From NCBI RefSeq assembly GCF_963665675.1, contig NZ_OY762426.1, positions 1,736,001 through 1,800,000 on the forward strand: a DNA stretch of 64,000 nucleotides, read 5' to 3'. Both the position numbers and the translations under genes were made by a program. The stretch is from an uncultured Methanolobus sp. (GTDB lineage: Archaea > Halobacteriota > Methanosarcinia > Methanosarcinales > Methanosarcinaceae). Positions 1 through 64,000 of the stretch are shown here, one piece after another (position 1 is the stretch's first letter; each line of letters starts with the position of its first letter). Below the pieces are notes generated by a model. It was given only the letters and a program-made list of their open reading frames with translations, searched no databases and was not told where the DNA came from.

Positions 1-48
1 TAATAGCGAGAATGCTATTTTTTCATTAGTTTTTGCATTGAATAACAT
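1..48 (-). CDS. pstA: Phosphate ABC transporter permease PstA, first 16 codons only
   Basis: Reading leftward from the ATG at 48, the frame stays open to the window edge and gives only 16 residues (MLFNAKTNEKIAFSLL). Nothing in so short a piece identifies the protein. The call rests on position: it starts 5 bases after the pstC stop on the same strand, and pstA normally follows pstC as the second inner-membrane permease of the phosphate importer. The rest of the gene lies outside the window. Confidence 0.6.
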   Translation of the reverse strand, partial: MLFNAKTNEKIAFSLL

Positions 49-53
49 GGTTA

Positions 54-941
54 TCACAGGTTGAACCTATATCTCCGCTTTACGTAATTTGCAATTATAT
101 TGATGATGAATGTAGTTATGAAAAGTACAGAACCTATTGCAAAAAGTGCATGGAAGTGATCGCTTCCCTGAGGTACTTCTCCCATTTCCAGCGCAATTGT
201 GGCTGTCATTGTTCTTACGGAAGTAAAAAGACCTGAAGGGAATCCTGGAATTATAGCTGAGTTTCCTGAAACCATCATAACGGTCATGGTTTCACCAATA
301 GCTCTTCCAATCCCAAGCATTACGGCCGCGGATATTCCTGAAAGGGCTGCAGGAAATGTTACTTTATAAATAGTCTGCCATTGTGTGGACCCAAGTGCAA
401 GTGATCCTTCCTTTATACTTCTGGGTACTGAGCTTATGGCATCTTCTGATATTGATATGATGGTAGGCAACGCCATTATCCCAAGCATAATGGAACCTGT
501 TAGTGCTGTCTGCCCGGTGGGGAGTTGTAACGTTTTCTGAACAATTGGTACAAGTATTACCAGACCAAAAAAACCGTACACCACAGATGGGATTCCTGCG
601 AGTATTTCTGTGATAGGTTTCATGATGTTTGCAATTTTAGGATCTGCTATTTCAGATATATATATCGCTGCAGCCAGTCCTAATGGAACTGAGAACAATA
701 TTGCACCGAAGGTTACTACAAATGATCCGAGAAGCAGGGGTAAGAGTCCGAATTGTGGTTCTTTAGCTGTTGGTAACCATCTTGTATCGGTTATGAAATT
801 GGTAATTGAATAATCTTTGAATAGGAGTGCCCCTTCCTTGAATAAAAATATACAAAGAAGGATGAGGGCAATCACTGCCACTGCTCCTGATGCGTAAAGC
901 AGTGATTCTATGCCCTTTTCCTTAAGATTTCTGGTTAACAT
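54..941 (-). CDS. pstC: Phosphate ABC transporter permease PstC
   Basis: This is a 295-residue membrane permease of the PstSCAB high-affinity phosphate importer. About six hydrophobic segments are visible: one near residues 16-36, a block around 65-95, and others through to 270-290. The cytoplasmic coupling loop GRAIGETMTVMM, near residue 215, is the typical permease motif that contacts the PstB ATPase. The gene lies between pstS and the start of pstA, 23 bases after pstS, so it is read as the second gene of a pst operon. An AGAGGAT ribosome site lies just before the ATG. PstC rather than PstA is chosen from the gene order and the long first loop between segments 1 and 2. Confidence 0.88.
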   Translation of the reverse strand: MLTRNLKEKGIESLLYASGAVAVIALILLCIFLFKEGALLFKDYSITNFITDTRWLPTAKEPQFGLLPLLLGSFVVTFGAILFSVPLGLAAAIYISEIADPKIANIMKPITEILAGIPSVVYGFFGLVILVPIVQKTLQLPTGQTALTGSIMLGIMALPTIISISEDAISSVPRSIKEGSLALGSTQWQTIYKVTFPAALSGISAAVMLGIGRAIGETMTVMMVSGNSAIIPGFPSGLFTSVRTMTATIALEMGEVPQGSDHFHALFAIGSVLFITTFIINIIANYVKRRYRFNL

Positions 942-964
942 CTATCCTCTAAGTGGTTTGATGC

Positions 965-1894
965 TTAATTTACTGGGAAGTATCCGGATTCTGAGACTAC
1001 ATCCTGTCCAGTCTCACTGAATACATAGTCTATATATTCCTTTGCAAGTCCGGTTGGTTCTCCATTAGTGTAGTAGAAAAGCTGTCTTGCAAGCGGGTAG
1101 TTTCCACTCATTATATTTTCCTCGGTAGCTTCTATAAGAGTGCCATCCCCTGCTGCATCAAGCGCAAGTGCCTTTACGTTTTCATCAAGGTATGCATAGC
1201 CGATGTATCCGATTGCCTGTGCGTTACCTACTACGGATTCCTTTACAAGCCCGTTGTCTGACAGTGCAAGTGCATTTTCTGTAAATTCTACATCATCACC
1301 GAGAACTTCTTCCTTGAAGTATTCATATGTTCCTGAGGAACTGTCACGGCCGACAACACTGATCTCAAGGTCGTCTCCACCTACATCTGCCCAGTTGGTT
1401 ATGGTTCCTGTGTAGATGCCTTTAAGGTCTTCAAAAGAGATTTCTGTTACCGGGTTCTCCGGGTTTACAACAACAGCGATTCCGTCCCATGCAATAGCGT
1501 GTTCCATAGGTTCGATTCCATTGCTTTCAGCTTCTTCTACTTCTGAATCTTTAATAGATCTTGAAGCCTGGGCGATCTCGGTAGTTCCGTCAAGCAATGC
1601 AGCAATTCCTACTCCTGATCCGCCACCCTTTACGGTGATAATTGCATCCGGGTATTCATTCATGAATGCTTCAGCTTCAAGTGTGGAAAGTGGCAGTACG
1701 GTGGTTGATCCTGTTACACTGATCTCACCTGAAACTGTACTTTCAGCCATGTCTCCTGCATCACCTGTAGGTGTTTCTCCTGTTGAGCTTGTATCCTCAT
1801 TGTCAACACAGCCGATTCCTATGAATGCGGTTGCGATAATTACCATTACTACAGAAAAGATTGTAATGTTCTTCAATAATTTTCCTGATATCAT
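965..1894 (-). CDS. pstS: Phosphate-binding lipoprotein PstS
   Basis: PstS is the extracytoplasmic phosphate receptor of the importer. The ATG at 1894 is preferred over the one at 1909 because GGTGA lies 8 bases before it and the protein then begins with a proper lipoprotein leader: a positive start, a hydrophobic stretch and the lipobox-like GIGC with Cys29. An acidic Thr/Ser linker follows. The mature domain shows the phosphate-binding loops GSTTVLPL, GGGSGVGI and GRDSSSGTYEYF. The length, 309 residues, is normal. It is the first gene of the pst operon, and its promoter lies in the AT-rich divergent gap with pyrC. Phosphate-dependent control is expected for the family, but I could not point to an operator. 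Confidence 0.92.
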   Translation of the reverse strand: MISGKLLKNITIFSVVMVIIATAFIGIGCVDNEDTSSTGETPTGDAGDMAESTVSGEISVTGSTTVLPLSTLEAEAFMNEYPDAIITVKGGGSGVGIAALLDGTTEIAQASRSIKDSEVEEAESNGIEPMEHAIAWDGIAVVVNPENPVTEISFEDLKGIYTGTITNWADVGGDDLEISVVGRDSSSGTYEYFKEEVLGDDVEFTENALALSDNGLVKESVVGNAQAIGYIGYAYLDENVKALALDAAGDGTLIEATEENIMSGNYPLARQLFYYTNGEPTGLAKEYIDYVFSETGQDVVSESGYFPVN

Positions 1895-1909
1895 GATTTG
1901 GTTCACCAT

Positions 1910-2115
1910 TCTATTTCTAAGACTGTTTTACTTGTCAGTGAACCATTACAAAATCGATACATAAGAGTTATGTAAATACAATATATATTGCTATACTCTG
2001 TTAGGACTAGTATATTGGTTATATAGCCAGTATATATCTATATAGTTTATATTTATGGCTCCGCTAGCTAATACTATCATAAAGGGCATATACTTTTATT
2101 CGAATATAGGGCTAT
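1910..2115. promoter_or_regulatory. Divergent pst / pyrC promoter region
   Basis: About 200 bases of very AT-rich DNA separate pstS (minus) from pyrC (plus). Several TATA-like stretches occur between 1978 and 2052 (such as tatatctatatag and tttatattta). I cannot say which TATA serves which gene. Confidence 0.5.
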
Positions 2116-2120
2116 ATGCC
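2085..2120 (+). promoter_or_regulatory. Inverted repeat covering the pyrC start codon
   Basis: GGCATATA at 2085-2092 and TATATGCC at 2113-2120 form a perfect 8-base inverted repeat. The right arm contains the pyrC ATG (2116-2118). In RNA this could fold into a hairpin hiding the start codon, and in DNA it could be an operator. No clear ribosome site precedes the ATG. The repeat is seen directly; the regulatory role is inference. Confidence 0.4.
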
Positions 2121-3486
2121 TGATATTCTAATCAAAAACACCAAAGTCTTTGTCAACAATTATCTTCAGCCTGCAGAGGTTCTTATTGATGATGGAAAAA
2201 TATCCCGTATTGCAAAAGAAATCGACGTTCAACGGCTGAATCAGGTAATTGATGCAAGGGGAGCACTCACGCTTCCTGCAGGAATTGATGTTCATGTTCA
2301 TTTCCGTGATCCGGGATTAACTGAAAAGGAAGACTGGTATACAGGTTCATGCTCTGCTGCGGCAGGTGGGATCACAACTGTCATTGATCATCCAAACACC
2401 ATTCCTCCGACCATTGATAAAAAGACATTCAAGGATAAGCTGAAGATTGCAAATCGTAATTCTATAGTAGATTTCGGACTCTATGGCGGTGTGACCGGCA
2501 ACATAGAGAAACTTCCTGAACTATGGGAAAGTGGCGCCACGGCTTTTGGTGAAATCTTTATGGCGGAATCCACCGGCGCTCTCAATATTGATGAAAAATG
2601 TCTTGATGAAGCATTGGCTGTGCTAAAACAACTCGGTGCATTGGCATGTATCCATGCGGAAGATGACAAGATCAGGCTTGAATGTGAGGCTTTCCTTAAG
2701 AATGATTATGCTCCTGACTCTCATTCTCGCGCTCGTCCGGACTATTGTGAAGCTATTGCAGTTGAAAAAGCAATAAAACTTATACGCAAGAACGGAACAA
2801 AAGCTCATTTCTGTCATATAAGTGCCATGGGCTCTGTGGGGCTTTTGCGTAAAGAACGCTATATTGATACAAAAGAGAGCGGCGTTCCAATGATAACAAG
2901 TGAAGCCGCACCTCATCATCTATTTCTTTCCACCAAGGACTGGGATCGTCTTGGTTCATTTGGCAGGATGAATCCTCCTCTGAGGAGCCGCAAAAGTGTT
3001 AAGGTGCTGCTTAACTCTCTGAATGACGGTACCATTGACGTAGTGGCATCAGACCATGCACCACATACCGAGACTGAAAAGGATACTGATATCAAAAGTG
3101 CTCCTTCCGGGGTCCCGGGTGTTGAAACTTTGATTCCGTTGATGCTTGTTGCAGTGAAAAGGAATTTGCTTCCGCTTGGGCGCATGATAGATGTAACAAG
3201 TAAGAATCCTGCAAGGATATTCGGCCTTGATCGTTTTTCAAAGGGTCTTTTTGCAGAAGGACATGATGCAGATATCATTATAGTTGATCATTCTAATGTT
3301 ACCGAGGTCAAGGGCGACAATCTGCACAGCAAGTGTGGCTGGACTCCCTATGAAGGTATGGATGGTATTTTTCCTGAATACACCATTGCGCGCGGTGAAC
3401 TTGTTTGGGACGGTGATCTCATTGCATCAAGAGGTCGCGGTAATTTCCTTCCGGGCAAAGGCTTTGCTCCAGAGACATCAGAATAA
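2116..3486 (+). CDS. pyrC: Dihydroorotase, pyrimidine synthesis
   Basis: Dihydroorotase closes carbamoyl-aspartate to dihydroorotate, the third step of pyrimidine biosynthesis, in the cytoplasm. The 456-residue protein is an amidohydrolase-fold enzyme. It has the zinc-binding DVHVHFRDPG near residue 60, a later HAED region, HFCHIS, and the ASDHAPH motif near residue 317, which carries the catalytic aspartate and a metal-site histidine. The end (GRGNFLPGKGF) is typical of the archaeal and bacterial class I form. It stands alone here, divergent from pst. Its start codon sits within an inverted repeat described separately. Confidence 0.93.
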   Translation: MPDILIKNTKVFVNNYLQPAEVLIDDGKISRIAKEIDVQRLNQVIDARGALTLPAGIDVHVHFRDPGLTEKEDWYTGSCSAAAGGITTVIDHPNTIPPTIDKKTFKDKLKIANRNSIVDFGLYGGVTGNIEKLPELWESGATAFGEIFMAESTGALNIDEKCLDEALAVLKQLGALACIHAEDDKIRLECEAFLKNDYAPDSHSRARPDYCEAIAVEKAIKLIRKNGTKAHFCHISAMGSVGLLRKERYIDTKESGVPMITSEAAPHHLFLSTKDWDRLGSFGRMNPPLRSRKSVKVLLNSLNDGTIDVVASDHAPHTETEKDTDIKSAPSGVPGVETLIPLMLVAVKRNLLPLGRMIDVTSKNPARIFGLDRFSKGLFAEGHDADIIIVDHSNVTEVKGDNLHSKCGWTPYEGMDGIFPEYTIARGELVWDGDLIASRGRGNFLPGKGFAPETSE

Positions 3487-3571
3487 GTTGTGTTCATAAT
3501 GTGGATTATATGTTCACAATACCATAACATTTTAAATATATAATCCCCTATTATGTACATATGGTGGTGTG

Positions 3572-4477
3572 ATGAAAACCAAATTCCCAATTCATACTAC
3601 GTTAAGCGCGGATGCTATAAAGGTTCTCGAAAGGTACGAGAAAGAACTTGGTGCAAAAAATGTTGTGCTTGAAAAGGCACTTCTTAATCTTGATTCTACA
3701 CGTTTTAAGGCCAAGCTTGACACGCAGAACATTGATCGTATCATTAAAAGAGTCACAACTGGTATTCCCGGAATGGATGACTTTCTGGAAGGTGGATTTC
3801 CAAAAGGTTTTGCTGTTATTGTGACTGGTCCTCCTGGTACTGGAAAGACTACCTTTTCAATGCAATATCTTATGGAAGGTGTAAAGAATGGTGAGCGTTG
3901 CATTTTCTTTTCATTTGAGGAAAGGGCGCAACAGCTTGTTCAGCACTTTGCAAGATTCGGATGGGATGTTGGTAAGTATATTGACGATGGTTATCTGGAG
4001 ATATTTGGTATCTCTATGTTAACGTCTGAGGAAATGATGGAGATAATAGATTCACACAAACCGGAGAGAATTGTTTTTGATTCTATGAATGTCCTTACGG
4101 CACCAAGTGATTTCCGTACTTCAACTTCATGGCGTGGTCTCCATAGATTGCTAAAAAAGAATATGACTACTGCTATTCTTGTTACTGAGAAATCCCATGG
4201 AATAGAAATAAAAGAATATGATGATTTTGATTTCCTGGGGGATGGAGTTGTGTTCCTTGACTTCATTCAGACAAACGATATTGATACGACTCCTATGCCT
4301 GTGATGGCAGTTCAGAAAATGAGGGCAACACGTGTGGACCACACTCCTCAGCCATTCAGGTTCACCAATAATGGCATAGCCAAATACAGGGCTCTTAATA
4401 TCCCTTCAAAGGTTCTGCAGGATCGGATCGAAAAGCGCAGGGCTGAGAGGCTTGGCACTTCAATGGATGAAGTATGA
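3572..4477 (+). CDS. KaiC/RAD55-like RecA-superfamily ATPase
   Basis: This protein of about 301 residues has one KaiC-type RecA ATPase domain. The Walker A GPPGTGKTT is at residues 86-94, a GIPGMDDFLEGGFPKG entry motif lies just before it, and the Walker B-like RIVFDSMNVL is near residue 170. The first 60 residues are short and helical (TTLSADAIKVLERYEKEL), as in single-domain archaeal KaiC-like regulators. A GGTGGTG ribosome site lies directly before the GTG at 3569 and the ATG at 3572, and either could be used. A TATA-like TTTAAATATATAA lies near 3531. The end overlaps the convergent DUF1614 gene by 18 bases. Its target is unknown; single-domain KaiC proteins in archaea are often signalling ATPases. 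Confidence 0.8.
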   Translation: MKTKFPIHTTLSADAIKVLERYEKELGAKNVVLEKALLNLDSTRFKAKLDTQNIDRIIKRVTTGIPGMDDFLEGGFPKGFAVIVTGPPGTGKTTFSMQYLMEGVKNGERCIFFSFEERAQQLVQHFARFGWDVGKYIDDGYLEIFGISMLTSEEMMEIIDSHKPERIVFDSMNVLTAPSDFRTSTSWRGLHRLLKKNMTTAILVTEKSHGIEIKEYDDFDFLGDGVVFLDFIQTNDIDTTPMPVMAVQKMRATRVDHTPQPFRFTNNGIAKYRALNIPSKVLQDRIEKRRAERLGTSMDEV

Positions 4478-5155
4478 GATTAAGCTGGCAACAATTGTTG
4501 TCAGGTATATTGCTTTAAAACTACCAGCGCCGCCTATACTGATAAAGGCGCTGCCTGTTTTTTCTTTGTTGAATGTGAGCACTGAGATTATGTTTCCTGT
4601 CAGTATTCCGCCAACGCCTGCTATGAATATAACTGATGCGGCATTTTCCGGTGAGACTATGAGTGAGAACGGAATTGCTATAAGACCTATGTAATCAGGT
4701 ACTAGTAATCCGATTCCTCCCAACATTTCAGAAAGAAGACTTACTGCAACAACTACGATGAGCATTATTTCCAGTGCTGTGTTATTAGGTTGGGTCAGCA
4801 GGAGGTATATTGTTGCAAGTGCGGGGATTATTGCACCGCCAAGATTTGCGGTTATTGTAGTTTTAAATACTCTTTCTTTTCCGATACCCAGTTCCTTTAC
4901 AACAGGGACTGAATATATGTCTTCAAGGATCGGTGCATACCTGAATAATTGTTCCGGTTTTTTGGATCGCGTTGTAAACAAGGGTACCTCAACAATCGAG
5001 CCTGAAAGCATGGCAAAAAGGATAATCATTAGTGCAAGGGAGTTTATTGCTCCCAGTGCTAGGTGTTCTTTATAGCAAAGGGCTGCTGTGGGGAGCAGAA
5101 TCAGTACAAAAGCTGCGTATGTTCTTATCTCGGAACTGTTGGTATATCCTCTCAT
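4460..5155 (-). CDS. DUF1614 family membrane protein
   Basis: This 231-residue integral membrane protein has six to seven hydrophobic segments. The family-typical motifs are ANLGGAIIPALATIYLL, near residue 100, and VGGILTGNIISVL and GGAGSFKAIYLT toward the C terminus. No enzymatic residues are recognisable and the family has no assigned function. The gene overlaps the 3' end of the convergent KaiC-like gene by 18 bases and precedes the KH-domain operon on the same strand. Assignment to DUF1614 is from memory of the family pattern. Confidence 0.7.
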   Translation of the reverse strand: MRGYTNSSEIRTYAAFVLILLPTAALCYKEHLALGAINSLALMIILFAMLSGSIVEVPLFTTRSKKPEQLFRYAPILEDIYSVPVVKELGIGKERVFKTTITANLGGAIIPALATIYLLLTQPNNTALEIMLIVVVAVSLLSEMLGGIGLLVPDYIGLIAIPFSLIVSPENAASVIFIAGVGGILTGNIISVLTFNKEKTGSAFISIGGAGSFKAIYLTTIVASLISYFIH

Positions 5156-5242
5156 CTGTCCACCGATAGTAATTAGGGCTTCAGAGTTTTAATATTTTTG
5201 GTGAGATATACTAGTGGTATATCTCAAAATAGTTGTTGTAAT

Positions 5243-5779
5243 TTAGTAATAATCAAGCTGTGACTGGAGCAATTCCTGTCTTTTCTTTTCCAGATAGCTG
5301 TAAACACTACCATGATTTGCTCCTTCAATGAGCATCTCTACGGATGTTCTTGCTATTTGATTTTGTTCGGGGGTGCCGATTATGCTTACTGTTTTTCCAT
5401 AAACTGACATTTTCACCCCTAATAACCTTTCGGATATTTCTCGCGTCTTGCCGCCTTTTCCTATGATCCTTCCTTTAAGACGCAACAGTTCTTTTTGTGT
5501 TCCGGTATGTTTTGAAAGGTCAATAACTTCAAGCATCAGCATGTCGTCATCAAACATTGGGAACGTCTTGTCGGGGTTAAATCCTCTTGCGATTGCATTT
5601 ATTACGTCTTCTGCTTTCATGGCCCCGACCGGATCATCTCCTGGTATGATCTCTACAGTTCCTTCTTCACTGTCAATGTCCAGTCTTGCTGTTGATTTCT
5701 CTTCTATTATCTGTTTGACGCGGCCTTTCGGTCCGATTATTGCGCCGACTCTGTCTTTAGGAACTTTGATGTGTGTCAT
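5243..5779 (-). CDS. KH-domain RNA-binding protein, archaeal Pno1/Dim2-like
   Basis: The 178-residue protein has two KH domains. The first opens with HIKVPKDRVGAIIGPKGRVK (GxxG loop GPKG), and the second contains LKGRIIGKGGKTREISERL (GKGG). This pattern matches archaeal Pno1/Dim2 relatives, which bind the 3' end of precursor 16S rRNA during small-subunit maturation. It lies directly downstream of rio1 and aIF1A on the same strand, and in eukaryotes the Rio1 and Pno1 homologues act on the same pre-40S particle, which supports the call. Confidence 0.85.
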   Translation of the reverse strand: MTHIKVPKDRVGAIIGPKGRVKQIIEEKSTARLDIDSEEGTVEIIPGDDPVGAMKAEDVINAIARGFNPDKTFPMFDDDMLMLEVIDLSKHTGTQKELLRLKGRIIGKGGKTREISERLLGVKMSVYGKTVSIIGTPEQNQIARTSVEMLIEGANHGSVYSYLEKKRQELLQSQLDYY

Positions 5780-5797
5780 TATAATCTACCTTGTAAG

Positions 5798-6607
5798 TTA
5801 TAGGTCATTTTCTTCGTTTTTCGGTTCTTTGTTCCTGATTGATGTATACAACTGGTGTGGATCTTCCCGGATGCCATATTTTTTGAAATAGCGTGCTATG
5901 TTCTCGATGTCTCTTATCAGGAATTCTATTGAACGGGGATGTTCCCTAGTTACTGATTGTCCCATATCAATGAACACGGGTTCTTCTGTTTCAGGGATTA
6001 TAAGTATGTTATACTCGCTTAGATCTCCGTGAACAAGGTTTGCTTCGTTGTACAGGAGATCAATGTAATTGATGATTATGTTGAATGCTTTCTTTGCGGC
6101 TTCTTTTTCTATTTTGTAGTCTTTTAATTGAGGGTAGGATATTCCTTCTTCTCCCATAAATTCCATTACAAGAATGTTGCGTTCTGCCACAATAGGTTCA
6201 GGCACCTTAAGGCCTGCTTCTTTTGCACGCACGAGGTTTCTTTGTTCCTTTTTTGTCCATGCAAATATTATGTCTCGTTTTGAATGCCTGATATTTCTGA
6301 AACGTGGATCTCCAAGGATGTAATCCTCCATTGAATTGAAGGTGCTTGAAGACATTCTGTATATCTTCACAGCTATGTCTCTTTCTTTGTCTTCAGCAAG
6401 GAATACATTTGCTTCTTTTCCTGTGCTGATTGATCCTCCGATTGCCTCTATTATTCCTTTATTAGATAATGTATAAAGGGTCTTCAAAGTGGGTTCGTCA
6501 AATACATTCTCTTTTACTTTTAGTGTATCTGTATCTTTGCGCTTCATGCGCAATTTGTCGACCTGGGTGTCAATGCGTTTGACTTTCTTTGTTACTTCTT
6601 TTTTCAT
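5798..6607 (-). CDS. rio1: RIO1-type serine/threonine protein kinase
   Basis: This is an atypical protein kinase or ATPase needed for small ribosomal subunit maturation. The nucleotide loop STGKEANVFLAED, the catalytic HGDLSEYN and the metal-binding FIDMGQSV are all present. The ATG at 6607 (269 residues) is preferred to one at 6676. The upstream choice would overlap the end of aIF1A by 58 bases, whereas 6607 follows the aIF1A stop by 11 bases and gives the usual Lys-rich RIO1 start. It is the middle gene of an aIF1A-rio1-KH operon, an arrangement common in archaea. Confidence 0.92.
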   Translation of the reverse strand: MKKEVTKKVKRIDTQVDKLRMKRKDTDTLKVKENVFDEPTLKTLYTLSNKGIIEAIGGSISTGKEANVFLAEDKERDIAVKIYRMSSSTFNSMEDYILGDPRFRNIRHSKRDIIFAWTKKEQRNLVRAKEAGLKVPEPIVAERNILVMEFMGEEGISYPQLKDYKIEKEAAKKAFNIIINYIDLLYNEANLVHGDLSEYNILIIPETEEPVFIDMGQSVTREHPRSIEFLIRDIENIARYFKKYGIREDPHQLYTSIRNKEPKNEENDL

Positions 6608-6618
6608 GTTCTGTGGGT

Positions 6619-6951
6619 TTATTTCAGGTATCCTTTGCGTTCCAGCCAGTTTACCTGTGGACGAGTATATTTCCATATTACGTCGGCTTTTTCATTCTGG
6701 AAGTTCCACGGGACTGCAATAACGATGTCGTCTTCTCGTATCCATGTTCTTTTTTTCATGGAACCGGGAATCCTTCCCATTCTTACAACTCCGTCCATAC
6801 ATCTCAGTTTAACATGATTTGCACCAAGCATGCTTTCCACAGTGGCAAGGATTTCGTTGTTTTCCCTGCGTGGTGTGCGGACTCTTGTAACTTCTGAAGT
6901 ATCCGCATTACTAATCTTCTTTTTGTTCTGCAGATTGATTCCTCTTTGCAA
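6619..6951 (-). CDS. eif1a: Translation initiation factor aIF1A
   Basis: aIF1A binds the A site of the small ribosomal subunit during start-codon selection. The 110-residue protein has the OB-fold core [18 protein letters not shown], followed by [19 protein letters not shown] and VPWNF, which are hallmark eIF1A segments. The N-terminal basic tail (KNKK-like) is also typical. It heads the operon with rio1 and the KH protein. The exact start is uncertain within about 10 codons because no strong ribosome site is seen. Confidence 0.93.
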
Positions 6952-7107
6952 GTTATACGGTTTTTTAGTACAGCTATGTAACTTCTATTGTTAAAACTTG
7001 CGTAGTTCTGCTTGTGTTTTACATTATGGGTATAGTCGGGTTCTTTATTATTTTTTTGAAATTAATTAAATACGTTAATTTTATATGGTATGTTTGTAAT
7101 GTATGAA

Positions 7108-7175
7108 CTCCCTCCAACATGATTTGGAGGCTCATTTGATACCTTCTGCCTGATTGGCAGGAGATTATTCAGATT
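7108..7175 (+). ncRNA. Possible small structured RNA upstream of the rRNA operon
   Basis: In the 618-base gap before 16S, two hairpins stand close together: CCTCCAA (7111-7117) with TTGGAGG (7124-7130), and CTGCC (7146-7150) with GGCAG (7156-7160). A TATA-like ttttatatgg at 7079-7088 would place a transcript start close to the first hairpin. This is only a candidate: no family was recognised, and the hairpins could instead belong to a longer rRNA leader or a termination signal. Apart from this and the promoter listed next, I see nothing in 6952-7250. Confidence 0.3.
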
Positions 7176-7253
7176 GATAATTACGCCGAAAATTCCATAT
7201 AGGATAAAGTTCAAAGTAAATAATCCGAGTGGAAAAGGGTGCGTGTCTTGTTG

Positions 7254-7324
7254 CTTCAAAGGTCCATCCTTTGCCTCCGAATCTCTTGATTCGGAAAGTA
7301 TATATACGATGGTGTCCTTTGAAG
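7254..7324 (+). promoter_or_regulatory. Main rRNA operon promoter with flanking inverted repeats
   Basis: A clean archaeal promoter is visible: a BRE-like CGGAAA at 7292-7297 followed by TATATATA at 7299-7306, which predicts a start near 7330. The TATA box lies between the arms of a perfect 9-base inverted repeat, CTTCAAAGG (7254-7262) and CCTTTGAAG (7316-7324). A second palindrome (CCGAATC/GATTCGG, 7277-7293) abuts the BRE. The leader from about 7330 to 7569 is transcribed spacer. Confidence 0.65.
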
Positions 7325-7414
7325 GAGTCCGCGCAAATCGCGCGAAAACACTTACAATCACCGCCTTACAAGTGGAGACAGAAGCTTTTTCTGTCTGACG
7401 TTGGATTTGGCAGT

Positions 7415-7434
7415 TCGGTTAATTCTGACCGGTA
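7415..7434 (+). other. 16S rRNA processing stem, 5' arm (partner 9075-9095)
   Basis: TTCTGACCGGTA at 7423-7434 is exactly complementary to TACCGGTCAGAA at 9075-9086. Outward of this the strands CAGTTCGGTT (from 7411) and AATCGAAAAACTG (from 9086) pair with bulges. The two arms enclose 16S, as the archaeal pre-16S stem cut by the tRNA-splicing endonuclease does. Confidence 0.75.
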
Positions 7435-7569
7435 GTGTATAACTACTAAACTATAAAATAAGGAATTAACCAAACTATGTGCAAATAGGAAATATTCTCT
7501 CAAAGAGAGTTCTTTCCGACTGATTCCTAAATGACTTCCAATTAAAATCTTTGTGTGTGATCAACATCA

Positions 7570-9043
<1,474 letters not shown>

Positions 9044-9145
9044 AAGCAAGATAGGCAAAAAGCCTATCACCACTTACCGGTCAGAAATCGAAAAACTGTC
9101 AGATTCAAGAAAAAAGGCAAGATTCTAAGTGTTAGGATCTTCTAT

Positions 9146-9218
9146 GGGCTTGTAGATCAGTTGGAAGATCGTCGCCTTTGCAAGGCGAAGGCCCAGGGTT
9201 CGAATCCCTGCAAGTCCA
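9146..9218 (+). tRNA. tRNA-Ala (anticodon TGC) in the 16S-23S spacer
   Basis: The acceptor stem GGGCTTG pairs with CAAGTCC, includes the G3:U70 wobble that identifies alanine tRNA, and is followed by discriminator A. The anticodon loop TTTGCAA reads TGC, closed by TCGCC/GGCGA. The T arm is CAGGGTTCGAATCCCTG. No CCA is encoded. A spacer tRNA-Ala is the usual archaeal arrangement. Confidence 0.97.
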
Positions 9219-9289
9219 TTATTAGTGCACCTGGAGAGTAATGTCTCCGGGGAAGGATGAAGCGGCTGAAGCAACAACAGCTGCAATGA

Positions 9290-9317
9290 GATCGTGTATA
9301 TGCATGCATATATCAGA
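9290..9317 (+). other. 23S rRNA processing stem, 5' arm (partner 12283-12312)
   Basis: The segment ending GCATGCATATATCAGA is nearly complementary to 12283-12312 (TCTGATATGTGCATGC followed by ATACACTATC). Together they form a long stem that brackets 23S rRNA, as in other archaeal rRNA operons. Confidence 0.75.
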
Positions 9318-9344
9318 CGCTCACTGGACAAAGTGAGATGGACT

Positions 9345-12258
<2,914 letters not shown>

Positions 12259-12359
12259 TCGTCTTGCTTTGTCCAGGCGAAATCTGATATGTGCATGCTT
12301 TTATACACTATCTTGAGGTAAGCTATATATATGATGGATTCATCCATAAATCGCTCACT

Positions 12360-12431
12360 GCCAAGGTGGCGGAGCGGCTACGCAATCGCCTGCAGAGCGA
12401 TTCCATTCCGGTTCGAATCCGGACCTTGGCT
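12360..12431 (+). tRNA. tRNA-Cys (anticodon GCA) between 23S and 5S
   Basis: The acceptor stem GCCAAGG pairs with CCTTGGC and is followed by discriminator U, the cysteine identity base. The anticodon loop CTGCAGA reads GCA, closed by ATCGC/GCGAT. The T arm is CCGGTTCGAATCCGG. No CCA is encoded. It would be charged first with phosphoserine by SepRS, whose gene is at 36442-38061, and then converted to Cys-tRNA. It lies before 5S rather than after it. Confidence 0.96.
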
Positions 12432-12458
12432 TTACCTTTATCAATTCATTATGAGTGA

Positions 12459-12582
12459 GTCTGGCGGCCATAGCGGCAGGGTAATTCCTGTACCCTTCCC
12501 GAACACAGAAGATAAGCCTGCCAGCGTTCCATACTGTACTTAAGTACGAGAGTCTTTGGGAAATATGGATCGCTGCCAGCTC
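12459..12582 (+). rRNA. 5S ribosomal RNA
   Basis: The core is archaeal 5S: a GGCGGCCATAGCGGC start, the CCCGAACACAGAAGATAAGCC loop region (about 12498-12518), and the closing CGCTGCCAGCTC. The first and last bases pair as a long helix (ATGAGTGAGT...CTCATTCAT), so the exact ends are uncertain by a few bases. Confidence 0.93.
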
Positions 12583-12590
12583 ATTCATTA

Positions 12591-12612
12591 TACTAACTAT
12601 TACCTTTTTTAA
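12591..12612 (+). terminator. U-rich terminator of the rRNA operon
   Basis: Shortly after 5S the sequence runs into CCTTTTTTAA at 12603-12612, the oligo-T type of stop used by archaeal RNA polymerase. Nothing else stands out up to 12743. Confidence 0.5.
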
Positions 12613-12743
12613 CTGAATTATTATCTGATAGCATCAGCTATAGGGTTTTTCTAAATGAAAATGTTTTTGAGTCTAAATATGCATGCGTCCTAATCGCATC
12701 ACAGAATTTATCACAAACCACTGCTAGAAAATAAAAAAAGATA

Positions 12744-13403
12744 TTACTCTTCTATTTTCCTGCCCATAGACTCGTTAACAGCCTTAATTTGATCAGCTGT
12801 TGTAACAATGATTACCTCATCTTTTTCCCGCAATTTCGGATCTTTCCCAGCGAGGATGAAATCGCTTTTACGATAAAGTCCTATGAATGCGCTATCCTCT
12901 GGCAGTGATATCTCAGATAGTTTCTTATCGATCACATCATCGGTAGCCATAACTCCCATGAAACGGACGTTTGAGCGCACCAGATTACTCAATTCTATTG
13001 TGTTTATTCCTCTGAGTACATCTGCTATGTATCTGGACGAGATACTTGAAGGGTTGATCATATAGTAGAAACCAAGCTTGTTAGCAATATCCATGAACTG
13101 TTTGTCGTCGATCTTGAGTATGATCTTCCCGACTTTTGCATCCCTTGCAATCAAACCAATAAGGATATTATTCTGGTCATTGCTCGTACAGGCAACAATA
13201 GCATCCGCATTTGAAATGTCCGCTTTTTCCAGAATATCAGGTCTTGTACCCTCTGCATTGATAATCGTACAATCCAGAGTCTCAGCAAGCTCTTTGGCTA
13301 TTGATTCTTCTTTTTCGATGAGTATGACTTCCTTTCCCAGTTCTATCATATTCTTAGTCAGATGTATCCCCAGAGAACCCGCACCTATAACAATGACTCT
13401 CAT
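12744..13403 (-). CDS. trkA: Potassium uptake regulator TrkA
   Basis: TrkA is the cytosolic nucleotide-binding gate of the Trk potassium channel. The 219-residue protein begins with the Rossmann motif VIGAGSLGIHLTKNM and the acidic NAD-ribose residue in LIEKEE. An RCK N domain runs to about residue 135, and a TrkA-C domain follows (DVIDKKLSEISLPEDSAFIG and onward). Its ATG overlaps the TrkH stop in an ATGA, so the two are translationally coupled. This is the small single-RCK form rather than the tandem one. Confidence 0.92.
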   Translation of the reverse strand: MRVIVIGAGSLGIHLTKNMIELGKEVILIEKEESIAKELAETLDCTIINAEGTRPDILEKADISNADAIVACTSNDQNNILIGLIARDAKVGKIILKIDDKQFMDIANKLGFYYMINPSSISSRYIADVLRGINTIELSNLVRSNVRFMGVMATDDVIDKKLSEISLPEDSAFIGLYRKSDFILAGKDPKLREKDEVIIVTTADQIKAVNESMGRKIEE

Positions 13404-14881
13404 ATTTTTACCATCCTCTTATTATTTCTCTTTCTTTTAATCCATGTACTTGGCATAAAAAGCAGAATCAACGGAATTATCTCTATCCTTCCAAACAACA
13501 TGTCTATTATCAGCACAGCTTTCAGCACAAAAGGCATTGCAGCACCAGTTGCCCCGGCAGAAAGTCCTACAGTACTTAAGGCGCTGGATGTCTCGAATAC
13601 TGAACTGGTAGCGTCCACTCCATAAAGCATGAAAATAAATGCTGAAGCTATAAGTATCACTGTATAAAGCAGCATAAATGTAACCAGATTGTATATCTCC
13701 TTGCTTTCTATAACATGTTCCTCTATTTTCATGGGAGTTATAGTCTCTCTTGGGAGGAATAACCTGATAAGCACGTTATGAACTACTTTAAAGAGCAAAA
13801 GAATTCTGAAAACCTTTATTCCACCTGCAGTTGATCCCATATTCCCACCGACCCACATCATGAATATTAGTACTGCTTTTGATGCTTCAGATAGTATGGA
13901 CAGGTCGAACGTAGAAAATCCTGCCGTAGTTGCTGCAGAGATTATCTGGAAGAAATTGTCTTTGATGGAATTATATTCAAAGTCTTCTCTTGAAAGTGTA
14001 AATGCAAACACCAGTGACCCAAGAAATAGAAGTGCCAGAAAATATCTTAGTTCTTTATTATGGATAAATTTCTCTGGCTTTTTCAGCAGGTAAGGATAAA
14101 GCACGAAGCTTACTGCTCCCAGAAGACACGATATGCTGATAGCAGCAGGTATAAGATTTCCCTGATATGCACCAATGCTTGCAGCCTGAGTTGAAAAACC
14201 TCCGGTTGAAACACAACAGAAAGCATGGCATATAGAATCAAAAAGTGACATCCCGCTTAACACCAACAGTACTATAGATATCAGTGTAATCAAAATGTAT
14301 ACCTTGCCAAGCGCACGGGTTGTGGATATCACAGTTGGTTTTATTTTCATATCTCCGTAGTTGGCTTTGTATATCCTGTATGCCGTAGTCCCGGGACTGA
14401 TAAGAACCGAAAGGACCACAAGGATTATTCCTATTCCTCCTACCCATTGTCCCCATGAACGTGCAAAAAGGAAAACTGGTCCTACATCAGCAGGAGCAAC
14501 ACTGAGTCCGGTTGTTGTAACTGCCGAGACACTTTCAAAGTAAGCATCAAACAGCGGCATACCTGTTGACAATGACATGGGTATGGCGCTTAACAGTGCT
14601 GATATTGGGAATACAAGAGCAACAATAATGAGTGCTTCCTTTGTTTCAAGCTCGTAGTCCGGCAGAGTCCGGTAGATTAAAGAACCCAAAATAAAAACTG
14701 CCATTGCAGTAATCCCATAATAACCGGCAGCCTGATAATTATGAAATATGACTGCTGCCATCATTGGAACGATAAGTACGAATGTAAAAGCCAGAAGATA
14801 ATATCCTATGTACTTAGCTACAGCCTTGATATCAACGGGTGTGTGCAGTTCGTACATATTATATAATGATGCCTGAATCAT
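13400..14881 (-). CDS. trkH: Potassium transporter membrane subunit TrkH
   Basis: TrkH is the potassium-conducting subunit partnered with TrkA. The 493-residue membrane protein carries four pore-loop filter motifs in order: SAVTTTGLSV, CCVSTGGFST, SAATTAGFST and SALSTVGLSA. This is the four-repeat plan of the TrkH/KtrB superfamily. About ten to twelve hydrophobic segments are spread through the length. The start could also be the internal ATG eight codons in (MYELHTPVD). Uptake of potassium for osmotic balance is the expected role. Confidence 0.92.
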   Translation of the reverse strand: MIQASLYNMYELHTPVDIKAVAKYIGYYLLAFTFVLIVPMMAAVIFHNYQAAGYYGITAMAVFILGSLIYRTLPDYELETKEALIIVALVFPISALLSAIPMSLSTGMPLFDAYFESVSAVTTTGLSVAPADVGPVFLFARSWGQWVGGIGIILVVLSVLISPGTTAYRIYKANYGDMKIKPTVISTTRALGKVYILITLISIVLLVLSGMSLFDSICHAFCCVSTGGFSTQAASIGAYQGNLIPAAISISCLLGAVSFVLYPYLLKKPEKFIHNKELRYFLALLFLGSLVFAFTLSREDFEYNSIKDNFFQIISAATTAGFSTFDLSILSEASKAVLIFMMWVGGNMGSTAGGIKVFRILLLFKVVHNVLIRLFLPRETITPMKIEEHVIESKEIYNLVTFMLLYTVILIASAFIFMLYGVDATSSVFETSSALSTVGLSAGATGAAMPFVLKAVLIIDMLFGRIEIIPLILLFMPSTWIKRKRNNKRMVKI

Positions 14882-14989
14882 TATAAATGATATAGTAATT
14901 TTCTGGATTGTCTGAGTTATTTTCCATTATGCTTTACGACAATTGCCTCAGAGGAAGCTTAAATATATCTTAACCTCATCTACAGGCTC

Positions 14990-16465
14990 ATGTCACAATT
15001 CGATATAACACACAAGGATGCAGCAGGGCGTATCGGGAAACTCATAACGCCACACGGAGTGGTGGAAACTCCTACCGTAATGCCTGTTATCAATCCGAAT
15101 ATCCAGACCATAAAACCTTCTGAAATGAAGGATTTTGGCGCTGAGATACTTATCACAAATTCATATATTATCTACCGTAAGGATGAGCTAAGAGAAAAAG
15201 CTCTCAAAGATGGTCTGCATGCATTACTCGATTATGACGGACCGATCATGACCGATTCCGGCTCATTCCAGCTTTCTGTTTATGGTGAGGTAGAAGTTAC
15301 AAACAAGGAGATAATTGATTTTCAGCAGAAAATTGGAACAGACATCGGTGTCCCTCTGGATATTCCTACACACCCCGATGTTACTCATGAGAAAGCAAAG
15401 GAAGATATGGACATCACAATAGAGCGCCTGAAGGAAGCAAGAGGACTTGTTAAAGAGGGAGGTATGCTTCTCGCCGGCCCGGTACAGGGTGCCACATATA
15501 AAGATCTCCGTGAAGAATGTGCACGTGAGCTTTCAGACGTAGGTTTTGATGTTTATCCATTTGGCGCAGTGGTGCCACTCATGGAATCCTACCGCTATGC
15601 AGACCTTGTTGATGTCATAGCATCTGCAAAGAAGGGACTTGACCCGGTAGCGCCAGTTCACCTTTTCGGTGCCGGACATCCAATGATGTTTGCCCTTGCT
15701 GTTGCAATGGGATGTGACCTTTTCGACTCGGCAGCCTATGCACTCTATGCAAAGGACAGGCGCTACATAACTTCGAGAGGTACATATCATGTGGATAAAC
15801 TAAAGTATCTTCCATGTTCCTGTCCTGTATGTGTGGCACACACAGCAGAGGAGCTTAAAAAAGCCCACAACTGTACCGAACTTCTTGCAAGGCACAATCT
15901 TTATGTTACGTTTGAGGAGGTGCGAGAGGTTAAGCAGGCCATATGGGAAGGCAACCTCCTGGAGCTTGTAGAACAGCGCTGCCGCTCACATCCGAGAATG
16001 CTGGAAGCTTTAAAGCAGATGTACACTTATTCTCCGTGGCTGGAGGAGTGTGACCCATCATCAAAATCCACTTTCTTCTACTGCGGACCGGAATCTGCAA
16101 AGAGACCTGAAGTTCTTCGTTTCAACAAACAGCTTGAAAGGCTCACCATCAAAGGCTCAGTTCTTATCAGGCCATATCCTACAAAGAAGGATAAAGAGTA
16201 TGATACTGTCATGGTGTTCAAACCGCCATTCGGCTCTTATCCGCATGATCTTGCAGAAGTTTATCCATTCAATGCAGAGGTTGTAAGGACACCTGATTAT
16301 GAGTCTCTGGAAACTGCTTTTCTTAATACCATAAAGCTGATTGAGTTGAATCCAGAGGCAAACTACACTTTCTTTATGAAAGAAAGTTTCGAACATCCTC
16401 TGGTAGAGAAACTCGGTGGAATGGACAACGTTACAGTAGTTCCACCGAAGAGCGATCGACTGTGA
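14990..16465 (+). CDS. tgtA: Archaeosine tRNA-guanine transglycosylase TgtA, catalytic subunit
   Basis: This enzyme swaps guanine-15 of the tRNA D loop for the archaeosine precursor preQ0. The TGT catalytic domain spans about residues 5-330, with DSGSFQLS, the LAGPVQG substrate loop, VPLMESYRYADLV, HLFGAGHPMMFALAVAMGC and the zinc site CSCPVC...H (about 278-285). A second, archaea-specific domain follows (from about 345, CGPESAKRPEVLRF). At 491 residues it lacks an obvious PUA domain at the C terminus. In several Methanosarcinales that RNA-binding domain is a separate protein, which is not in this window. Confidence 0.93.
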   Translation: MSQFDITHKDAAGRIGKLITPHGVVETPTVMPVINPNIQTIKPSEMKDFGAEILITNSYIIYRKDELREKALKDGLHALLDYDGPIMTDSGSFQLSVYGEVEVTNKEIIDFQQKIGTDIGVPLDIPTHPDVTHEKAKEDMDITIERLKEARGLVKEGGMLLAGPVQGATYKDLREECARELSDVGFDVYPFGAVVPLMESYRYADLVDVIASAKKGLDPVAPVHLFGAGHPMMFALAVAMGCDLFDSAAYALYAKDRRYITSRGTYHVDKLKYLPCSCPVCVAHTAEELKKAHNCTELLARHNLYVTFEEVREVKQAIWEGNLLELVEQRCRSHPRMLEALKQMYTYSPWLEECDPSSKSTFFYCGPESAKRPEVLRFNKQLERLTIKGSVLIRPYPTKKDKEYDTVMVFKPPFGSYPHDLAEVYPFNAEVVRTPDYESLETAFLNTIKLIELNPEANYTFFMKESFEHPLVEKLGGMDNVTVVPPKSDRL

Positions 16466-16569
16466 AAATAATACTATGGATAGTTCTGTAGGAGCCTGCC
16501 ATTAAAATTTAAGACAAGCATGTCGTTTTTATCTAATCAATATGATTTATCGGGTTATGGATAAGCAGA

Positions 16570-16749
16570 GTGGACCCGAAGGATCCGGTGGAGCCGGCGT
16601 TTTCCCACAAGATGAAACAAAATAATCTGCATAAACCTTGGAATATTTTCTTCTCAGGATTTCTGTAGAAATATCAGCATGACTGCAATAATTATTTTAT
16701 TTATATTCTGTACAGCAGTATAGTAATGTGCCGCCTTCGGCGGATGCTT
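16570..16749 (-). repeat. Hairpin-ended intergenic repeat, copy R1
   Basis: Read on the minus strand, this copy starts with the hairpin CCGCCGAAGGCGG, continues with CACATT, a CTATACTGCTGTACAG stem and AATATAAAT, passes a variable middle with a palindrome (TTTCTACAGAAA), and ends with TTATGCAGATTATTTTGTTT, GTGGGAAAACGCCGGC and two GC hairpins. The same order is found at 26979-27152 and 42235-42412. It fills most of the gap between two convergent genes. No reading frame is shared among copies. Confidence 0.8.
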
Positions 16750-16804
16750 ACTTTGTTTAGCTTTCCGAAGGGAATCTACATAGCTAAGATGATATTGTTA
16801 CTAA

Positions 16805-16860
16805 AAATTAATTTTAAAATAAAAAAGGGAATATCTGAATCAATTGTTATTCAGACATTC
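16805..16860 (-). terminator. Terminator of the PKD-domain surface protein gene
   Basis: On the minus strand, just after the stop of the PKD gene, GAATGTCTGAAT pairs with ATTCAGATATTC (one mismatch), followed by CCCTTTTTTATTTT. This is a hairpin plus oligo-T signal. Confidence 0.55.
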
Positions 16861-16869
16861 TTTTTCAGT

Positions 16870-18117
16870 TTAGTCTTTTCTTCTCTGCATGACGAATGCA
16901 AGTCCTATGATTGCTGCTATTGGGAGTGCAATTGTAGGGAATTCAGGAACTTCATTGCTTGATGATCCTTTAATCTCTACAGTTGTACAATCAGTCTTTT
17001 CAAAACCATCATAGCTTATAATTTTCAAACCTACCTGATGACTCCCAGTTGTAGCAAAGGTATGTTGAACTACACTTCCCTGAGCATCGTCGTATGTACC
17101 ATCATTGTTAAGATCCCATAGGTAATATTCAATTCCAATCACAGGTGATGCTTTTGCAATCATGAATATCGATGCACTTTCAGGGTGCAAGAATTGTCTG
17201 GTATCATGACTTCCTGTTGCATCAAGGGTTACAGGGTTTCCTGCAATTCCGGAGTATGGTCCTCCAATGTCTATTACCAGAGGGTTGGCAGCTCCGATCT
17301 CAACAGTTGCATTATCTATATCTACAATTCCGTCCCAACTTGTGACTTTAAGACTTACCTTGTATGTTCCGGGTTCTGTGAAAACATATAGTGCATTGGC
17401 ACCTCTTGCATCATCATATTCTCCATCTCCGTCAAAGTCCCATTCATGACTTCTTATTCCGTATTCGGATACTGGAACCATATTTATTCCTATTGATGCT
17501 GGTGTCAGTTCTCTTGTGTCACGGCTTCCACTTCCATCAAAGGCAACTGGTGAACCTGTCATTCCTGAATATGGGCCGCCTGCATCAGCAATGATTGGAT
17601 TTATAACTTCTATTGTTGTGGCATCGTACATTTCACCAGTTTCAAACATTATAAGTGAACCTTCATTCTCTCCATCAAGTCCACCTTCTATGGAAACGAT
17701 TGCCAATACCTCTATATCATATACTCCTGTTTCATGATTTGCAAAGTAGCCAGTCTTGATCTCACTTTCCATAATCAGGGTTACTGTACTTTCATTCAGT
17801 CTAATATCAATTACATCCAGTTCTGTATTGTCATATACTCCATCTCCACTAAGATCCCACTGAAATCCTCCTGTGGCCATTACGTACTGATCCGGATCGC
17901 TGTAAACATCGTACCATTCAGAAGGCAGATCTGTAATAGTAACAGTAGTATAGAGTGTAAGTTCATTTCCCATGTTCATTGAATATGGTCCACTGACATC
18001 TACGGACACAGTTGGTTCCGGGTCGGCTGCTGCCACTGCAGAAGCAGTTCCCATAAAAAGTGTCAAAATTGCTAAAGATGCAACTATCTTTATATATTTT
18101 TTGTAATTTATTATCAT
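16870..18117 (-). CDS. Secreted PKD-domain protein with PEF-CTERM sorting tail
   Basis: The 415-residue protein is exported. Residues 1-30 form a signal peptide ending in an Ala-rich cleavage region. Two PKD (immunoglobulin-like) domains follow, beginning with AGGPYSGMTGSPVAFDGSGS and IGGPYSGIAGNPVTLDATGS, each with the WDFDGDG or WDLNNDG turn. The C terminus VPEFPTIALPIAAIIGLAFV plus a basic RRKD end is the PEF-CTERM signal recognised by archaeosortase for attachment at the cell surface. It is probably an S-layer-associated or adhesive protein; no enzyme domain is visible. Its terminator overlaps none of the adjacent repeat R1. Confidence 0.88.
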   Translation of the reverse strand: MIINYKKYIKIVASLAILTLFMGTASAVAAADPEPTVSVDVSGPYSMNMGNELTLYTTVTITDLPSEWYDVYSDPDQYVMATGGFQWDLSGDGVYDNTELDVIDIRLNESTVTLIMESEIKTGYFANHETGVYDIEVLAIVSIEGGLDGENEGSLIMFETGEMYDATTIEVINPIIADAGGPYSGMTGSPVAFDGSGSRDTRELTPASIGINMVPVSEYGIRSHEWDFDGDGEYDDARGANALYVFTEPGTYKVSLKVTSWDGIVDIDNATVEIGAANPLVIDIGGPYSGIAGNPVTLDATGSHDTRQFLHPESASIFMIAKASPVIGIEYYLWDLNNDGTYDDAQGSVVQHTFATTGSHQVGLKIISYDGFEKTDCTTVEIKGSSSNEVPEFPTIALPIAAIIGLAFVMQRRKD

Positions 18118-18286
18118 ATTTATACCACCAAGCTAGGCATAATTATAAATATTTTTATGCTATTTATAACTCTTTATTTGGGCACAAATAGTATGCATTT
18201 ATATAGGACTTTTTTAGCTTTGTTCTTACTTGAAACTGTTATTTCCAATACTTAATTACATATAAGAGTTGAACAAATGTAGCTTC

Positions 18287-19546
18287 ATGGGAGTTATTTT
18301 AACTGATGAGCTATTGGCAAATATCGATAAGTGTAAGCTGATAGACATAAGGTCTGTTGATGCTTATAATGGCTGGAAGGAGAATGGGGAAGCAAAAGGT
18401 GGCCACATTAAAGGTGCAAAGTCGCTGCCCTACAAATGGTTACACTATATCGACTGGATAGAGATAGTCAGGAACAAAGGTATTCTGCCGGAAGATTCCC
18501 TTGTGATCTATGGGTATGATCAGGAACAGGTAGAAGAGGTTGCAGGACAGTTTGAAAAGGCTGGTTATCCTGATGTAACGTTTTTCAACTCATTTTCCGA
18601 GTGGATGGGGAGGGACCTGCCAATGGAGCATCTTGAAAGATACAGGCAGCTCGTTTCAGCAGGATGGTTAAACCAGTTGATCACCACGGGGGGTGCTGCG
18701 AAATTCAACAACAACGAGTTCGTAGTGTGTCATGTCCACTACAGGAATCCTTCGGACTATGATGAAGGACACATTCCAGGAGCAATATCCATGGATACTA
18801 ATTCTCTTGAATCTACGGAGACATGGAACCGTCGTTCTCCTGAAGAATTGAAGGAAGCCTTGGAAAATGCAGGCATAACTCATGATACCACCGTGATAGT
18901 TTACGGAAGATTTTCATTTCCAAATAATGATGACCAATTCCCCGGGAGCAGTGCAGGTCACCTTGGCGCGATGAGGGCTGCGTTCATAATGCTCTATGCC
19001 GGTGTAAAGGATGTCCGGATACTTAATGGTGGTCTGCAGTCATGGATGGATTCCGGCTATGAGATTACTAAAGTTCCAACTGTAAATGCCAGTGTTTCTT
19101 TCGGAGTCGATATTCCTCAGAAACCTGAGATTGTTGTTGACCTTGAGGGAGCTAAAGATATCCTTTCCTCTCCTGAAAATAATCTGGTCTGTGTCAGGAG
19201 CTGGAGTGAATACATTGGGGAGGTGAGCGGTTACAACTACATCGAGAAGAAGGGCCGAATTCCGGGGGCAGTGTTCGGTGACTGTGGTTCGGATGCGTAT
19301 CATATGGAGAACTACAGGAATCTTGACCATACAATGCGTGAATACCACGAGGTTGCAGAAGGTTGGAAAAAATCAGGTATTACTCCGGATAAGCGCAATG
19401 CTTTCTACTGTGGGACTGGCTGGAGGGGCAGTGAAGCATTTTTCAACGCATGGCTGATGGGCTGGGATAAGGCAGCTGTTTTTGATGGTGGATGGTTTGA
19501 GTGGAGTAATAATGACCTTCCATTTGAGACTGGGGTGCCGGAGTGA
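18287..19546 (+). CDS. Multi-domain rhodanese sulfurtransferase, EanB-like
   Basis: This protein of about 420 residues has three rhodanese-like units (about 1-120, 125-265 and 280-419), each with the DIRS / HIPGAI / IPGAVFGD type of motif. Only the last carries an active-site cysteine loop, YCGTGWRG (Cys375 from this start). EanB of anaerobic ergothioneine synthesis is a multi-rhodanese enzyme whose persulfidated cysteine follows a tyrosine and inserts sulfur into trimethylhistidine. The YC-GTGWRG loop fits that pattern. The next gene is an EgtD-like histidine methyltransferase and the two after that are a cysteine desulfurase pair, so a role in making a 2-thioimidazole is the simplest reading. 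A TTG at 18269 is an alternative start; neither has a clear ribosome site. A TATA-like gcatttatatagg lies near 18193. It could instead be a general thiosulfate sulfurtransferase. Confidence 0.72.
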   Translation: MGVILTDELLANIDKCKLIDIRSVDAYNGWKENGEAKGGHIKGAKSLPYKWLHYIDWIEIVRNKGILPEDSLVIYGYDQEQVEEVAGQFEKAGYPDVTFFNSFSEWMGRDLPMEHLERYRQLVSAGWLNQLITTGGAAKFNNNEFVVCHVHYRNPSDYDEGHIPGAISMDTNSLESTETWNRRSPEELKEALENAGITHDTTVIVYGRFSFPNNDDQFPGSSAGHLGAMRAAFIMLYAGVKDVRILNGGLQSWMDSGYEITKVPTVNASVSFGVDIPQKPEIVVDLEGAKDILSSPENNLVCVRSWSEYIGEVSGYNYIEKKGRIPGAVFGDCGSDAYHMENYRNLDHTMREYHEVAEGWKKSGITPDKRNAFYCGTGWRGSEAFFNAWLMGWDKAAVFDGGWFEWSNNDLPFETGVPE

Positions 19547-20508
19547 TGATAATTCAGAATTTCATGCCAAAGAAAGGAGAAAGTTCTGTCAGGGATAAGT
19601 TGCTGGCAGGTCTGCGTTCCGATCCCAAAACAATTCCTTCCATGTTCTTTTATGACCATCGCGGTTCGGAGTTGTTCGAGCAGATCACCGGACTGGAGGA
19701 ATACTATCCTCCTAAGATTGAAATTCCCCTTCTTGCATCTACTGCCAGGAAACTGGAACATGAGCTTAATGATTGTGATATTGTAGAACTTGGAAGTGGT
19801 GATTGTTCTAAGATATCAGTGTTCCTTGATGAAGTGTCGGAAGATATTCGTGCTACTATGGCCTACTATCCTGTAGATGTCTGTAAGGAGGCTATTGAGA
19901 AATCCGCATGTAATCTTCATGCAATATATCCTGAAATGGAGATACATGGAATCACTGCTGATTTCCTTGAGCATATGGAAAAGATCCCTGGTGACAGGAA
20001 GAGATTCTTCTGCTTTTTCGGGAGTACAATAGGTAATCTTAGTGAGGCAAAGTCGATGGAGTTCATGGGAAACCTCGGTGAAGTAATGAATGCTAATGAC
20101 CGTCTGATCCTGGGAATGGATATGGTGAAGGATATCGATGTTATTGAAAAGGCCTATAATGATGATAAGGGAATTACTGCCGAATTCAACAAGAATATAC
20201 TGAAGGTCACAAACGATAATCTGGGAACTAACTTTGATTCCGGTGATTTTGAGCACGTGTCTTTTTTCAACAGGGAATATTCACGTATTGAAATGCATCT
20301 GAGGGCGAAGAGGGATCTTGTGATAAAGATCCCTGTGACAAATGAAAAGATTACAATCAGGAAAGGTGAGATGATCCATACCGAGTACTCCCACAAATAT
20401 ACTGAGGATGACATTGCGAAACTGGCAGATGCTGCCGGGCTTGATGTGGAGGAGATCTTTACCGATGACCGGAAATGGTTCTCACTTGTGGAAATGGTGA
20501 AAAGATGA
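19546..20508 (+). CDS. EgtD/EanA-like L-histidine N-alpha-methyltransferase
   Basis: The protein of about 320 residues belongs to the EgtD family of SAM-dependent enzymes that trimethylate the histidine amino group. The visible hallmarks are the FFYDHRGSELFEQITGLEEY start, the SAM loop VELGSGDCSK, CFFGSTIGNL, and the C-terminal IHTEYSHKY, which holds the Glu-x-Ser pair that grips the histidine imidazole in EgtD. Its ATG overlaps the rhodanese stop (TGATG) and its stop overlaps the next start (ATGA). Alone it would make hercynine (trimethylhistidine), and with the upstream rhodanese it could lead to ergothioneine. A related amine substrate is possible. Confidence 0.82.
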   Translation: MIIQNFMPKKGESSVRDKLLAGLRSDPKTIPSMFFYDHRGSELFEQITGLEEYYPPKIEIPLLASTARKLEHELNDCDIVELGSGDCSKISVFLDEVSEDIRATMAYYPVDVCKEAIEKSACNLHAIYPEMEIHGITADFLEHMEKIPGDRKRFFCFFGSTIGNLSEAKSMEFMGNLGEVMNANDRLILGMDMVKDIDVIEKAYNDDKGITAEFNKNILKVTNDNLGTNFDSGDFEHVSFFNREYSRIEMHLRAKRDLVIKIPVTNEKITIRKGEMIHTEYSHKYTEDDIAKLADAAGLDVEEIFTDDRKWFSLVEMVKR

Positions 20509-21686
20509 TAGATACAAAAAAGGATTTTCCGATACTTGAAAAAAAGGTCTATGGAGAGGGACTTGTTTATCTTGATAACGCTGCCACATCCCAAAAACCA
20601 GCCTGCGTTATCGATGCCATCTCTGAGCTCTACAGGTCGGATTACAGCAATATCCACAGGGGAGTTCACTACCTGAGTGAAGTTTCAAGTGAGAAATATG
20701 AGGCGGCGAGGAAGAAAGTAGGTGATTTCATCGGTGCCCGTGATCCGGGTGAAGTGGCATTCACTGCCGGTACGACTGATTCCATCAATCAGGTTGCATG
20801 TTCGTTAAAGTCGATGCTAGCGGGGAATGAGGTTCTGATTACTGGTGTGGAACATCACTCAAACATAGTACCCTGGCAGATGGCAGGAGCCACATTAAGA
20901 ACAATTCCCATGGATAAAGGTTGCAATGTACTGACCGACCAGATGGAGATTACTGACAGAACGAAATTAGTAGCAATAAACCATGTTTCCAATGTCCTTG
21001 GTTCTGTTAATAACATTAAAGAAATCACTGATATTGCAAAAGACCACGGAGTTCCGGTTCTTGTAGACGCAGCCCAGTCTGTTCAGCATATGTCTGTAGA
21101 TGTAAAGGATATTGATTGTGATTTTCTTGTTTTCTCAGGCCATAAGATGTATGCGTCTACCGGTGTGGGAGTACTGTACGCCAGCGAACGTTTCAGCGAT
21201 CTTGTGCCCGCAAGAGGCGGTGGGGGAATGGTCGACAAAGTTACCCTCAAAAAGACCAGTTATCTGGAGCCTCCTCTGAGATATGAGGCAGGCACACCGA
21301 ATATCGCAGGAGCCATAAGCATGGGTGCAGCGATAGGCTATATGCAGGAAATTGGCATGAGTAAGATAAAAAAACACGAGCATGAGGTGTATTCTTATGC
21401 AAGGGAAAGGCTGCTTGAAATAGACGGTGTGACAGTCTATGGAAACACCGATGATATGTGCGGAGCTATCTCATTCAATCTGGATGGTGTCCATCACTAT
21501 GATGCCGGTCTGATTATGGATAAGATGGGAATCGCTGTCAGAACTGGTCATCACTGCGCCCAGCCGTTGATGCGGTCTCTGGGTGTTGAAGGTACCGTGA
21601 GGGCAAGTTTTGCGTTGTACAATACAAAGGAAGATGCAGATATGCTGGTTGAAGGCATAGAGAAAGTCAGGATGATACACTCATGA
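20505..21686 (+). CDS. sufS: Cysteine desulfurase SufS
   Basis: This PLP enzyme takes sulfur from cysteine as an enzyme-bound persulfide. The 393-residue protein starts with the SufS-like DFPILEKKVYGEGLVYLDNA. The PLP lysine lies in VFSGHKMYASTGVGVLY, and the catalytic cysteine in TGHHCAQPLM, the loop form of group II desulfurases. The ATG at 20505 overlaps the methyltransferase stop, and the stop overlaps the SufE start. Position in this operon suggests it loads the rhodanese rather than (or as well as) a general Fe-S assembly scaffold. Confidence 0.93.
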   Translation: MIDTKKDFPILEKKVYGEGLVYLDNAATSQKPACVIDAISELYRSDYSNIHRGVHYLSEVSSEKYEAARKKVGDFIGARDPGEVAFTAGTTDSINQVACSLKSMLAGNEVLITGVEHHSNIVPWQMAGATLRTIPMDKGCNVLTDQMEITDRTKLVAINHVSNVLGSVNNIKEITDIAKDHGVPVLVDAAQSVQHMSVDVKDIDCDFLVFSGHKMYASTGVGVLYASERFSDLVPARGGGGMVDKVTLKKTSYLEPPLRYEAGTPNIAGAISMGAAIGYMQEIGMSKIKKHEHEVYSYARERLLEIDGVTVYGNTDDMCGAISFNLDGVHHYDAGLIMDKMGIAVRTGHHCAQPLMRSLGVEGTVRASFALYNTKEDADMLVEGIEKVRMIHS

Positions 21687-22102
21687 GTGATACTGTTCAG
21701 GACGAGATCATAAAGGAGTTTCAGGGACTTGAGTGGTTTGACAAGTATGAACTCCTGATATCCTCGGCTAAAGAGGTTGAGACCATGGCCGGAGAGTTCA
21801 GAACCGAGGAGAACGCCATAAGTGGCTGCCAGTCAAAGGTCTGGATTAGGAGTTATACCAATGGTGGCAGACTGCATTTCGAGTATGACAGCGATGCCAT
21901 GATAACCAAAGGGATAATTTCTCTTGTACTCAGGGTGCTGAATGGGCGTTCTGCTCAGGAGATTCTTGACACTGATCTGTATTTCATTGAAGAGATTGGT
22001 CTGAAGTCTAATCTGTCTCCGGCGAGAGCTGATGGATTGGCTTCGATTATTCGGAGGATTCGGGAGATTGCTGAGGGGAAGGTTCACCCCTCACTTAATT
22101 GA
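21683..22102 (+). CDS. sufE: SufE sulfur-acceptor protein
   Basis: SufE accepts persulfide from SufS and hands it on. The 139-residue protein has the acceptor cysteine in the expected GCQSKVW loop (about residue 50), and the flanking WFDKYELLISSAKE and the C-terminal RADGLASIIRRIRE helices fit the family. The ATGA overlap with sufS shows translational coupling. It ends the four-gene operon, and the convergent TIR gene begins its 3' end 31 bases later. Confidence 0.9.
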   Translation: MSDTVQDEIIKEFQGLEWFDKYELLISSAKEVETMAGEFRTEENAISGCQSKVWIRSYTNGGRLHFEYDSDAMITKGIISLVLRVLNGRSAQEILDTDLYFIEEIGLKSNLSPARADGLASIIRRIREIAEGKVHPSLN

Positions 22103-22133
22103 GAAACGGAAGAACAGGGGTATTTGGAAATAA

Positions 22134-23270
22134 TTACTGTTTTTCTCGAATCTTCATTACATGCATAGAATGTTCCTGATTATCAATTGTAATCTTCTCT
22201 TCTATTTTTGCATATTCGTACTGTTTGTCACTCAGTCTATTCAAGTGATAAACAAGTCCAGTTTCATTGTTGTATGAATTTGAGCCATACGGGTTGCTAC
22301 GTGATCTTCTTCCACTAAATCCATAGCTATGCTTTATTTGTTCATTGTCATTAAAAGCGGATATTAAGGTGGAAATTTGCTTTTCAGAAAGACTTGTAAT
22401 GTTTTCCATTATTTTAAAAAGAGCATTTGCGCTATCGAAATTCTCACAGTCTTTTACTGCATTGACATAAGCATCTATCATTTTTTCATATTTTATTAAT
22501 ATACTGACAATTTTTGTGGCAGCAGATTCCCAAGTACAAGATAATGCCTGAAATTTGCCAATAAATCCATATGGGTCCCTTTCAAGTTTCAGGGCGATGA
22601 TAGGAATTCCTCTGCCAAAAGCAAAACCTACTTCCTGATCTGTCCAATTGCTTTCATGAAAGTTTTCTGTCAGTAAAGCAACGAATCCATCCATTGATGC
22701 AAGAGCCTTTTCTATTTCTTCCTGCCACTCATTTGTTGGTTCTATATCTTCATGTGCTACAAAACATGAAATCCCATACATTTTTAAAATTTCTTTTAGT
22801 GTTCCGGTTTCTTTTTTCACTTCACTTTTGTGACTAAGGAACAACTTAAATGTACCATTGTTCCATATACGTCTTTCATCTATGGGTGAAACTGTTATTT
22901 TTTTGTCTAACTGTACCTGTGACTCTTTTCTCCAATCAACTTCTTCTGGAACATCCATTTCTAAAAAAACTTCATCAATATACTCATTTTTGACGTGTTG
23001 GATTGAATTCAAGTCATCTCTCAGTTTATTCTGTAATTCTTCTTTTTTAACAAAAGAAGTTGCGTACAATGAGGCGGGTAAATGCAAGTAAACAGCATGA
23101 CCAAAAAAATCTTCATTAAATTCAAATCTATAACTCCACTCTGCCTGCACACTTATTTTAGCGTTAACAACTAGTCTTTGAAGTTTTTCTGAACCATCAT
23201 GTTCATATATTTTGGAGAGAGTGGCAAAGTATCGATCAATCTCCTTTGGAATTTTATGGTCTGTTGTCAT
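22134..23270 (-). CDS. TIR-domain protein, probable immune effector
   Basis: This 378-residue protein has three parts. Residues 1-135 are an unrecognised N-terminal domain. A TIR domain follows at about 141-255, starting FKLFLSHKSEVK and containing SNWTDQEVGFAFGRG, whose glutamate (about 213) is where TIR NADases place the catalytic residue. The C-terminal part (about 265-378) is helical and unrecognised. Bacterial and archaeal TIR proteins of this kind act in antiphage immunity by degrading NAD or making signal nucleotides. The gene is AT-richer than its neighbours and has no obvious partner beside it, so it may work alone. Confidence 0.8.
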   Translation of the reverse strand: MTTDHKIPKEIDRYFATLSKIYEHDGSEKLQRLVVNAKISVQAEWSYRFEFNEDFFGHAVYLHLPASLYATSFVKKEELQNKLRDDLNSIQHVKNEYIDEVFLEMDVPEEVDWRKESQVQLDKKITVSPIDERRIWNNGTFKLFLSHKSEVKKETGTLKEILKMYGISCFVAHEDIEPTNEWQEEIEKALASMDGFVALLTENFHESNWTDQEVGFAFGRGIPIIALKLERDPYGFIGKFQALSCTWESAATKIVSILIKYEKMIDAYVNAVKDCENFDSANALFKIMENITSLSEKQISTLISAFNDNEQIKHSYGFSGRRSRSNPYGSNSYNNETGLVYHLNRLSDKQYEYAKIEEKITIDNQEHSMHVMKIREKQ

Positions 23271-23466
23271 TCATAACAAAATTGCATGCGTCATCGGTTA
23301 AGAGAAGAATCGTGATAAATAGCATGTAGTTTCATAACTTCATCAAAAACATACCAGTGATAAAACCAGTAGTATGAGATTACTTAACAGTTAAATTCTG
23401 TAAGTTAAGGTAGTTGTTATTGTCCAAAAACATTAGCAATAAGTAAATAAAACTCCTTAACCGAAG

Positions 23467-23496
23467 ACACATGAACAAAATTGCAATTTCATGTGT
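23467..23496. other. Perfect 9-base inverted repeat in a divergent gap
   Basis: ACACATGAA and TTCATGTGT, 12 bases apart, are followed by ACTTTTTTC. The gap 23271-23590 separates the starts of the TIR gene and the UbiA gene, so this is either an operator or a terminator-like hairpin for leftover transcription. I see nothing else in the gap besides AT-rich DNA. Confidence 0.4.
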
Positions 23497-23590
23497 AAAA
23501 ACTTTTTTCATGAAGTATGCCTTTTACCGTTTTCCATCTCCACCCTAATACTAATATACAATACCGAAGATTAGAACCTATAATCTACAG

Positions 23591-24544
23591 GTGATATACT
23601 TGGTTTCGACTTCAGGCTCTAAAACACGAAATCCTTATCTTGAGATGTTAAGGCCGGAAATTTCTGACATGGATCTTGCCCTGCCTGCAGCCAGTGCTTT
23701 ACTGGCATCATATCTCACAATAGGGGCTCTGCCGGACCCAATAATGTTCATTATCGCTGTGATAGGCGGCTATGCAGCTATCACCAGTTCCTACGTTTAC
23801 AATGATTGCTGTGATATCGATATCGACACGATCAACCTGCCTGACCGTCCGCTAGTAGCTAATAAGCTCACGCGGGACCAGGCGATGAAATATGCAGGAT
23901 TCCTGTTTTTGGTTGCCAGTGCAGCAGCCCTTTACCTGAATCCTGAATCATTTGTGGTTCTTGTAATTGCTGTTGTGACCATCAGTATATACTCAAAGCT
24001 CGCAAAAAGAATGACATTCCTGAGTTTTGTTCCGGTGGGAATAGCATACGGGCTTGTGCCCATAGGTATATGGCTTGCCTTTGATCCCGCAGGATTTTTA
24101 AAAACACCAGATTACGGTTCAATACTCCCACTACCTGCAATCTTCCTTGGCCTTATGATGTGTTTCACTGACTGGGGATTTACACTCTCCGGTGTGGCAA
24201 GGGATGTAGAAGGCGACAGGGCCAGAGGAGCACCAACATTTCCGGTGACATTCGGTATTCCTGCAACATCAAAATTCGTTACTTTCATGTGGACTGTAGG
24301 TGTTATAGCTTCCATAGCTATCGGATTTACAGCAGAGATCGGTCCCATCTACTTTGCAGGTGCATTACTTGCAGGCGGGTGGATGCTAATCCAGTCATTT
24401 GATTTCATAAAGAATCCGACAGAGCAGCGTGGGGGAAGACTTTTCCTTCAGGGCTCCAGATATAGAGGAATAATGTTTGGTTCCCTCATACTTGATGTAA
24501 TACTTTGCACACTCGTACCGGCATATTCCGGTATCCTGTGGTAA
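23591..24544 (+). CDS. UbiA-family membrane prenyltransferase
   Basis: UbiA enzymes move a polyprenyl chain from its diphosphate onto an acceptor inside the membrane. The 317-residue protein has eight to nine hydrophobic segments and both aspartate-rich motifs: NDCCDIDIDTIN (about residue 76), which binds the diphosphate through magnesium, and DVEGDRARGAP (about 204). The start could be the GTG at 23591 or the TTG at 23600, which sits 5 bases after AGGTGA. It leads an operon with a geranylgeranyl-reductase-like gene and a radical SAM gene. The acceptor is not shown by the sequence. Archaetidyl lipid synthesis or an aromatic acceptor (methanophenazine-like) are both possible. Confidence 0.87.
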   Translation: MIYLVSTSGSKTRNPYLEMLRPEISDMDLALPAASALLASYLTIGALPDPIMFIIAVIGGYAAITSSYVYNDCCDIDIDTINLPDRPLVANKLTRDQAMKYAGFLFLVASAAALYLNPESFVVLVIAVVTISIYSKLAKRMTFLSFVPVGIAYGLVPIGIWLAFDPAGFLKTPDYGSILPLPAIFLGLMMCFTDWGFTLSGVARDVEGDRARGAPTFPVTFGIPATSKFVTFMWTVGVIASIAIGFTAEIGPIYFAGALLAGGWMLIQSFDFIKNPTEQRGGRLFLQGSRYRGIMFGSLILDVILCTLVPAYSGILW

Positions 24545-24607
24545 TATCCTGGTAATTTCAGTTTGATTGACAGATTAGTTTTCGATTGGCAACTCAGAGG
24601 TTTAAGA

Positions 24608-25765
24608 ATGGATGCAGATATCATAGTAATTGGAGCTTCCCCTGCGGGAGTCATGGCAGCCAGGAATGCATCGGCAAAAGGCTGCAAGGTCATACTTCTC
24701 GACAAAAAGGAAGCTGTGGGTGTACCCACTCATCCTGCAAACACATTTTTCAAAGGAATGTTTGACAGGACAGGAGAAGAAGTAGACCAGAGTTATGTAA
24801 TTAAGAACCTCAAAGGCGCCTATATCATCGCACCTTCCGGGAAGAATGTAATTTTTGAAGGCGATGCCTATTTCCTTGACAGGAAGAAATTCGATGAATT
24901 CTATGTTAAGCAAGTCAAAGATACAGGCGCAGACGTTCGCTTCGGTATTGAAGTTCTCAATGTTCTCAGGACTGATGGAGGCTTCATTGTAAGCACATCA
25001 AAAGGCAAGATAAAATGCAAACTTGTCATTGTCTCCGATGGAATAAACTCAAGGGTTGCCGCACTTCTTGGAATGAAGCCGATCAAGCATACTCAGGATA
25101 TTGCCTGGTCCCTTGAAGCTGAGATCGAAGCTGAAGGAATAGGTGAACCGGATTACTTTGAATATTATGTAGGTAACCATGCCCCTGGGTGGAAGTCCAC
25201 GTACTCTCCATGTGGAGGCAACAGAGCCACACTTGGAATGTATGTACGCAGACATGGTACTGATGTTTCTGATTATTTTGATGCATGGCTTGAAAAGTTC
25301 AAGGAACTTAAAAGTCTGGATGCTGTGAAGATCATAAGCAAATCTGTCGGCGGTGACCCGATTGTTGCAATTCCGGGTGAACTTGTAGCTGATGGTGTAA
25401 TGATAGTCGGAGGTTCAGCAGCACAATCAGGAATTGGCTATGGAATGCATGCCGGGCAGATGTGCGGTGATGTTGCAGCCGATGCAATATCAAAAGGCAA
25501 TACTTCAAAGAGCTTCCTGTTCGAATACAGGAAACGCTGGAATGCAGCTTACAGGACAGAATACTATCTTGGAAGGTTCGCCATGGAGACTCTCAGGAAG
25601 ATGACTGACAAAGAGATCGATGGGATGATGGAAGTCTTTGAAGGAGAAGATCTGAAAGTTCTTAGCGGAAGTCCTTTCAATCAGGCATTACAGGTATCAA
25701 AAATGATACTGAAGAATAATCCCTCTTCCATATTTTCATACAGGGCCATTTTCAGGAACAAGTAG
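24608..25765 (+). CDS. FAD-dependent geranylgeranyl-reductase-family oxidoreductase
   Basis: The 385-residue flavoprotein starts with the FAD-binding VIGASPAGVMAARNASAKG and LLDKKEAVG, has the GGR-type substrate-side loop PTHPANTFFKG, and has the second FAD site VMIVGGSAAQSGIGYGMHAG near residue 275. Relatives saturate double bonds of polyprenyl chains. It starts 63 bases after the UbiA gene and ends at the start of the radical SAM gene, so the three are probably one pathway. It may reduce the prenyl chain that UbiA attaches. Confidence 0.87.
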   Translation: MDADIIVIGASPAGVMAARNASAKGCKVILLDKKEAVGVPTHPANTFFKGMFDRTGEEVDQSYVIKNLKGAYIIAPSGKNVIFEGDAYFLDRKKFDEFYVKQVKDTGADVRFGIEVLNVLRTDGGFIVSTSKGKIKCKLVIVSDGINSRVAALLGMKPIKHTQDIAWSLEAEIEAEGIGEPDYFEYYVGNHAPGWKSTYSPCGGNRATLGMYVRRHGTDVSDYFDAWLEKFKELKSLDAVKIISKSVGGDPIVAIPGELVADGVMIVGGSAAQSGIGYGMHAGQMCGDVAADAISKGNTSKSFLFEYRKRWNAAYRTEYYLGRFAMETLRKMTDKEIDGMMEVFEGEDLKVLSGSPFNQALQVSKMILKNNPSSIFSYRAIFRNK

Positions 25766-25767
25766 TG

Positions 25768-26913
25768 ATGAAACCAAAATACTATTTCTACAGGAACCCA
25801 CTTTTCAAGGTATATGCTCAGGTTGAAAATAACCGGGTAAGGATGAAGACTTCGGGTATCGCATCCTCAGTAATGGGTTCGTTTGTAGCGGATATGATGG
25901 AAATATTCGAGGACACAAAGCCCTCAAAGGTTGAAAAAGATCAGCTTATCTATTCAACATGGATGCCTCCGATACCAAGCAAGGCATTTGACAGGCTTGT
26001 ATCAAGCCAGATGAAAGCCATGAGGGGAAAATATGTTCCTGAACAAATTACAATTTCAATTACAGAAGAGTGTCCTAACAGGTGTCTACACTGCGCTCTT
26101 CCTGACACTAAGAATAAAGCAAGGTTAGACCCTGCTACTGTAAAAAGCGTTATAGACCAGACAATTGACCTTGGCACCACACTCATTATCTTCGATGGCG
26201 GTGAACCGCTTCTTTATGACGGTCTTGAAGAGCTCATCAGCTATGTAGACCAGTCACGTGCAATTCCCGGGCTGTTCACATCAGGTGTGGGAATGACTCT
26301 GGAGCGTGCAGAGAGTCTCAAAAATGCGGGTCTTTCTATGTTAAGTGTAAGCTTTGACAGCGCCAATGAAGAAGGGCACGATTACATGAGAGGCAGGCCG
26401 GGTGTTTTCAGGGAAGCTGTAAATGCTCTCAAAAACGGACTTAACGCAGGTCTGCTGGTTGGAATTTATGTAGTCCTCTCACCACGTAATGTTGATGAAC
26501 TTGATGATTTCTACGAACTTGCAAAGGAACTTGGAGTTCATGAACTTTCATTCTATGAGATCGTCCCGACCGGCAGGTGGGAAGGTCATGAGAAGGAAGT
26601 GCTTTCAGCGGAAGACCTGAAAAAGTTCGATGATTTTGTTGAAAGAACATCCCATGCAGAAGGCCCTCGTGTTTTCCCGATACCTCAGATAATCCGAAAA
26701 ATGGGATGTTTTGCAGGCAGGAAATGGCTTCATGTCACTCCGGAAGGAAATGTGCTCCCATGTGCATGCATGCCGAAACCATATGGTAACATTCACGAGG
26801 AAAGCCTTGAATCTATCTGGAAAAAGATATACACTGATCCCGTATTCTGTTCAGGTCCGTGTCTTATGCGTGATTCTTCATTCAGGATCAATCATCTCGG
26901 GCTTGAACGCTGA
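25768..26913 (+). CDS. Radical SAM protein with C-terminal cysteine cluster
   Basis: The 381-residue enzyme has the radical SAM cluster motif CPNRCLHC at about residue 99, the GGEP-type SAM loop FDGGEPLL, and a SPASM-like C-terminal region with Cys in MGCFAGRKW, VLPCACMPKPYG and FCSGPCLM that could hold an extra Fe-S cluster. The first 90 residues form an extra N-terminal part not seen in minimal radical SAM proteins. The ATG at 25768 follows the reductase stop by 2 bases. The reaction is unknown. In context it may modify the ring acceptor of a prenylated cofactor. Confidence 0.85.
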   Translation: MKPKYYFYRNPLFKVYAQVENNRVRMKTSGIASSVMGSFVADMMEIFEDTKPSKVEKDQLIYSTWMPPIPSKAFDRLVSSQMKAMRGKYVPEQITISITEECPNRCLHCALPDTKNKARLDPATVKSVIDQTIDLGTTLIIFDGGEPLLYDGLEELISYVDQSRAIPGLFTSGVGMTLERAESLKNAGLSMLSVSFDSANEEGHDYMRGRPGVFREAVNALKNGLNAGLLVGIYVVLSPRNVDELDDFYELAKELGVHELSFYEIVPTGRWEGHEKEVLSAEDLKKFDDFVERTSHAEGPRVFPIPQIIRKMGCFAGRKWLHVTPEGNVLPCACMPKPYGNIHEESLESIWKKIYTDPVFCSGPCLMRDSSFRINHLGLER

Positions 26914-26978
26914 GATTACTTCTTTTTTACTCTTTTTCAGTTCCATGAAAATAATCTGTAATCTAAGAGCAAAATACC

Positions 26979-27152
26979 CATCCGCCGAAGGCGGCACATT
27001 CCTGTACTGCCATACAGAATATAATTCAAAAGATCATTGTAGTTATACTACTAATAATGCAAAAGCTCTGCAATGAAAATTTTGTGGGGGTATTATGCAG
27101 ATTATTTCATTTCGTTTGTGGGAAAACGCCGGCTTCGCCGAGCCCCTCGAGT
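26979..27152 (+). repeat. Hairpin-ended intergenic repeat, copy R2
   Basis: This copy has the opening CCGCCGAAGGCGG hairpin, the CTGTACTGCCATACAG stem, AATATAATT, a middle with TGCAAAAGCTCTGCA, then TTATGCAGATTATTTC and GTGGGAAAACGCCGGC with the CGGCTTCGCCG hairpin. It lies 66 bases after the radical SAM gene in the gap 26914-27349. The remaining bases, 27153-27349, hold nothing I recognise. Confidence 0.8.
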
Positions 27153-27349
27153 TATTCATGAACTACGCTAAATCAGGTTGCAAACTGGTAACAATGCAAA
27201 TATTCGCTGCTGTACAAAAACTGTTGCAATCATTTAGTGTTTGAATCGACTTTAACTTCACGAACCAGTTGCAAGCGAATAATCACCACGAACTAATTAA
27301 TAAAAAACAGATGAAAAAAGGGTGAAAAACACCCTTCTCTTTAATTTGA

Positions 27350-28210
27350 TTATTTCAGGAAACCTGATCTCTGGAGGGCCATAAGGTTCTCTGTAGTAAG
27401 CTTGCCACCAGACTTGAATTTGTCAAAGATGTCTTCTGCATCCTTGCGTGCATCTTCTCTTGCAGCTTCTTTCTTGCCATCGACATCTCCCTTCCTGAGT
27501 TTGCGAAGTTCCTTGTCGATCTCACGGATCTCTTTCTGAGCCGTGATGAAGAGTTTGTGCTGTTCGTCAGCTTTTTCCTGGAATTGAACGAATTCTTTGT
27601 GAGCAGCATCAGATTCTGCGCGGACCTTGTCAGCCTCTTTGAAGGTAGTGATCATCTTGTCATGATATTCCTGTGCCTTCTGTGCGTACTCTGAAAGTGT
27701 AGTGTGATAAGTGGATGCCTCGTCCCTGATCTCCTGTGCCTGTGCCAGCAGGTTCTTGAGCTCATCATTGCTTTCAAGCTGCTGTTTCTTTACAACATAC
27801 TGTTTCTGGAGTTCAGTGATTTTGTTGACCAGTTCCCTTTCCTTGTTGGTTGTAAGTACCTCTGTCTGCTGTGCAAATTCCAGCCTGTCGATCTCCTTAC
27901 GGATATCTTTGATAGAAGGACCACCAAGGTTGTTCTCATTGCGTATCTGGTCTATCTTGGCAAATAAATCATTAGCCTTGTTATTGACCTCATCACGGAG
28001 TGCTTTGTTCTCCTTTACCTTCTCGTTGTTCTCATCACGAAGAGTCTTGTATTCCTGTGCTTCATTGATAAGGTCTTTTGTTTTTTTGTTCAGCTCATTA
28101 CGCTTTGCCGCAAGTGTACTTGCTTCTGCATTAAGTTCGTTACGTTGCTTCTTATATTCTTCAGACTGCTTTTTAAGCTCAGTCTTCTTCTCATTCAGTT
28201 CTTTAATCAT
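27350..28210 (-). CDS. Long coiled-coil protein of unknown function
   Basis: This protein of about 286 residues is nearly all charged heptads (NEKKTELKKQSEEYKKQ, and so on), broken near residue 100 by NNLGGPSIKDIRKEIDRLEF, and ends in a short non-coiled tail with KSGGKLTTENLMALQ. It has no signal peptide or membrane segment. Such proteins sit next to serB in several methanogens and are often mislabelled phosphoserine phosphatase from that linkage. The ATG at 28210 is chosen because GGGAGGAT lies 11 bases before it; the frame is open up to 28258. It could be an adaptor or structural protein. I do not know its role. Confidence 0.8.
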   Translation of the reverse strand: MIKELNEKKTELKKQSEEYKKQRNELNAEASTLAAKRNELNKKTKDLINEAQEYKTLRDENNEKVKENKALRDEVNNKANDLFAKIDQIRNENNLGGPSIKDIRKEIDRLEFAQQTEVLTTNKERELVNKITELQKQYVVKKQQLESNDELKNLLAQAQEIRDEASTYHTTLSEYAQKAQEYHDKMITTFKEADKVRAESDAAHKEFVQFQEKADEQHKLFITAQKEIREIDKELRKLRKGDVDGKKEAAREDARKDAEDIFDKFKSGGKLTTENLMALQRSGFLK

Positions 28211-28280
28211 TTCCTTATTATCCTCCCGGTCCAGCAAAAAAGCTGGCATTTCATGCATCTCTAATGCACGATACTTGGCA

Positions 28281-28979
28281 TTAATCGGATTCCAGCGACT
28301 GGATTACCGGTATTACTGCCTCAAGGTTCTTTTCTGTAATGACAATATTGGCATGTTCATGCAGAATCGGTTTGGAATTGAAAGCAATGGCAAACTTAGC
28401 CCTTTTGAATATGCATATGTCGTTAGCACCGTCGCCAACCACTATACACTCATCCGGTTTTATTCCATATCTTTCAGAGATATCTTCCAGAACGAACTCC
28501 TTGGAGCCCTGGTCCGTAAGTAAACCTCTAACTTCTCCGGTAAGACACCCATTGTCAGTCAGTAATTCGTTTGAAACCACGTGATCCATTCCCAGTGTAT
28601 CTCCAACACGGTCAGCAGCTATTGTAAAGCCACCTGAGATCATTGCAGTTTTATATCCTCGGGATTTCAGGTAAGAAACCAGTTCTTTCGCACCTGGCAT
28701 GAAAGGCATTCTGGCAAGAGCCTTCTTTGCCTTTTCAAGTGGTAGTCCTTCCAGAAGCCTGACCCTTTGCTGAAGAGCTTCGGAAAAATCAATTTCTCCG
28801 CGCATTGCACTTTCAGTAATGGCTGCGACTTTGTCTCCCACTCCTGCGGCCTCTGCTAGTTCGTCAATGGTTTCAGCATCTATAAGGGTGCTGTCCATAT
28901 CAAAAACTATTAATTTAACCCTATCAGAATTGTTGCTGGTACGACTCACTTCATCAAACCTGGAATTTGAATCCCGCAT
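28281..28979 (-). CDS. serB: Phosphoserine phosphatase SerB
   Basis: SerB removes phosphate from O-phosphoserine in the last step of serine synthesis. The 232-residue HAD-family protein has all three motifs: DMDSTLIDAETIDE (motif I, about residue 27), MISGGFT (motif II) and VGDGANDI with an upstream lysine (motif III). In this organism phosphoserine is also the substrate of SepRS, so SerB competes with Cys-tRNA synthesis for it. The coiled-coil gene follows closely on the same strand. Confidence 0.92.
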   Translation of the reverse strand: MRDSNSRFDEVSRTSNNSDRVKLIVFDMDSTLIDAETIDELAEAAGVGDKVAAITESAMRGEIDFSEALQQRVRLLEGLPLEKAKKALARMPFMPGAKELVSYLKSRGYKTAMISGGFTIAADRVGDTLGMDHVVSNELLTDNGCLTGEVRGLLTDQGSKEFVLEDISERYGIKPDECIVVGDGANDICIFKRAKFAIAFNSKPILHEHANIVITEKNLEAVIPVIQSLESD

Positions 28980-29301
28980 TGAAACAGTATTTAAGTGCCG
29001 AGATTGATTTGAAATACGCTACATTGCTTTTAAGGTTTTCGATAGATGCATTTTACAGCATTTCTATTTTGAGGAAGTTAATCATAAATGCGGAGTGTGT
29101 AATATAAGGTTTTATATATTGTGTTGGATATTAATCTATTCTATATATATTTATCATCTATCAAATACACATATTGTAGCTATCCAGTATTCATATCTAT
29201 CAAAGGTAATCAACATGTACTCCTGCGGCCGATAGACAAAAAACCACGTGAGTCCGTTTGATGCTATGTCCTTACTGGTATATGCGATGAGGTGATGTAT
29301 C

Positions 29302-30294
29302 ATTATTGGATCCAATATCAATGAGCGGTACTATGGGATATTGCAAGGTTATGTCTCAACTCAGGAAGAAAAGTATTTGTTGAGGTCAAAGGATTTTGGT
29401 TCTGAGCTTGTCAGGTATGGTGTTCCTCCTGATGAGATTGTTGAGATGCATGAGCGAGCGGTAAGAAAGTTGATAGTTGATCTTTCCACAGACGACGTCA
29501 TGGAATGCACGTTGCTTGTTTCAGTTCCTCTTGTAGAGGTCATGGTGGCCTATGGTCATGCATTCAGGGAGCTGGTAAAGGAACTTGAGATAAGATCCCG
29601 GGAATTGCAAGAGTCCAATGAACTCAAAGAGTTATTTGCAGATATAATGCGTCATGATCTTTTGAACCCTGCTTCCCAGATAAATGGTTTTGCTTCGGTT
29701 CTGCTTGGATTGGAGACCAATAAGACTAAAAGGTCAATGCTCTCAAATATCCGTGAAAGCAATCGTAATCTCATATATATGATAGAAGAGGCAGCAGAGT
29801 TTGCAAAATTGGATTCTGTTGATGAACTTGATTTTTCAGTACATGACCTGGGTTTAATTCTCAGGGAAGTTACTGATAGTTTTTCTTTGAAATTGAGGGA
29901 AAACGAGATGACAATCAGCCTGGAGGCTGAAAGTTACTACCCTTCAATGGTAAATCCTATTATTGAACAGGTATTTTTGAATCTTGTTTCTAATGCTATT
30001 AAGTACAGTCCAAAAGGTAGCCATATTGTTGTAAGTATATCAGATACCGGAGATGAATGGGAGGTTGCTGTGAAAGACAATGGAATGGGCATCCCGGAGG
30101 GAGATGGAGAATTAATCTTCACACGTTTTTCAAGGCTTGATAAGGTAAAAGGCGGGATCAAAGGGACAGGTCTTGGTCTTGCCATCGTTCACAAGATAGT
30201 AACTCTTCACAATGGCAGTGTTGGTGTGAAAAGTAATCATCCGGAGAAAGGTAGTACTTTCTGGGTAAGGCTGAATAAGGCTAATGCAAATTAA
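29302..30294 (+). CDS. Sensor histidine kinase without PAS or membrane domain
   Basis: This is a soluble kinase. The N-terminal helical domain (about residues 1-100: ERYYGILQGYVSTQEEKYLL, VPPDEIVEMHERAV) resembles the RsbU/RsbRD-type input domain. The histidine box is LFADIMRHDLLNP (His about 118), and the ATPase has NAIKYSP, DNGMGIP and GTGLGLAIV. The start is odd. A good GAGGTGAT site at 29289-29296 is followed by ATT codons at 29302 and 29305 in frame, while the first conventional in-frame start is a TTG at 29341 with no ribosome site and a truncated domain. An ATG at 29295 is in another frame and stops after 9 codons. The gap 28980-29300 is AT-rich and otherwise empty. Confidence 0.8.
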   Translation: MIGSNINERYYGILQGYVSTQEEKYLLRSKDFGSELVRYGVPPDEIVEMHERAVRKLIVDLSTDDVMECTLLVSVPLVEVMVAYGHAFRELVKELEIRSRELQESNELKELFADIMRHDLLNPASQINGFASVLLGLETNKTKRSMLSNIRESNRNLIYMIEEAAEFAKLDSVDELDFSVHDLGLILREVTDSFSLKLRENEMTISLEAESYYPSMVNPIIEQVFLNLVSNAIKYSPKGSHIVVSISDTGDEWEVAVKDNGMGIPEGDGELIFTRFSRLDKVKGGIKGTGLGLAIVHKIVTLHNGSVGVKSNHPEKGSTFWVRLNKANAN

Positions 30295-30400
30295 AAGTTG
30301 AAAACTCAGCAAAATGAAAGATACTATTATATGTTCTCGTTTTTCACTTTATTTCCAGATTATTCACTCATTTTTGGATTGTGGCGGTATCATTCCAAAA

Positions 30401-30410
30401 GTAATATATG
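30401..30410 (+). promoter_or_regulatory. TATA box of mtd
   Basis: CCAAAA followed by GTAATATATG lies 33-42 bases before the mtd ATG, which predicts a start near 30430 and a very short leader. Confidence 0.5.
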
Positions 30411-30442
30411 CTACACTGTCCATTGCACTACTGTGATTTTAC

Positions 30443-31264
30443 ATGGCAAAGATTGGATTCATAAAGCTAGGTAACTTAGGCATGAGCCAGGTCATCGACC
30501 TTGTACAGGACGAGATCGCAGCAAGAGAAGGAATTACCGTCCGTGTATTCGGAACCGGTCCTAAAATGGGTAAAGACGAGGCAGCAGCAACAGAAGAACT
30601 CAAAAAATTCGATGCTGACTTCTACGTTATGATCAGCCCTAACTCAAGCGCACCAGGCCCAACCGCAGCTCGTGAGATATACAAAGACGTTCCATGTGTT
30701 GTTATCTCAGACGGTCCAACAAAGAAGGACGACCGTGCAGCACTTGAAGAAGCTGGATTTGGTTACATCATTATGACCGTTGACCCACTCATCGGTGCAA
30801 AGACAGAATTCCTTGACCCTGTCGAGATGGCTTCATTTAACTCAGATGCAATGAAGGTCCTTTCAACCTGCGGTGTTGTAAGACTTATTCAGGAAGAACT
30901 TGACAAGCTCGCTGCAATGGCAGACGAAGGTAAGGATCTTGAACTTCCACACATCCTCGCAAAGCCAGAGAAGTGCATCGCAAGAGCAGGATTCAACAAC
31001 CCATACGCAAAGGCAAAGGGTCTTGCAGCTCTGCACATGGCTGACATGGTCGCAAAGATCAACTTCCCGGCATGCTTCATGATGAAGGAGATCGAGCAGG
31101 TTACACTCACAACTGCAGCAGGTCACGAGATGATGCGCGCAGCAGCACAGCTGGCAATCGAAGCAAGAGAGATCGAAAAGGCAAACGACAGTGTCTTCAG
31201 ACAGCCACACGCAAAGAAGGGCCACCTGATGACCAAGACAGCTCTCTACGAGAAGCCACAGTAA
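30443..31264 (+). CDS. mtd: F420-dependent methylene-tetrahydromethanopterin dehydrogenase
   Basis: Mtd moves a hydride between reduced F420 and methenyl-H4MPT (or its sarcinapterin form), a central step of the C1 pathway in the cytoplasm. The 273-residue protein matches the family along its length: AKIGFIKLGNLGMSQVIDL start, FGTGPKMGKDEA, ISPNSSAPGPTAARE, VISDGPTKKDD and the FRQPHAKKGHLMTK end. Codon use is more biased (GCA, CTC, AAG) than in neighbours, as expected of a highly expressed gene. It has its own promoter and terminator, so it is probably monocistronic. Confidence 0.97.
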   Translation: MAKIGFIKLGNLGMSQVIDLVQDEIAAREGITVRVFGTGPKMGKDEAAATEELKKFDADFYVMISPNSSAPGPTAAREIYKDVPCVVISDGPTKKDDRAALEEAGFGYIIMTVDPLIGAKTEFLDPVEMASFNSDAMKVLSTCGVVRLIQEELDKLAAMADEGKDLELPHILAKPEKCIARAGFNNPYAKAKGLAALHMADMVAKINFPACFMMKEIEQVTLTTAAGHEMMRAAAQLAIEAREIEKANDSVFRQPHAKKGHLMTKTALYEKPQ

Positions 31265-31300
31265 GTACCTCTGAGGTACTTATCTTTTCTCTTTTATTTT
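31264..31300 (+). terminator. Hairpin and T-rich terminator after mtd
   Basis: AGTACCTC and GAGGTACT form a perfect 8-base stem around a single T, followed by TATCTTTTCTCTTTTATTTT. Confidence 0.65.
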
Positions 31301-31301
31301 C

Positions 31302-31463
31302 ATGGATACTCTTTCTGCGATACTGATCGGTGTTGCCCTGTTTGTTGCATTTGTTCTTTTGACTGCTTATTTCATGAAGTCTACATTATACATGAATATG
31401 CAATCAAGCGTTGAAGAAGAAAACAGTGGACCCGAAAAAGACGAAGATAATGTTAAAAAGTAA
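31302..31463 (+). CDS. Small single-pass membrane protein (53 residues)
   Basis: The open frame from ATG 31302 to TAA gives one hydrophobic segment (about residues 5-24, AILIGVALFVAFVLLTAYF) followed by an acidic, charged tail rich in Glu, Asp and Lys. It follows the mtd terminator with no clear ribosome site. The ordered membrane-plus-tail layout suggests a real small protein, but I recognise no family. Confidence 0.5.
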   Translation: MDTLSAILIGVALFVAFVLLTAYFMKSTLYMNMQSSVEEENSGPEKDEDNVKK

Positions 31464-31517
31464 GAATGGGAATTTGTTCCCGTTGAAGAACTGATTTTTA
31501 AAAATCTTATTTCGTAA

Positions 31518-32111
31518 TTATTTTGGCTCTTCCTTAGCTCTTGGCATTGCTATGATCTCTCGGATCTGATTGCCAAAGAAATCAAAGGAATGGGCAGCCC
31601 TGAGAACCACTGATACGTCAGCTCCCTGTCTGGTTCCGCCAATTGCTATTATTTCTGTGTCTTTGGATACTGGTATGTGACCGGAGTCTGCTGCCATCAT
31701 TGCGCTTTCAATAGCGACCTTGAATCCTTTTCCAAATACGGCTCTTAATGTGTCGGATATGACATCAGCACGGCTTGCACCACCAATGCGCTTCTGGATT
31801 GCACGCTCAACACCTGAGAACATGTGCGACTGTGTTGTCATTACAACACCAAGCTCATTGAGCTTTGCAAGCTTGTCCTCATCGACTTCCCATTTTCCAG
31901 GTTCCTTAAGTCCGTACTGGTGTGTGATCGCTATGATCTTGACGTCCTGTCCTTTGAATGCTTCTGCTGCAATAAGTGCAGTTTCCCCGCTTGTGCTTGC
32001 CAGCACAACGTATTTTATTCCAAGCTCTGCTGCTCTTTTTGCAGATAATTTCATGACTTCTTCTGTGTTTTCTTTTCCAACATCGTCAAAGTATGTGATT
32101 TTCTTTTCCAT
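31518..32111 (-). CDS. Pyruvate-kinase C-terminal-like alpha/beta domain protein
   Basis: The 197-residue protein resembles the free-standing pyruvate kinase alpha/beta domain family. It has AELGIKYVVLASTSGETAL, IIAITHQYGLKEPG and IIAIGGTRQGADVSVVLRA, alternating strands and helices around a likely phosphate-binding loop. It lacks the catalytic TIM barrel, so it is not a pyruvate kinase. The natural ligand is unknown. The protein ends at a short distance from the convergent small membrane protein gene. Confidence 0.75.
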   Translation of the reverse strand: MEKKITYFDDVGKENTEEVMKLSAKRAAELGIKYVVLASTSGETALIAAEAFKGQDVKIIAITHQYGLKEPGKWEVDEDKLAKLNELGVVMTTQSHMFSGVERAIQKRIGGASRADVISDTLRAVFGKGFKVAIESAMMAADSGHIPVSKDTEIIAIGGTRQGADVSVVLRAAHSFDFFGNQIREIIAMPRAKEEPK

Positions 32112-32683
32112 GTTATCGCCTTCGTGATTTTGTGATATGGAGTTGGATGATTTCTTGATTTTATGTGATAAGAATGTTTGTGGTGAGGTTTGTTTCTCGG
32201 GTGTCTGGTAGTGATCGGCGGTTTGAATTTAGTTGTTTGTATGTTGGGTTTGGGATATAGGTAAGTCAAAAAAGCAGAACTTCATTTAATAACCCACATT
32301 TCATGTTAATTCGATAAAGACAAACCTGGATACTCTTTAATTTTCATTATCTCTGCGAAACAAATCTACCTATATTTTTATAATAATATTACATCGAAAC
32401 CTTCTTTAATAACCACTCCTTACTCCAATAAGGTTACATGTATTATTATAAATTGACTGGTTGTAAATGACTGAGGAATATACATTATTTCGATTAAATT
32501 CTTAAGAGCTGAGCGAGTTTTATCCGGGCAAAAATCAATGCCTGAATTTAGCTCCATATTCACCGTGACAAGTATATTCATTTTAACTATTCTCTTGAAA
32601 AGGAATACATGATGTATATGCGGATTTCATTATTGTATGCTTTAATTTGAATAATACATATAATTAAGATAAAGGGTTTAAAA
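32112..32683. other. Intergenic gap of about 570 bases
   Basis: This stretch between two divergent genes is AT-rich. TTTAATAACC occurs twice (32286-32295 and 32406-32415). I see no gene, tRNA or strong hairpin in it, and no convincing open frame with a ribosome site. Confidence 0.5.
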
Positions 32684-33292
32684 ATGATAGAAAATATTTC
32701 GTTGCCACAAGACTTGATTTTTACCATTGGTTCTGAAACGAAAGATTTTGCAGTAAAAGCTAAACGTAAGGAGTCACTTGGTACGGCATTATTTCGATTA
32801 GTTGTTGCAATTTTTTGGCTTTTTATCAGTGTTCCTCTTGCACTTTCCTTTTCAGCAGATCTGAATCGAATTAATTTTGCTTCAAATGAATTTCTCACTG
32901 CTGCAAGTTTTATAGATCTATTCCATGCTTTATTCCCCTTAATATTTGTTTTAGTTGGTATTGGAATGTTAGGATGGAGCATTTCTTCTTTATTTGGAAA
33001 GGGTGGTTATTTTGTAGGAACACCTACAAGGTTAGTGAGTTACAGAAAAGGTAAAATAAGATCTGTTGACTGGAAGCAATTTTCCGGAGACATCAAGGTA
33101 AGTGGGAATACTGAAAACGGGAATATACATTTGCAGATGATAACTGGTAGAATGGTTTCTAGCACTCTCGATCGAAAATATGGTCCTCGTCAACAAAGAT
33201 ATGTTCCTGATGCAATAAATATGATAGGGATATCAAATGCATTAGAAATTGAAAAAATTTGTAGAAAAAGGATGGATGAAAACACCTCTTGA
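32684..33292 (+). CDS. Membrane protein of unknown function with two TM segments
   Basis: The 202-residue protein begins with a short cytosolic-looking stretch, then a hydrophobic segment at about residues 38-56 (LFRLVVAIFWLFISVPLAL) and another at about 85-106 (LFPLIFVLVGIGMLGWSISS). The C-terminal half is soluble and strand-rich (TRLVSYRKGKIRSVDWKQF) and could be a PH-like domain. No enzyme motif is seen. It stands alone with AT-rich flanks. Confidence 0.65.
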   Translation: MIENISLPQDLIFTIGSETKDFAVKAKRKESLGTALFRLVVAIFWLFISVPLALSFSADLNRINFASNEFLTAASFIDLFHALFPLIFVLVGIGMLGWSISSLFGKGGYFVGTPTRLVSYRKGKIRSVDWKQFSGDIKVSGNTENGNIHLQMITGRMVSSTLDRKYGPRQQRYVPDAINMIGISNALEIEKICRKRMDENTS

Positions 33293-33469
33293 TTCTATTC
33301 TTTTATTCAGACTAACTCATAGCCATTTTTTAAAATCTTTATTTGTATCTCCTATAAAACTCAACGTCAATACTCAAAAATCCCTCTCCACAAACGATGC
33401 TCTTATCTATAAGCTGACTCTTATATTAATATAGGGAGTTTACTAAGTTGTATTTTAAAAGGTGATCGT

Positions 33470-34219
33470 TTGGCTGAAACAGATTATGACGACAATAATG
33501 TAAAGATCATGACCACAGAGATACAGACTGAAAACCCTGTATTAATAGAGGGTTTTCCGGGTATAGGTTTAGTTGGTAACATTGCCAGCCAGCAGATAAT
33601 AGACGAACTTAAGATGGAATATATAGGTTCCATAGATTCCAGGCATTTTCCGCCTATAGCAGTTCTCTATGAAGGTCTCATCAACATGCCAGTCAGGATC
33701 TACGAAAGCACAGAGTATGGCATGGTAATGGTGGTTTCTGACATTCCAATCAATCCTGTAGTTGCATATGACATAAGCAAAGCTTTTGTCTCATGGGCTA
33801 AAGCAATCAATGTAAAAGAGGTCGTATCCCTTGCGGGAATAGCAACCATGAGCGAGGAGCACAAAGTATTCGGTGCAGCCACCAACACGGACATGCTGGA
33901 GAAAATAAAGGAAAAAGTAGAACTATTCCAGATGGGAACAATCTCAGGAATCTCCGGCAGTATCATGGGAGAATGCCTTGTAAGCGAAATTCCTGCCATA
34001 AGCCTGCTCGGCTCAACCATGAGCCAGAACCCTGATCCAAGGGCAGCAGCAGTAGTGATCGATGTTCTGAACCTTCTTTATGATTACAAGATCAACACCG
34101 AAGGTCTCATAGAACAGGCAGAAAAGATCGAGATCGAGATGCAGAGACTCGCAGAAGACGTGAGGACAACCGAGCAACCCACAGCAGGTGGAAGAAAAGA
34201 ATTCCCAATGTACGGGTGA
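33470..34219 (+). CDS. PAC2 family protein (proteasome assembly chaperone-like)
   Basis: The 249-residue protein has the PAC2 family start NPVLIEGFPGIGLVGNIAS and later EVVSLAGIATM and SGISGSIMGE. The family is related to eukaryotic proteasome assembly chaperones, but its archaeal role is not settled. The start is a TTG, chosen because GGTGAT lies just before it at 33461-33466, and a TATA-like ttatattaatata lies near 33420. The last 35 residues are charged. The DUF473 gene starts 4 bases after its stop. Confidence 0.85.
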   Translation: MAETDYDDNNVKIMTTEIQTENPVLIEGFPGIGLVGNIASQQIIDELKMEYIGSIDSRHFPPIAVLYEGLINMPVRIYESTEYGMVMVVSDIPINPVVAYDISKAFVSWAKAINVKEVVSLAGIATMSEEHKVFGAATNTDMLEKIKEKVELFQMGTISGISGSIMGECLVSEIPAISLLGSTMSQNPDPRAAAVVIDVLNLLYDYKINTEGLIEQAEKIEIEMQRLAEDVRTTEQPTAGGRKEFPMYG

Positions 34220-34223
34220 TAAC

Positions 34224-34613
34224 ATGGAATATATTGCTTTAACAGGAATATCTGAGCGTGTTATCTCAGAACTGAGACAAAACAGGCTCCTGTCCATAGA
34301 GATCAGGAGTCCTAACAACTTTCTGGCTGCACTGCGCATGAACGTAGGTGAGATGTTGTTCCTGACCCACACAAGTGCCGAGGACCTCACAGGCGGCAGC
34401 ATGGGCATAATCGCAAAACTGGTAAGGCATCAGGTCTCCACCCACCGCGTAATGCAGAGCAACGAAGCCTTTTACGAGGAACGTGAAACCACAAGCCTCA
34501 GGCTTCAGCTTGACCCTAAATGCACTGCACGTGTCAGGAAAGTCCTGAACAACACCATCGGTGAGGTCACAAAAGTAGATGCGGAAGAAATTCCACTTTA
34601 CAACGCCAGATAG
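34224..34613 (+). CDS. DUF473 family protein
   Basis: This 129-residue soluble protein (MEYIALTGISERVISELRQN and onward) matches the archaeal DUF473 family as I remember it. The ATG at 34224 follows the PAC2 stop within the shared GGTGATAAC ribosome site, so the two are coupled. No catalytic residues can be assigned. Confidence 0.7.
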   Translation: MEYIALTGISERVISELRQNRLLSIEIRSPNNFLAALRMNVGEMLFLTHTSAEDLTGGSMGIIAKLVRHQVSTHRVMQSNEAFYEERETTSLRLQLDPKCTARVRKVLNNTIGEVTKVDAEEIPLYNAR

Positions 34614-34655
34614 GTAGGATCAATGGAATCAGTAGATTCAATACAATCGATATAA

Positions 34656-35327
34656 TCAATCAAATGTTGCAGGGATGGTTTTCAGTCCCTCTTCTATTTT
34701 TTCCAGCATACCATATGCAATTCCGACCGGGACTTCCTCATTAGCATAACCGCTGTGTTTTCTCGAACCCTTGCATCCGTAGGAAACACCAATCCCATCT
34801 TTCAGCACCCTTGCAGTACAATCTCCGCATATGGATGCCGCACCAATTGATCTTGAAGTAATTCCCTCTCCAAAATGAAACGCATATGCCTGAATAATCT
34901 TCATGGCACTTTCAGGTTTCAGGTAAAGCAAAAGAACATCGAATTTGCCGCTATTTTTCCCATGAGGCTCCATTTTTATTGACCTGTACTCCCTTTCAAT
35001 CCTCGGAAGCGACTCAACAGTCTTCTGTGCAGTCTCTTCGTCTTTGTAGCGATTGGATTTCAGGTAATAGTTTGCCGGACTGTTCTCACTAACACCAAGT
35101 ATGAATTTTCCAGGTCTGCATCTCTGGTCTTCTATCAGGAAAGATTCCCCGTTTCGTGCCAGATGAACGAGTTCACAATAAAGCATCTCTGAATTCTCTC
35201 CTTCCTCCTCACAAAGAGAAATGCACACCGGCTCACCTTCCTCCATGAGTGCCTCAATGTTCGGGTAGCTTTGATAACTTTGATGATTTGGATAATCAGG
35301 ATAATTTGAATCTCTGCATGGGTTCAT
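34656..35327 (-). CDS. DUF169 family protein
   Basis: This protein of about 223 residues matches the DUF169 (COG2043) family: PVCISLCEEE, CELVHLAR, DQRCRPGKFILGV and the GAASICGDCTARVLKDG region. Several conserved cysteines suggest metal or Fe-S binding. Starting at ATG 35327 puts the gene just after the endonuclease V stop, whereas the frame is open upstream to 35393 inside that gene. Residues 8-25 are a low-complexity Tyr/Pro/Ser stretch (SNYPDYPNHQSYQSYPN). Function unknown. Confidence 0.75.
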   Translation of the reverse strand: MNPCRDSNYPDYPNHQSYQSYPNIEALMEEGEPVCISLCEEEGENSEMLYCELVHLARNGESFLIEDQRCRPGKFILGVSENSPANYYLKSNRYKDEETAQKTVESLPRIEREYRSIKMEPHGKNSGKFDVLLLYLKPESAMKIIQAYAFHFGEGITSRSIGAASICGDCTARVLKDGIGVSYGCKGSRKHSGYANEEVPVGIAYGMLEKIEEGLKTIPATFD

Positions 35328-35714
35328 AATTTCAATCCCTGTCTTCGTGTTCAAGAATCTCTTTCTTAGCTTCTGCCGCATACATATGTGCAAGTCTTGT
35401 AGGTTCAGGAAGTTTATACCCTTTAAGGCAGTGTTTTACGATCTCAAGAGAGCTATCAACTGAAACTTTGTGCCCGGGTGCTATAATGATAGGGTTGCTG
35501 CGTTTATTACTTTTCAGAAGCCAGCCAACATGATCATCTTTATACCTCAGCTTTTGTGATTCTCCAACTTCAACAGGCGTCTCAGAATCACCACAAAGGA
35601 CTTTCTTGGAAACTCCAACTGTGGGAATATCCATTACTGCTCCAAAATAAGTTGCCATCCCTGCTTTGATCGGATGGTTGATGCCGCAGGAATCAAAGAC
35701 TATAATGTCCGGCT

Positions 35715-35722
35715 TATTCTTA
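35715..35722. repeat. Target-site duplication, left copy (MITE-A)
   Basis: TATTCTTA, identical to 36134-36141, immediately borders the element. Confidence 0.88.
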
Positions 35723-36133
35723 TAGGGTCCTTTAGAACTGACACTCAAATAAAGGGAGTACATGCCTTATTTTTCATTGCAAATATGCTGTAAGTGCTCC
35801 CCCACAAAAAGTACATTTTTAAAGCTGCTTAATTTTCAAAATAAAGGCTATTTATGTTTTAATTTGAAAATAAAGTGTCAATTTCCCCTATATTCATTCC
35901 ATATTATAAGTTTTATAAGACCGTCTAGTGATTGCGTTTTCATAAAAACAAAAAAGTATGGGAATAAAGGGCTATTAACCTTTTAATGCCATAATGATTC
36001 ATTATTATGGTACAATTTATTAAATAAACGAATTAGATGATGTACTTTAGTTAGGGGAGTTTAAATAAATACTAATATAAAGAAAATAGGGATTTTTCTA
36101 ACTGGAAATGAATGTCATTTTGAAAGGGGCATA
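35723..36133. mobile_element. 411-bp MITE-like element, copy A, inside endonuclease V
   Basis: The element begins TAGGGTCCTTTAGAACTGAC and ends with the imperfect inverse ATGTCATTTTGAAAGGGGCATA; about 19 of the first 28 positions match between the ends. It is bordered by the 8-bp duplication TATTCTTA. The interior is AT-rich and carries no transposase; a 74-codon frame inside it (35762-35986) is also open in copy B but resembles no protein I know. It is about 97% identical to 60112-60522 (12 differences by eye). An 8-bp duplication fits several insertion-sequence families, and I cannot name the mobilising transposase. Confidence 0.9.
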
Positions 36134-36141
36134 TATTCTTA
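36134..36141. repeat. Target-site duplication, right copy (MITE-A)
   Basis: TATTCTTA, the second copy of the 8-bp duplication, inside the endonuclease V codons for KN. Confidence 0.88.
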
Positions 36142-36441
36142 AGTTTCATAAAAACAGATGCAATGGCTTTTCCTTCCCTGAAGTTCAGGTACGTTGGAAT
36201 ATACGGAAAAGCAATCTTTTGTACGATGTATTTCTTTTCAATAATTTCAAGGGTATTGTAGTCCAGAACAGGCATGGCACAGACGATTTTATCATCAAAA
36301 TATGCGCAGTCCACACCTGCTATCCTTTCTATCTTTCCAAAACCATCATCAAGACTTAACTTCTCAATGGCCTTTTTCTGGAGGACTCGCAGTTCCTCCA
36401 GTGTGCGTGAAGAGGGATCGAACCAGTAATCCAGTTCGCTA

Positions 36442-38061
36442 TTATTCAATAGTTGCCCTCACAGTAGTGAACACAGGTCCACGGATGTCAATTTTCTTCT
36501 TGTTGCTTGTGATGAAGCGCTGTGCCAGCGGTTCAAGGCGGAAGTTTATCTCTGAAGGGACCTTCACGATCCTGACTCTTGTCTCAACTTCGCTCTCGCC
36601 GTTTGCAATGGCACTCTCTATATCCTTTGCAGCCTGGCAGGCAAATGCGTCAAGGAATCTTACACCAGTTCTTGCTGAATGGTTCTCAAGTGCCTTTCTC
36701 CACTTCTTGTTGTCAGGCACACCCAGAATATCATTGTTGTATGCAACAACTTCATTGAACACAGCAGGTCCACAGAGTTTTGTTTCCTCTTCAGGTTCAA
36801 TAACTGAGACCTTCACGGCCTTTCCGTTGACCGTACCTTCCCATGCAGGGAACTCACACGGACTTGGAGTTGATCCATGTTCCTCACATACAGCCACAAT
36901 AGCCTTTACAATATCCATGCCCTCAGGGGTCTCAGGGACATTTACAATATGGACATTCTTTGCAAGCTCATTGTCAGTCATCTTCCACTCAGAATACTGA
37001 GTTATCTGTGGGTATGTGAGTGAACGGATATCAGTTGCATCGTGGAGTATCATTGCAAGCCTTTCTACGCCAAGTCCCAGATTCATCACAGGATATGGTA
37101 TATCATACTGAGAGAGGGCAGTTGGTGAGTAGATTCCAAAGGTTGCTATCTCTATCCAGCCGTCAGAATATTTTGTGTTAGAACCAACCAGGTTTGGATG
37201 GTATGCGAAAACTTCTATCTGAGTGTCAGGTACGTAGTACTTGCTGCGCTTGTCATCAGCTCTAAACATAAACTTCTCAAAACCGAACTGTGAAAGTAAT
37301 CCCTGTGCAACTGCTTTTCCGTGGTCGATGCTTACATTCTCATCCATCATCACACAGGATGCAGAGTAGTAGGTCATAAGACGTGCCGCATCTTCATCCT
37401 GCTCCCTTCTGAAGCAGCGGTCAATTGAGAAAAAGTTGAAAGGTGGGTTTGCACGCTCGATTACAGATGCAAGACTGATGAACCATCCTGAAGTCATATG
37501 GCTTCTGAGTGTCTTCTTGGTTGCCTGTGGAATAAGTTCCTTAAATTCCGGGAAGACCTGATCGATCATCTCAACAACGAGTGAGTCTGAGACATTGATG
37601 CTGGCTGCGATCTCAGGCACAAGGTCATCTCCTTCAACATCTCCCTTCTTGTATGAATGAAGAACTTTCCTGATAGATTCAATAGCTTCATCATCAACTC
37701 CTCCGAGTATCTCCTTTATCTCAGCAATACGCTCGTCTGAGATACCTACATTTGGACGTGGGAGTCCTGCAAGATAGAAGCACCTGTCAAGGACAGCCAG
37801 TGCTTCATGACTGAATTGCTTGTGGACCTCTCTTTCATCAACAATGAGTGGGTTCATCATTTCCTCAAATCCCATTCTCATGTATGCATCACGGAGCTTT
37901 GAGATAGTGTCATAAACCGGGTGTGGTTTGCCGTATTTGATGGTCATGTGTGGGTACTGGTCATTCAGCTTTGACTCGCTGATGTAATCCTTACCCTTAT
38001 TCCATGCAGCATCAAAATCCTCGCTTGCTGCTTTTTTAATATCATCAGGGTTAAATTTCAT
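36442..38061 (-). CDS. sepS: O-phosphoseryl-tRNA(Cys) synthetase SepRS
   Basis: SepRS charges tRNA-Cys with O-phosphoserine, which SepCysS then converts to cysteine. This is the indirect route to Cys-tRNA used by many methanogens. The 539-residue class II synthetase begins with FNPDDIKKAASEDFDAAWNKG. It has motif 2-like FNFFSIDRCFRREQDEDA, the SepRS-specific stretch TLRSHMTSGWFISLASV, and the class II motif 3 NLGLGVERLAMIL. The C-terminal part after about 400 is the anticodon-binding region. Its length is normal. The substrate tRNA-Cys(GCA) is encoded at 12360-12431, but SepCysS is not in the window. Confidence 0.95.
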   Translation of the reverse strand: MKFNPDDIKKAASEDFDAAWNKGKDYISESKLNDQYPHMTIKYGKPHPVYDTISKLRDAYMRMGFEEMMNPLIVDEREVHKQFSHEALAVLDRCFYLAGLPRPNVGISDERIAEIKEILGGVDDEAIESIRKVLHSYKKGDVEGDDLVPEIAASINVSDSLVVEMIDQVFPEFKELIPQATKKTLRSHMTSGWFISLASVIERANPPFNFFSIDRCFRREQDEDAARLMTYYSASCVMMDENVSIDHGKAVAQGLLSQFGFEKFMFRADDKRSKYYVPDTQIEVFAYHPNLVGSNTKYSDGWIEIATFGIYSPTALSQYDIPYPVMNLGLGVERLAMILHDATDIRSLTYPQITQYSEWKMTDNELAKNVHIVNVPETPEGMDIVKAIVAVCEEHGSTPSPCEFPAWEGTVNGKAVKVSVIEPEEETKLCGPAVFNEVVAYNNDILGVPDNKKWRKALENHSARTGVRFLDAFACQAAKDIESAIANGESEVETRVRIVKVPSEINFRLEPLAQRFITSNKKKIDIRGPVFTTVRATIE

Positions 38062-38137
38062 GTATATTCCTCGTAATGTGTGTAAATATGTAATCTTGAA
38101 ATCGTAATAGACGGCTTAATTCTGACTGATTGATTAA

Positions 38138-38767
38138 CTAATTAATTCTATTCTCAAATTCCTTCATTGCCTTTTCCAGCTTTTGCTGGCGCATAGCATT
38201 TGTAAGGTCGCCTCTGGTCTTCTCTATAATTGACCTGGTGACATCAGTCTTGTGCCTGAGTCCCTTGGTCATGGCATCAGGATAGTCAAACATCATGAGG
38301 CAATTGTATATTTCTTCCATCATGCCCAGGTATTTTTCTCCATTTTCAGGCATATCCTTTCTTATCAGGTCAAGGATGTGACGCCTTAGTTCCCCGCCAA
38401 CATCTCCAAGTCCGTTAAGGTATGCGACGTTGCTGACATTAAGATCCTGAGGTCCGGGAATCTCTTTATCCTCATCACCAAGTATGTTATACACGACAAG
38501 GCACTCAACGAATTCCTGCTGGGCGTGTTCCAGAAAACCGGAATAGTATATGTCAGGATGATCCGCAAGCAATGTGTCCATTTTTCCTATCATTTCCACG
38601 GATCTGGATATCAGCAAATTTGCTTTATCAAAATCCCTGCTATGTATGCTATACATTGCTGTCCTGCAGTTACGCACAACATCCCTGGAAATTACCAGGC
38701 TGCTTTCTCTTGCTTTGTCTTTTTCCTCAAAGCTGTCTTTAATGCTGCAGGATATATTGTAGATCAT
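38138..38767 (-). CDS. Archaeal translin-family protein
   Basis: The 209-residue all-helical protein has the translin pattern: basic helices near the start, GFLEHAQQEFVECLVVYNIL near residue 80, YLNGLGDVGGELRRHILDL near 115 and YDLIRKD-like contacts. Translins bind single-stranded nucleic acids as octameric rings. It lies on the same strand just before sepS, so it may share its transcript. No catalytic triad of the TRAX partner is evident, so RNase activity is unclear. Confidence 0.85.
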   Translation of the reverse strand: MIYNISCSIKDSFEEKDKARESSLVISRDVVRNCRTAMYSIHSRDFDKANLLISRSVEMIGKMDTLLADHPDIYYSGFLEHAQQEFVECLVVYNILGDEDKEIPGPQDLNVSNVAYLNGLGDVGGELRRHILDLIRKDMPENGEKYLGMMEEIYNCLMMFDYPDAMTKGLRHKTDVTRSIIEKTRGDLTNAMRQQKLEKAMKEFENRIN

Positions 38768-38905
38768 TCCAATCCTTTAGTTCATTTACAGCTTGATATA
38801 AACAGTTTTTCAAAAGCGCAGATAAAAACAGTGGGATTTTGTTGGAACTAGAACTGTGCATTCTTCAAAAAAAAGATAAAAAAGCGAACAATTAGATTGT
38901 TCGTT

Positions 38906-39172
38906 TTACTCGTCAACCGGAATGGTCTCGAGCTGGCTTGCAACATCCCATATGAGTGTTCTTGTGTGGACAGGGATGTTAGGGTCGTTGCTGATATCCT
39001 CAAGAATGGATATGCTTGATGATGTCCTCAAAAAGAGTGGCTCATCTTTTTTGCTTAACGTTTCCAGTATATCATTTGCAGAACGCCTAATGTTCCTTGG
39101 TACTGAATTATCGTTTGCGATATATTCTAACTTTTGTTTGCATTCTTCAATGACTTGATCAAAATTTGACAT
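38906..39172 (-). CDS. UPF0147 family protein
   Basis: The 88-residue helical protein ([11 protein letters not shown]-like core: [16 protein letters not shown]) matches UPF0147, a small archaeal family of unknown function. It stands alone, divergent from the p27-type gene. Confidence 0.85.
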
Positions 39173-39289
39173 GTAGGATCACCTTGATAAGTTTGAAATC
39201 AAAATAGGGTTACTTAATTCATCCCTAAATAATTATATTCTATAAAAAGACTTTCATTGGTATATAGGTTTTGAGAAAAAGGAGATAAT

Positions 39290-39757
39290 ATGTCAAACAC
39301 TGATGATGAAAATATAAAGAAAATATCCAGGATGCTTGAGATTGGAGGAACCATGCTTGCACAACATTGCGAGAATTGTGGTGCTCCCCTCTTCCGCTAT
39401 CAAGGAAGGGTACTATGTTCGGTCTGTGATGATGTCCGGGACCCACGTCCAGGCATGCAAACTCCTACTGCTTCACCAGTTCAGCCGGAACCTAAGGTTG
39501 AAGTTTCTCCGGTAGATGAAAAGAAAACTCAAGTTGCGGCAGTTCCGGAAGCAACACCTTCAAAGCCTCAGCGTGAAGAGATTCCTGTAAAACAGTCTCC
39601 ATCTGTTCCGGCATCAATTCCTGAACTGGAAACCCTGCTTATCAGAAAAATGGTGTCACTTGCAAGCACAATGCAGGATGAGACAGATGTAAGAAGGCTA
39701 TCTGATCATCTTGATATGATCGAGCGCTGCATGGATATCATGAATAAAATGAAGTGA
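39290..39757 (+). CDS. Sjogren/scleroderma autoantigen p27-type zinc protein
   Basis: This 155-residue protein has one zinc ribbon near the N terminus (CENCGAPLFRYQGRVLCSVC, Cys pairs at about 25/28 and 41/44). A Pro/Glu/Lys linker follows (residues about 55-110), then a C-terminal helix (ETLLIRKMVSLASTMQDETD). This is the archaeal form of the p27 autoantigen domain family. Its function is unknown. GGAGATAAT directly before the ATG decides the start. Confidence 0.82.
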   Translation: MSNTDDENIKKISRMLEIGGTMLAQHCENCGAPLFRYQGRVLCSVCDDVRDPRPGMQTPTASPVQPEPKVEVSPVDEKKTQVAAVPEATPSKPQREEIPVKQSPSVPASIPELETLLIRKMVSLASTMQDETDVRRLSDHLDMIERCMDIMNKMK

Positions 39758-39768
39758 TCTGTGAGTTC

Positions 39769-39803
39769 AAAGTGGATTTTCCACTTTCTTCTTTCCTTTT
39801 TTA
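39769..39803 (+). terminator. Terminator between p27-type gene and Hef
   Basis: AAAGTGG and CCACTTT form a stem around ATTTT, followed by CTTCTTTCCTTTTTTAA. It could serve the plus-strand gene. Confidence 0.55.
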
Positions 39804-39822
39804 ATTTATTAGTTGATTATAA

Positions 39823-42114
39823 TCAGCGCTTATACTCACTGCCGATTATCTTTCTGATCTTTGCCGCAGTCTTAGGTCCGACGTTGTTGACCTCTAACAG
39901 TTCCTCGTAGCTTGCTTTCATGACATTTTCCACTGAACCGAAATGCTTCAGAAGATTTCTGGCAGCCTTCGGACCGATATCATATATGGAAGATACGACG
40001 TATTCCTGCTGTTGCGGCAGCATGGCTGCCGCCTTTTTTCCATGCATGTTCACTTCTCGTTTCTCATCAACCTGCTCTCGCTTTGCAATGTGCTGCAAAA
40101 GGGCAGCAGTATCTTCCGGGTCGCGTGTATGGAATATTGGTACTCCAAAATCCAGTGATATTGATGCCAGGGTTCCGTGAATAGCATTCGGATTTATTCC
40201 TCTGCAATTAAAGAGGCTTTCACCCTCTATTATGAGTATTGGTTTTTCATAAGTTCTTGAGAGATTGACTATCTGCCCGAACAGTTTTTGTTCAATGAGC
40301 GAACCCACAAAGTCCTGTGTCTCTTTCCTCTCCACTGCAATGCGGTCACTCAGGATGTAATCCCCGACTTCCAGCGTGTTTACTGTAATCTCAACACCAT
40401 TTCTGTCAAGGGAACGGGCAACAGAACTACGAATCTCGCGCTGGTCTACAATAATTTTGATACTATCCTTGTTTTCCGGTTTAGCATCACTGTTGTCATC
40501 GTATTCGAACAATGTCTTCTGGTCCTTCACGTTGCTTTCCAGCATGAACTCTTCTTCAATTGAGTTGTTCTTCCTTGCCGGCATGGCAGCCTGCAGCTCT
40601 CTCATGTTGTTCTGCATTTTCCTTTCCTTTGAAAGGCTGCTCCAGTAGTATCCTTCATCTCTGGTGCCTTTTGTTACAAGCACAACAACACGACCTTCAT
40701 GCTTTCTTCCGGTTCGTCCTTTTCTCTGGATACTTCTGATCTCAGAGGGTATAGGTTCATAAAACAACACAAGGTCTGTGGATGGAATATCAAGTCCCTC
40801 TTCTGCAACAGAGGTTGCCACAAGCACGTTATAATCTCCGGCCTTGAACTGCTCTATAATCTCAACCTGTTGCTTCTGTGTCAGTCCTTTATCCTTATAT
40901 TTGGATGCCTGTCCCACAAATCTAACAGGTCTTATTCCTTCAACATCTGCAAGTGCTTTTGTGAGCATCTCGGCGGTGTCACGATAATTGGCAAAAACAA
41001 TAACTCTGGAATGTGGCTTGTTCTCAAGCTCATCGCTGACTATTTTTTTGACATATTCCAGTTTGGGATGTTCAATATCACAATCTTTCAGGCGGTACAC
41101 GACCTGCCTGATGTAAAGGTCCTCAACAAGACGTTTTGATGCCTTGCTCCCGCTTTTTGAACCTGCTTCGTTGTCAAGTCTTTCAATATACATACGGAGC
41201 GCTTCAAGTCCCTGTGTTTCCGTAATTTCCACAGCATGACTCACTTTTAGTATCTCTGCGAGCAATGAAATTGCGCTGTAAACTGAAGTCTCAGGCATTC
41301 CTCCCCTGAGTTCTCCCTGGAGCTTTGCCTGCAATCCAAGAAGGTCTTTTTTTGAGACAAATCTTTTATTGTATATGGGGTAACCAAGCTCAGTGAGTTT
41401 CTTGTACCTGTCTTCAAGAACCTTGTTAAGCAGGTCTTTTATCTCTTTCATCTTGTCAGGAAGGTTTATACGCTTCCATTCGATCTCTTTTTTATGAATG
41501 TATGGTTTGACATCGCTGTCTGATTCTGTTTTTACAGCAACCGATTCGATGTGAAGTGACTCGCAGACCTCTGCTATTTTCTCATCAGAACTTCCTGGAC
41601 TTGCGGTAATACCAAGACAAAGGGGATTCTTTGCAGTTTCAAAGTATTTCTCTGCAATATAGGTATAAGCGTAATTTCCAACTGCGCGGTGTGCTTCATC
41701 AAATGTAATGTGGGTAACATCTTCAAGACTTATTCTTTTTGTCAGTATGTCATTCTCAATAACCTGTGGTGTGGAAATGATTATCCTGCCAGTTTTCCAG
41801 AGTTCTGACCTTTTCTCAGGACTAACACTGCCAGTAAATGTCAGCACTTCTTCCTCCGGAATATTCATCACATTTCTGAAAAAAGACGCATGTTGCTCCA
41901 CAAGAGGTTTTGTGGGCGAGAGTACCATTACTTTGCCGCCCAGTTTCTCAAGGCGGGAAGCCATGACAAGAAGACATACAACGGTTTTTCCAAGTCCGGT
42001 TGGCAAAACCACAAGTGTGGAAACATCAAGAGCCTTGCCTGCCAGGTCAAGCTGATATAGCCGTTGCTCAACAGTATCTGCTTCTATCAAATGGTGTTTG
42101 ATATGTTCCGGCAT
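39823..42114 (-). CDS. hef: Hef helicase-nuclease, stalled-fork repair
   Basis: Hef unwinds and cuts branched DNA at stalled forks. The 763-residue protein has an SF2 helicase half with GLGKTVVCLLVM (Walker A, about residue 45), FDEAHRAVGNY (DEAH) and SIQRKGRTGR (motif VI). An XPF-type nuclease half follows from about residue 560, GDYILSDRIAVERKETQDF, which holds the ERK-xxx-D catalytic set. Two helix-hairpin-helix motifs end the protein (IGPKAARNLLKHFG, VGPKTAAKI). This complete layout is the archaeal Hef, related to human FANCM and XPF. Confidence 0.96.
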   Translation of the reverse strand: MPEHIKHHLIEADTVEQRLYQLDLAGKALDVSTLVVLPTGLGKTVVCLLVMASRLEKLGGKVMVLSPTKPLVEQHASFFRNVMNIPEEEVLTFTGSVSPEKRSELWKTGRIIISTPQVIENDILTKRISLEDVTHITFDEAHRAVGNYAYTYIAEKYFETAKNPLCLGITASPGSSDEKIAEVCESLHIESVAVKTESDSDVKPYIHKKEIEWKRINLPDKMKEIKDLLNKVLEDRYKKLTELGYPIYNKRFVSKKDLLGLQAKLQGELRGGMPETSVYSAISLLAEILKVSHAVEITETQGLEALRMYIERLDNEAGSKSGSKASKRLVEDLYIRQVVYRLKDCDIEHPKLEYVKKIVSDELENKPHSRVIVFANYRDTAEMLTKALADVEGIRPVRFVGQASKYKDKGLTQKQQVEIIEQFKAGDYNVLVATSVAEEGLDIPSTDLVLFYEPIPSEIRSIQRKGRTGRKHEGRVVVLVTKGTRDEGYYWSSLSKERKMQNNMRELQAAMPARKNNSIEEEFMLESNVKDQKTLFEYDDNSDAKPENKDSIKIIVDQREIRSSVARSLDRNGVEITVNTLEVGDYILSDRIAVERKETQDFVGSLIEQKLFGQIVNLSRTYEKPILIIEGESLFNCRGINPNAIHGTLASISLDFGVPIFHTRDPEDTAALLQHIAKREQVDEKREVNMHGKKAAAMLPQQQEYVVSSIYDIGPKAARNLLKHFGSVENVMKASYEELLEVNNVGPKTAAKIRKIIGSEYKR

Positions 42115-42234
42115 ATTTCCAGTCCTGGCCTTGACATATATACTATCTTCATACTTTTAAAGCTGAGCTAAGCATGGTGAAAGTATTCCGTGATTTAGAA
42201 CACAAAAACAATCTTCAAGCTAAAAACAAAGTAT

Positions 42235-42412
42235 CTATCCGCCGAAGGCGGTACATTCCAATACTGCTGCACAGAATATAAATCCACAAATTATTATGGT
42301 TATACAGGGAAACCTACAGAAGGCCTGTGAAGAAAGTATTCTGGGGCATTATGCAAATTCTTTTGTTTTGTCTTATGGGGAAACGCCGGCTTCGCCGAAT
42401 CCTTCGGTATCA
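42235..42412 (+). repeat. Hairpin-ended intergenic repeat, copy R3
   Basis: This copy has CCGCCGAAGGCGG, GTACATTCC, CTGCACAGAATATAAAT, a middle hairpin ACAGG...CCTGT, TTATGCAAATTCTTTTGTTTT, GGGGAAACGCCGGC, CGGCTTCGCCG, and a closing CCGAATCCTTCGG hairpin. It lies between the GlyRS 3' end and the Hef start in the gap 42115-42500. The rest of the gap holds nothing I recognise. Confidence 0.8.
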
Positions 42413-42500
42413 ATCAAATGATTCATGCCTTACCACAAATCAGTTCACAAACTTTCTGAATGTTTTAATGGCAGGATTTCTACAGAGCCAGAAAATGAGT

Positions 42501-44255
42501 TTAGAGTGCCTTCCCAGCACTCCCAAAATCCCTGTTCATGTAAATCATTTCATAAACAAGGTCGGCAATTCCGTCAATTGGTGCACGGACCTGCTTCATG
42601 CTGTCCCTGTCCCGGATAGTGACGGTGTTGTCTTCCAGTGTATCATAGTCGATTGTGATGGAGTAGGGCGTCCCGATCTCATCGTTTCTTCTGTAACGTC
42701 TTCCGATGGTCCCTGAGTCATCGTAGGAAACAAGCAGACCTTTCTGCTTCAGTTGAGCTTCAATATTTCTTGCAGGGTTGATGAGTTCTTCCCTCGTAAG
42801 GAGTGGAAGAATTGCTACCTGTACAGGAGCGACTTCCTTCTTGAATCTCAGGACGATTCTTGCTTCTGCTTCTTCATCCTCAGCTTCTTCCCTGCCGCTG
42901 ACTATCTCTTCTTCAAATGCATGTTCCATGGTTGAGTAGAATATTCTGTCAATGCCATAGGATGGCTCGATAACGTGAGGAATAACATTCTCTCCGCTTA
43001 TCTTGACAGTTTCTTCTGCAAATTCTACAATATTTCCTGGTACAGTGACTTCTTCTCCGTCAACTGTTACGGTGACGTACTCCTGTTCGAGTTCTGCCTG
43101 GCTAAGTGCCTTGAGTGCATCTGCAACGGCCTTTGCCTTGCCCTTGAAGAGTGGACCAAGTTTTCCCATGTCTGGTTTGACAACGAATCGGGTAATCATC
43201 TTAGGTTCGCTGTATTCTCTGTAAATTGAGAGTTCGGTCTTGCTCACAGCAGCGTGTGCTTTCAGGTCATAATCTGTCCTGTCCGCAATTCCTACAACTT
43301 CGACCCAGTCAAACCTGTCAGTCTCTATCTCTGCATCCCAGCAGTCTATTGCATAGTGTGCCATCTCATCCTTCTGGTGCTGTCTGAACCTCAGCTTGTC
43401 AGCTGTAATTCCAATGCGCTGGAGGAAGTGGTTTGTAAGTCCTATCTGGTAGGCAAGGAACTCATGGGCAATTGTGCCTTTCTCAACTGCTTCGCCGAGA
43501 GTCATTTTCTCGATAACACCTTTATGCTGTGCTTCCTCAGAGTAAAGGTTGACAACAGTGTCAGCAAACCTGCTGAAGTTGTTATGCTTCTTGTCGTTAG
43601 GATCAATGAAAATCTCAGCTTCAGCCTGTGTAAATTCCCTGAGTCTGATAACTCCCTGCCTTGGTGAGATCTCGTTACGGTACGATTTTCCGATCTGTGT
43701 TGCACCGAATGGGAGTTTTTCACGGTAGAACCTTGCAAGTCTTAAAAAATCCACAAACATTCCCTGTGCGGTCTCAGGACGCATGTATCCCTGTCTTCCT
43801 GTACCGGGGCCGATGTTTGTCTTAAACATAAGGTTAAATTCATATGATTCTCCAAGTTCTCCCTCACATTCAGGACATCTGACGTTGTTCTCTGAGATTA
43901 CTTTGTCGAGTTCTTTGACATGCAGTGTATCAGCACAGTCCACTATTTTGTCTATAAGGTGATCTGCCCTGAAAGCTTCTCCGCATTTCTTACATTCACA
44001 GAGCGGGTCTGAGAAACCGCCAACATGGCCGGATGCTACAAACACTTCTTCAATACCGATCGTAGGAGCTTCGATCTCCATGAAACCTTCCTGTACGACA
44101 TAGGTCTCTCTCCAGATCTGCTCAATTCTGCGTTTAAGGGTGCTTCCAAGTGGCCCGTAATCGTAAAAGCCAGCGGTACCTCCGTAAAGCTCAAAGGAGT
44201 TCCACAAAAATCCGCGACGTTTGGCCAGTTCTATTACCTGCTCATATTTATCCAT
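42501..44255 (-). CDS. glyS: Glycyl-tRNA synthetase, class II alpha2 type
   Basis: GlyRS charges tRNA-Gly. The 584-residue protein begins with the family signature RRGFLWNSFELYGGTAGFYDYGP (residues about 14-36). It has a zinc knuckle (CECKKCGEAF, CPECEG), motif 2 FRNEISPRQGVIRLREF and motif 3 PSYGIDRIFYSTM, and ends with the anticodon-binding domain (VQVAILPLLTREELIN). Its length is normal for the archaeal and eukaryotic form. Confidence 0.95.
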   Translation of the reverse strand: MDKYEQVIELAKRRGFLWNSFELYGGTAGFYDYGPLGSTLKRRIEQIWRETYVVQEGFMEIEAPTIGIEEVFVASGHVGGFSDPLCECKKCGEAFRADHLIDKIVDCADTLHVKELDKVISENNVRCPECEGELGESYEFNLMFKTNIGPGTGRQGYMRPETAQGMFVDFLRLARFYREKLPFGATQIGKSYRNEISPRQGVIRLREFTQAEAEIFIDPNDKKHNNFSRFADTVVNLYSEEAQHKGVIEKMTLGEAVEKGTIAHEFLAYQIGLTNHFLQRIGITADKLRFRQHQKDEMAHYAIDCWDAEIETDRFDWVEVVGIADRTDYDLKAHAAVSKTELSIYREYSEPKMITRFVVKPDMGKLGPLFKGKAKAVADALKALSQAELEQEYVTVTVDGEEVTVPGNIVEFAEETVKISGENVIPHVIEPSYGIDRIFYSTMEHAFEEEIVSGREEAEDEEAEARIVLRFKKEVAPVQVAILPLLTREELINPARNIEAQLKQKGLLVSYDDSGTIGRRYRRNDEIGTPYSITIDYDTLEDNTVTIRDRDSMKQVRAPIDGIADLVYEMIYMNRDFGSAGKAL

Positions 44256-44434
44256 GAATGATCCTCGATGATTTGATTATATTTATGATTCTTATGAGTT
44301 CATCGATATGCCCATTACATTTAATGGTAACGAAAGCAATCTCAAATCCGGTGGTCAGATTTTTTGAAACAATGGACATATATTGTTGTTTTTATATCAC
44401 AATAATTATATGCATGTTCATATATTGTATGTTT

Positions 44435-44524
44435 GAGCAAGGTCGAATCTCAATCAAATCATATCATATCGTACCACCATCTAAAATATGATTCAATTGG
44501 TCATTTCAACACTTGACCTTGCTC
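44435..44524. other. 90-base imperfect hairpin between glyS and aroA'
   Basis: GAGCAAGGTC (44435-44444) and GACCTTGCTC (44515-44524) are perfect inverse copies, and inside them CAATCAAATCATAT can pair with ATATGATTCAATTG with one or two mismatches. It could be a structured RNA or a very small inverted-repeat element. No flanking duplication is visible. The rest of the gap 44256-44719 is AT-rich with no gene. Confidence 0.45.
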
Positions 44525-44719
44525 TTCCTATCCAATTTTCTAACATTGATTTTTGAGTGAATTAAAGATATGTTAGTCCCACTTATATTTTTTAAGCTAG
44601 CACCGGCTCTGTGTCAGATTACACACGTCAAAAAAGGATGCATTTGTGAAAATTAAACAAAACCCCTTCGTTTCCACTGGAGTTCAAATTATACACTTTA
44701 AAAAATAAAAGTGCTCTTA

Positions 44720-45508
44720 TTATTTAAGAGCTTCTTCCGGTGTCATTCCGCCATGTACGATCTTGGAAATGTGTGACACCAGTTTTGTAGGATTGTCTGA
44801 CTGGAATACGTTTCTTCCAATAGCAACTCCTTTTCCTCCTGCCTGGAGTGAGTCGTATACCATTTCCAGAAGCTGCTGTTCAGTTTCCATTCTGGGACCG
44901 CCTGCAACTACAATAGGCACAGGACATCCGCTTACAACTTCCTTGAATGTATCAATGTCGCCGGTGTAATTTGTCTTGACGATGTCTGCCCCGAGTTCTG
45001 CTCCGATCCTTGCTGCATGTTTTACATACTCAACATCATGTTCGGAAGTTACTTTAGGTCCTCTTGGGTACAACATGGCAAGCAGGGGCATTCCCCATTC
45101 ATCGCACTGGCGGGCGACATATCCCATATCCTGGAGCATCTCTGCTTCATCATCAGCACCAACATTCACGTGGACTGATACTGCATCCGCACCTACTTTG
45201 ATAGCCTCCTCGATTGTTGTGACAATGACTTTGTGGTTAGGATCAGGTCCAAGTGAAGTTGAAGCTGAGAGGTGGATGATGAGTCCTATATCTCTTCCGT
45301 ATCCACGATGGCCATGTTTTGGAAGACCCATGTGCCCGAGAACTGCGTTTGCTCCACCGTCTGCGACTTTGTTCACGGCAGCAGGCAGGTCAATGATTCC
45401 TTTTATAGGTCCGGCACCCACACCATGGTCCATTGGAATGATGATTGCATTCTTCGTATTTCGATCGAAAATCCTTTCCATCCTGACAGATTTGCCTATT
45501 TCACTCAT
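44720..45508 (-). CDS. aroA': 2-amino-3,7-dideoxy-D-threo-hept-6-ulosonate synthase (AroA')
   Basis: AroA' makes the first intermediate of the archaeal route to dehydroquinate, by a transaldol reaction of a ketosugar phosphate with aspartate semialdehyde. The 262-residue class I aldolase-like protein has the family start [20 protein letters not shown], the [10 protein letters not shown] loop, [15 protein letters not shown], and the Schiff-base lysine in [11 protein letters not shown]. It is often annotated as fructose-bisphosphate aldolase, but the [14 protein letters not shown] start is that of AroA'. The partner AroB' is encoded 18 kb away at the window end. Confidence 0.88.
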
Positions 45509-45562
45509 GCTTGCGTGATTGCTTTAATTGTAGATAACCCTAACGTAGATTGTGTTACGATG

Positions 45563-46075
45563 TCACAGATTCTCATGTTGGTACTGTCCGCAGTATCCTT
45601 CTTCAAGTTTGCTGTGCAGGTCAAAGAACATTAGTTGCATTACACGTGCATTTCTTTTCAGCCTGAATCCGTGTGGGTTGTAGACAACCAGCATGGATTC
45701 GCTTCTTCCACGGTATCCCGAATCCCATACTGCAGTTCCTATGTTTGCTCCGCACCTGAGTAAGGTGGACCTTGGTCTTGCAATTGCAGCCCTGTCAAGC
45801 GGGATGTTGACGATCTCGTTGAATGTTATCTTGTACACACCGGGCTTAAGATAAGCCCACTCGTTCCCATCGAATTCTACCGGTTCAGTGGAAGGTATTT
45901 CTCTTTCGCTATTGTTAAAGTCAACTGCGCCTGAACTGATGTATGTCTCGATGCCCTTGAGAGTTAGTTCAACACTGTTTGGCTGCAACTGTGTCTCAGT
46001 ATCAATCATATTCTCAACAAGTGATGTTTCGCTGTTTATTAATTCCCTGAGTTCGTTTCTGGATAATAGGGCCAT
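45563..46075 (-). CDS. dUTP diphosphatase / dCTP deaminase family protein
   Basis: The 170-residue protein is a trimeric dUTPase-fold enzyme with LSRNELRELI at its start, the PNSVELTLKG loop, ARPRSTLLRCGANIGTAVWDSGYRG (residues about 97-121) and YNPHGFRLKRNARVMQL. It removes dUTP, or deaminates dCTP. The PRSTLLRCG and DSGYRG combination and the archaeal context favour dUTPase, but bifunctional activity cannot be excluded from sequence. Confidence 0.82.
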   Translation of the reverse strand: MALLSRNELRELINSETSLVENMIDTETQLQPNSVELTLKGIETYISSGAVDFNNSEREIPSTEPVEFDGNEWAYLKPGVYKITFNEIVNIPLDRAAIARPRSTLLRCGANIGTAVWDSGYRGRSESMLVVYNPHGFRLKRNARVMQLMFFDLHSKLEEGYCGQYQHENL

Positions 46076-46304
46076 GGTTTTAGGTTTGCATTATGGGATA
46101 TATTGTTTGTGTTATTTTTGTGGTATGGATACATATGGTAGTTAAAAATTAATATTTGTAAACCAATTAATTTATATCTATTAGCTTACAATATAGTATG
46201 GTGAGTTTGCGGATGTTTCCATATTCCCGCTCCCATGAAATCAGGGGTTGGAATAGGAAACTGAAGAGACTATATGAAATATGTAATTAGAAGGAGTGAA
46301 TGAT

Positions 46305-46517
46305 GTGAACAGTACGGATCTTGTAAAGAAAGGGAATAGGCCTGAAATGTTGTTCAGAGTAAGTTTAAGCCCTGATGGTACCACTTACCAAAAAGAGATA
46401 TCTCTTGTTTTCCCTAAATATGTAAGCGCAGATCTTCCTCATTACAAAGAGGATTTTGATTCTCAGACAAACGACAGTCATGATGACTGTCAGTGGCATT
46501 TCCAGGCAGAGGATTGA
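46305..46517 (+). CDS. Small acidic protein of unknown function (about 70 residues)
   Basis: A frame with an AAGGAG ribosome site at 46291-46296 starts at GTG 46305 (or GTG 46296) and runs to TGA at 46515. It is hydrophilic, with LFRVSLSPDGTTYQKEISLV and an acidic His/Asp tail (DSHDDCQWHFQAED). A TATA-like tacaatatagta lies near 46187. It has no recognisable family. The AGGAG spacing makes it a credible gene. Confidence 0.55.
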   Translation: MNSTDLVKKGNRPEMLFRVSLSPDGTTYQKEISLVFPKYVSADLPHYKEDFDSQTNDSHDDCQWHFQAED

Positions 46518-46749
46518 TTTTTATATCCTCTCCGTTTTTGTATTCTTGCCTGTATCCGTTTGTTTGCTTGTTTTTGTGTTACAACGTTATCAGAATTGCT
46601 TTCCTTTTTGAAATCGTCCTTCCGACATACTTGCTGTTTTAATTCCATCATTAGTATCATCTAAACAAAATACTTTTATAACTTATGACTTGCAAATATT
46701 AATCTTGGAAAGGAACTTCCGTTGGAGTCTGATTTCAGGCATATTGACA

Positions 46750-48453
46750 ATGGATGATTCATGTTTGGTTTGTGGGAATGATAATATGGAAGGTACGAGG
46801 CGTAATAGAGGACAGGAACATGATGATATTTGTCCCAATAATAAAATTGATGTTTTTTCTTCTTCTTCTTTTTCTTCTCAGACTTTCGATAAAATCCCGC
46901 CGAATGATTCAGTTGAAAATGCAGGGACAGTCCCAGACACTCCTGATATTTCTCATCTGAGTACCACTGATAAATTTTTCATGGAAAAGGGTGACGTATA
47001 TCACTCGCTTTTCAAATATAATAAGGCAGTCACTCTGCTCATAAATCCTGAGAATTTTGATATTATTGATGCAAATAATGCTGCTTGTGATTACTATGGC
47101 TGGCCATTTGAAGTTATCACACGCATGAAAATACACGACATCAATATCCTGCCTCCTGACAAAATACTGGAGGAGATGCAAAATGCAGTTGATGAAAAGA
47201 GAAATTATTTCCTTTTCAGGCACAAACTTGCAGATGGCCAGATCCGTGATGTGGAAGTATACAGCAGTCCGGTTATTGTAAATTCACAGCAGCTTCTTTA
47301 TTCTATTGCTCATGACATAACCGAGCGCAAGAAGGCTGAATCCGAACTGAACAAGAGAAATATGCAGTTAAGGATTGCTCAAAAAATAGGCCATATAGGA
47401 AGCTGGGAGTTAGATTTGAATTCCGGTATGGTAGATTCTTCTGATGAGGCTAAGAGGATTTATGGCTATGGTACTGATGATGTTATTTACCCTCTTAAAG
47501 AGGTACAGGCAGTAGTTTTGCCTGAATATCGCCCAATGATGGACGAGGCCATAAGAGAATTGATCGAACAAGGCGTTCCTTATGATGTACAGTACAGGGT
47601 TGCCAGGCAAAACGATGGAGCCATTCGTGATGTTCATTCCGTTGCTGAGTATGATGTAGAAAAAAATACTATTATGGGTACTATTCAGGATATCACAGAG
47701 CGCAGGAAAGCTGAAGGTGCATTGCTGCATGCGAAAATCGTAGCAGAGGCTGCAAACCGCAGTAAGGATGAATTTCTGGCTACCATGAGCCATGAACTGC
47801 GAACCCCTCTTACATCTATAATTGGTTTCTCTGATATTTTAAAAGATAAAATGTTTGGTGAGTTGAACGAAAAACAGGACCATTATGTTGATCACATTCT
47901 GGATGCTGGTAATCATTTACTGCAACTTATCAATGATGTGCTGGACCTTTCAAAGGTGGAAGCAGGGAAAATGGAACTTCTTTATGAACATTTTTCACCA
48001 TCGGATGCTGTTGATGAAGTGAATACTCTCCTGTCCCCTCTGGCTATGGATAAAAGAATAAAACTTGTCATTGACACTGACGGGAATATTGAGGAAATCC
48101 ATGCAGACAGAACGAAGTTCAAACAGGTTCTTTATAATCTTGCCAGCAATGCAATAAAGTTCACTCCTGAAAAAGGAACGGTTTCTATTATTTCCGGGAT
48201 TTCGGAAAATATGCTTCGTGTCTGTGTAAGGGACACAGGAATTGGTATCTCTTTGGAGGACCAGGCCAAGCTTTTCCAGCCATTCAGGCAACTAAATTCG
48301 TACACTACAAATGAGTATGCTGGGACCGGTCTTGGGCTTGCCCTTGTAAAGAGGTTTGTAGAAATGCACAATGGCAAGGTGTGGGTGGACAGTATTGTTG
48401 GTGAAGGCAGCGAGTTTTATTTTTCTCTTCCTGTAAACAGTAGTAATATGTGA
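46750..48453 (+). CDS. PAS-PAS sensor histidine kinase
   Basis: This is a soluble sensor of about 567 residues. After a Ser/Pro-rich N-terminal 80 residues with a few cysteines (CLVCGND), two PAS domains follow (about 90-205 and 215-330), each ending in the PAC-like DITERRKAE or DITERKKAE. The histidine box FLATMSHELRTPLTSIIGF has His348. The ATPase contains NAIKFTPEKG, DTGIGISLEDQ and GTGLGLALV. A TTG 60 bases upstream (46690) is open, but a TATA-like CTTTTATAAC at about 46671 would put the transcript start near it, so the ATG at 46750 is preferred. No response regulator follows directly. Confidence 0.88.
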   Translation: MDDSCLVCGNDNMEGTRRNRGQEHDDICPNNKIDVFSSSSFSSQTFDKIPPNDSVENAGTVPDTPDISHLSTTDKFFMEKGDVYHSLFKYNKAVTLLINPENFDIIDANNAACDYYGWPFEVITRMKIHDINILPPDKILEEMQNAVDEKRNYFLFRHKLADGQIRDVEVYSSPVIVNSQQLLYSIAHDITERKKAESELNKRNMQLRIAQKIGHIGSWELDLNSGMVDSSDEAKRIYGYGTDDVIYPLKEVQAVVLPEYRPMMDEAIRELIEQGVPYDVQYRVARQNDGAIRDVHSVAEYDVEKNTIMGTIQDITERRKAEGALLHAKIVAEAANRSKDEFLATMSHELRTPLTSIIGFSDILKDKMFGELNEKQDHYVDHILDAGNHLLQLINDVLDLSKVEAGKMELLYEHFSPSDAVDEVNTLLSPLAMDKRIKLVIDTDGNIEEIHADRTKFKQVLYNLASNAIKFTPEKGTVSIISGISENMLRVCVRDTGIGISLEDQAKLFQPFRQLNSYTTNEYAGTGLGLALVKRFVEMHNGKVWVDSIVGEGSEFYFSLPVNSSNM

Positions 48454-48484
48454 AGTTTGGATTCAATGTGGTAGGTAAATTTAA

Positions 48485-49012
48485 GTGTCATCTTTGATTG
48501 ATAATCTTACAAGCAAAATGGTTGAAAGGAAAATTAACCTGATAAAAGCTAATTTTGTCCGATATAATCAAGACCCTGAAGAGTATCAACTTAAAATCGT
48601 AAAACGCCTTGATATTTTAGAAAAGTGTGCATACAAAGAAATTAAAAGTGAAATAAAAACTTTAATTATAGATTCAACTGTCATCATGCTGTTATTTTTC
48701 TTATTATTGAAGGTGGAAAAGCATGCTAATTCAACTATAGGAACTTTTGGATACAATCCGTTTTATCTAATTCTTGTTTTTTGCTGTATTTTCATTCTTT
48801 TACATATTTTGATGCACACAAGCAAAATACTGAGCCCTATACTCGAAAGCCTAAATTGTGGTTCTAATAGGTATCACAACTGGTTCATAATAGATGAAAA
48901 AGTTATGATTGTTGATTGGTGGGATGCAAAAACACCGATTATTGGTAAACGCAAGTATGTAAAACGTTGTTCAATTTGCGGAGCAGAAAAAATTGAAATT
49001 GTAGAATACTAA
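48485..49012 (+). CDS. Membrane protein of unknown function, two TM segments
   Basis: This 175-residue protein has a basic helical N-terminal part (about residues 1-58), two hydrophobic segments (about 60-80 and 92-113), and a C-terminal tail ending in a CSIC cysteine pair (KRCSICGAEKIEIVEY). No family is recognised. It starts with GTG at 48485, 32 bases after the kinase, without a clear ribosome site, so the two may or may not share a transcript. It is AT-rich. Confidence 0.6.
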   Translation: MSSLIDNLTSKMVERKINLIKANFVRYNQDPEEYQLKIVKRLDILEKCAYKEIKSEIKTLIIDSTVIMLLFFLLLKVEKHANSTIGTFGYNPFYLILVFCCIFILLHILMHTSKILSPILESLNCGSNRYHNWFIIDEKVMIVDWWDAKTPIIGKRKYVKRCSICGAEKIEIVEY

Positions 49013-49039
49013 GACGAGTCTATTGAGCAGATAGTTTAC

Positions 49040-49045
49040 CATATA
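49040..49045. repeat. Left flank duplication CATATA of the 184-bp element
   Basis: CATATA directly precedes the left inverted repeat and is repeated at 49230-49235 directly after the right one. Confidence 0.6.
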
Positions 49046-49229
49046 GAGACTGTCGGAAAAGTCCCCGCACAAGACAATTTCTGACATGTGAGCAGAGTTA
49101 AATAGTCAGGAACTATAATAAAATCAGCATCAATAGTCGTCTTAAAGAAAATTAGAATTAATGTGTACTTAACAATTGTTGCTATAATTAATCCTGATAT
49201 TCATACAAACCGACTTTTCCGACAGTCTC
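49046..49229. mobile_element. 184-bp MITE-like element with 18-bp perfect inverted repeats
   Basis: GAGACTGTCGGAAAAGTC at 49046-49063 is the exact inverse of GACTTTTCCGACAGTCTC at 49212-49229. A 6-bp CATATA flanks each side as a target duplication. The interior (about 148 bases) is AT-rich with no open frame. Clean ends suggest a nonautonomous insertion moved by an IS not present in this window. Confidence 0.78.
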
Positions 49230-49230
49230 C

Positions 49231-49784
49231 ATATATCCCAAGTTTGACAGTTTCCACTATTTCTTGAAGAGAATGTCTTCTCTTTCCTCCTTATTTTTCC
49301 TTTTTTTGTCAGGAAAAGCTATTTGACAGTTCAAATAATTTCATGCAAAAATCTCTGATTTCATCGTTTTTTCCATTAAAGTGGAGGCAATTTCTAGGAA
49401 ATTTGGTCTAATTTTACCCGTTGAGCCCTTATTTTCATAAGAATAATGCTCATCTGTCAAATTCCATTAAGCTATTTTTGGATATTTTTTGCTTGGAAAC
49501 AAAATGAAATCGATTTAAGAGGCTTATTTAGAAGATTGAACAATACTGTCAAATTCCTTGTCCAAAAAATGGGCAAAATTCAGAAAAAACACAACCTAAT
49601 GACTTATGTGGTACTGTCAAATTAATGAGGCAAAAAACGGATGAAATTATAAAAACAAGTATGGAAGAAAGAAAAGATGCCAGCAATCAACTAGAAGAAA
49701 AAGATAAACATAGAGATTAGAATAGAAACAAGAAAGAGGGATATTCAGTTAACCAAAAATAAAACTGTCAAACTTGGGATATAT
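49231..49784. mobile_element. 554-bp element with 23-bp perfect inverted repeats
   Basis: The left end 49231-49253 (ATATATCCCAAGTTTG and on to ACAGTTT) and the right end 49762-49784 are exact inverses. Four further copies of the terminal motif TTTGACAG/CTGTCAAA lie inside (49322, 49454, 49546, 49614), and with the two in the ends (49243, 49765) this makes six. There is no gene. It could be a decayed insertion sequence, a compound of nested small elements, or a site array for a DNA-binding protein. The leftmost bases overlap the duplication of the 184-bp element, so that element probably inserted into this one's edge. Confidence 0.65.
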
Positions 49785-49807
49785 TTCATCGATTTTTAGA
49801 TAAAAAA

Positions 49808-49881
49808 TGGGCTCGGCGAAATTCGAATTCGCGACCTCTGCCGTGTGAAGGCAACGTCATGACCAGCTAGACCACGAGCCC
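49808..49881 (-). tRNA. tRNA-Val (anticodon CAC)
   Basis: On the minus strand the acceptor GGGCTCG pairs with CGAGCCC, followed by discriminator A. The anticodon loop TTCACAC reads CAC, closed by TTGCC/GGCAG. The T arm lies around CGCGAATTCGAATTTCGC. No CCA is encoded. The tRNA's 3' end lies 24 bases from the 554-bp element. Confidence 0.93.
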
Positions 49882-49943
49882 TGGTAAGAGCAGAATTAAT
49901 TATGTGTCCGTGTCTATAAAACTGTCGTTGCCTGTGTTATGGG

Positions 49944-50150
49944 TTACTGCTCTTTCTTTTTTTTTAAAAAAGCATAAGTTATCAGAGCTGCTATAATCGC
50001 ACCTGAAAAGATAGTTATTAATGCTGTGTTATCTGGCAGATACGTATAGGCAATGATTGCCAGCAAGGTTCCCAAGGCTACTGCAACAGGTATAAGCAAA
50101 GAATTCTGCTTAAGTGTCTTTTCTTCAATTTCTAATTTTGCCATTGTCAT
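49944..50150 (-). CDS. Small two-TM membrane protein (about 68 residues)
   Basis: The protein has a charged N terminus (KLEIEEKTLKQN), two hydrophobic segments at about 18-35 and 43-60 separated by a short turn (LPDNTA), and a basic tail (LKKKKEQ). No family was recognised. The ATG two codons in (50144) is equally likely. Confidence 0.55.
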   Translation of the reverse strand: MTMAKLEIEEKTLKQNSLLIPVAVALGTLLAIIAYTYLPDNTALITIFSGAIIAALITYAFLKKKKEQ

Positions 50151-50302
50151 TTCCCGGAATGTTTTGCTATCTTTGGTAATATATATTTATTTATATGTTC
50201 TGGATCCGTATATATACTTTATCCTTTTCACTTCATTAGTTTGAACAATTAAGACCCAATTATGGCTTAAAACAGGTAAATTGTGTACATCAAAACCTAT
50301 TT

Positions 50303-50776
50303 TTACCGGAAAAACATCAGGGTTCCTGCCGTGATGTATGCCAGTGCTATATATCTCGCTGTTTTTCCTATGAACACAAAAAAAGAAAATATCCTGAAAT
50401 CGAGCTTCATGATTCCTCCGGTTGCAGTAATTGCATCACCTATGATCGGAACCCATGTAAAAAGCAGCATAAAGGACCCATATCTGGCAAACAGTTTGTC
50501 AGTTTTTTCAAGTTGTTCATCGGAAATTGAAAAGTATTTTTCAATAATGTCACTTCTGCCCTTTAGTCCGATATAATATGTGGTGCATGCGCCCATGTAA
50601 TTGCCAACAGAAGCTACCATGATTACTGGCAGAATGTTAAACCCTTTACTGATCAGCAAAACCACATAAGCTTCTGAACCTATGGGGAGGATGGTGGACG
50701 CAAGAAAACTTGCAATGAACAGGCCGGTTAAGGCATGTTCTTCTATCAGCACAGAAAAGATCTCTATAATTTTCAT
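50303..50776 (-). CDS. YqaA/DedA-like membrane protein
   Basis: This 157-residue protein has four to five hydrophobic segments. ASFLASTILPIGSEAYVVLL near residue 20 and GNYMGACTTYYIGLKG near 60, followed by FMLLFTWVPIIGDAITATGG near 105, match the SNARE-associated (DedA/YqaA) family core. Proposed roles in the family concern membrane homeostasis or lipid scrambling. Context gives no further hint. Confidence 0.8.
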   Translation of the reverse strand: MKIIEIFSVLIEEHALTGLFIASFLASTILPIGSEAYVVLLISKGFNILPVIMVASVGNYMGACTTYYIGLKGRSDIIEKYFSISDEQLEKTDKLFARYGSFMLLFTWVPIIGDAITATGGIMKLDFRIFSFFVFIGKTARYIALAYITAGTLMFFR

Positions 50777-50965
50777 CTCCCATTGTCATTTTTCTTAATA
50801 AACAGTTTTAATATGTTGATGACATTTATATATTAATAGTTGTATATACACGTATGTAACATTTGCTCACTAACTGTAAAATTCCATTTCATATAGTCAT
50901 TACTACATTCATAAAATTGCCACCTAGTTAAGTACACACAAATTTGTTTTTTCAGGGTTATTAAA

Positions 50966-53263
50966 ATGGATGAAAAAACCGGATACAAAATCTTGATCGT
51001 TGATGACGATCCTCTGAATGTTAAGCTTTTGGAAACATTTCTTTCAAAGTATCACGCAGTTCGCGGAGCATATAGTGGAGAAGAAGCTCTTGAAATTCTG
51101 GAATCAGGTCCTGTTGATCTTGTCATACTCGATATAATGATGCCGGGGATGGACGGATATGAAGTATGTCGCAGGATAAAGTCCAGTGAATCAACTAAAT
51201 TCATCCCTGTGATCATCATTACTGCTCTCTCTTCAAAAGATGACAGAATACGGGGAATCGAGGCAGGTGCGGACGAGTTTCTTGTAAAACCAATTGACAG
51301 GGTGGAGGTCTTAACACGTGTCCGTACTCTTCTCAAAAATAAACAGCTTTACGATGAACTGAAACGTGAAAAGGACAGGGTGCAGAACTATCTTGATGTT
51401 GCGGGGTGCATCATCGTTGCCCTTAATCGTGATGGTACTGTAAAGCTTGCAAATAAAAAATGCTGCCAGTTGCTGGGATATACTGAACAGGAGCTTGAAG
51501 GTAAAAAATGGATAGAGCTTGTCATCCCTGAAGAAGAGAGGCAAAAAGTATCTCTGGTTTTTGAAAATATATCAGATGGTAATCTGGAATCTGCAAGAAT
51601 AAATGAGAACAGTATTCTGACAAGAGCCGGGGACGAAAGGATAATACACTGGAACAATTCTTATCTTAAAGATTCTGAAGGAAATATTACTGAAATACTC
51701 AGTTCCGGTTCTGACGTTACTGAGGAGCGCATTGCTACAATTAAACTCCAGACATCTGAATCCAAATTCAGGGCTCTTTTTGAAAACGCTGCTGATGCTA
51801 TAATTATCTTTGATTTTGACTGTAATATTATAGATGTAAATTCAGTAGCATCAGACCTTTTTGGTTATCCAGTGGATACGTTGCGGCAGATGACGCAATA
51901 TGACCTGCTGGCTTCCGAATTCAATGATCGATGCCAGGAAATACTTGCAGATGCAATGGATAACAAATTCAGCAGGTTTGAGGTAACCTGTGAGAAAAAG
52001 GATGGCACCCGCGTTCCGGTAGAAATGGGTGTGAGAATCATAGAATATGATGGAAACCCCGCTCTTCTGAGTAATGTGAGGGATATTAGCGAACGAAAGA
52101 ATGCTGAAAGGATACTGCGGGAGAGTGAACATAAATTCCGTATTCTTGCTGAAAATGCAAACGATGTAATATGGACCCTGAGCAAAGAAGGTAAATTCAC
52201 ATATACCAGTCCTTCAGTTTTCAAACTCAGGGGTTACACTCCGGAAGAGGTTGCTTTGCAATCATTCGATGAGATATTTCCTCCTGAATACGTAAATATT
52301 TTACAAAATGCGATGGATAATTTCCGGCATAAGCTCCTGGAAGGGAAAGGAAACTACTCTGAGACCTTTGAGCTTGAACAATATCATAAAGACGGCTCCA
52401 TAATATGGACCGAAGCCATTGTAAATCCTGTTTTTGATGAAGAGGGCGATTTCCAGTTCTTCCTTGGTGCGACCCGTGATATTTCGGAGCGCAAAAAAGC
52501 AGAGGAGGAAATAAGCCTGTACACCGAGGAGTTGGCAAAGGTGAACGAAGAGCTAAAAACTCTTGAGAGGATGAAAGATGAGTTCATATCTAACCTGAGC
52601 CATGAACTGAAAACCCCGCTTATTTCTATAAAAGGTTATAGTGAACTGGTACATGACGAGGTGCTGGGTCCTCTTAATTCCAAACAGAAAGATGCAATGA
52701 AAACTGTTCTTGATAAGTATGATCATTTGAGTTTCCTTATGGATTCATTGATCTATATGAGTATAGTCAAATCAGGAAAAGTAAAGTACAGACTTGACCC
52801 TATCAGAATAGAGGACACTCTCACGAAGGTAGTTGATTATTTCTCATTCAGGTCCCAGGAAAAAAACCTTCTCATTGTATTTGATTTCCAGGAGCATTTG
52901 CCCCTGATGAAGGGTGATGTGGAGTATCTGCCTTATCTTTTCAGGTCAATTATAGATAATGCTGTCAAGTTCAGCCCAAATGGATCTGAGATATTGATAC
53001 GTGCATTTGAGGATAACGAAAATATACATGTGGTTGTTGCTGATTCCGGAATTGGTATTCCAAAGAATGAAATTGACAATATCTTTGAACGTTTTTACCA
53101 GATAGATGCCTCAAAGTCCAGAAAATACGGCGGAAGCGGAATGGGTTTGTATGTCAGTAAAACGATAACCGACATACACAATGGTGATATCTGGGTGGAA
53201 AGTAATGAAGGCTCTGGTACTACTGTTCATGTGACGTTCCCTGTTCTTAGCAGATCAAAATAA
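50966..53263 (+). CDS. Receiver-PAS-PAS-PAS histidine kinase
   Basis: This soluble sensor of 765 residues starts with a response-regulator receiver domain (about 1-125; acid pocket D13-D15, phospho-acceptor D56 in VILDIMMPGMDGYE, lysine in EFLVKPIDR). Three PAS domains follow (about 135-255, 268-385 and 392-515), each with the DISERK-type end. A coiled-coil linker comes next (YTEELAKVNEELKTLERMK), then the histidine box NLSHELKTPLISIKGY (His546) and the ATPase (NAVKFSPNG, DSGIGIPKNEI, GSGMGLYVSK). The receiver at the front, rather than the end, suggests it is controlled by another kinase. Confidence 0.92.
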   Translation: MDEKTGYKILIVDDDPLNVKLLETFLSKYHAVRGAYSGEEALEILESGPVDLVILDIMMPGMDGYEVCRRIKSSESTKFIPVIIITALSSKDDRIRGIEAGADEFLVKPIDRVEVLTRVRTLLKNKQLYDELKREKDRVQNYLDVAGCIIVALNRDGTVKLANKKCCQLLGYTEQELEGKKWIELVIPEEERQKVSLVFENISDGNLESARINENSILTRAGDERIIHWNNSYLKDSEGNITEILSSGSDVTEERIATIKLQTSESKFRALFENAADAIIIFDFDCNIIDVNSVASDLFGYPVDTLRQMTQYDLLASEFNDRCQEILADAMDNKFSRFEVTCEKKDGTRVPVEMGVRIIEYDGNPALLSNVRDISERKNAERILRESEHKFRILAENANDVIWTLSKEGKFTYTSPSVFKLRGYTPEEVALQSFDEIFPPEYVNILQNAMDNFRHKLLEGKGNYSETFELEQYHKDGSIIWTEAIVNPVFDEEGDFQFFLGATRDISERKKAEEEISLYTEELAKVNEELKTLERMKDEFISNLSHELKTPLISIKGYSELVHDEVLGPLNSKQKDAMKTVLDKYDHLSFLMDSLIYMSIVKSGKVKYRLDPIRIEDTLTKVVDYFSFRSQEKNLLIVFDFQEHLPLMKGDVEYLPYLFRSIIDNAVKFSPNGSEILIRAFEDNENIHVVVADSGIGIPKNEIDNIFERFYQIDASKSRKYGGSGMGLYVSKTITDIHNGDIWVESNEGSGTTVHVTFPVLSRSK

Positions 53264-53345
53264 TCTACATACCTCAATTCCGGCAATTTATTTCAACGAG
53301 TTTGGTTACAAAACATTTTATATCCTGAAGTTTCTTTTTGTTCTG

Positions 53346-53957
53346 ATGTATGTTGAAGATGTAGTCTCAAGGCTGTGGAAATTATACCCTAACGGATATT
53401 TCCACATCAATAAAGACCCTTTCTATCTTTTGATATCCACTGTGCTTTCCCAGCGAACCCGGGATGAGGTAACCATTCCGACGACTCAGAAGCTTTTCCA
53501 CGTGTTTGAAACTGTTCAGGAAATGGCAGAGGCTGACGTGGGAGAGATTCAGGAAATCATCAAAGAAGTGGGTTTCTACAGGGTTAAATCCCAGCGTATA
53601 ATTGATATTTCACGTATCATTCTGCAGGACTATGACGGAGTTGTTCCGGACAGCATGGATGAGCTTTTAAAGCTTCCAGGGGTTGGCAGGAAGACCGCGA
53701 ACTGTGTACTTGGTTATGGATTTGAGCAGGATGTCATTGCGGTTGATACTCACGTTCATCGGATATCCAATCGCATGGGGCTTGTTGAGACTTCGGAACC
53801 TGATGAAACCGAGAAAGAGCTTGAAAAAGTGCTCTCAAAAGAGGACTGGAAGGATATAAACGGGCTTATGGTTCTGTTCGGTCAGAATGTATGCAGGCCG
53901 GTTGGGCCGAAGTGTGATGAATGCATTATGGATGATATCTGTCCGAAGATTATCTGA
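53346..53957 (+). CDS. nth: Endonuclease III, base-excision repair
   Basis: This DNA glycosylase/lyase removes oxidised pyrimidines. The 203-residue protein has VLSQRTRDEVT, the helix-hairpin-helix LPGVGRKTANCVLGYGF with the catalytic lysine, the catalytic aspartate in VIAVDTHVHRI, and the 4Fe-4S loop CRPVGPKCDECIMDDIC with the standard cysteine spacing. Full length. Confidence 0.94.
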   Translation: MYVEDVVSRLWKLYPNGYFHINKDPFYLLISTVLSQRTRDEVTIPTTQKLFHVFETVQEMAEADVGEIQEIIKEVGFYRVKSQRIIDISRIILQDYDGVVPDSMDELLKLPGVGRKTANCVLGYGFEQDVIAVDTHVHRISNRMGLVETSEPDETEKELEKVLSKEDWKDINGLMVLFGQNVCRPVGPKCDECIMDDICPKII

Positions 53958-54035
53958 GGATGAATCAGATAACTTCCGTCAATACTTGATTAATCAAGGA
54001 AAACAATGTGTGTAAAAAGTACCGGGTGAAAGCAT

Positions 54036-54965
54036 ATGAATTTCTGTTTTTTTGGAGTTGGAGGAGTTGGAGGGTACTTTGGGGCTCTGATGACGAATAA
54101 TTTCAGTGAAAAACACGATATTTTCTTTGTTGCACGTGGTCCTCACAAAGATGCCATAAATTCACAGGGTTTAACATTGAAAAAATCCGGAGGTAAAGAG
54201 CTAATAAACGTTTTTCCTAAGTTGTGTACGGATAATGTTAATGATTTACCAGTATGTGATATTATTGTGTTATCGGTAAAGGCGTATGACCTGGAAAACG
54301 CAGTTAGTGAAATTGCAAAAATATCCGATGTGAATACTGTTATTCTTCCATTGTTAAATGGTGTTGATATCTATGAACGGATAAGAAGGCAACTGAGTAC
54401 AGGCTTTGTTTTACCTTCATGTGTTTATGTTGGTACCCACATTGAAAGTCCGGGGCTTATTTATCAAAAAGGTGGCAGTTGTCAAATATCACTGGGAAAG
54501 GACCCTATGTATCCTGATTTCTATCCGGAGGCATTGTTATTATTGCTGAATGATTCATCGATTGACTTTGAATGGGAGGGTCCTGTCCAGATATCGATAT
54601 GGTCGAAGTATATATTCATAGCTGCATTCGGACTGGTAACAGCTGCGTATGATAAAACATTGGGTGAAATATTAGATAGTCCTGAATTGAGTGAACTGAC
54701 AAAATCAATAATGGCTGAAATTGAGGAAATAGCTAAAAAACTTGATGTTCCTTTAGTCCGCGATATTGTAGAAACTTCTTTTTCAAAAGCAAAGGGATTT
54801 CCATATGAGACAAAAACATCTTTCCAGCGGGATGTAGAGTTTAAAGGAAAGATAAACGAAGGTGACCTGTTCGGGGGAACTGTTATTCGTTATGGAACTG
54901 AGCTTAACATAGCTACTCCGAATACGGAACTGGTGTATTCAAAACTGTTGGATAAATTTGATTAA
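54036..54965 (+). CDS. 2-dehydropantoate 2-reductase family (PanE-like)
   Basis: The 309-residue protein has the NADP-binding GVGGVGGYFGALM start, VLSVKAYDLENAV (the conserved lysine loop), LPLLNGVDIYERI and the C-terminal ketopantoate reductase domain with PYETKTSFQRDVEF and GELNEGDLFGG-like signature. The usual role is ketopantoate to pantoate for coenzyme A. Archaea often do not use PanE for pantoate, so another 2-keto acid is possible. GGTGAAAGC before the ATG decides the start. Confidence 0.82.
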   Translation: MNFCFFGVGGVGGYFGALMTNNFSEKHDIFFVARGPHKDAINSQGLTLKKSGGKELINVFPKLCTDNVNDLPVCDIIVLSVKAYDLENAVSEIAKISDVNTVILPLLNGVDIYERIRRQLSTGFVLPSCVYVGTHIESPGLIYQKGGSCQISLGKDPMYPDFYPEALLLLLNDSSIDFEWEGPVQISIWSKYIFIAAFGLVTAAYDKTLGEILDSPELSELTKSIMAEIEEIAKKLDVPLVRDIVETSFSKAKGFPYETKTSFQRDVEFKGKINEGDLFGGTVIRYGTELNIATPNTELVYSKLLDKFD

Positions 54966-55153
54966 AATAGCAAGGCTACGCATAATTTCAATAGGATTCT
55001 CTATTCAGGATACTCTGAAACCAAACAAAAAACCTGAGTTTCAACAAACTATTTATTGCCATATCCTATATAAAGCACAAATCTCATGTCCATGCATAAG
55101 TCTAATATATAAAGGGCTAGTTTGCACGAGCAGTGATAAATTTCATATTAACG

Positions 55154-55183
55154 AATAGTATAATTTACTCATAAAATACTATT
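55154..55183 (+). promoter_or_regulatory. Inverted repeat in the fae-hps promoter
   Basis: AATAGTA (55154-55160) and TACTATT (55177-55183) are exact inverses, 45-74 bases before the fae-hps ATG. TATA-like sequences lie near 55064 (cctatataaag) and 55102 (taatatataaag). The repeat may be an operator, but is not proven. Confidence 0.35.
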
Positions 55184-55227
55184 AGATATAGGCAAGTACA
55201 TTTATCCAGCATATACGAGTGAGAATC

Positions 55228-56406
55228 ATGTTACTAATAGGAGAAGCATTAATCGGCGAGGAACCAGAACTCGCACACGTTGACCTTATGATCGGAAACA
55301 AAGACGGTCCTGTGGGTCAGGCATTTGCAAATGGTTTAACACAGCTTTCAGCAGGTCACACACCTCTGCTTTCAGTTGTCCGTCCAAACCTTCCAACAAA
55401 ACCTGCAACACTTATCGTACCAAAGGTAACTGTAAAGAATATGGGTCAGGCAGCACAGATTTTCGGTCCTGCACAGGCAGCTGTTGCAAAGGCTGTTGCA
55501 GATGCTCTTGAAGAGGGAGCATTCGGTGATCTTGATGTTGAGGATCTTGTAGTTGTTGCAAGTGTTTTCATTCACCCTGAAGCAAAGGATTACAACAGGA
55601 TCTACAGATACAACTACGGAGCTACAAAGTTGGCAGTTAAGCGTGCAGTAGATGGCTTCCCTGACATCGACACAGTCCTTAAGGAGAAGGACAGAATGGG
55701 ACACGCAATCATGGGATTCAAGGTATCCAGACTCTGGAACCCACCATACCTTCAGGTTGCACTTGACAATCCAAACCTTCCTGTTATCCAGAACATTGTC
55801 AAACAGATTCCAAAGAGCGACCACGTTATCCTTGAAGCAGGAACTCCTCTTATCAAGCGCTATGGTGTTGATGTTATCTCCAAGCTCAGGGAGATCCGTC
55901 CTGACGCATTCATAGTTGCTGACCTTAAGACCCTGGACACAGGAAACCTCGAGGCACGTATGGTAGCAGATGCAACCGCAGACGCAATCGTCGTTTCAGC
56001 TCTTGCGCCTATCGCAACCATGAACAAGGCAATTGAGGAAGCTCACAAGACAGGTATCTATGCTATCATGGACACACTCAACTGTGACGACCCTGTAGCA
56101 GTTCTCAAGCAGCTCGACGTACTTCCTGATGTAGTTGAACTCCACCGTGGAATTGACATTGAGGAAACAGAGCACGCATGGGGCAATATTGACGAGATCA
56201 AGGCACTCTCACCAAAGATCTTGGTGGCAGTGGCTGGTGGTGTACGTATCAACACAATGCCACAGGCACTTAAGGCAGGCGCAGATGTCCTTGTAGTCGG
56301 AAGAGCAATCACCAACGCAAAGGATGTAAGGCAGGTCGCAGAGAAATTCATTGAAGGTCTTAACAACCCTGAGATCGACCAGTTCAGAGTTATGACCGAC
56401 TTCTAA
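55228..56406 (+). CDS. fae-hps: Fused formaldehyde-activating enzyme / hexulose-6-phosphate synthase
   Basis: This fusion of about 392 residues holds two enzymes. The Fae half (about 1-165) condenses formaldehyde with tetrahydromethanopterin; its markers are [19 protein letters not shown] and [19 protein letters not shown]. The Hps half (about 170-392) interconverts ribulose-5-P plus formaldehyde and hexulose-6-P; its markers are [28 protein letters not shown] and VELHRGID. In methanogens the route runs in the direction of pentose formation, and Fae captures the formaldehyde. The ATG at 55228 is preferred to the GTG at 55219. A strong codon bias suggests high expression. Confidence 0.96.
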
Positions 56407-56408
56407 GC

Positions 56409-56450
56409 GTGTGGAATTTCCACACTCTTTTCTTCTTTTTCTTTCTCTTC
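56409..56450 (+). terminator. Terminator after fae-hps
   Basis: GTGTGG and CCACAC form a stem around AATTT, followed by TCTTTTCTTCTTTTTCTTTC. Confidence 0.6.
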
Positions 56451-56515
56451 TTTTGATTTGCAGATATTCTAATATGCAGAGAACACATTCTCAGTTACAA
56501 ATAACAGGTGTAATA

Positions 56516-56743
56516 ATGCTTATTGAATACATTCATGCAGCTCTTGAGAAAGCCAGGTATGAGATAATAGAGGACGATGAGCCATATTATGGTGAAGTTC
56601 CTGAACTAGAAGGTGTCTGGGCCACAGGCAGTACTCTTGAAGAATGCAGAAAAAATCTCGGAGAGGTCATTGATGAATGGATTGTCTTCAGACTGAGAAA
56701 AGGATTTACAGTCCCGCCGCAGGCAGCACCGCATCATCGATAA
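56516..56743 (+). CDS. HicB-family protein without a HicA partner
   Basis: The 75-residue protein has the HicB antitoxin-like fold: YYGEVPELEGVWATGSTLEECRKN, with the GEVPEL...WATG pattern. No HicA-sized frame lies on either side. AGGTG before the ATG at 56516 supports the start; an open frame extends upstream to 56411 but covers the fae-hps terminator. It could be an orphan regulator or a metabolic HicB-like protein. Confidence 0.75.
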   Translation: MLIEYIHAALEKARYEIIEDDEPYYGEVPELEGVWATGSTLEECRKNLGEVIDEWIVFRLRKGFTVPPQAAPHHR

Positions 56744-56760
56744 TAAATAATAACCGAATC

Positions 56761-57024
56761 CTAACAGTTTTCAGCCTCTATCTCGTTAAGGCTAATTTCT
56801 CCGGCAGCAAGCGGATGAACACGCAGGGTTGAATTATGAAAACGAGTCATAACTTTGTCTATTCGCCTTGAAGTTTCGGGTGTATAATATGCTTCTCCGC
56901 ATTCTTCGCAGATAAAAGCATCAACATCCCTGATTGAAAGCACGGTTCCACCTATTTTTACAACAAATTCATGCTTACCTTTAATTAACCTGCCTTTACA
57001 AAAACTGCATCTATCAGGAATCAT
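56761..57024 (-). CDS. YgiT-type zinc-finger protein, probable antitoxin
   Basis: The 87-residue protein has two CxxC pairs (CSFCKGRL and CEECGEAYYTPET), the zinc-binding form of the YgiT/MqsA N-terminal domain, and a short helical end. It starts in an ATGA overlap with the upstream DUF4258 gene, the usual toxin-then-antitoxin order of such pairs. No helix-turn-helix is visible, so it may be a truncated antitoxin. Confidence 0.8.
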   Translation of the reverse strand: MIPDRCSFCKGRLIKGKHEFVVKIGGTVLSIRDVDAFICEECGEAYYTPETSRRIDKVMTRFHNSTLRVHPLAAGEISLNEIEAENC

Positions 57025-57338
57025 TTGTCACCAACTCTTATTTTGTTTTCAATCCATTTATCTTTTGCCGGGTAATAAACAGTTATTATCCTTGCATGGT
57101 CAGTGCAATCTGCTACTACAACATGACATGCTTCGTTGTTTGCAAAACCCAGAAGAAGAACAGAAGGACATGGCATATCATCGGGGTATTCTTCAATAAT
57201 ACTTGAATTGTTCACAACCTTGATTAGTTCATCTGTTGTGATATTTCTCTGGAACATCCTTTTCCTTGCATGATCTGAAACAATGAATTTGTCTTGCAAG
57301 ATCATCTCTTGTATGTGCTTAAAGTCAGATTTATCCAT
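57021..57338 (-). CDS. DUF4258 protein, probable toxin of a small TA pair
   Basis: This is an archaeal DUF4258 protein of about 105 residues, with DHARKRMFQRNITTDELIKV near the start, CHVVVADCTDHARIITVYYP and a basic end. The ATG at 57338 (MDKSDFK) is preferred to 57422, because AGGGAT lies just before it and a TATA-like TATAAATATT lies about 65 bases upstream. DUF4258 proteins are often coupled to YgiT zinc fingers as here. An RNase role is inferred from that pairing only. Confidence 0.75.
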   Translation of the reverse strand: MDKSDFKHIQEMILQDKFIVSDHARKRMFQRNITTDELIKVVNNSSIIEEYPDDMPCPSVLLLGFANNEACHVVVADCTDHARIITVYYPAKDKWIENKIRVGDK

Positions 57339-57543
57339 TAAATATCCCTGAGTAGATTGTATGCATGTTGTTACGTATCTATACACATTTGTAATATTTA
57401 TAGACTTATCCATCATAAACAAATAAAAAAGCTAATTTGAAATGCTATGGAATGCCATGGAATGCCTGATCTTCCGTTTTCACAGTTACCTTTATACTCT
57501 TTCTCCCCTTAATAACATTAAATTCGTATTGGAGAGATTTAAT

Positions 57544-58212
57544 TTGAGTTCTACACTAATTGTCCTGAACCTCAAAACATACCTTGAGGGTACAGGCGAA
57601 GGCGCCGTAAAGGTTGCACAGGCATGTAAAGAAGTTGCAGATGACAGCGGAATTGAAATTGGTGTTGCACCACAGTTCTGTGACATCTACCGTGTAGCAT
57701 CACAGGTCGACCTGCCGGTCTATGCACAGAGTCTTGACCCCGTCGGAGCAGGCAGCTTTACAGGACATGCATTTGTTCAGTCCATCAAAGACGCAGGCGC
57801 AGTTGGAACCCTTATCAACCACTCCGAATGCCGTCTTACCCTTGCAAACATCGATGCATCCATCACAACCGCAAAGGACGCAGCCCTCAAGACAATAGTC
57901 TGCACAAACAACGTAGCAACTTCAGCCGCAGCAGCAGCACTCGGTCCTGATTACGTTGCAGTTGAACCACCAGAGCTTATCGGCTCCGGTATCCCTGTAT
58001 CAAAAGCAGACCCCGGTGTAGTCACAGGTTCAGTTGATGCAGTAAAGAGGATCAACCCTGCAGTACAGGTTCTCTGCGGCGCAGGAATCTCAAAAGGCGA
58101 AGACCTTGCAGCAGCTCTTGAACTTGGTTCCGTTGGCGTTCTGCTGGCATCAGGTATTGTGAAGGCTGCTGATCCTAAGGCTGCACTTGAGGATTTGGTT
58201 AGTAAGGTGTGA
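57544..58212 (+). CDS. tpiA: Triosephosphate isomerase, archaeal type
   Basis: TpiA interconverts dihydroxyacetone phosphate and glyceraldehyde 3-phosphate. The 222-residue archaeal protein is shorter than the bacterial form. The catalytic lysine is in VLNLKTYLEG, the histidine in TLINHSECRL and the glutamate in VAVEPPELIGSG. The start is TTG 57544, with GGAGAG 7 bases before it. Strong codon bias suggests high expression. Confidence 0.94.
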   Translation: MSSTLIVLNLKTYLEGTGEGAVKVAQACKEVADDSGIEIGVAPQFCDIYRVASQVDLPVYAQSLDPVGAGSFTGHAFVQSIKDAGAVGTLINHSECRLTLANIDASITTAKDAALKTIVCTNNVATSAAAAALGPDYVAVEPPELIGSGIPVSKADPGVVTGSVDAVKRINPAVQVLCGAGISKGEDLAAALELGSVGVLLASGIVKAADPKAALEDLVSKV

Positions 58213-58260
58213 CTTTAAAGTCACCTCCATTTCAGCTTATTCATACACTTTTTTATTATT
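58209..58260 (+). terminator. Palindrome and T-rich tail overlapping the tpiA stop
   Basis: GTGACTTTAAAGTCAC (58209-58224) is a perfect palindrome that covers the TGA of tpiA, followed by CTTTTTTATTATTTTG after 58248. Confidence 0.5.
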
Positions 58261-58417
58261 TTGTATTATCAGCAGATAATATCAAAATGAAACCTTTTTT
58301 TATATCATCGACATATACTGTTTGGATGTTGTTCGTAAGCAAATTGGTATTACGGGCAAAGTCTAGTGGGATACTGAATGTATATCTTTAATTGATAGGT
58401 AAACAAAGGTGGGTTAA

Positions 58418-58864
58418 GTGATATTAGAAGATGAATTAATCAAGATAAAAGAAAGCACAGTTGAAAAATTAAATGATGTTCTCTTACAAAAAATAGATGA
58501 GGCTATCATCGATGAATATCCAACAACAGGGATGCATCAATTCTATGCTGAATCATTTGAATACAAAGATTATGGATACAACATTGCAATTAACATGTTC
58601 TTCAATTTGGAAAAGTTTGGTGAAGTGTGTTGTTGTAAAGATTCATTGTTTTTGGGTGTAACTCCATGTCGGGATTCAGTAGTCCTTTGTGATGAAGCAA
58701 GAAAGTGGTCTAAGAATTATAATCTTCTTTGTTTTTCGCAGCATGTTGGAAAAAATAATGTCAATGATGTGATTCTGGATACTCATTCGAAAGTGAGGGA
58801 TCAAGTTGATTCTTTGTTAAAAAAGCAGAAATTGACTACCTATGAAATGCAGAGAGTACGGTGA
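58418..58864 (+). CDS. Protein of unknown function (148 residues)
   Basis: The protein is soluble, helical at both ends (ELIKIKESTVEKLNDVLLQ; ILDTHSKVRDQVDSLLKKQ), and has a cysteine-rich centre, GEVCCCKDSLFLG. I recognise no family. It starts 24 bases before its HEAT-repeat neighbour ends its own leader, that is, the next gene begins 24 bases after its stop, so the two may be one transcript. It is AT-rich (for example many TTT and AAA codons), unlike tpiA before it. Confidence 0.6.
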   Translation: MILEDELIKIKESTVEKLNDVLLQKIDEAIIDEYPTTGMHQFYAESFEYKDYGYNIAINMFFNLEKFGEVCCCKDSLFLGVTPCRDSVVLCDEARKWSKNYNLLCFSQHVGKNNVNDVILDTHSKVRDQVDSLLKKQKLTTYEMQRVR

Positions 58865-58888
58865 TACTTTCTTTTCTAGTGATATATT

Positions 58889-60106
58889 ATGCCAACTATT
58901 AATCAGTTAACTGATAAAGATGATATCATAAGCATTGTCCGCATACTTCACAGTTCAAACAATCCTAAAACTCAATTAAAATCTCTAAAAGCAATATCAT
59001 TATTAGCTAAAAAAGGAATTGTTGACTACACTGTTATTGATAAGATAAATGAAGTTTTATCTAATGGGAATAAAGATGTGTGCGTTCAGGCTGCATTTGC
59101 AATTGGGGATATGGCAGAAAAAGGTGCTTACAAAGAAGAATCTTTGCAACTATTAATTGCTTTATCATTTGGGCATGATTCAAATATTCGTTGGAGTACA
59201 ACATTTGCATTAAAAGCACTTATTAAATGTGGTATTTTTGCTGACGAAGCAATCAACTTATTTTCTGAAAAATTGCATGACAGGTATGATAAAGTAGTCT
59301 ATAATGCTGCATTTGCAATCGCTCATCTTGCAGAACAAGGAGTAGTAGATAAATCTACTATCTCTCCATTAGTTGCTTTGTTATCTGATAATAATGTTGT
59401 TTGTCGTAAAGCTGCTGCATATGCATTGAGAAACTTAGCATTAAGAGACATCTATGATTCTACTTCAGACTCAATTGAGCTAATGTCCTTAAAAAAGACG
59501 TTAAATGATTCGGATAGAAGTACAAGAATATATGCTTCAGAAGCCATAGAGGTATTGAAGAAGAAAGGTCTGATTGATTCTTCTGTGGTTCACAACTATC
59601 ATTATGGTGACAATATAGTGACTCAAATAACAGATTCTGTTGTTCAGAGATCCAATGTTGGAAATATGGATCATGAATCTATAAGTGATGACAAAAGCAA
59701 ATCTTACTATCAGGATTATTCAGTTTCATCCAAATCCAAGTCTTATTCTGCAATAGGGGATGTACGAGGTATGAATTATATCCACGTCTATAATTACCTT
59801 ATAAGCAAAGCAAAAGAAAAAAGTGTGGTCACATATGGTGAAATCGTGAGTGATCTTGGTGAATCTTTTAGTGCCAAAACAAGAACTGAATTAATTAGCC
59901 TGCTTGATCAGATTTCAAAACAAAATATTAAAAATGGTGAGCCTCTCCTAACTGCGCTTGTTGTTAGCAAAGCTCACAATATGCCTGGTAAAAGGTTCTT
60001 TACCGATTATATGAGCACATATAGGAACTTTACAGGAAATCCTGAAGGAAATGAAGCTCTAATGGCTTACAAACAAGAACTTGAGAGAATTTGGGATTAT
60101 TGGTAA
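58889..60106 (+). CDS. HEAT/ARM-repeat protein with C-terminal winged-helix-like domain
   Basis: This 405-residue protein is two-part. Residues about 10-225 are five to six degenerate HEAT/ARM units of about 40 residues (RWSTTFALKALIKCG, YNAAFAIAHLAEQGVV, RKAAAYALRNLA). A low-complexity linker contains TQITDSVVQRSNVG, a phrase I have seen as a linker in archaeal zinc-ribbon and hypothetical proteins. The C-terminal domain (about 300-405) reads KSVVTYGEIVSDLG, ELISLLDQIS, GEPLLTALVVSK and ELERIWDYW; it resembles a winged-helix fold of unclear family. The role is unknown. The repeated MITE-B follows 5 bases after its stop. Confidence 0.65.
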   Translation: MPTINQLTDKDDIISIVRILHSSNNPKTQLKSLKAISLLAKKGIVDYTVIDKINEVLSNGNKDVCVQAAFAIGDMAEKGAYKEESLQLLIALSFGHDSNIRWSTTFALKALIKCGIFADEAINLFSEKLHDRYDKVVYNAAFAIAHLAEQGVVDKSTISPLVALLSDNNVVCRKAAAYALRNLALRDIYDSTSDSIELMSLKKTLNDSDRSTRIYASEAIEVLKKKGLIDSSVVHNYHYGDNIVTQITDSVVQRSNVGNMDHESISDDKSKSYYQDYSVSSKSKSYSAIGDVRGMNYIHVYNYLISKAKEKSVVTYGEIVSDLGESFSAKTRTELISLLDQISKQNIKNGEPLLTALVVSKAHNMPGKRFFTDYMSTYRNFTGNPEGNEALMAYKQELERIWDYW

Positions 60107-60111
60107 AGCAT
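60104..60111. repeat. Target-site duplication, left copy (MITE-B)
   Basis: TAAAGCAT, overlapping the stop codon of the HEAT-repeat gene, is identical to 60523-60530. Confidence 0.85.
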
Positions 60112-60522
60112 TAGGGTCCTTTAGAACTGACACTCAAATAAAGGGAGTACATGCCTTATTTTTCATTGCAAATATGCTGTAAGTGCTCCCCCACAAAAAG
60201 TACATTTTTAAAGCTGCTTAATTTTCAAAATAAAGGCTATTTATATTTTAATTTGAAAATAAAGTATCAATTTCCCCTAAATTCATTCCATATTATAAGT
60301 TTTATAAGACCGTCTATTGATTGCGTTTTCATAAAAACAAAAAAGTATGGGAATAAAGGGCTATTAAACTGTTAATGCCATAATGATTCATTATTATAGT
60401 ACAATTTATTAAATAAACGGATTAGATGATGTACTTTAGTTAGGGGAGTTTAAATAAATACTAATATAAAGAAAATAAGGATTTTTATAACTGGAAATGA
60501 ATGTCATTTTGAAAGAGGCCTA
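60112..60522. mobile_element. 411-bp MITE-like element, copy B
   Basis: It has the same ends and the same length as copy A at 35723-36133, with TAGGGTCC at the left and GAAAGAGGCCTA at the right. It is bordered by its own 8-bp duplication TAAAGCAT. About 12 base differences separate it from copy A. It sits directly behind the HEAT-repeat gene and would not disrupt it. Confidence 0.9.
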
Positions 60523-60530
60523 TAAAGCAT
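60523..60530. repeat. Target-site duplication, right copy (MITE-B)
   Basis: TAAAGCAT, matching 60104-60111. The bases from here to the tyrA stop at 60641 hold nothing I recognise. Confidence 0.85.
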
Positions 60531-60640
60531 ATAATACTGATAACGAAAAACGATAAAGTCACATCATAAACGTGTCAGAATTTATCGTAGTTCAAGCACT
60601 TCTATCTCAGTTGGATGTATTAAGAACACTGTGGATGATT

Positions 60641-61963
60641 TTATCCACGGATACTACAACCAATCCCTGTCAGTTGTCTCTCAACTTTTCGATGCACCTT
60701 CTCAGCTTCAACATCACCCATTATCATTACACGGAATGTAACACTCAGTCGCTTAGTTCCCTCAACACCCTCATACCTGTCAATTATCTCAATTGAAACG
60801 ATGTCATCATTACAGGAAACAAGTTCCATAATAACATCAGCATCAGCGCCCTCTGGAATCAGCACCGAGATGTCTCTTAATTGATGCTCAAGGTTTTCGA
60901 GTTTCCACTCATGCAAATCCTCTTCATCCAAAAGACGGATGTTCTCTATTTTGAGAGGTACCATCCTACTGCCACATTCAATAACCACATCTCTTGGACT
61001 TACTTTCCTGACAATTCCTGTGTGCACTACACCTGAATAGATGTGCCTGACACCAATTTCCTGTCCAATGGAATCCAGCAGCCTGTCAAATTCGGCGATC
61101 TTTGAGTTTATGAGCTTGTCAGATCTACGAAGTGCAGATGCGGTGTCTCCGAAATGCACTGCTGCATCCTTCATTTTGTTTGTGAAGGCTTCAACATCCT
61201 TTTTTCTGACGATGGAGGACATCTCACTGCACTGTTGCATGAAGGCATCATGAACTTTGAGAACTTCCGGGTTTTCCATCTGGATGTATGCGTAGAGGTA
61301 TGGGTTCTGTCCGATTATCCTGCCAACGAAATCAAGCATGATGTCGTAGACCGGGCTCATGAACCTCCTTGATTCGTTCACGCTGAAATCAAGGGCATCA
61401 AAGGTCGTGCCGATGGTGATGTAGGCGAAGTGTGTCAGTCCCTGCACAACGGAAACGAACCTGTCGTGTTCTGCTGGAGTGATAACTTCGATGTGTGCTC
61501 CGTTGTCCTCAAAAAGTGAGCGCATAATTGGGAACCATTTATCGCATCGTCCTTCGATGGGTGTTAGAATGAAAATTTGTCCATGCAGACTTGGTATGGA
61601 TGGTCCGAACATGGGGTGGGTACCAAGTATCTCCACATCTTCGGGAGCATACTTCTTCATGGCTTCAGTGGGTCCGACCTTAAGTGATGTGAAATCCATA
61701 AGCAGGCTTTCACTCTTCATCTTAGGTGCAGTTTCACTGATAACCTTCTCGGTTATATTGATGGGTACTGTTACGATAACAATGTCGCTGGTGCTTATTG
61801 CAGCATCAAGGTCGCTGGCAAACTCAACTCCCATTCGTTCAGCAACTTCAACTTTCCCACTGCTGCCCCAGACAACAACCTCGTAACCGTGGTTCTTAAA
61901 AAAAGGAGTGAACCACTGTCCCATTTCACCGGTACCGCCTATGATTAGGACTTTCAAACTCAA
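60641..61963 (-). CDS. tyrA: Prephenate dehydrogenase with extra C-terminal domain
   Basis: TyrA oxidises prephenate for tyrosine synthesis. The 440-residue protein begins with the NAD motif VLIIGGTGEMGQWF, then DIVIVTVPINITEKV, LGTHPMFGPSI and the VVQGLTHFAYI helix. The dehydrogenase core ends near residue 285. A small-barrel-like segment follows (HTGIVRKVSPRDVVIECG), and the last 85 residues (DISVLIPEGADADVIMEL, IIDRYEGVEGTKRLSVTFRV, GIGCSIRG) resemble an FDX-ACB domain, the anticodon-binding fold of PheRS beta. That likeness is my reading and is not tested. Its ATG overlaps the aroE stop (ATGA). Confidence 0.88.
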   Translation of the reverse strand: MSLKVLIIGGTGEMGQWFTPFFKNHGYEVVVWGSSGKVEVAERMGVEFASDLDAAISTSDIVIVTVPINITEKVISETAPKMKSESLLMDFTSLKVGPTEAMKKYAPEDVEILGTHPMFGPSIPSLHGQIFILTPIEGRCDKWFPIMRSLFEDNGAHIEVITPAEHDRFVSVVQGLTHFAYITIGTTFDALDFSVNESRRFMSPVYDIMLDFVGRIIGQNPYLYAYIQMENPEVLKVHDAFMQQCSEMSSIVRKKDVEAFTNKMKDAAVHFGDTASALRRSDKLINSKIAEFDRLLDSIGQEIGVRHIYSGVVHTGIVRKVSPRDVVIECGSRMVPLKIENIRLLDEEDLHEWKLENLEHQLRDISVLIPEGADADVIMELVSCNDDIVSIEIIDRYEGVEGTKRLSVTFRVMIMGDVEAEKVHRKVERQLTGIGCSIRG

Positions 61964-62775
61964 AAGCCCTCCAGTACCGCTTTCTTCATAACTTCAATTG
62001 GTGGCTCAACACCAGTCCAAATCTTGAATGCCTCTGCACCCTGGTAGACCAGCATCATCTCACCGGTGACAACTTTAGCACCGGCTTTTTTTGCCTCTTT
62101 CAGAAGGGTGGTTTCCAGAGGGTTGTAAACAATATCAAATACCGTGAGATCAGGATGCATATCCTCTGCAGTTGCTATTGTTCCCTCGGTTTTTGGATGC
62201 ATTCCAAGGGTGGTGCAATTGATAAGAATATCACTATCTGCAATCAGTTGCTTCAAATTCTCAAGTCCGCAACCTTTTGCATTACCGACTGCCGACACAC
62301 CGGATGCAAGCTCGATAGCCTTTTCTTCGGTCCTGTTGGCTATGGTGATGTCCGCTCCGTCCTTTGCAAACTGGAATGCGATAGCCCTTGAAGCTCCTCC
62401 TGCACCTACTATCAGTACATTGGAGTCCTTTATCTTCACTCCTTTTTCCTCAAGGCTGCGCTTTGCTCCTAGTCCGTCGGTATTGTAGCCAATCATTCCG
62501 TCCTTGAAGTCAACGGTGTTCACTGCACCGATGCCTGCTGCAAGTGGATCAGCATCGACTATCTTTAATGCTTCCTGTTTCAGCGGAACTGTAAGATTAA
62601 CTCCGCCAAAACCCATGGCTTTAGCTCCAGGAAGTGCATCCTTCAGGTTTTCAGGGCTTACCCTGAAAGCATGGTATGTGCATTCCATGCCAAGTTCCCT
62701 GAAAGCTGCATTATGCATATCGGGTGATTTTGAATGAGCTATCGGGTCACCGAATACGCCGAAAACTGTGTTCAA
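61960..62775 (-). CDS. aroE: Shikimate dehydrogenase
   Basis: AroE reduces 3-dehydroshikimate to shikimate. The 271-residue protein has the substrate loop VFGDPIAHSKSPDMHNAAF, the catalytic lysine in NLTVPLKQEAL, the aspartate in YNTDGLGAKR, and the NADP loop VLIVGAGGASRAIAF with the NRTEEKA basic cluster. It overlaps both neighbours by ATGA, so the aromatic operon is tightly coupled. Confidence 0.95.
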   Translation of the reverse strand: MNTVFGVFGDPIAHSKSPDMHNAAFRELGMECTYHAFRVSPENLKDALPGAKAMGFGGVNLTVPLKQEALKIVDADPLAAGIGAVNTVDFKDGMIGYNTDGLGAKRSLEEKGVKIKDSNVLIVGAGGASRAIAFQFAKDGADITIANRTEEKAIELASGVSAVGNAKGCGLENLKQLIADSDILINCTTLGMHPKTEGTIATAEDMHPDLTVFDIVYNPLETTLLKEAKKAGAKVVTGEMMLVYQGAEAFKIWTGVEPPIEVMKKAVLEGF

Positions 62776-63476
62776 AAGAGAATCTCCAGAGCTGATTTAA
62801 GTTCGTGTATCTTGATCTGTCCCGGTGCAACAGCCTGTGCTATTGCTCCATATGTAAGGCGTGAACCGTAGCATGGTGCAACGATACGGCTGTGTTTGCC
62901 GATTTCACCCATTGCGATGGTACATACTGGTTTTTCCATATCAGCAGTCGCCTGAAGAACGTTCAGCACGTCCTGCTTTGATTTTGCCATAACAGCCAGT
63001 TTTGCAATATCAGCACCTGCTTCATGTGCATGATTGAGTATCTTTTTCATAATCTCTATGGAAGGTGTTCCGTCAAAATCATGGGCAGATACAATTACAG
63101 TCACTCCTGCTGCTTTTGCTGCTGCAATGACTTTGTTGCGCTGGTCTTCATCTGCGCTAAGCTCAATATCTACAGCTTCCACAAAAGGCATAATCTCAAC
63201 TAATAATTTGATCCTGTCATCTTCAGGACCTTCCCATTTACCACCGTCAGATTGTAATCTATTGGTTGCAATACAAGGGAGGTTGGTGTTCACTTTTATT
63301 CTTTCAATGGTCTTCTTAGCTTCTTCAAGGTCTGAAAAATTGAGGAGATCAAGCCTCAGCTCAAGAACATTTGCACCCAGCCAGTTTGCAGCTTTTGCAT
63401 TCTCTGCCGGGTCATCGTCTATCACTGAAACGATAGCGGGCTTTTCATCAAGGTCAAAGTTTCCTATCTTTACCAT
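62772..63476 (-). CDS. aroD: 3-dehydroquinate dehydratase, type I
   Basis: AroD removes water from dehydroquinate by a Schiff-base mechanism. The 234-residue protein has the VLELRLDLL strand with the conserved Glu-x-Arg, the catalytic histidine in IVSAHDFDGTP, and the Schiff-base lysine in ADIAKLAVMAKS. The ATG at 63476 is chosen because AGGAG lies 7 bases before it and the protein then starts VKIGNFDLDEKP, as in the family; the frame is open to 63533 and would overlap aroB'. Confidence 0.94.
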   Translation of the reverse strand: MVKIGNFDLDEKPAIVSVIDDDPAENAKAANWLGANVLELRLDLLNFSDLEEAKKTIERIKVNTNLPCIATNRLQSDGGKWEGPEDDRIKLLVEIMPFVEAVDIELSADEDQRNKVIAAAKAAGVTVIVSAHDFDGTPSIEIMKKILNHAHEAGADIAKLAVMAKSKQDVLNVLQATADMEKPVCTIAMGEIGKHSRIVAPCYGSRLTYGAIAQAVAPGQIKIHELKSALEILF

Positions 63477-63507
63477 TGAATCGCTCCTGGATATCTCTTC
63501 TTCACAT

Positions 63508-64000
63508 TTATTTCTCGATGATTGTCTCTTCAATCTTCATTCCGAAGTGACGACCAATATCTTCTGAGTGGACAAGTATCTCATCGCCAACCTTGACATC
63601 TGTTACAGCTATTGGTTCTTTGTCCTTTGTGACGAGTTTAATTGTCTCTGCATTCTGCAGAATGTTCTTGATTATCTTGCCGCTTAAGTCCGCTTCAACA
63701 AGAATGAGTGGCCTTCTCTCGATCTTGACCCGACCAACTACACCTGTTCTCTGCTTTCCGTCACTATCTACAATTGTTACTTCATCGCCTGCTTTTAGCT
63801 CGGAAAGGTAGCGTGTCTTCTCTCCTACCTTGATGTAAGCGTGAACTGCACCTGCGTTTACTCTGAATGGACGTGAAGCAACGTATGGACTTTCCTCGGA
63901 TTCGGAGTGCACAAGGAACATTCCGTTTGCCTGGGAACCCACAAGCATTCCCTCGCCTCTGACCATGAGGTTGCATGTGTCTACACAAACTCTGTCGCCC
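63508..64000 (-). CDS. aroB': 3-dehydroquinate synthase II (AroB'), C-terminal part
   Basis: This enzyme oxidatively deaminates the AroA' product to give dehydroquinate without heptulosonate phosphate. The visible 163 codons run to the window edge. They start in [20 protein letters not shown], the family signature, and continue with [15 protein letters not shown] and [13 protein letters not shown]. The 5' part is outside the window. It is the first visible gene of the aroB'-aroD-aroE-tyrA operon. Confidence 0.93.

Follow-up and report, generated by a model that had tools for sequence, protein, structure and literature searches.

This locus raises the question of how the endonuclease V (EndoV) gene nfi of an uncultured Methanolobus sp. 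came to lie in two pieces, and what this means for inosine repair in the strain. All positions refer to the window, which is the whole stretch of 64,000 nucleotides that was analysed. We hold, with a probability of roughly 0.9, that a MITE belonging to an insertion sequence (IS) family of the Methanosarcinaceae was inserted by the transposase of a full-length relative into the single nfi gene and most likely inactivated it.

The interrupted nfi gene

The nfi gene was found to be cut in two by a 411-bp element at 35723-36133, with TATTCTTA on both sides. Features of the locus, and the second copy of the element in the window, are as follows.

34656..35330, minus strand: DUF169 gene, downstream of nfi (Pfam PF02596)
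35332..35714, minus strand: C-terminal part of nfi (PF04493, 130 bits, profile positions 85-197; from the open reading frame list)
35715..35722: target-site duplication copy 2, TATTCTTA, identical to copy 1
35723..36133: 411-bp MITE-like element with imperfect terminal inverted repeats TAGGGTCCTTT.../TATGCCCCTTT... (multi-copy, sharp ends, target-site duplications)
35799..35815: left subterminal box CCCCCACAAAAAGTACA, element positions 77-93 (from alignments)
36134..36141: target-site duplication copy 1, TATTCTTA, identical to copy 2
36142..36449, minus strand: N-terminal part of nfi with a TTG start (PF04493, 65 bits, profile positions 5-86; start and overlap read from the sequence)
36442..38061, minus strand: O-phosphoseryl-tRNA synthetase (SepRS) gene, upstream of nfi (Pfam SepRS_C)
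60112..60522: second full-length copy of the element, target-site duplication TAAAGCAT

Joining the flanks with one TATTCTTA gave a single open frame of 232 codons, encoding a 232-aa EndoV that reads ...FMKLKNKPDIIVFD... across the junction. A sequence-only reading of this DNA had described a 411-bp insertion with an 8-bp duplication splitting an EndoV gene, and had stated that removal of the element and one duplication restores the frame. Both statements were confirmed, the former by the two repeats and the multi-copy nature of the element, the latter by computation. The PF04493 profile spans of the two pieces adjoin. Profile coverage and the motifs AGVD, FRE and FDSCG/FDGQG were aligned across both pieces, and the reading frame is interrupted by the element in between. 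Both pieces were free of stops and frameshifts, kept the conserved motifs and aligned to adjoining parts of the solved EndoV chains 2w35 and 4xpu. The break lies near residue 100 of 2w35 and separates AGVD and FRE from FDSCG. These motifs hold the catalytic acids, which we take to be D43, E89 and D110 (T. maritima numbering). All three acids are found together in neither piece, the first two being separated from the third by the element; with an incomplete active site in each piece, the gene is most likely inactive. Absence of EndoV activity in this strain would be expected from the sequence.

The first 8 bases of nfi, its TTG start included, lie within the end of SepRS (36442-36449). The 25 relative loci searched had SepRS next to nfi in 24 cases and the DUF169 gene in 15 (E up to 1e-10), counts that are not independent, as the flanks were limited and some named loci probably duplicate other genomes. 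Since the nfi start lies within the SepRS end and the two genes adjoin in nearly all of these loci, a single operon of SepRS and nfi is suggested.

Six named relatives were retrieved with the C-terminal part, five of them Methanolobus. Relatives were sought in 27 Methanolobus genomes, this one included, with EndoV counted at a match of at least 195 bits. In all 18 relatives the gene runs through the site with no insertion and no indel relative to the joined protein (for one of them, L059, part of the N-terminus was missing from the extracted frame). An empty site, such as the sequence-only reading had proposed to look for in related strains, was present in each of these related genomes, and the closest EndoV protein was 92% identical to the joined one. 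Of the other 26 genomes in the genus, eight lacked an intact EndoV (1 broken, 2 sub-threshold, 5 with no match), one genome among these being only 70% complete. In genome G019 (locus L065) the EndoV gene was found in two frames, either an independent loss or an assembly error. A profile search of the own genome for another nfi, also raised earlier, yielded no second EndoV, the only other match reaching 13.3 bits at a cut-off of 23.4 bits. For EndoV, the M. acetivorans control genome had no match at E 0.001 and a weak one at E 10, a threshold at which matches appeared in 8 control genomes, 6 of them above the cut-off.

The element family and its candidate mobiliser

The own genome (3.5 Mb, two contigs), in which the window spans positions 1736001-1800000 of contig C2, was found to contain nine full-length copies of the element including the one in nfi, one split copy and one diverged copy. 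The nine full-length copies are 410-411 bp long, the eight others being 93-97% identical to the nfi copy, and the diverged copy, found via its ends, measures 409 bp with 62% identity to the consensus. Of the 11 copies, seven have target-site duplications of 8 bp, one has 7 bp, one has 9 bp and two have no perfect duplication. As the same element recurs in the genome with perfect duplications in 9 of 11 copies, chance is excluded. The split copy (L034:1023-3042 = G000:C2:1191622-1193641) contains a 1601-bp insertion with its own 8-bp duplication AAATTCAT; this insertion is IS66-like. When the flanks were joined, nfi and the copy on contig C1 were the only sites crossed by frames of at least 100 codons. 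At two other copies the frames across the site have 73-86 codons and may be due to chance, and the empty site of the copy at 60112-60522 had no frame of 60 codons across it. The copy at L102:2210-2620 (G000:C1:113709-114119), on the smaller contig, sits in the frame of a PAS-domain protein.

The assignment as a MITE was made on several observations. The element is short and without a transposase of its own (411 bp, with a 74-aa frame lacking a Pfam match), it is present in multiple copies, and it carries a target-site duplication of fixed length (8 bp in 7 of 11 copies). Terminal inverted repeats TAGGGTCCTTT/TAGGCCCCTTT were found across the family, with 60 of 105 positions identical between the two consensus ends versus a shuffle maximum of 46. 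In the nfi copy the second terminal repeat TATGCCCCTTT is altered from TAGG (TAGG to TATG).

Related elements of 401-414 bp were found in two other genera of the Methanosarcinaceae. Both copies in genome G067 (genus g11) are 401 bp long, and one of them is flanked by a perfect 8-bp duplication. Among 12 loci measured in genus g13, six were 414 bp long with 8-bp target-site duplications, one was 341 bp long and five had no duplication pair; two of the six 414-bp loci came from L216-L219, chosen for ends about 412 bp apart, so that the agreement in length is partly by choice. Locus L215, which lacks a duplication pair, adjoins a transposase fragment and may be an IS end. With one locus of the own genus, 13 loci were measured in all, 6 of them without a duplication pair. 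A DNA search of the other 26 Methanolobus genomes found no near-complete relative, with an 85-bp partial match in genome G025. Five matches of the end pattern in other Methanolobus genomes were discarded, none having a second end in its locus to complete an element; two of them lie in the same conserved gene, and one locus has no 100-codon frame over the match. Six end-pattern matches in viral contigs proved to be one and the same stretch and not an element end. In plasmid records, the element query had a single match (43 bases, E 0.4), and with the transposase described below as query a single Methanosphaera plasmid record, in two versions, matched at 29%.

A profile of the left 110 bp of the element was searched over 185 genomes of the order, 29 of which matched at E up to 0.01. 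This search led to a 1256-bp IS in the own genome with ends TAGGG[TC]CCT (TAGGGTCCT) and target-site duplications of 8-9 bp. Ten IS loci were scanned with a narrow end pattern, under which 6 of the 10 were without a complete end pair (4 with the left end only, 2 with neither); the remaining 4 had both ends and a duplication, all being 1256 bp long, and 2 of them are whole copies in this genome. The transposase belongs to DDE_Tnp_1 (PF01609; two transposases tested scored 75 and 81 bits). At 1e-30 or below, transposase matches were found in 22 of the 185 genomes, five matches lying in the own genome, two of these whole and open. No NCBIfam IS family was assigned to the mobiliser (best score 39.8 versus a 115-bit cut-off); an ISfinder name may exist for the IS or the MITE. 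The IS copy at L207:813-3333 (G000:C2:2219712-2222232) is broken by another transposase gene.

The box CCCC..AAAAGTACA was located at positions 76-93 from the ends in both element and IS, the offset agreeing within 1 bp, and the subterminal box CCCCCACAAAAAGTACA of the left side of the element is common to both IS ends. Over the terminal 105 bp, ungapped, element and IS shared 40-49 identities; four of eight end pairs exceeded all 2000 shuffles and four did not. The interior of the element is unrelated to the two IS copies compared, with matches restricted to the ends and the box (BLAST gave short chance-level matches). The element's interior is not a deletion product of these two copies, and the parent may be another relative. 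From the shared ends and box we infer that the element is mobilised by the 1256-bp IS or one closely related to it. A full-length relative would supply the transposase acting on the element's ends, the element would insert into the single nfi gene with duplication of 8 bp (TATTCTTA), and this insertion would part the first two catalytic acids from the third, most likely leaving the gene inactive.

A transposase fragment next to the partial element match in G025 (L097) was initially taken as the mobiliser. Relatives of this fragment occur widely in the genus, in 24 of 27 genomes. It was dropped, because no inward-facing pair of element ends was found around transposases of this type in 30 loci with up to 5 mismatches.

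The interior of the element was also analysed. A conserved central core, seen by eye, was rejected, as its best interior block was reached by 4966 of 5000 column shuffles in a test that used 7 of 11 aligned rows, near-duplicates being dropped. The element folds better than 100 of 100 shuffles (z -3.63). The consensus fold of 11 aligned relatives contains paired terminal repeats, paired subterminal boxes and three short hairpins. In this structure 91.9% of cells were paired and 27 cells were changed on both sides, values that none of 500 shuffles and no slid version reached, with the structure favoured by its derivation from the same alignment. Within the short interior hairpins (alignment columns 29-54, 134-151 and 152-219) some pairs were changed on both sides across the relatives. 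The long-helix signal would also be expected from inverted repeats kept for the transposase, an account that does not extend to the small hairpins.

Age of the insertion and alternative explanations

The nfi copy differs from the element consensus at 13 positions, 7 of which are private, including the terminal TAGG to TATG change. In the other nine copies compared, private changes ranged from 2 to 14, with only one copy above 7. We read this as an insertion late on this lineage, with the nfi copy not the youngest of its family. The term "recent" used in the sequence-only reading holds only loosely, given that one end is mutated and that the 411 bp carry 7 private substitutions, a higher number than in 8 of the 9 other copies compared. 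That reading had also taken the lack of other damage as a sign of recency. The pieces do lack stops and frameshifts, but by our estimate so few changes would often leave both of them stop-free anyway, and their intactness is therefore weak evidence of recency. Relaxed selection on the broken gene was not demonstrated. Over 232 codons, its private changes were 7 nonsynonymous and 21 synonymous, versus 5 and 49 in three sisters together (p = 0.10); in a comparison of seven genomes the values were 3 and 6 versus 10 and 37 in the others (p = 0.42). The excess of changes was not significant in either case.

Several other explanations were weighed against the insertion and inactivation of a working gene. 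Among these, prior decay of nfi as a redundant gene, before the element arrived, deserves most attention and is nevertheless unlikely. It agrees with the 8 of 26 other genomes without an intact EndoV, with the presence of the EndoQ family in 27 of 27 genomes and with the slightly higher number of amino-acid changes in the own gene than in its sisters; this excess, however, did not reach significance, and pieces without stop or frameshift that retain the conserved motifs speak against earlier decay. The two pieces might alternatively be made separately and reassemble as a split EndoV, the element providing the start. A 143-aa product reading through the junction into the C-terminal part could start at an ATG within the element (35763), and both pieces are open. 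Yet only a short, closely spaced purine-rich stretch lies ahead of this ATG, the N-terminal frame continues to 36072 within the element and adds 20 foreign residues to the first piece before its stop, and with 7 private changes in the element the pieces are plausibly intact without selection. We give a functional split enzyme very little credence.

Equally slight is the probability that the element acts as a reversible DNA-repair switch, whose precise excision in part of the population would yield cells with and without EndoV, a thought raised by the perfect duplication, the stop-free pieces and the whole candidate transposase copies in the same genome. Least probable of all, to the point of being nearly dismissed, is removal of the element at the RNA level in the manner of an intron or IStron, with normal EndoV being made. 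Exact removal together with one repeat does restore the frame, but any target duplication would have this effect. The fold beyond all 100 shuffles and the covariation beyond 500 shuffles and the slid controls fit an RNA; the best-paired long helices, however, are the terminal repeats and subterminal boxes, which DNA ends recognised by a transposase also keep. No Rfam match, to an intron model or otherwise, was obtained at E up to 1 in 35300-36500. Moreover, one of the 10 other copies spans a frame of at least 100 codons and two span the frames of 73-86 codons, and with so few frames spanned most copies would have nothing to splice.

Inosine repair and comparison with known systems

The sequence-only reading had suggested that the cell may lack inosine repair by this enzyme. 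This is fair for EndoV itself; an intact EndoQ gene is, however, present. The EndoQ gene of the own genome is an open frame of 412 codons, its protein matches the solved chain PfuEndoQ 5zb8 at 2e-119, and its family, TIGR00375, was detected in all 27 Methanolobus genomes. According to published work, Methanosarcina acetivorans has an EndoQ that cleaves deoxyinosine DNA (PMC6202378), and archaeal enzymes of this kind recognise uracil and hypoxanthine (PMC5045986). That inosine repair is lost altogether is unlikely, given this intact EndoQ gene and the 8 of 26 other genomes without an intact EndoV. Judged from gene content, EndoQ would cover deoxyinosine repair here. Loss of EndoV is likely tolerated, since EndoQ is present, the M. 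acetivorans enzyme cuts deoxyinosine DNA, and the genome of that organism had at most a weak EndoV match. The event is a genuine and ordinary MITE insertion, a case of genome turnover in a repair gene dispensable to the genus. It provides a clean natural EndoV knock-out in a methanogen, useful for asking if EndoQ alone handles deoxyinosine in archaea. The MITE family common to three genera of the Methanosarcinaceae, together with its likely mobiliser, is of added value.

Compared with known EndoV (Nfi; chains 2w35 and 4xpu), both pieces align, whereas the gene here is split by the element. The candidate mobiliser shares PF01609, TAGGGTCCT ends and target-site duplications of 8-9 bp with DDE_Tnp_1 insertion sequences, of the IS4/IS5 superfamily, but falls well short of the cut-off for each NCBIfam IS family listed. 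In the freely readable literature on MITEs and insertion sequences in Methanosarcina, Methanolobus or archaea, no paper was found whose listing describes this family. Passages of a review on prokaryotic MITEs name Sulfolobus, Halobacterium, Haloquadratum, a Desulfurococcales species and "several other archaeal genomes"; the Methanosarcinaceae are not among the archaea named in these passages (PMC10969869). As described there, prokaryotic MITEs are short and multi-copy, with terminal inverted repeats, target-site duplications and no transposase found, and the present family agrees in each of these points (PMC10969869). The Chunjie MITE of Geobacter uraniireducens, of which one copy disrupts a phosphate uptake operon and the others lie between genes, resembles it further in that copies are mostly outside large frames with one copy breaking a gene (PMC10969869). 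In comparison to the MITEs treated in those passages, the family described here differs by its larger size (401-414 bp in most copies measured), its 8-bp target-site duplications, its subterminal box and its occurrence in methanogens (PMC10969869).
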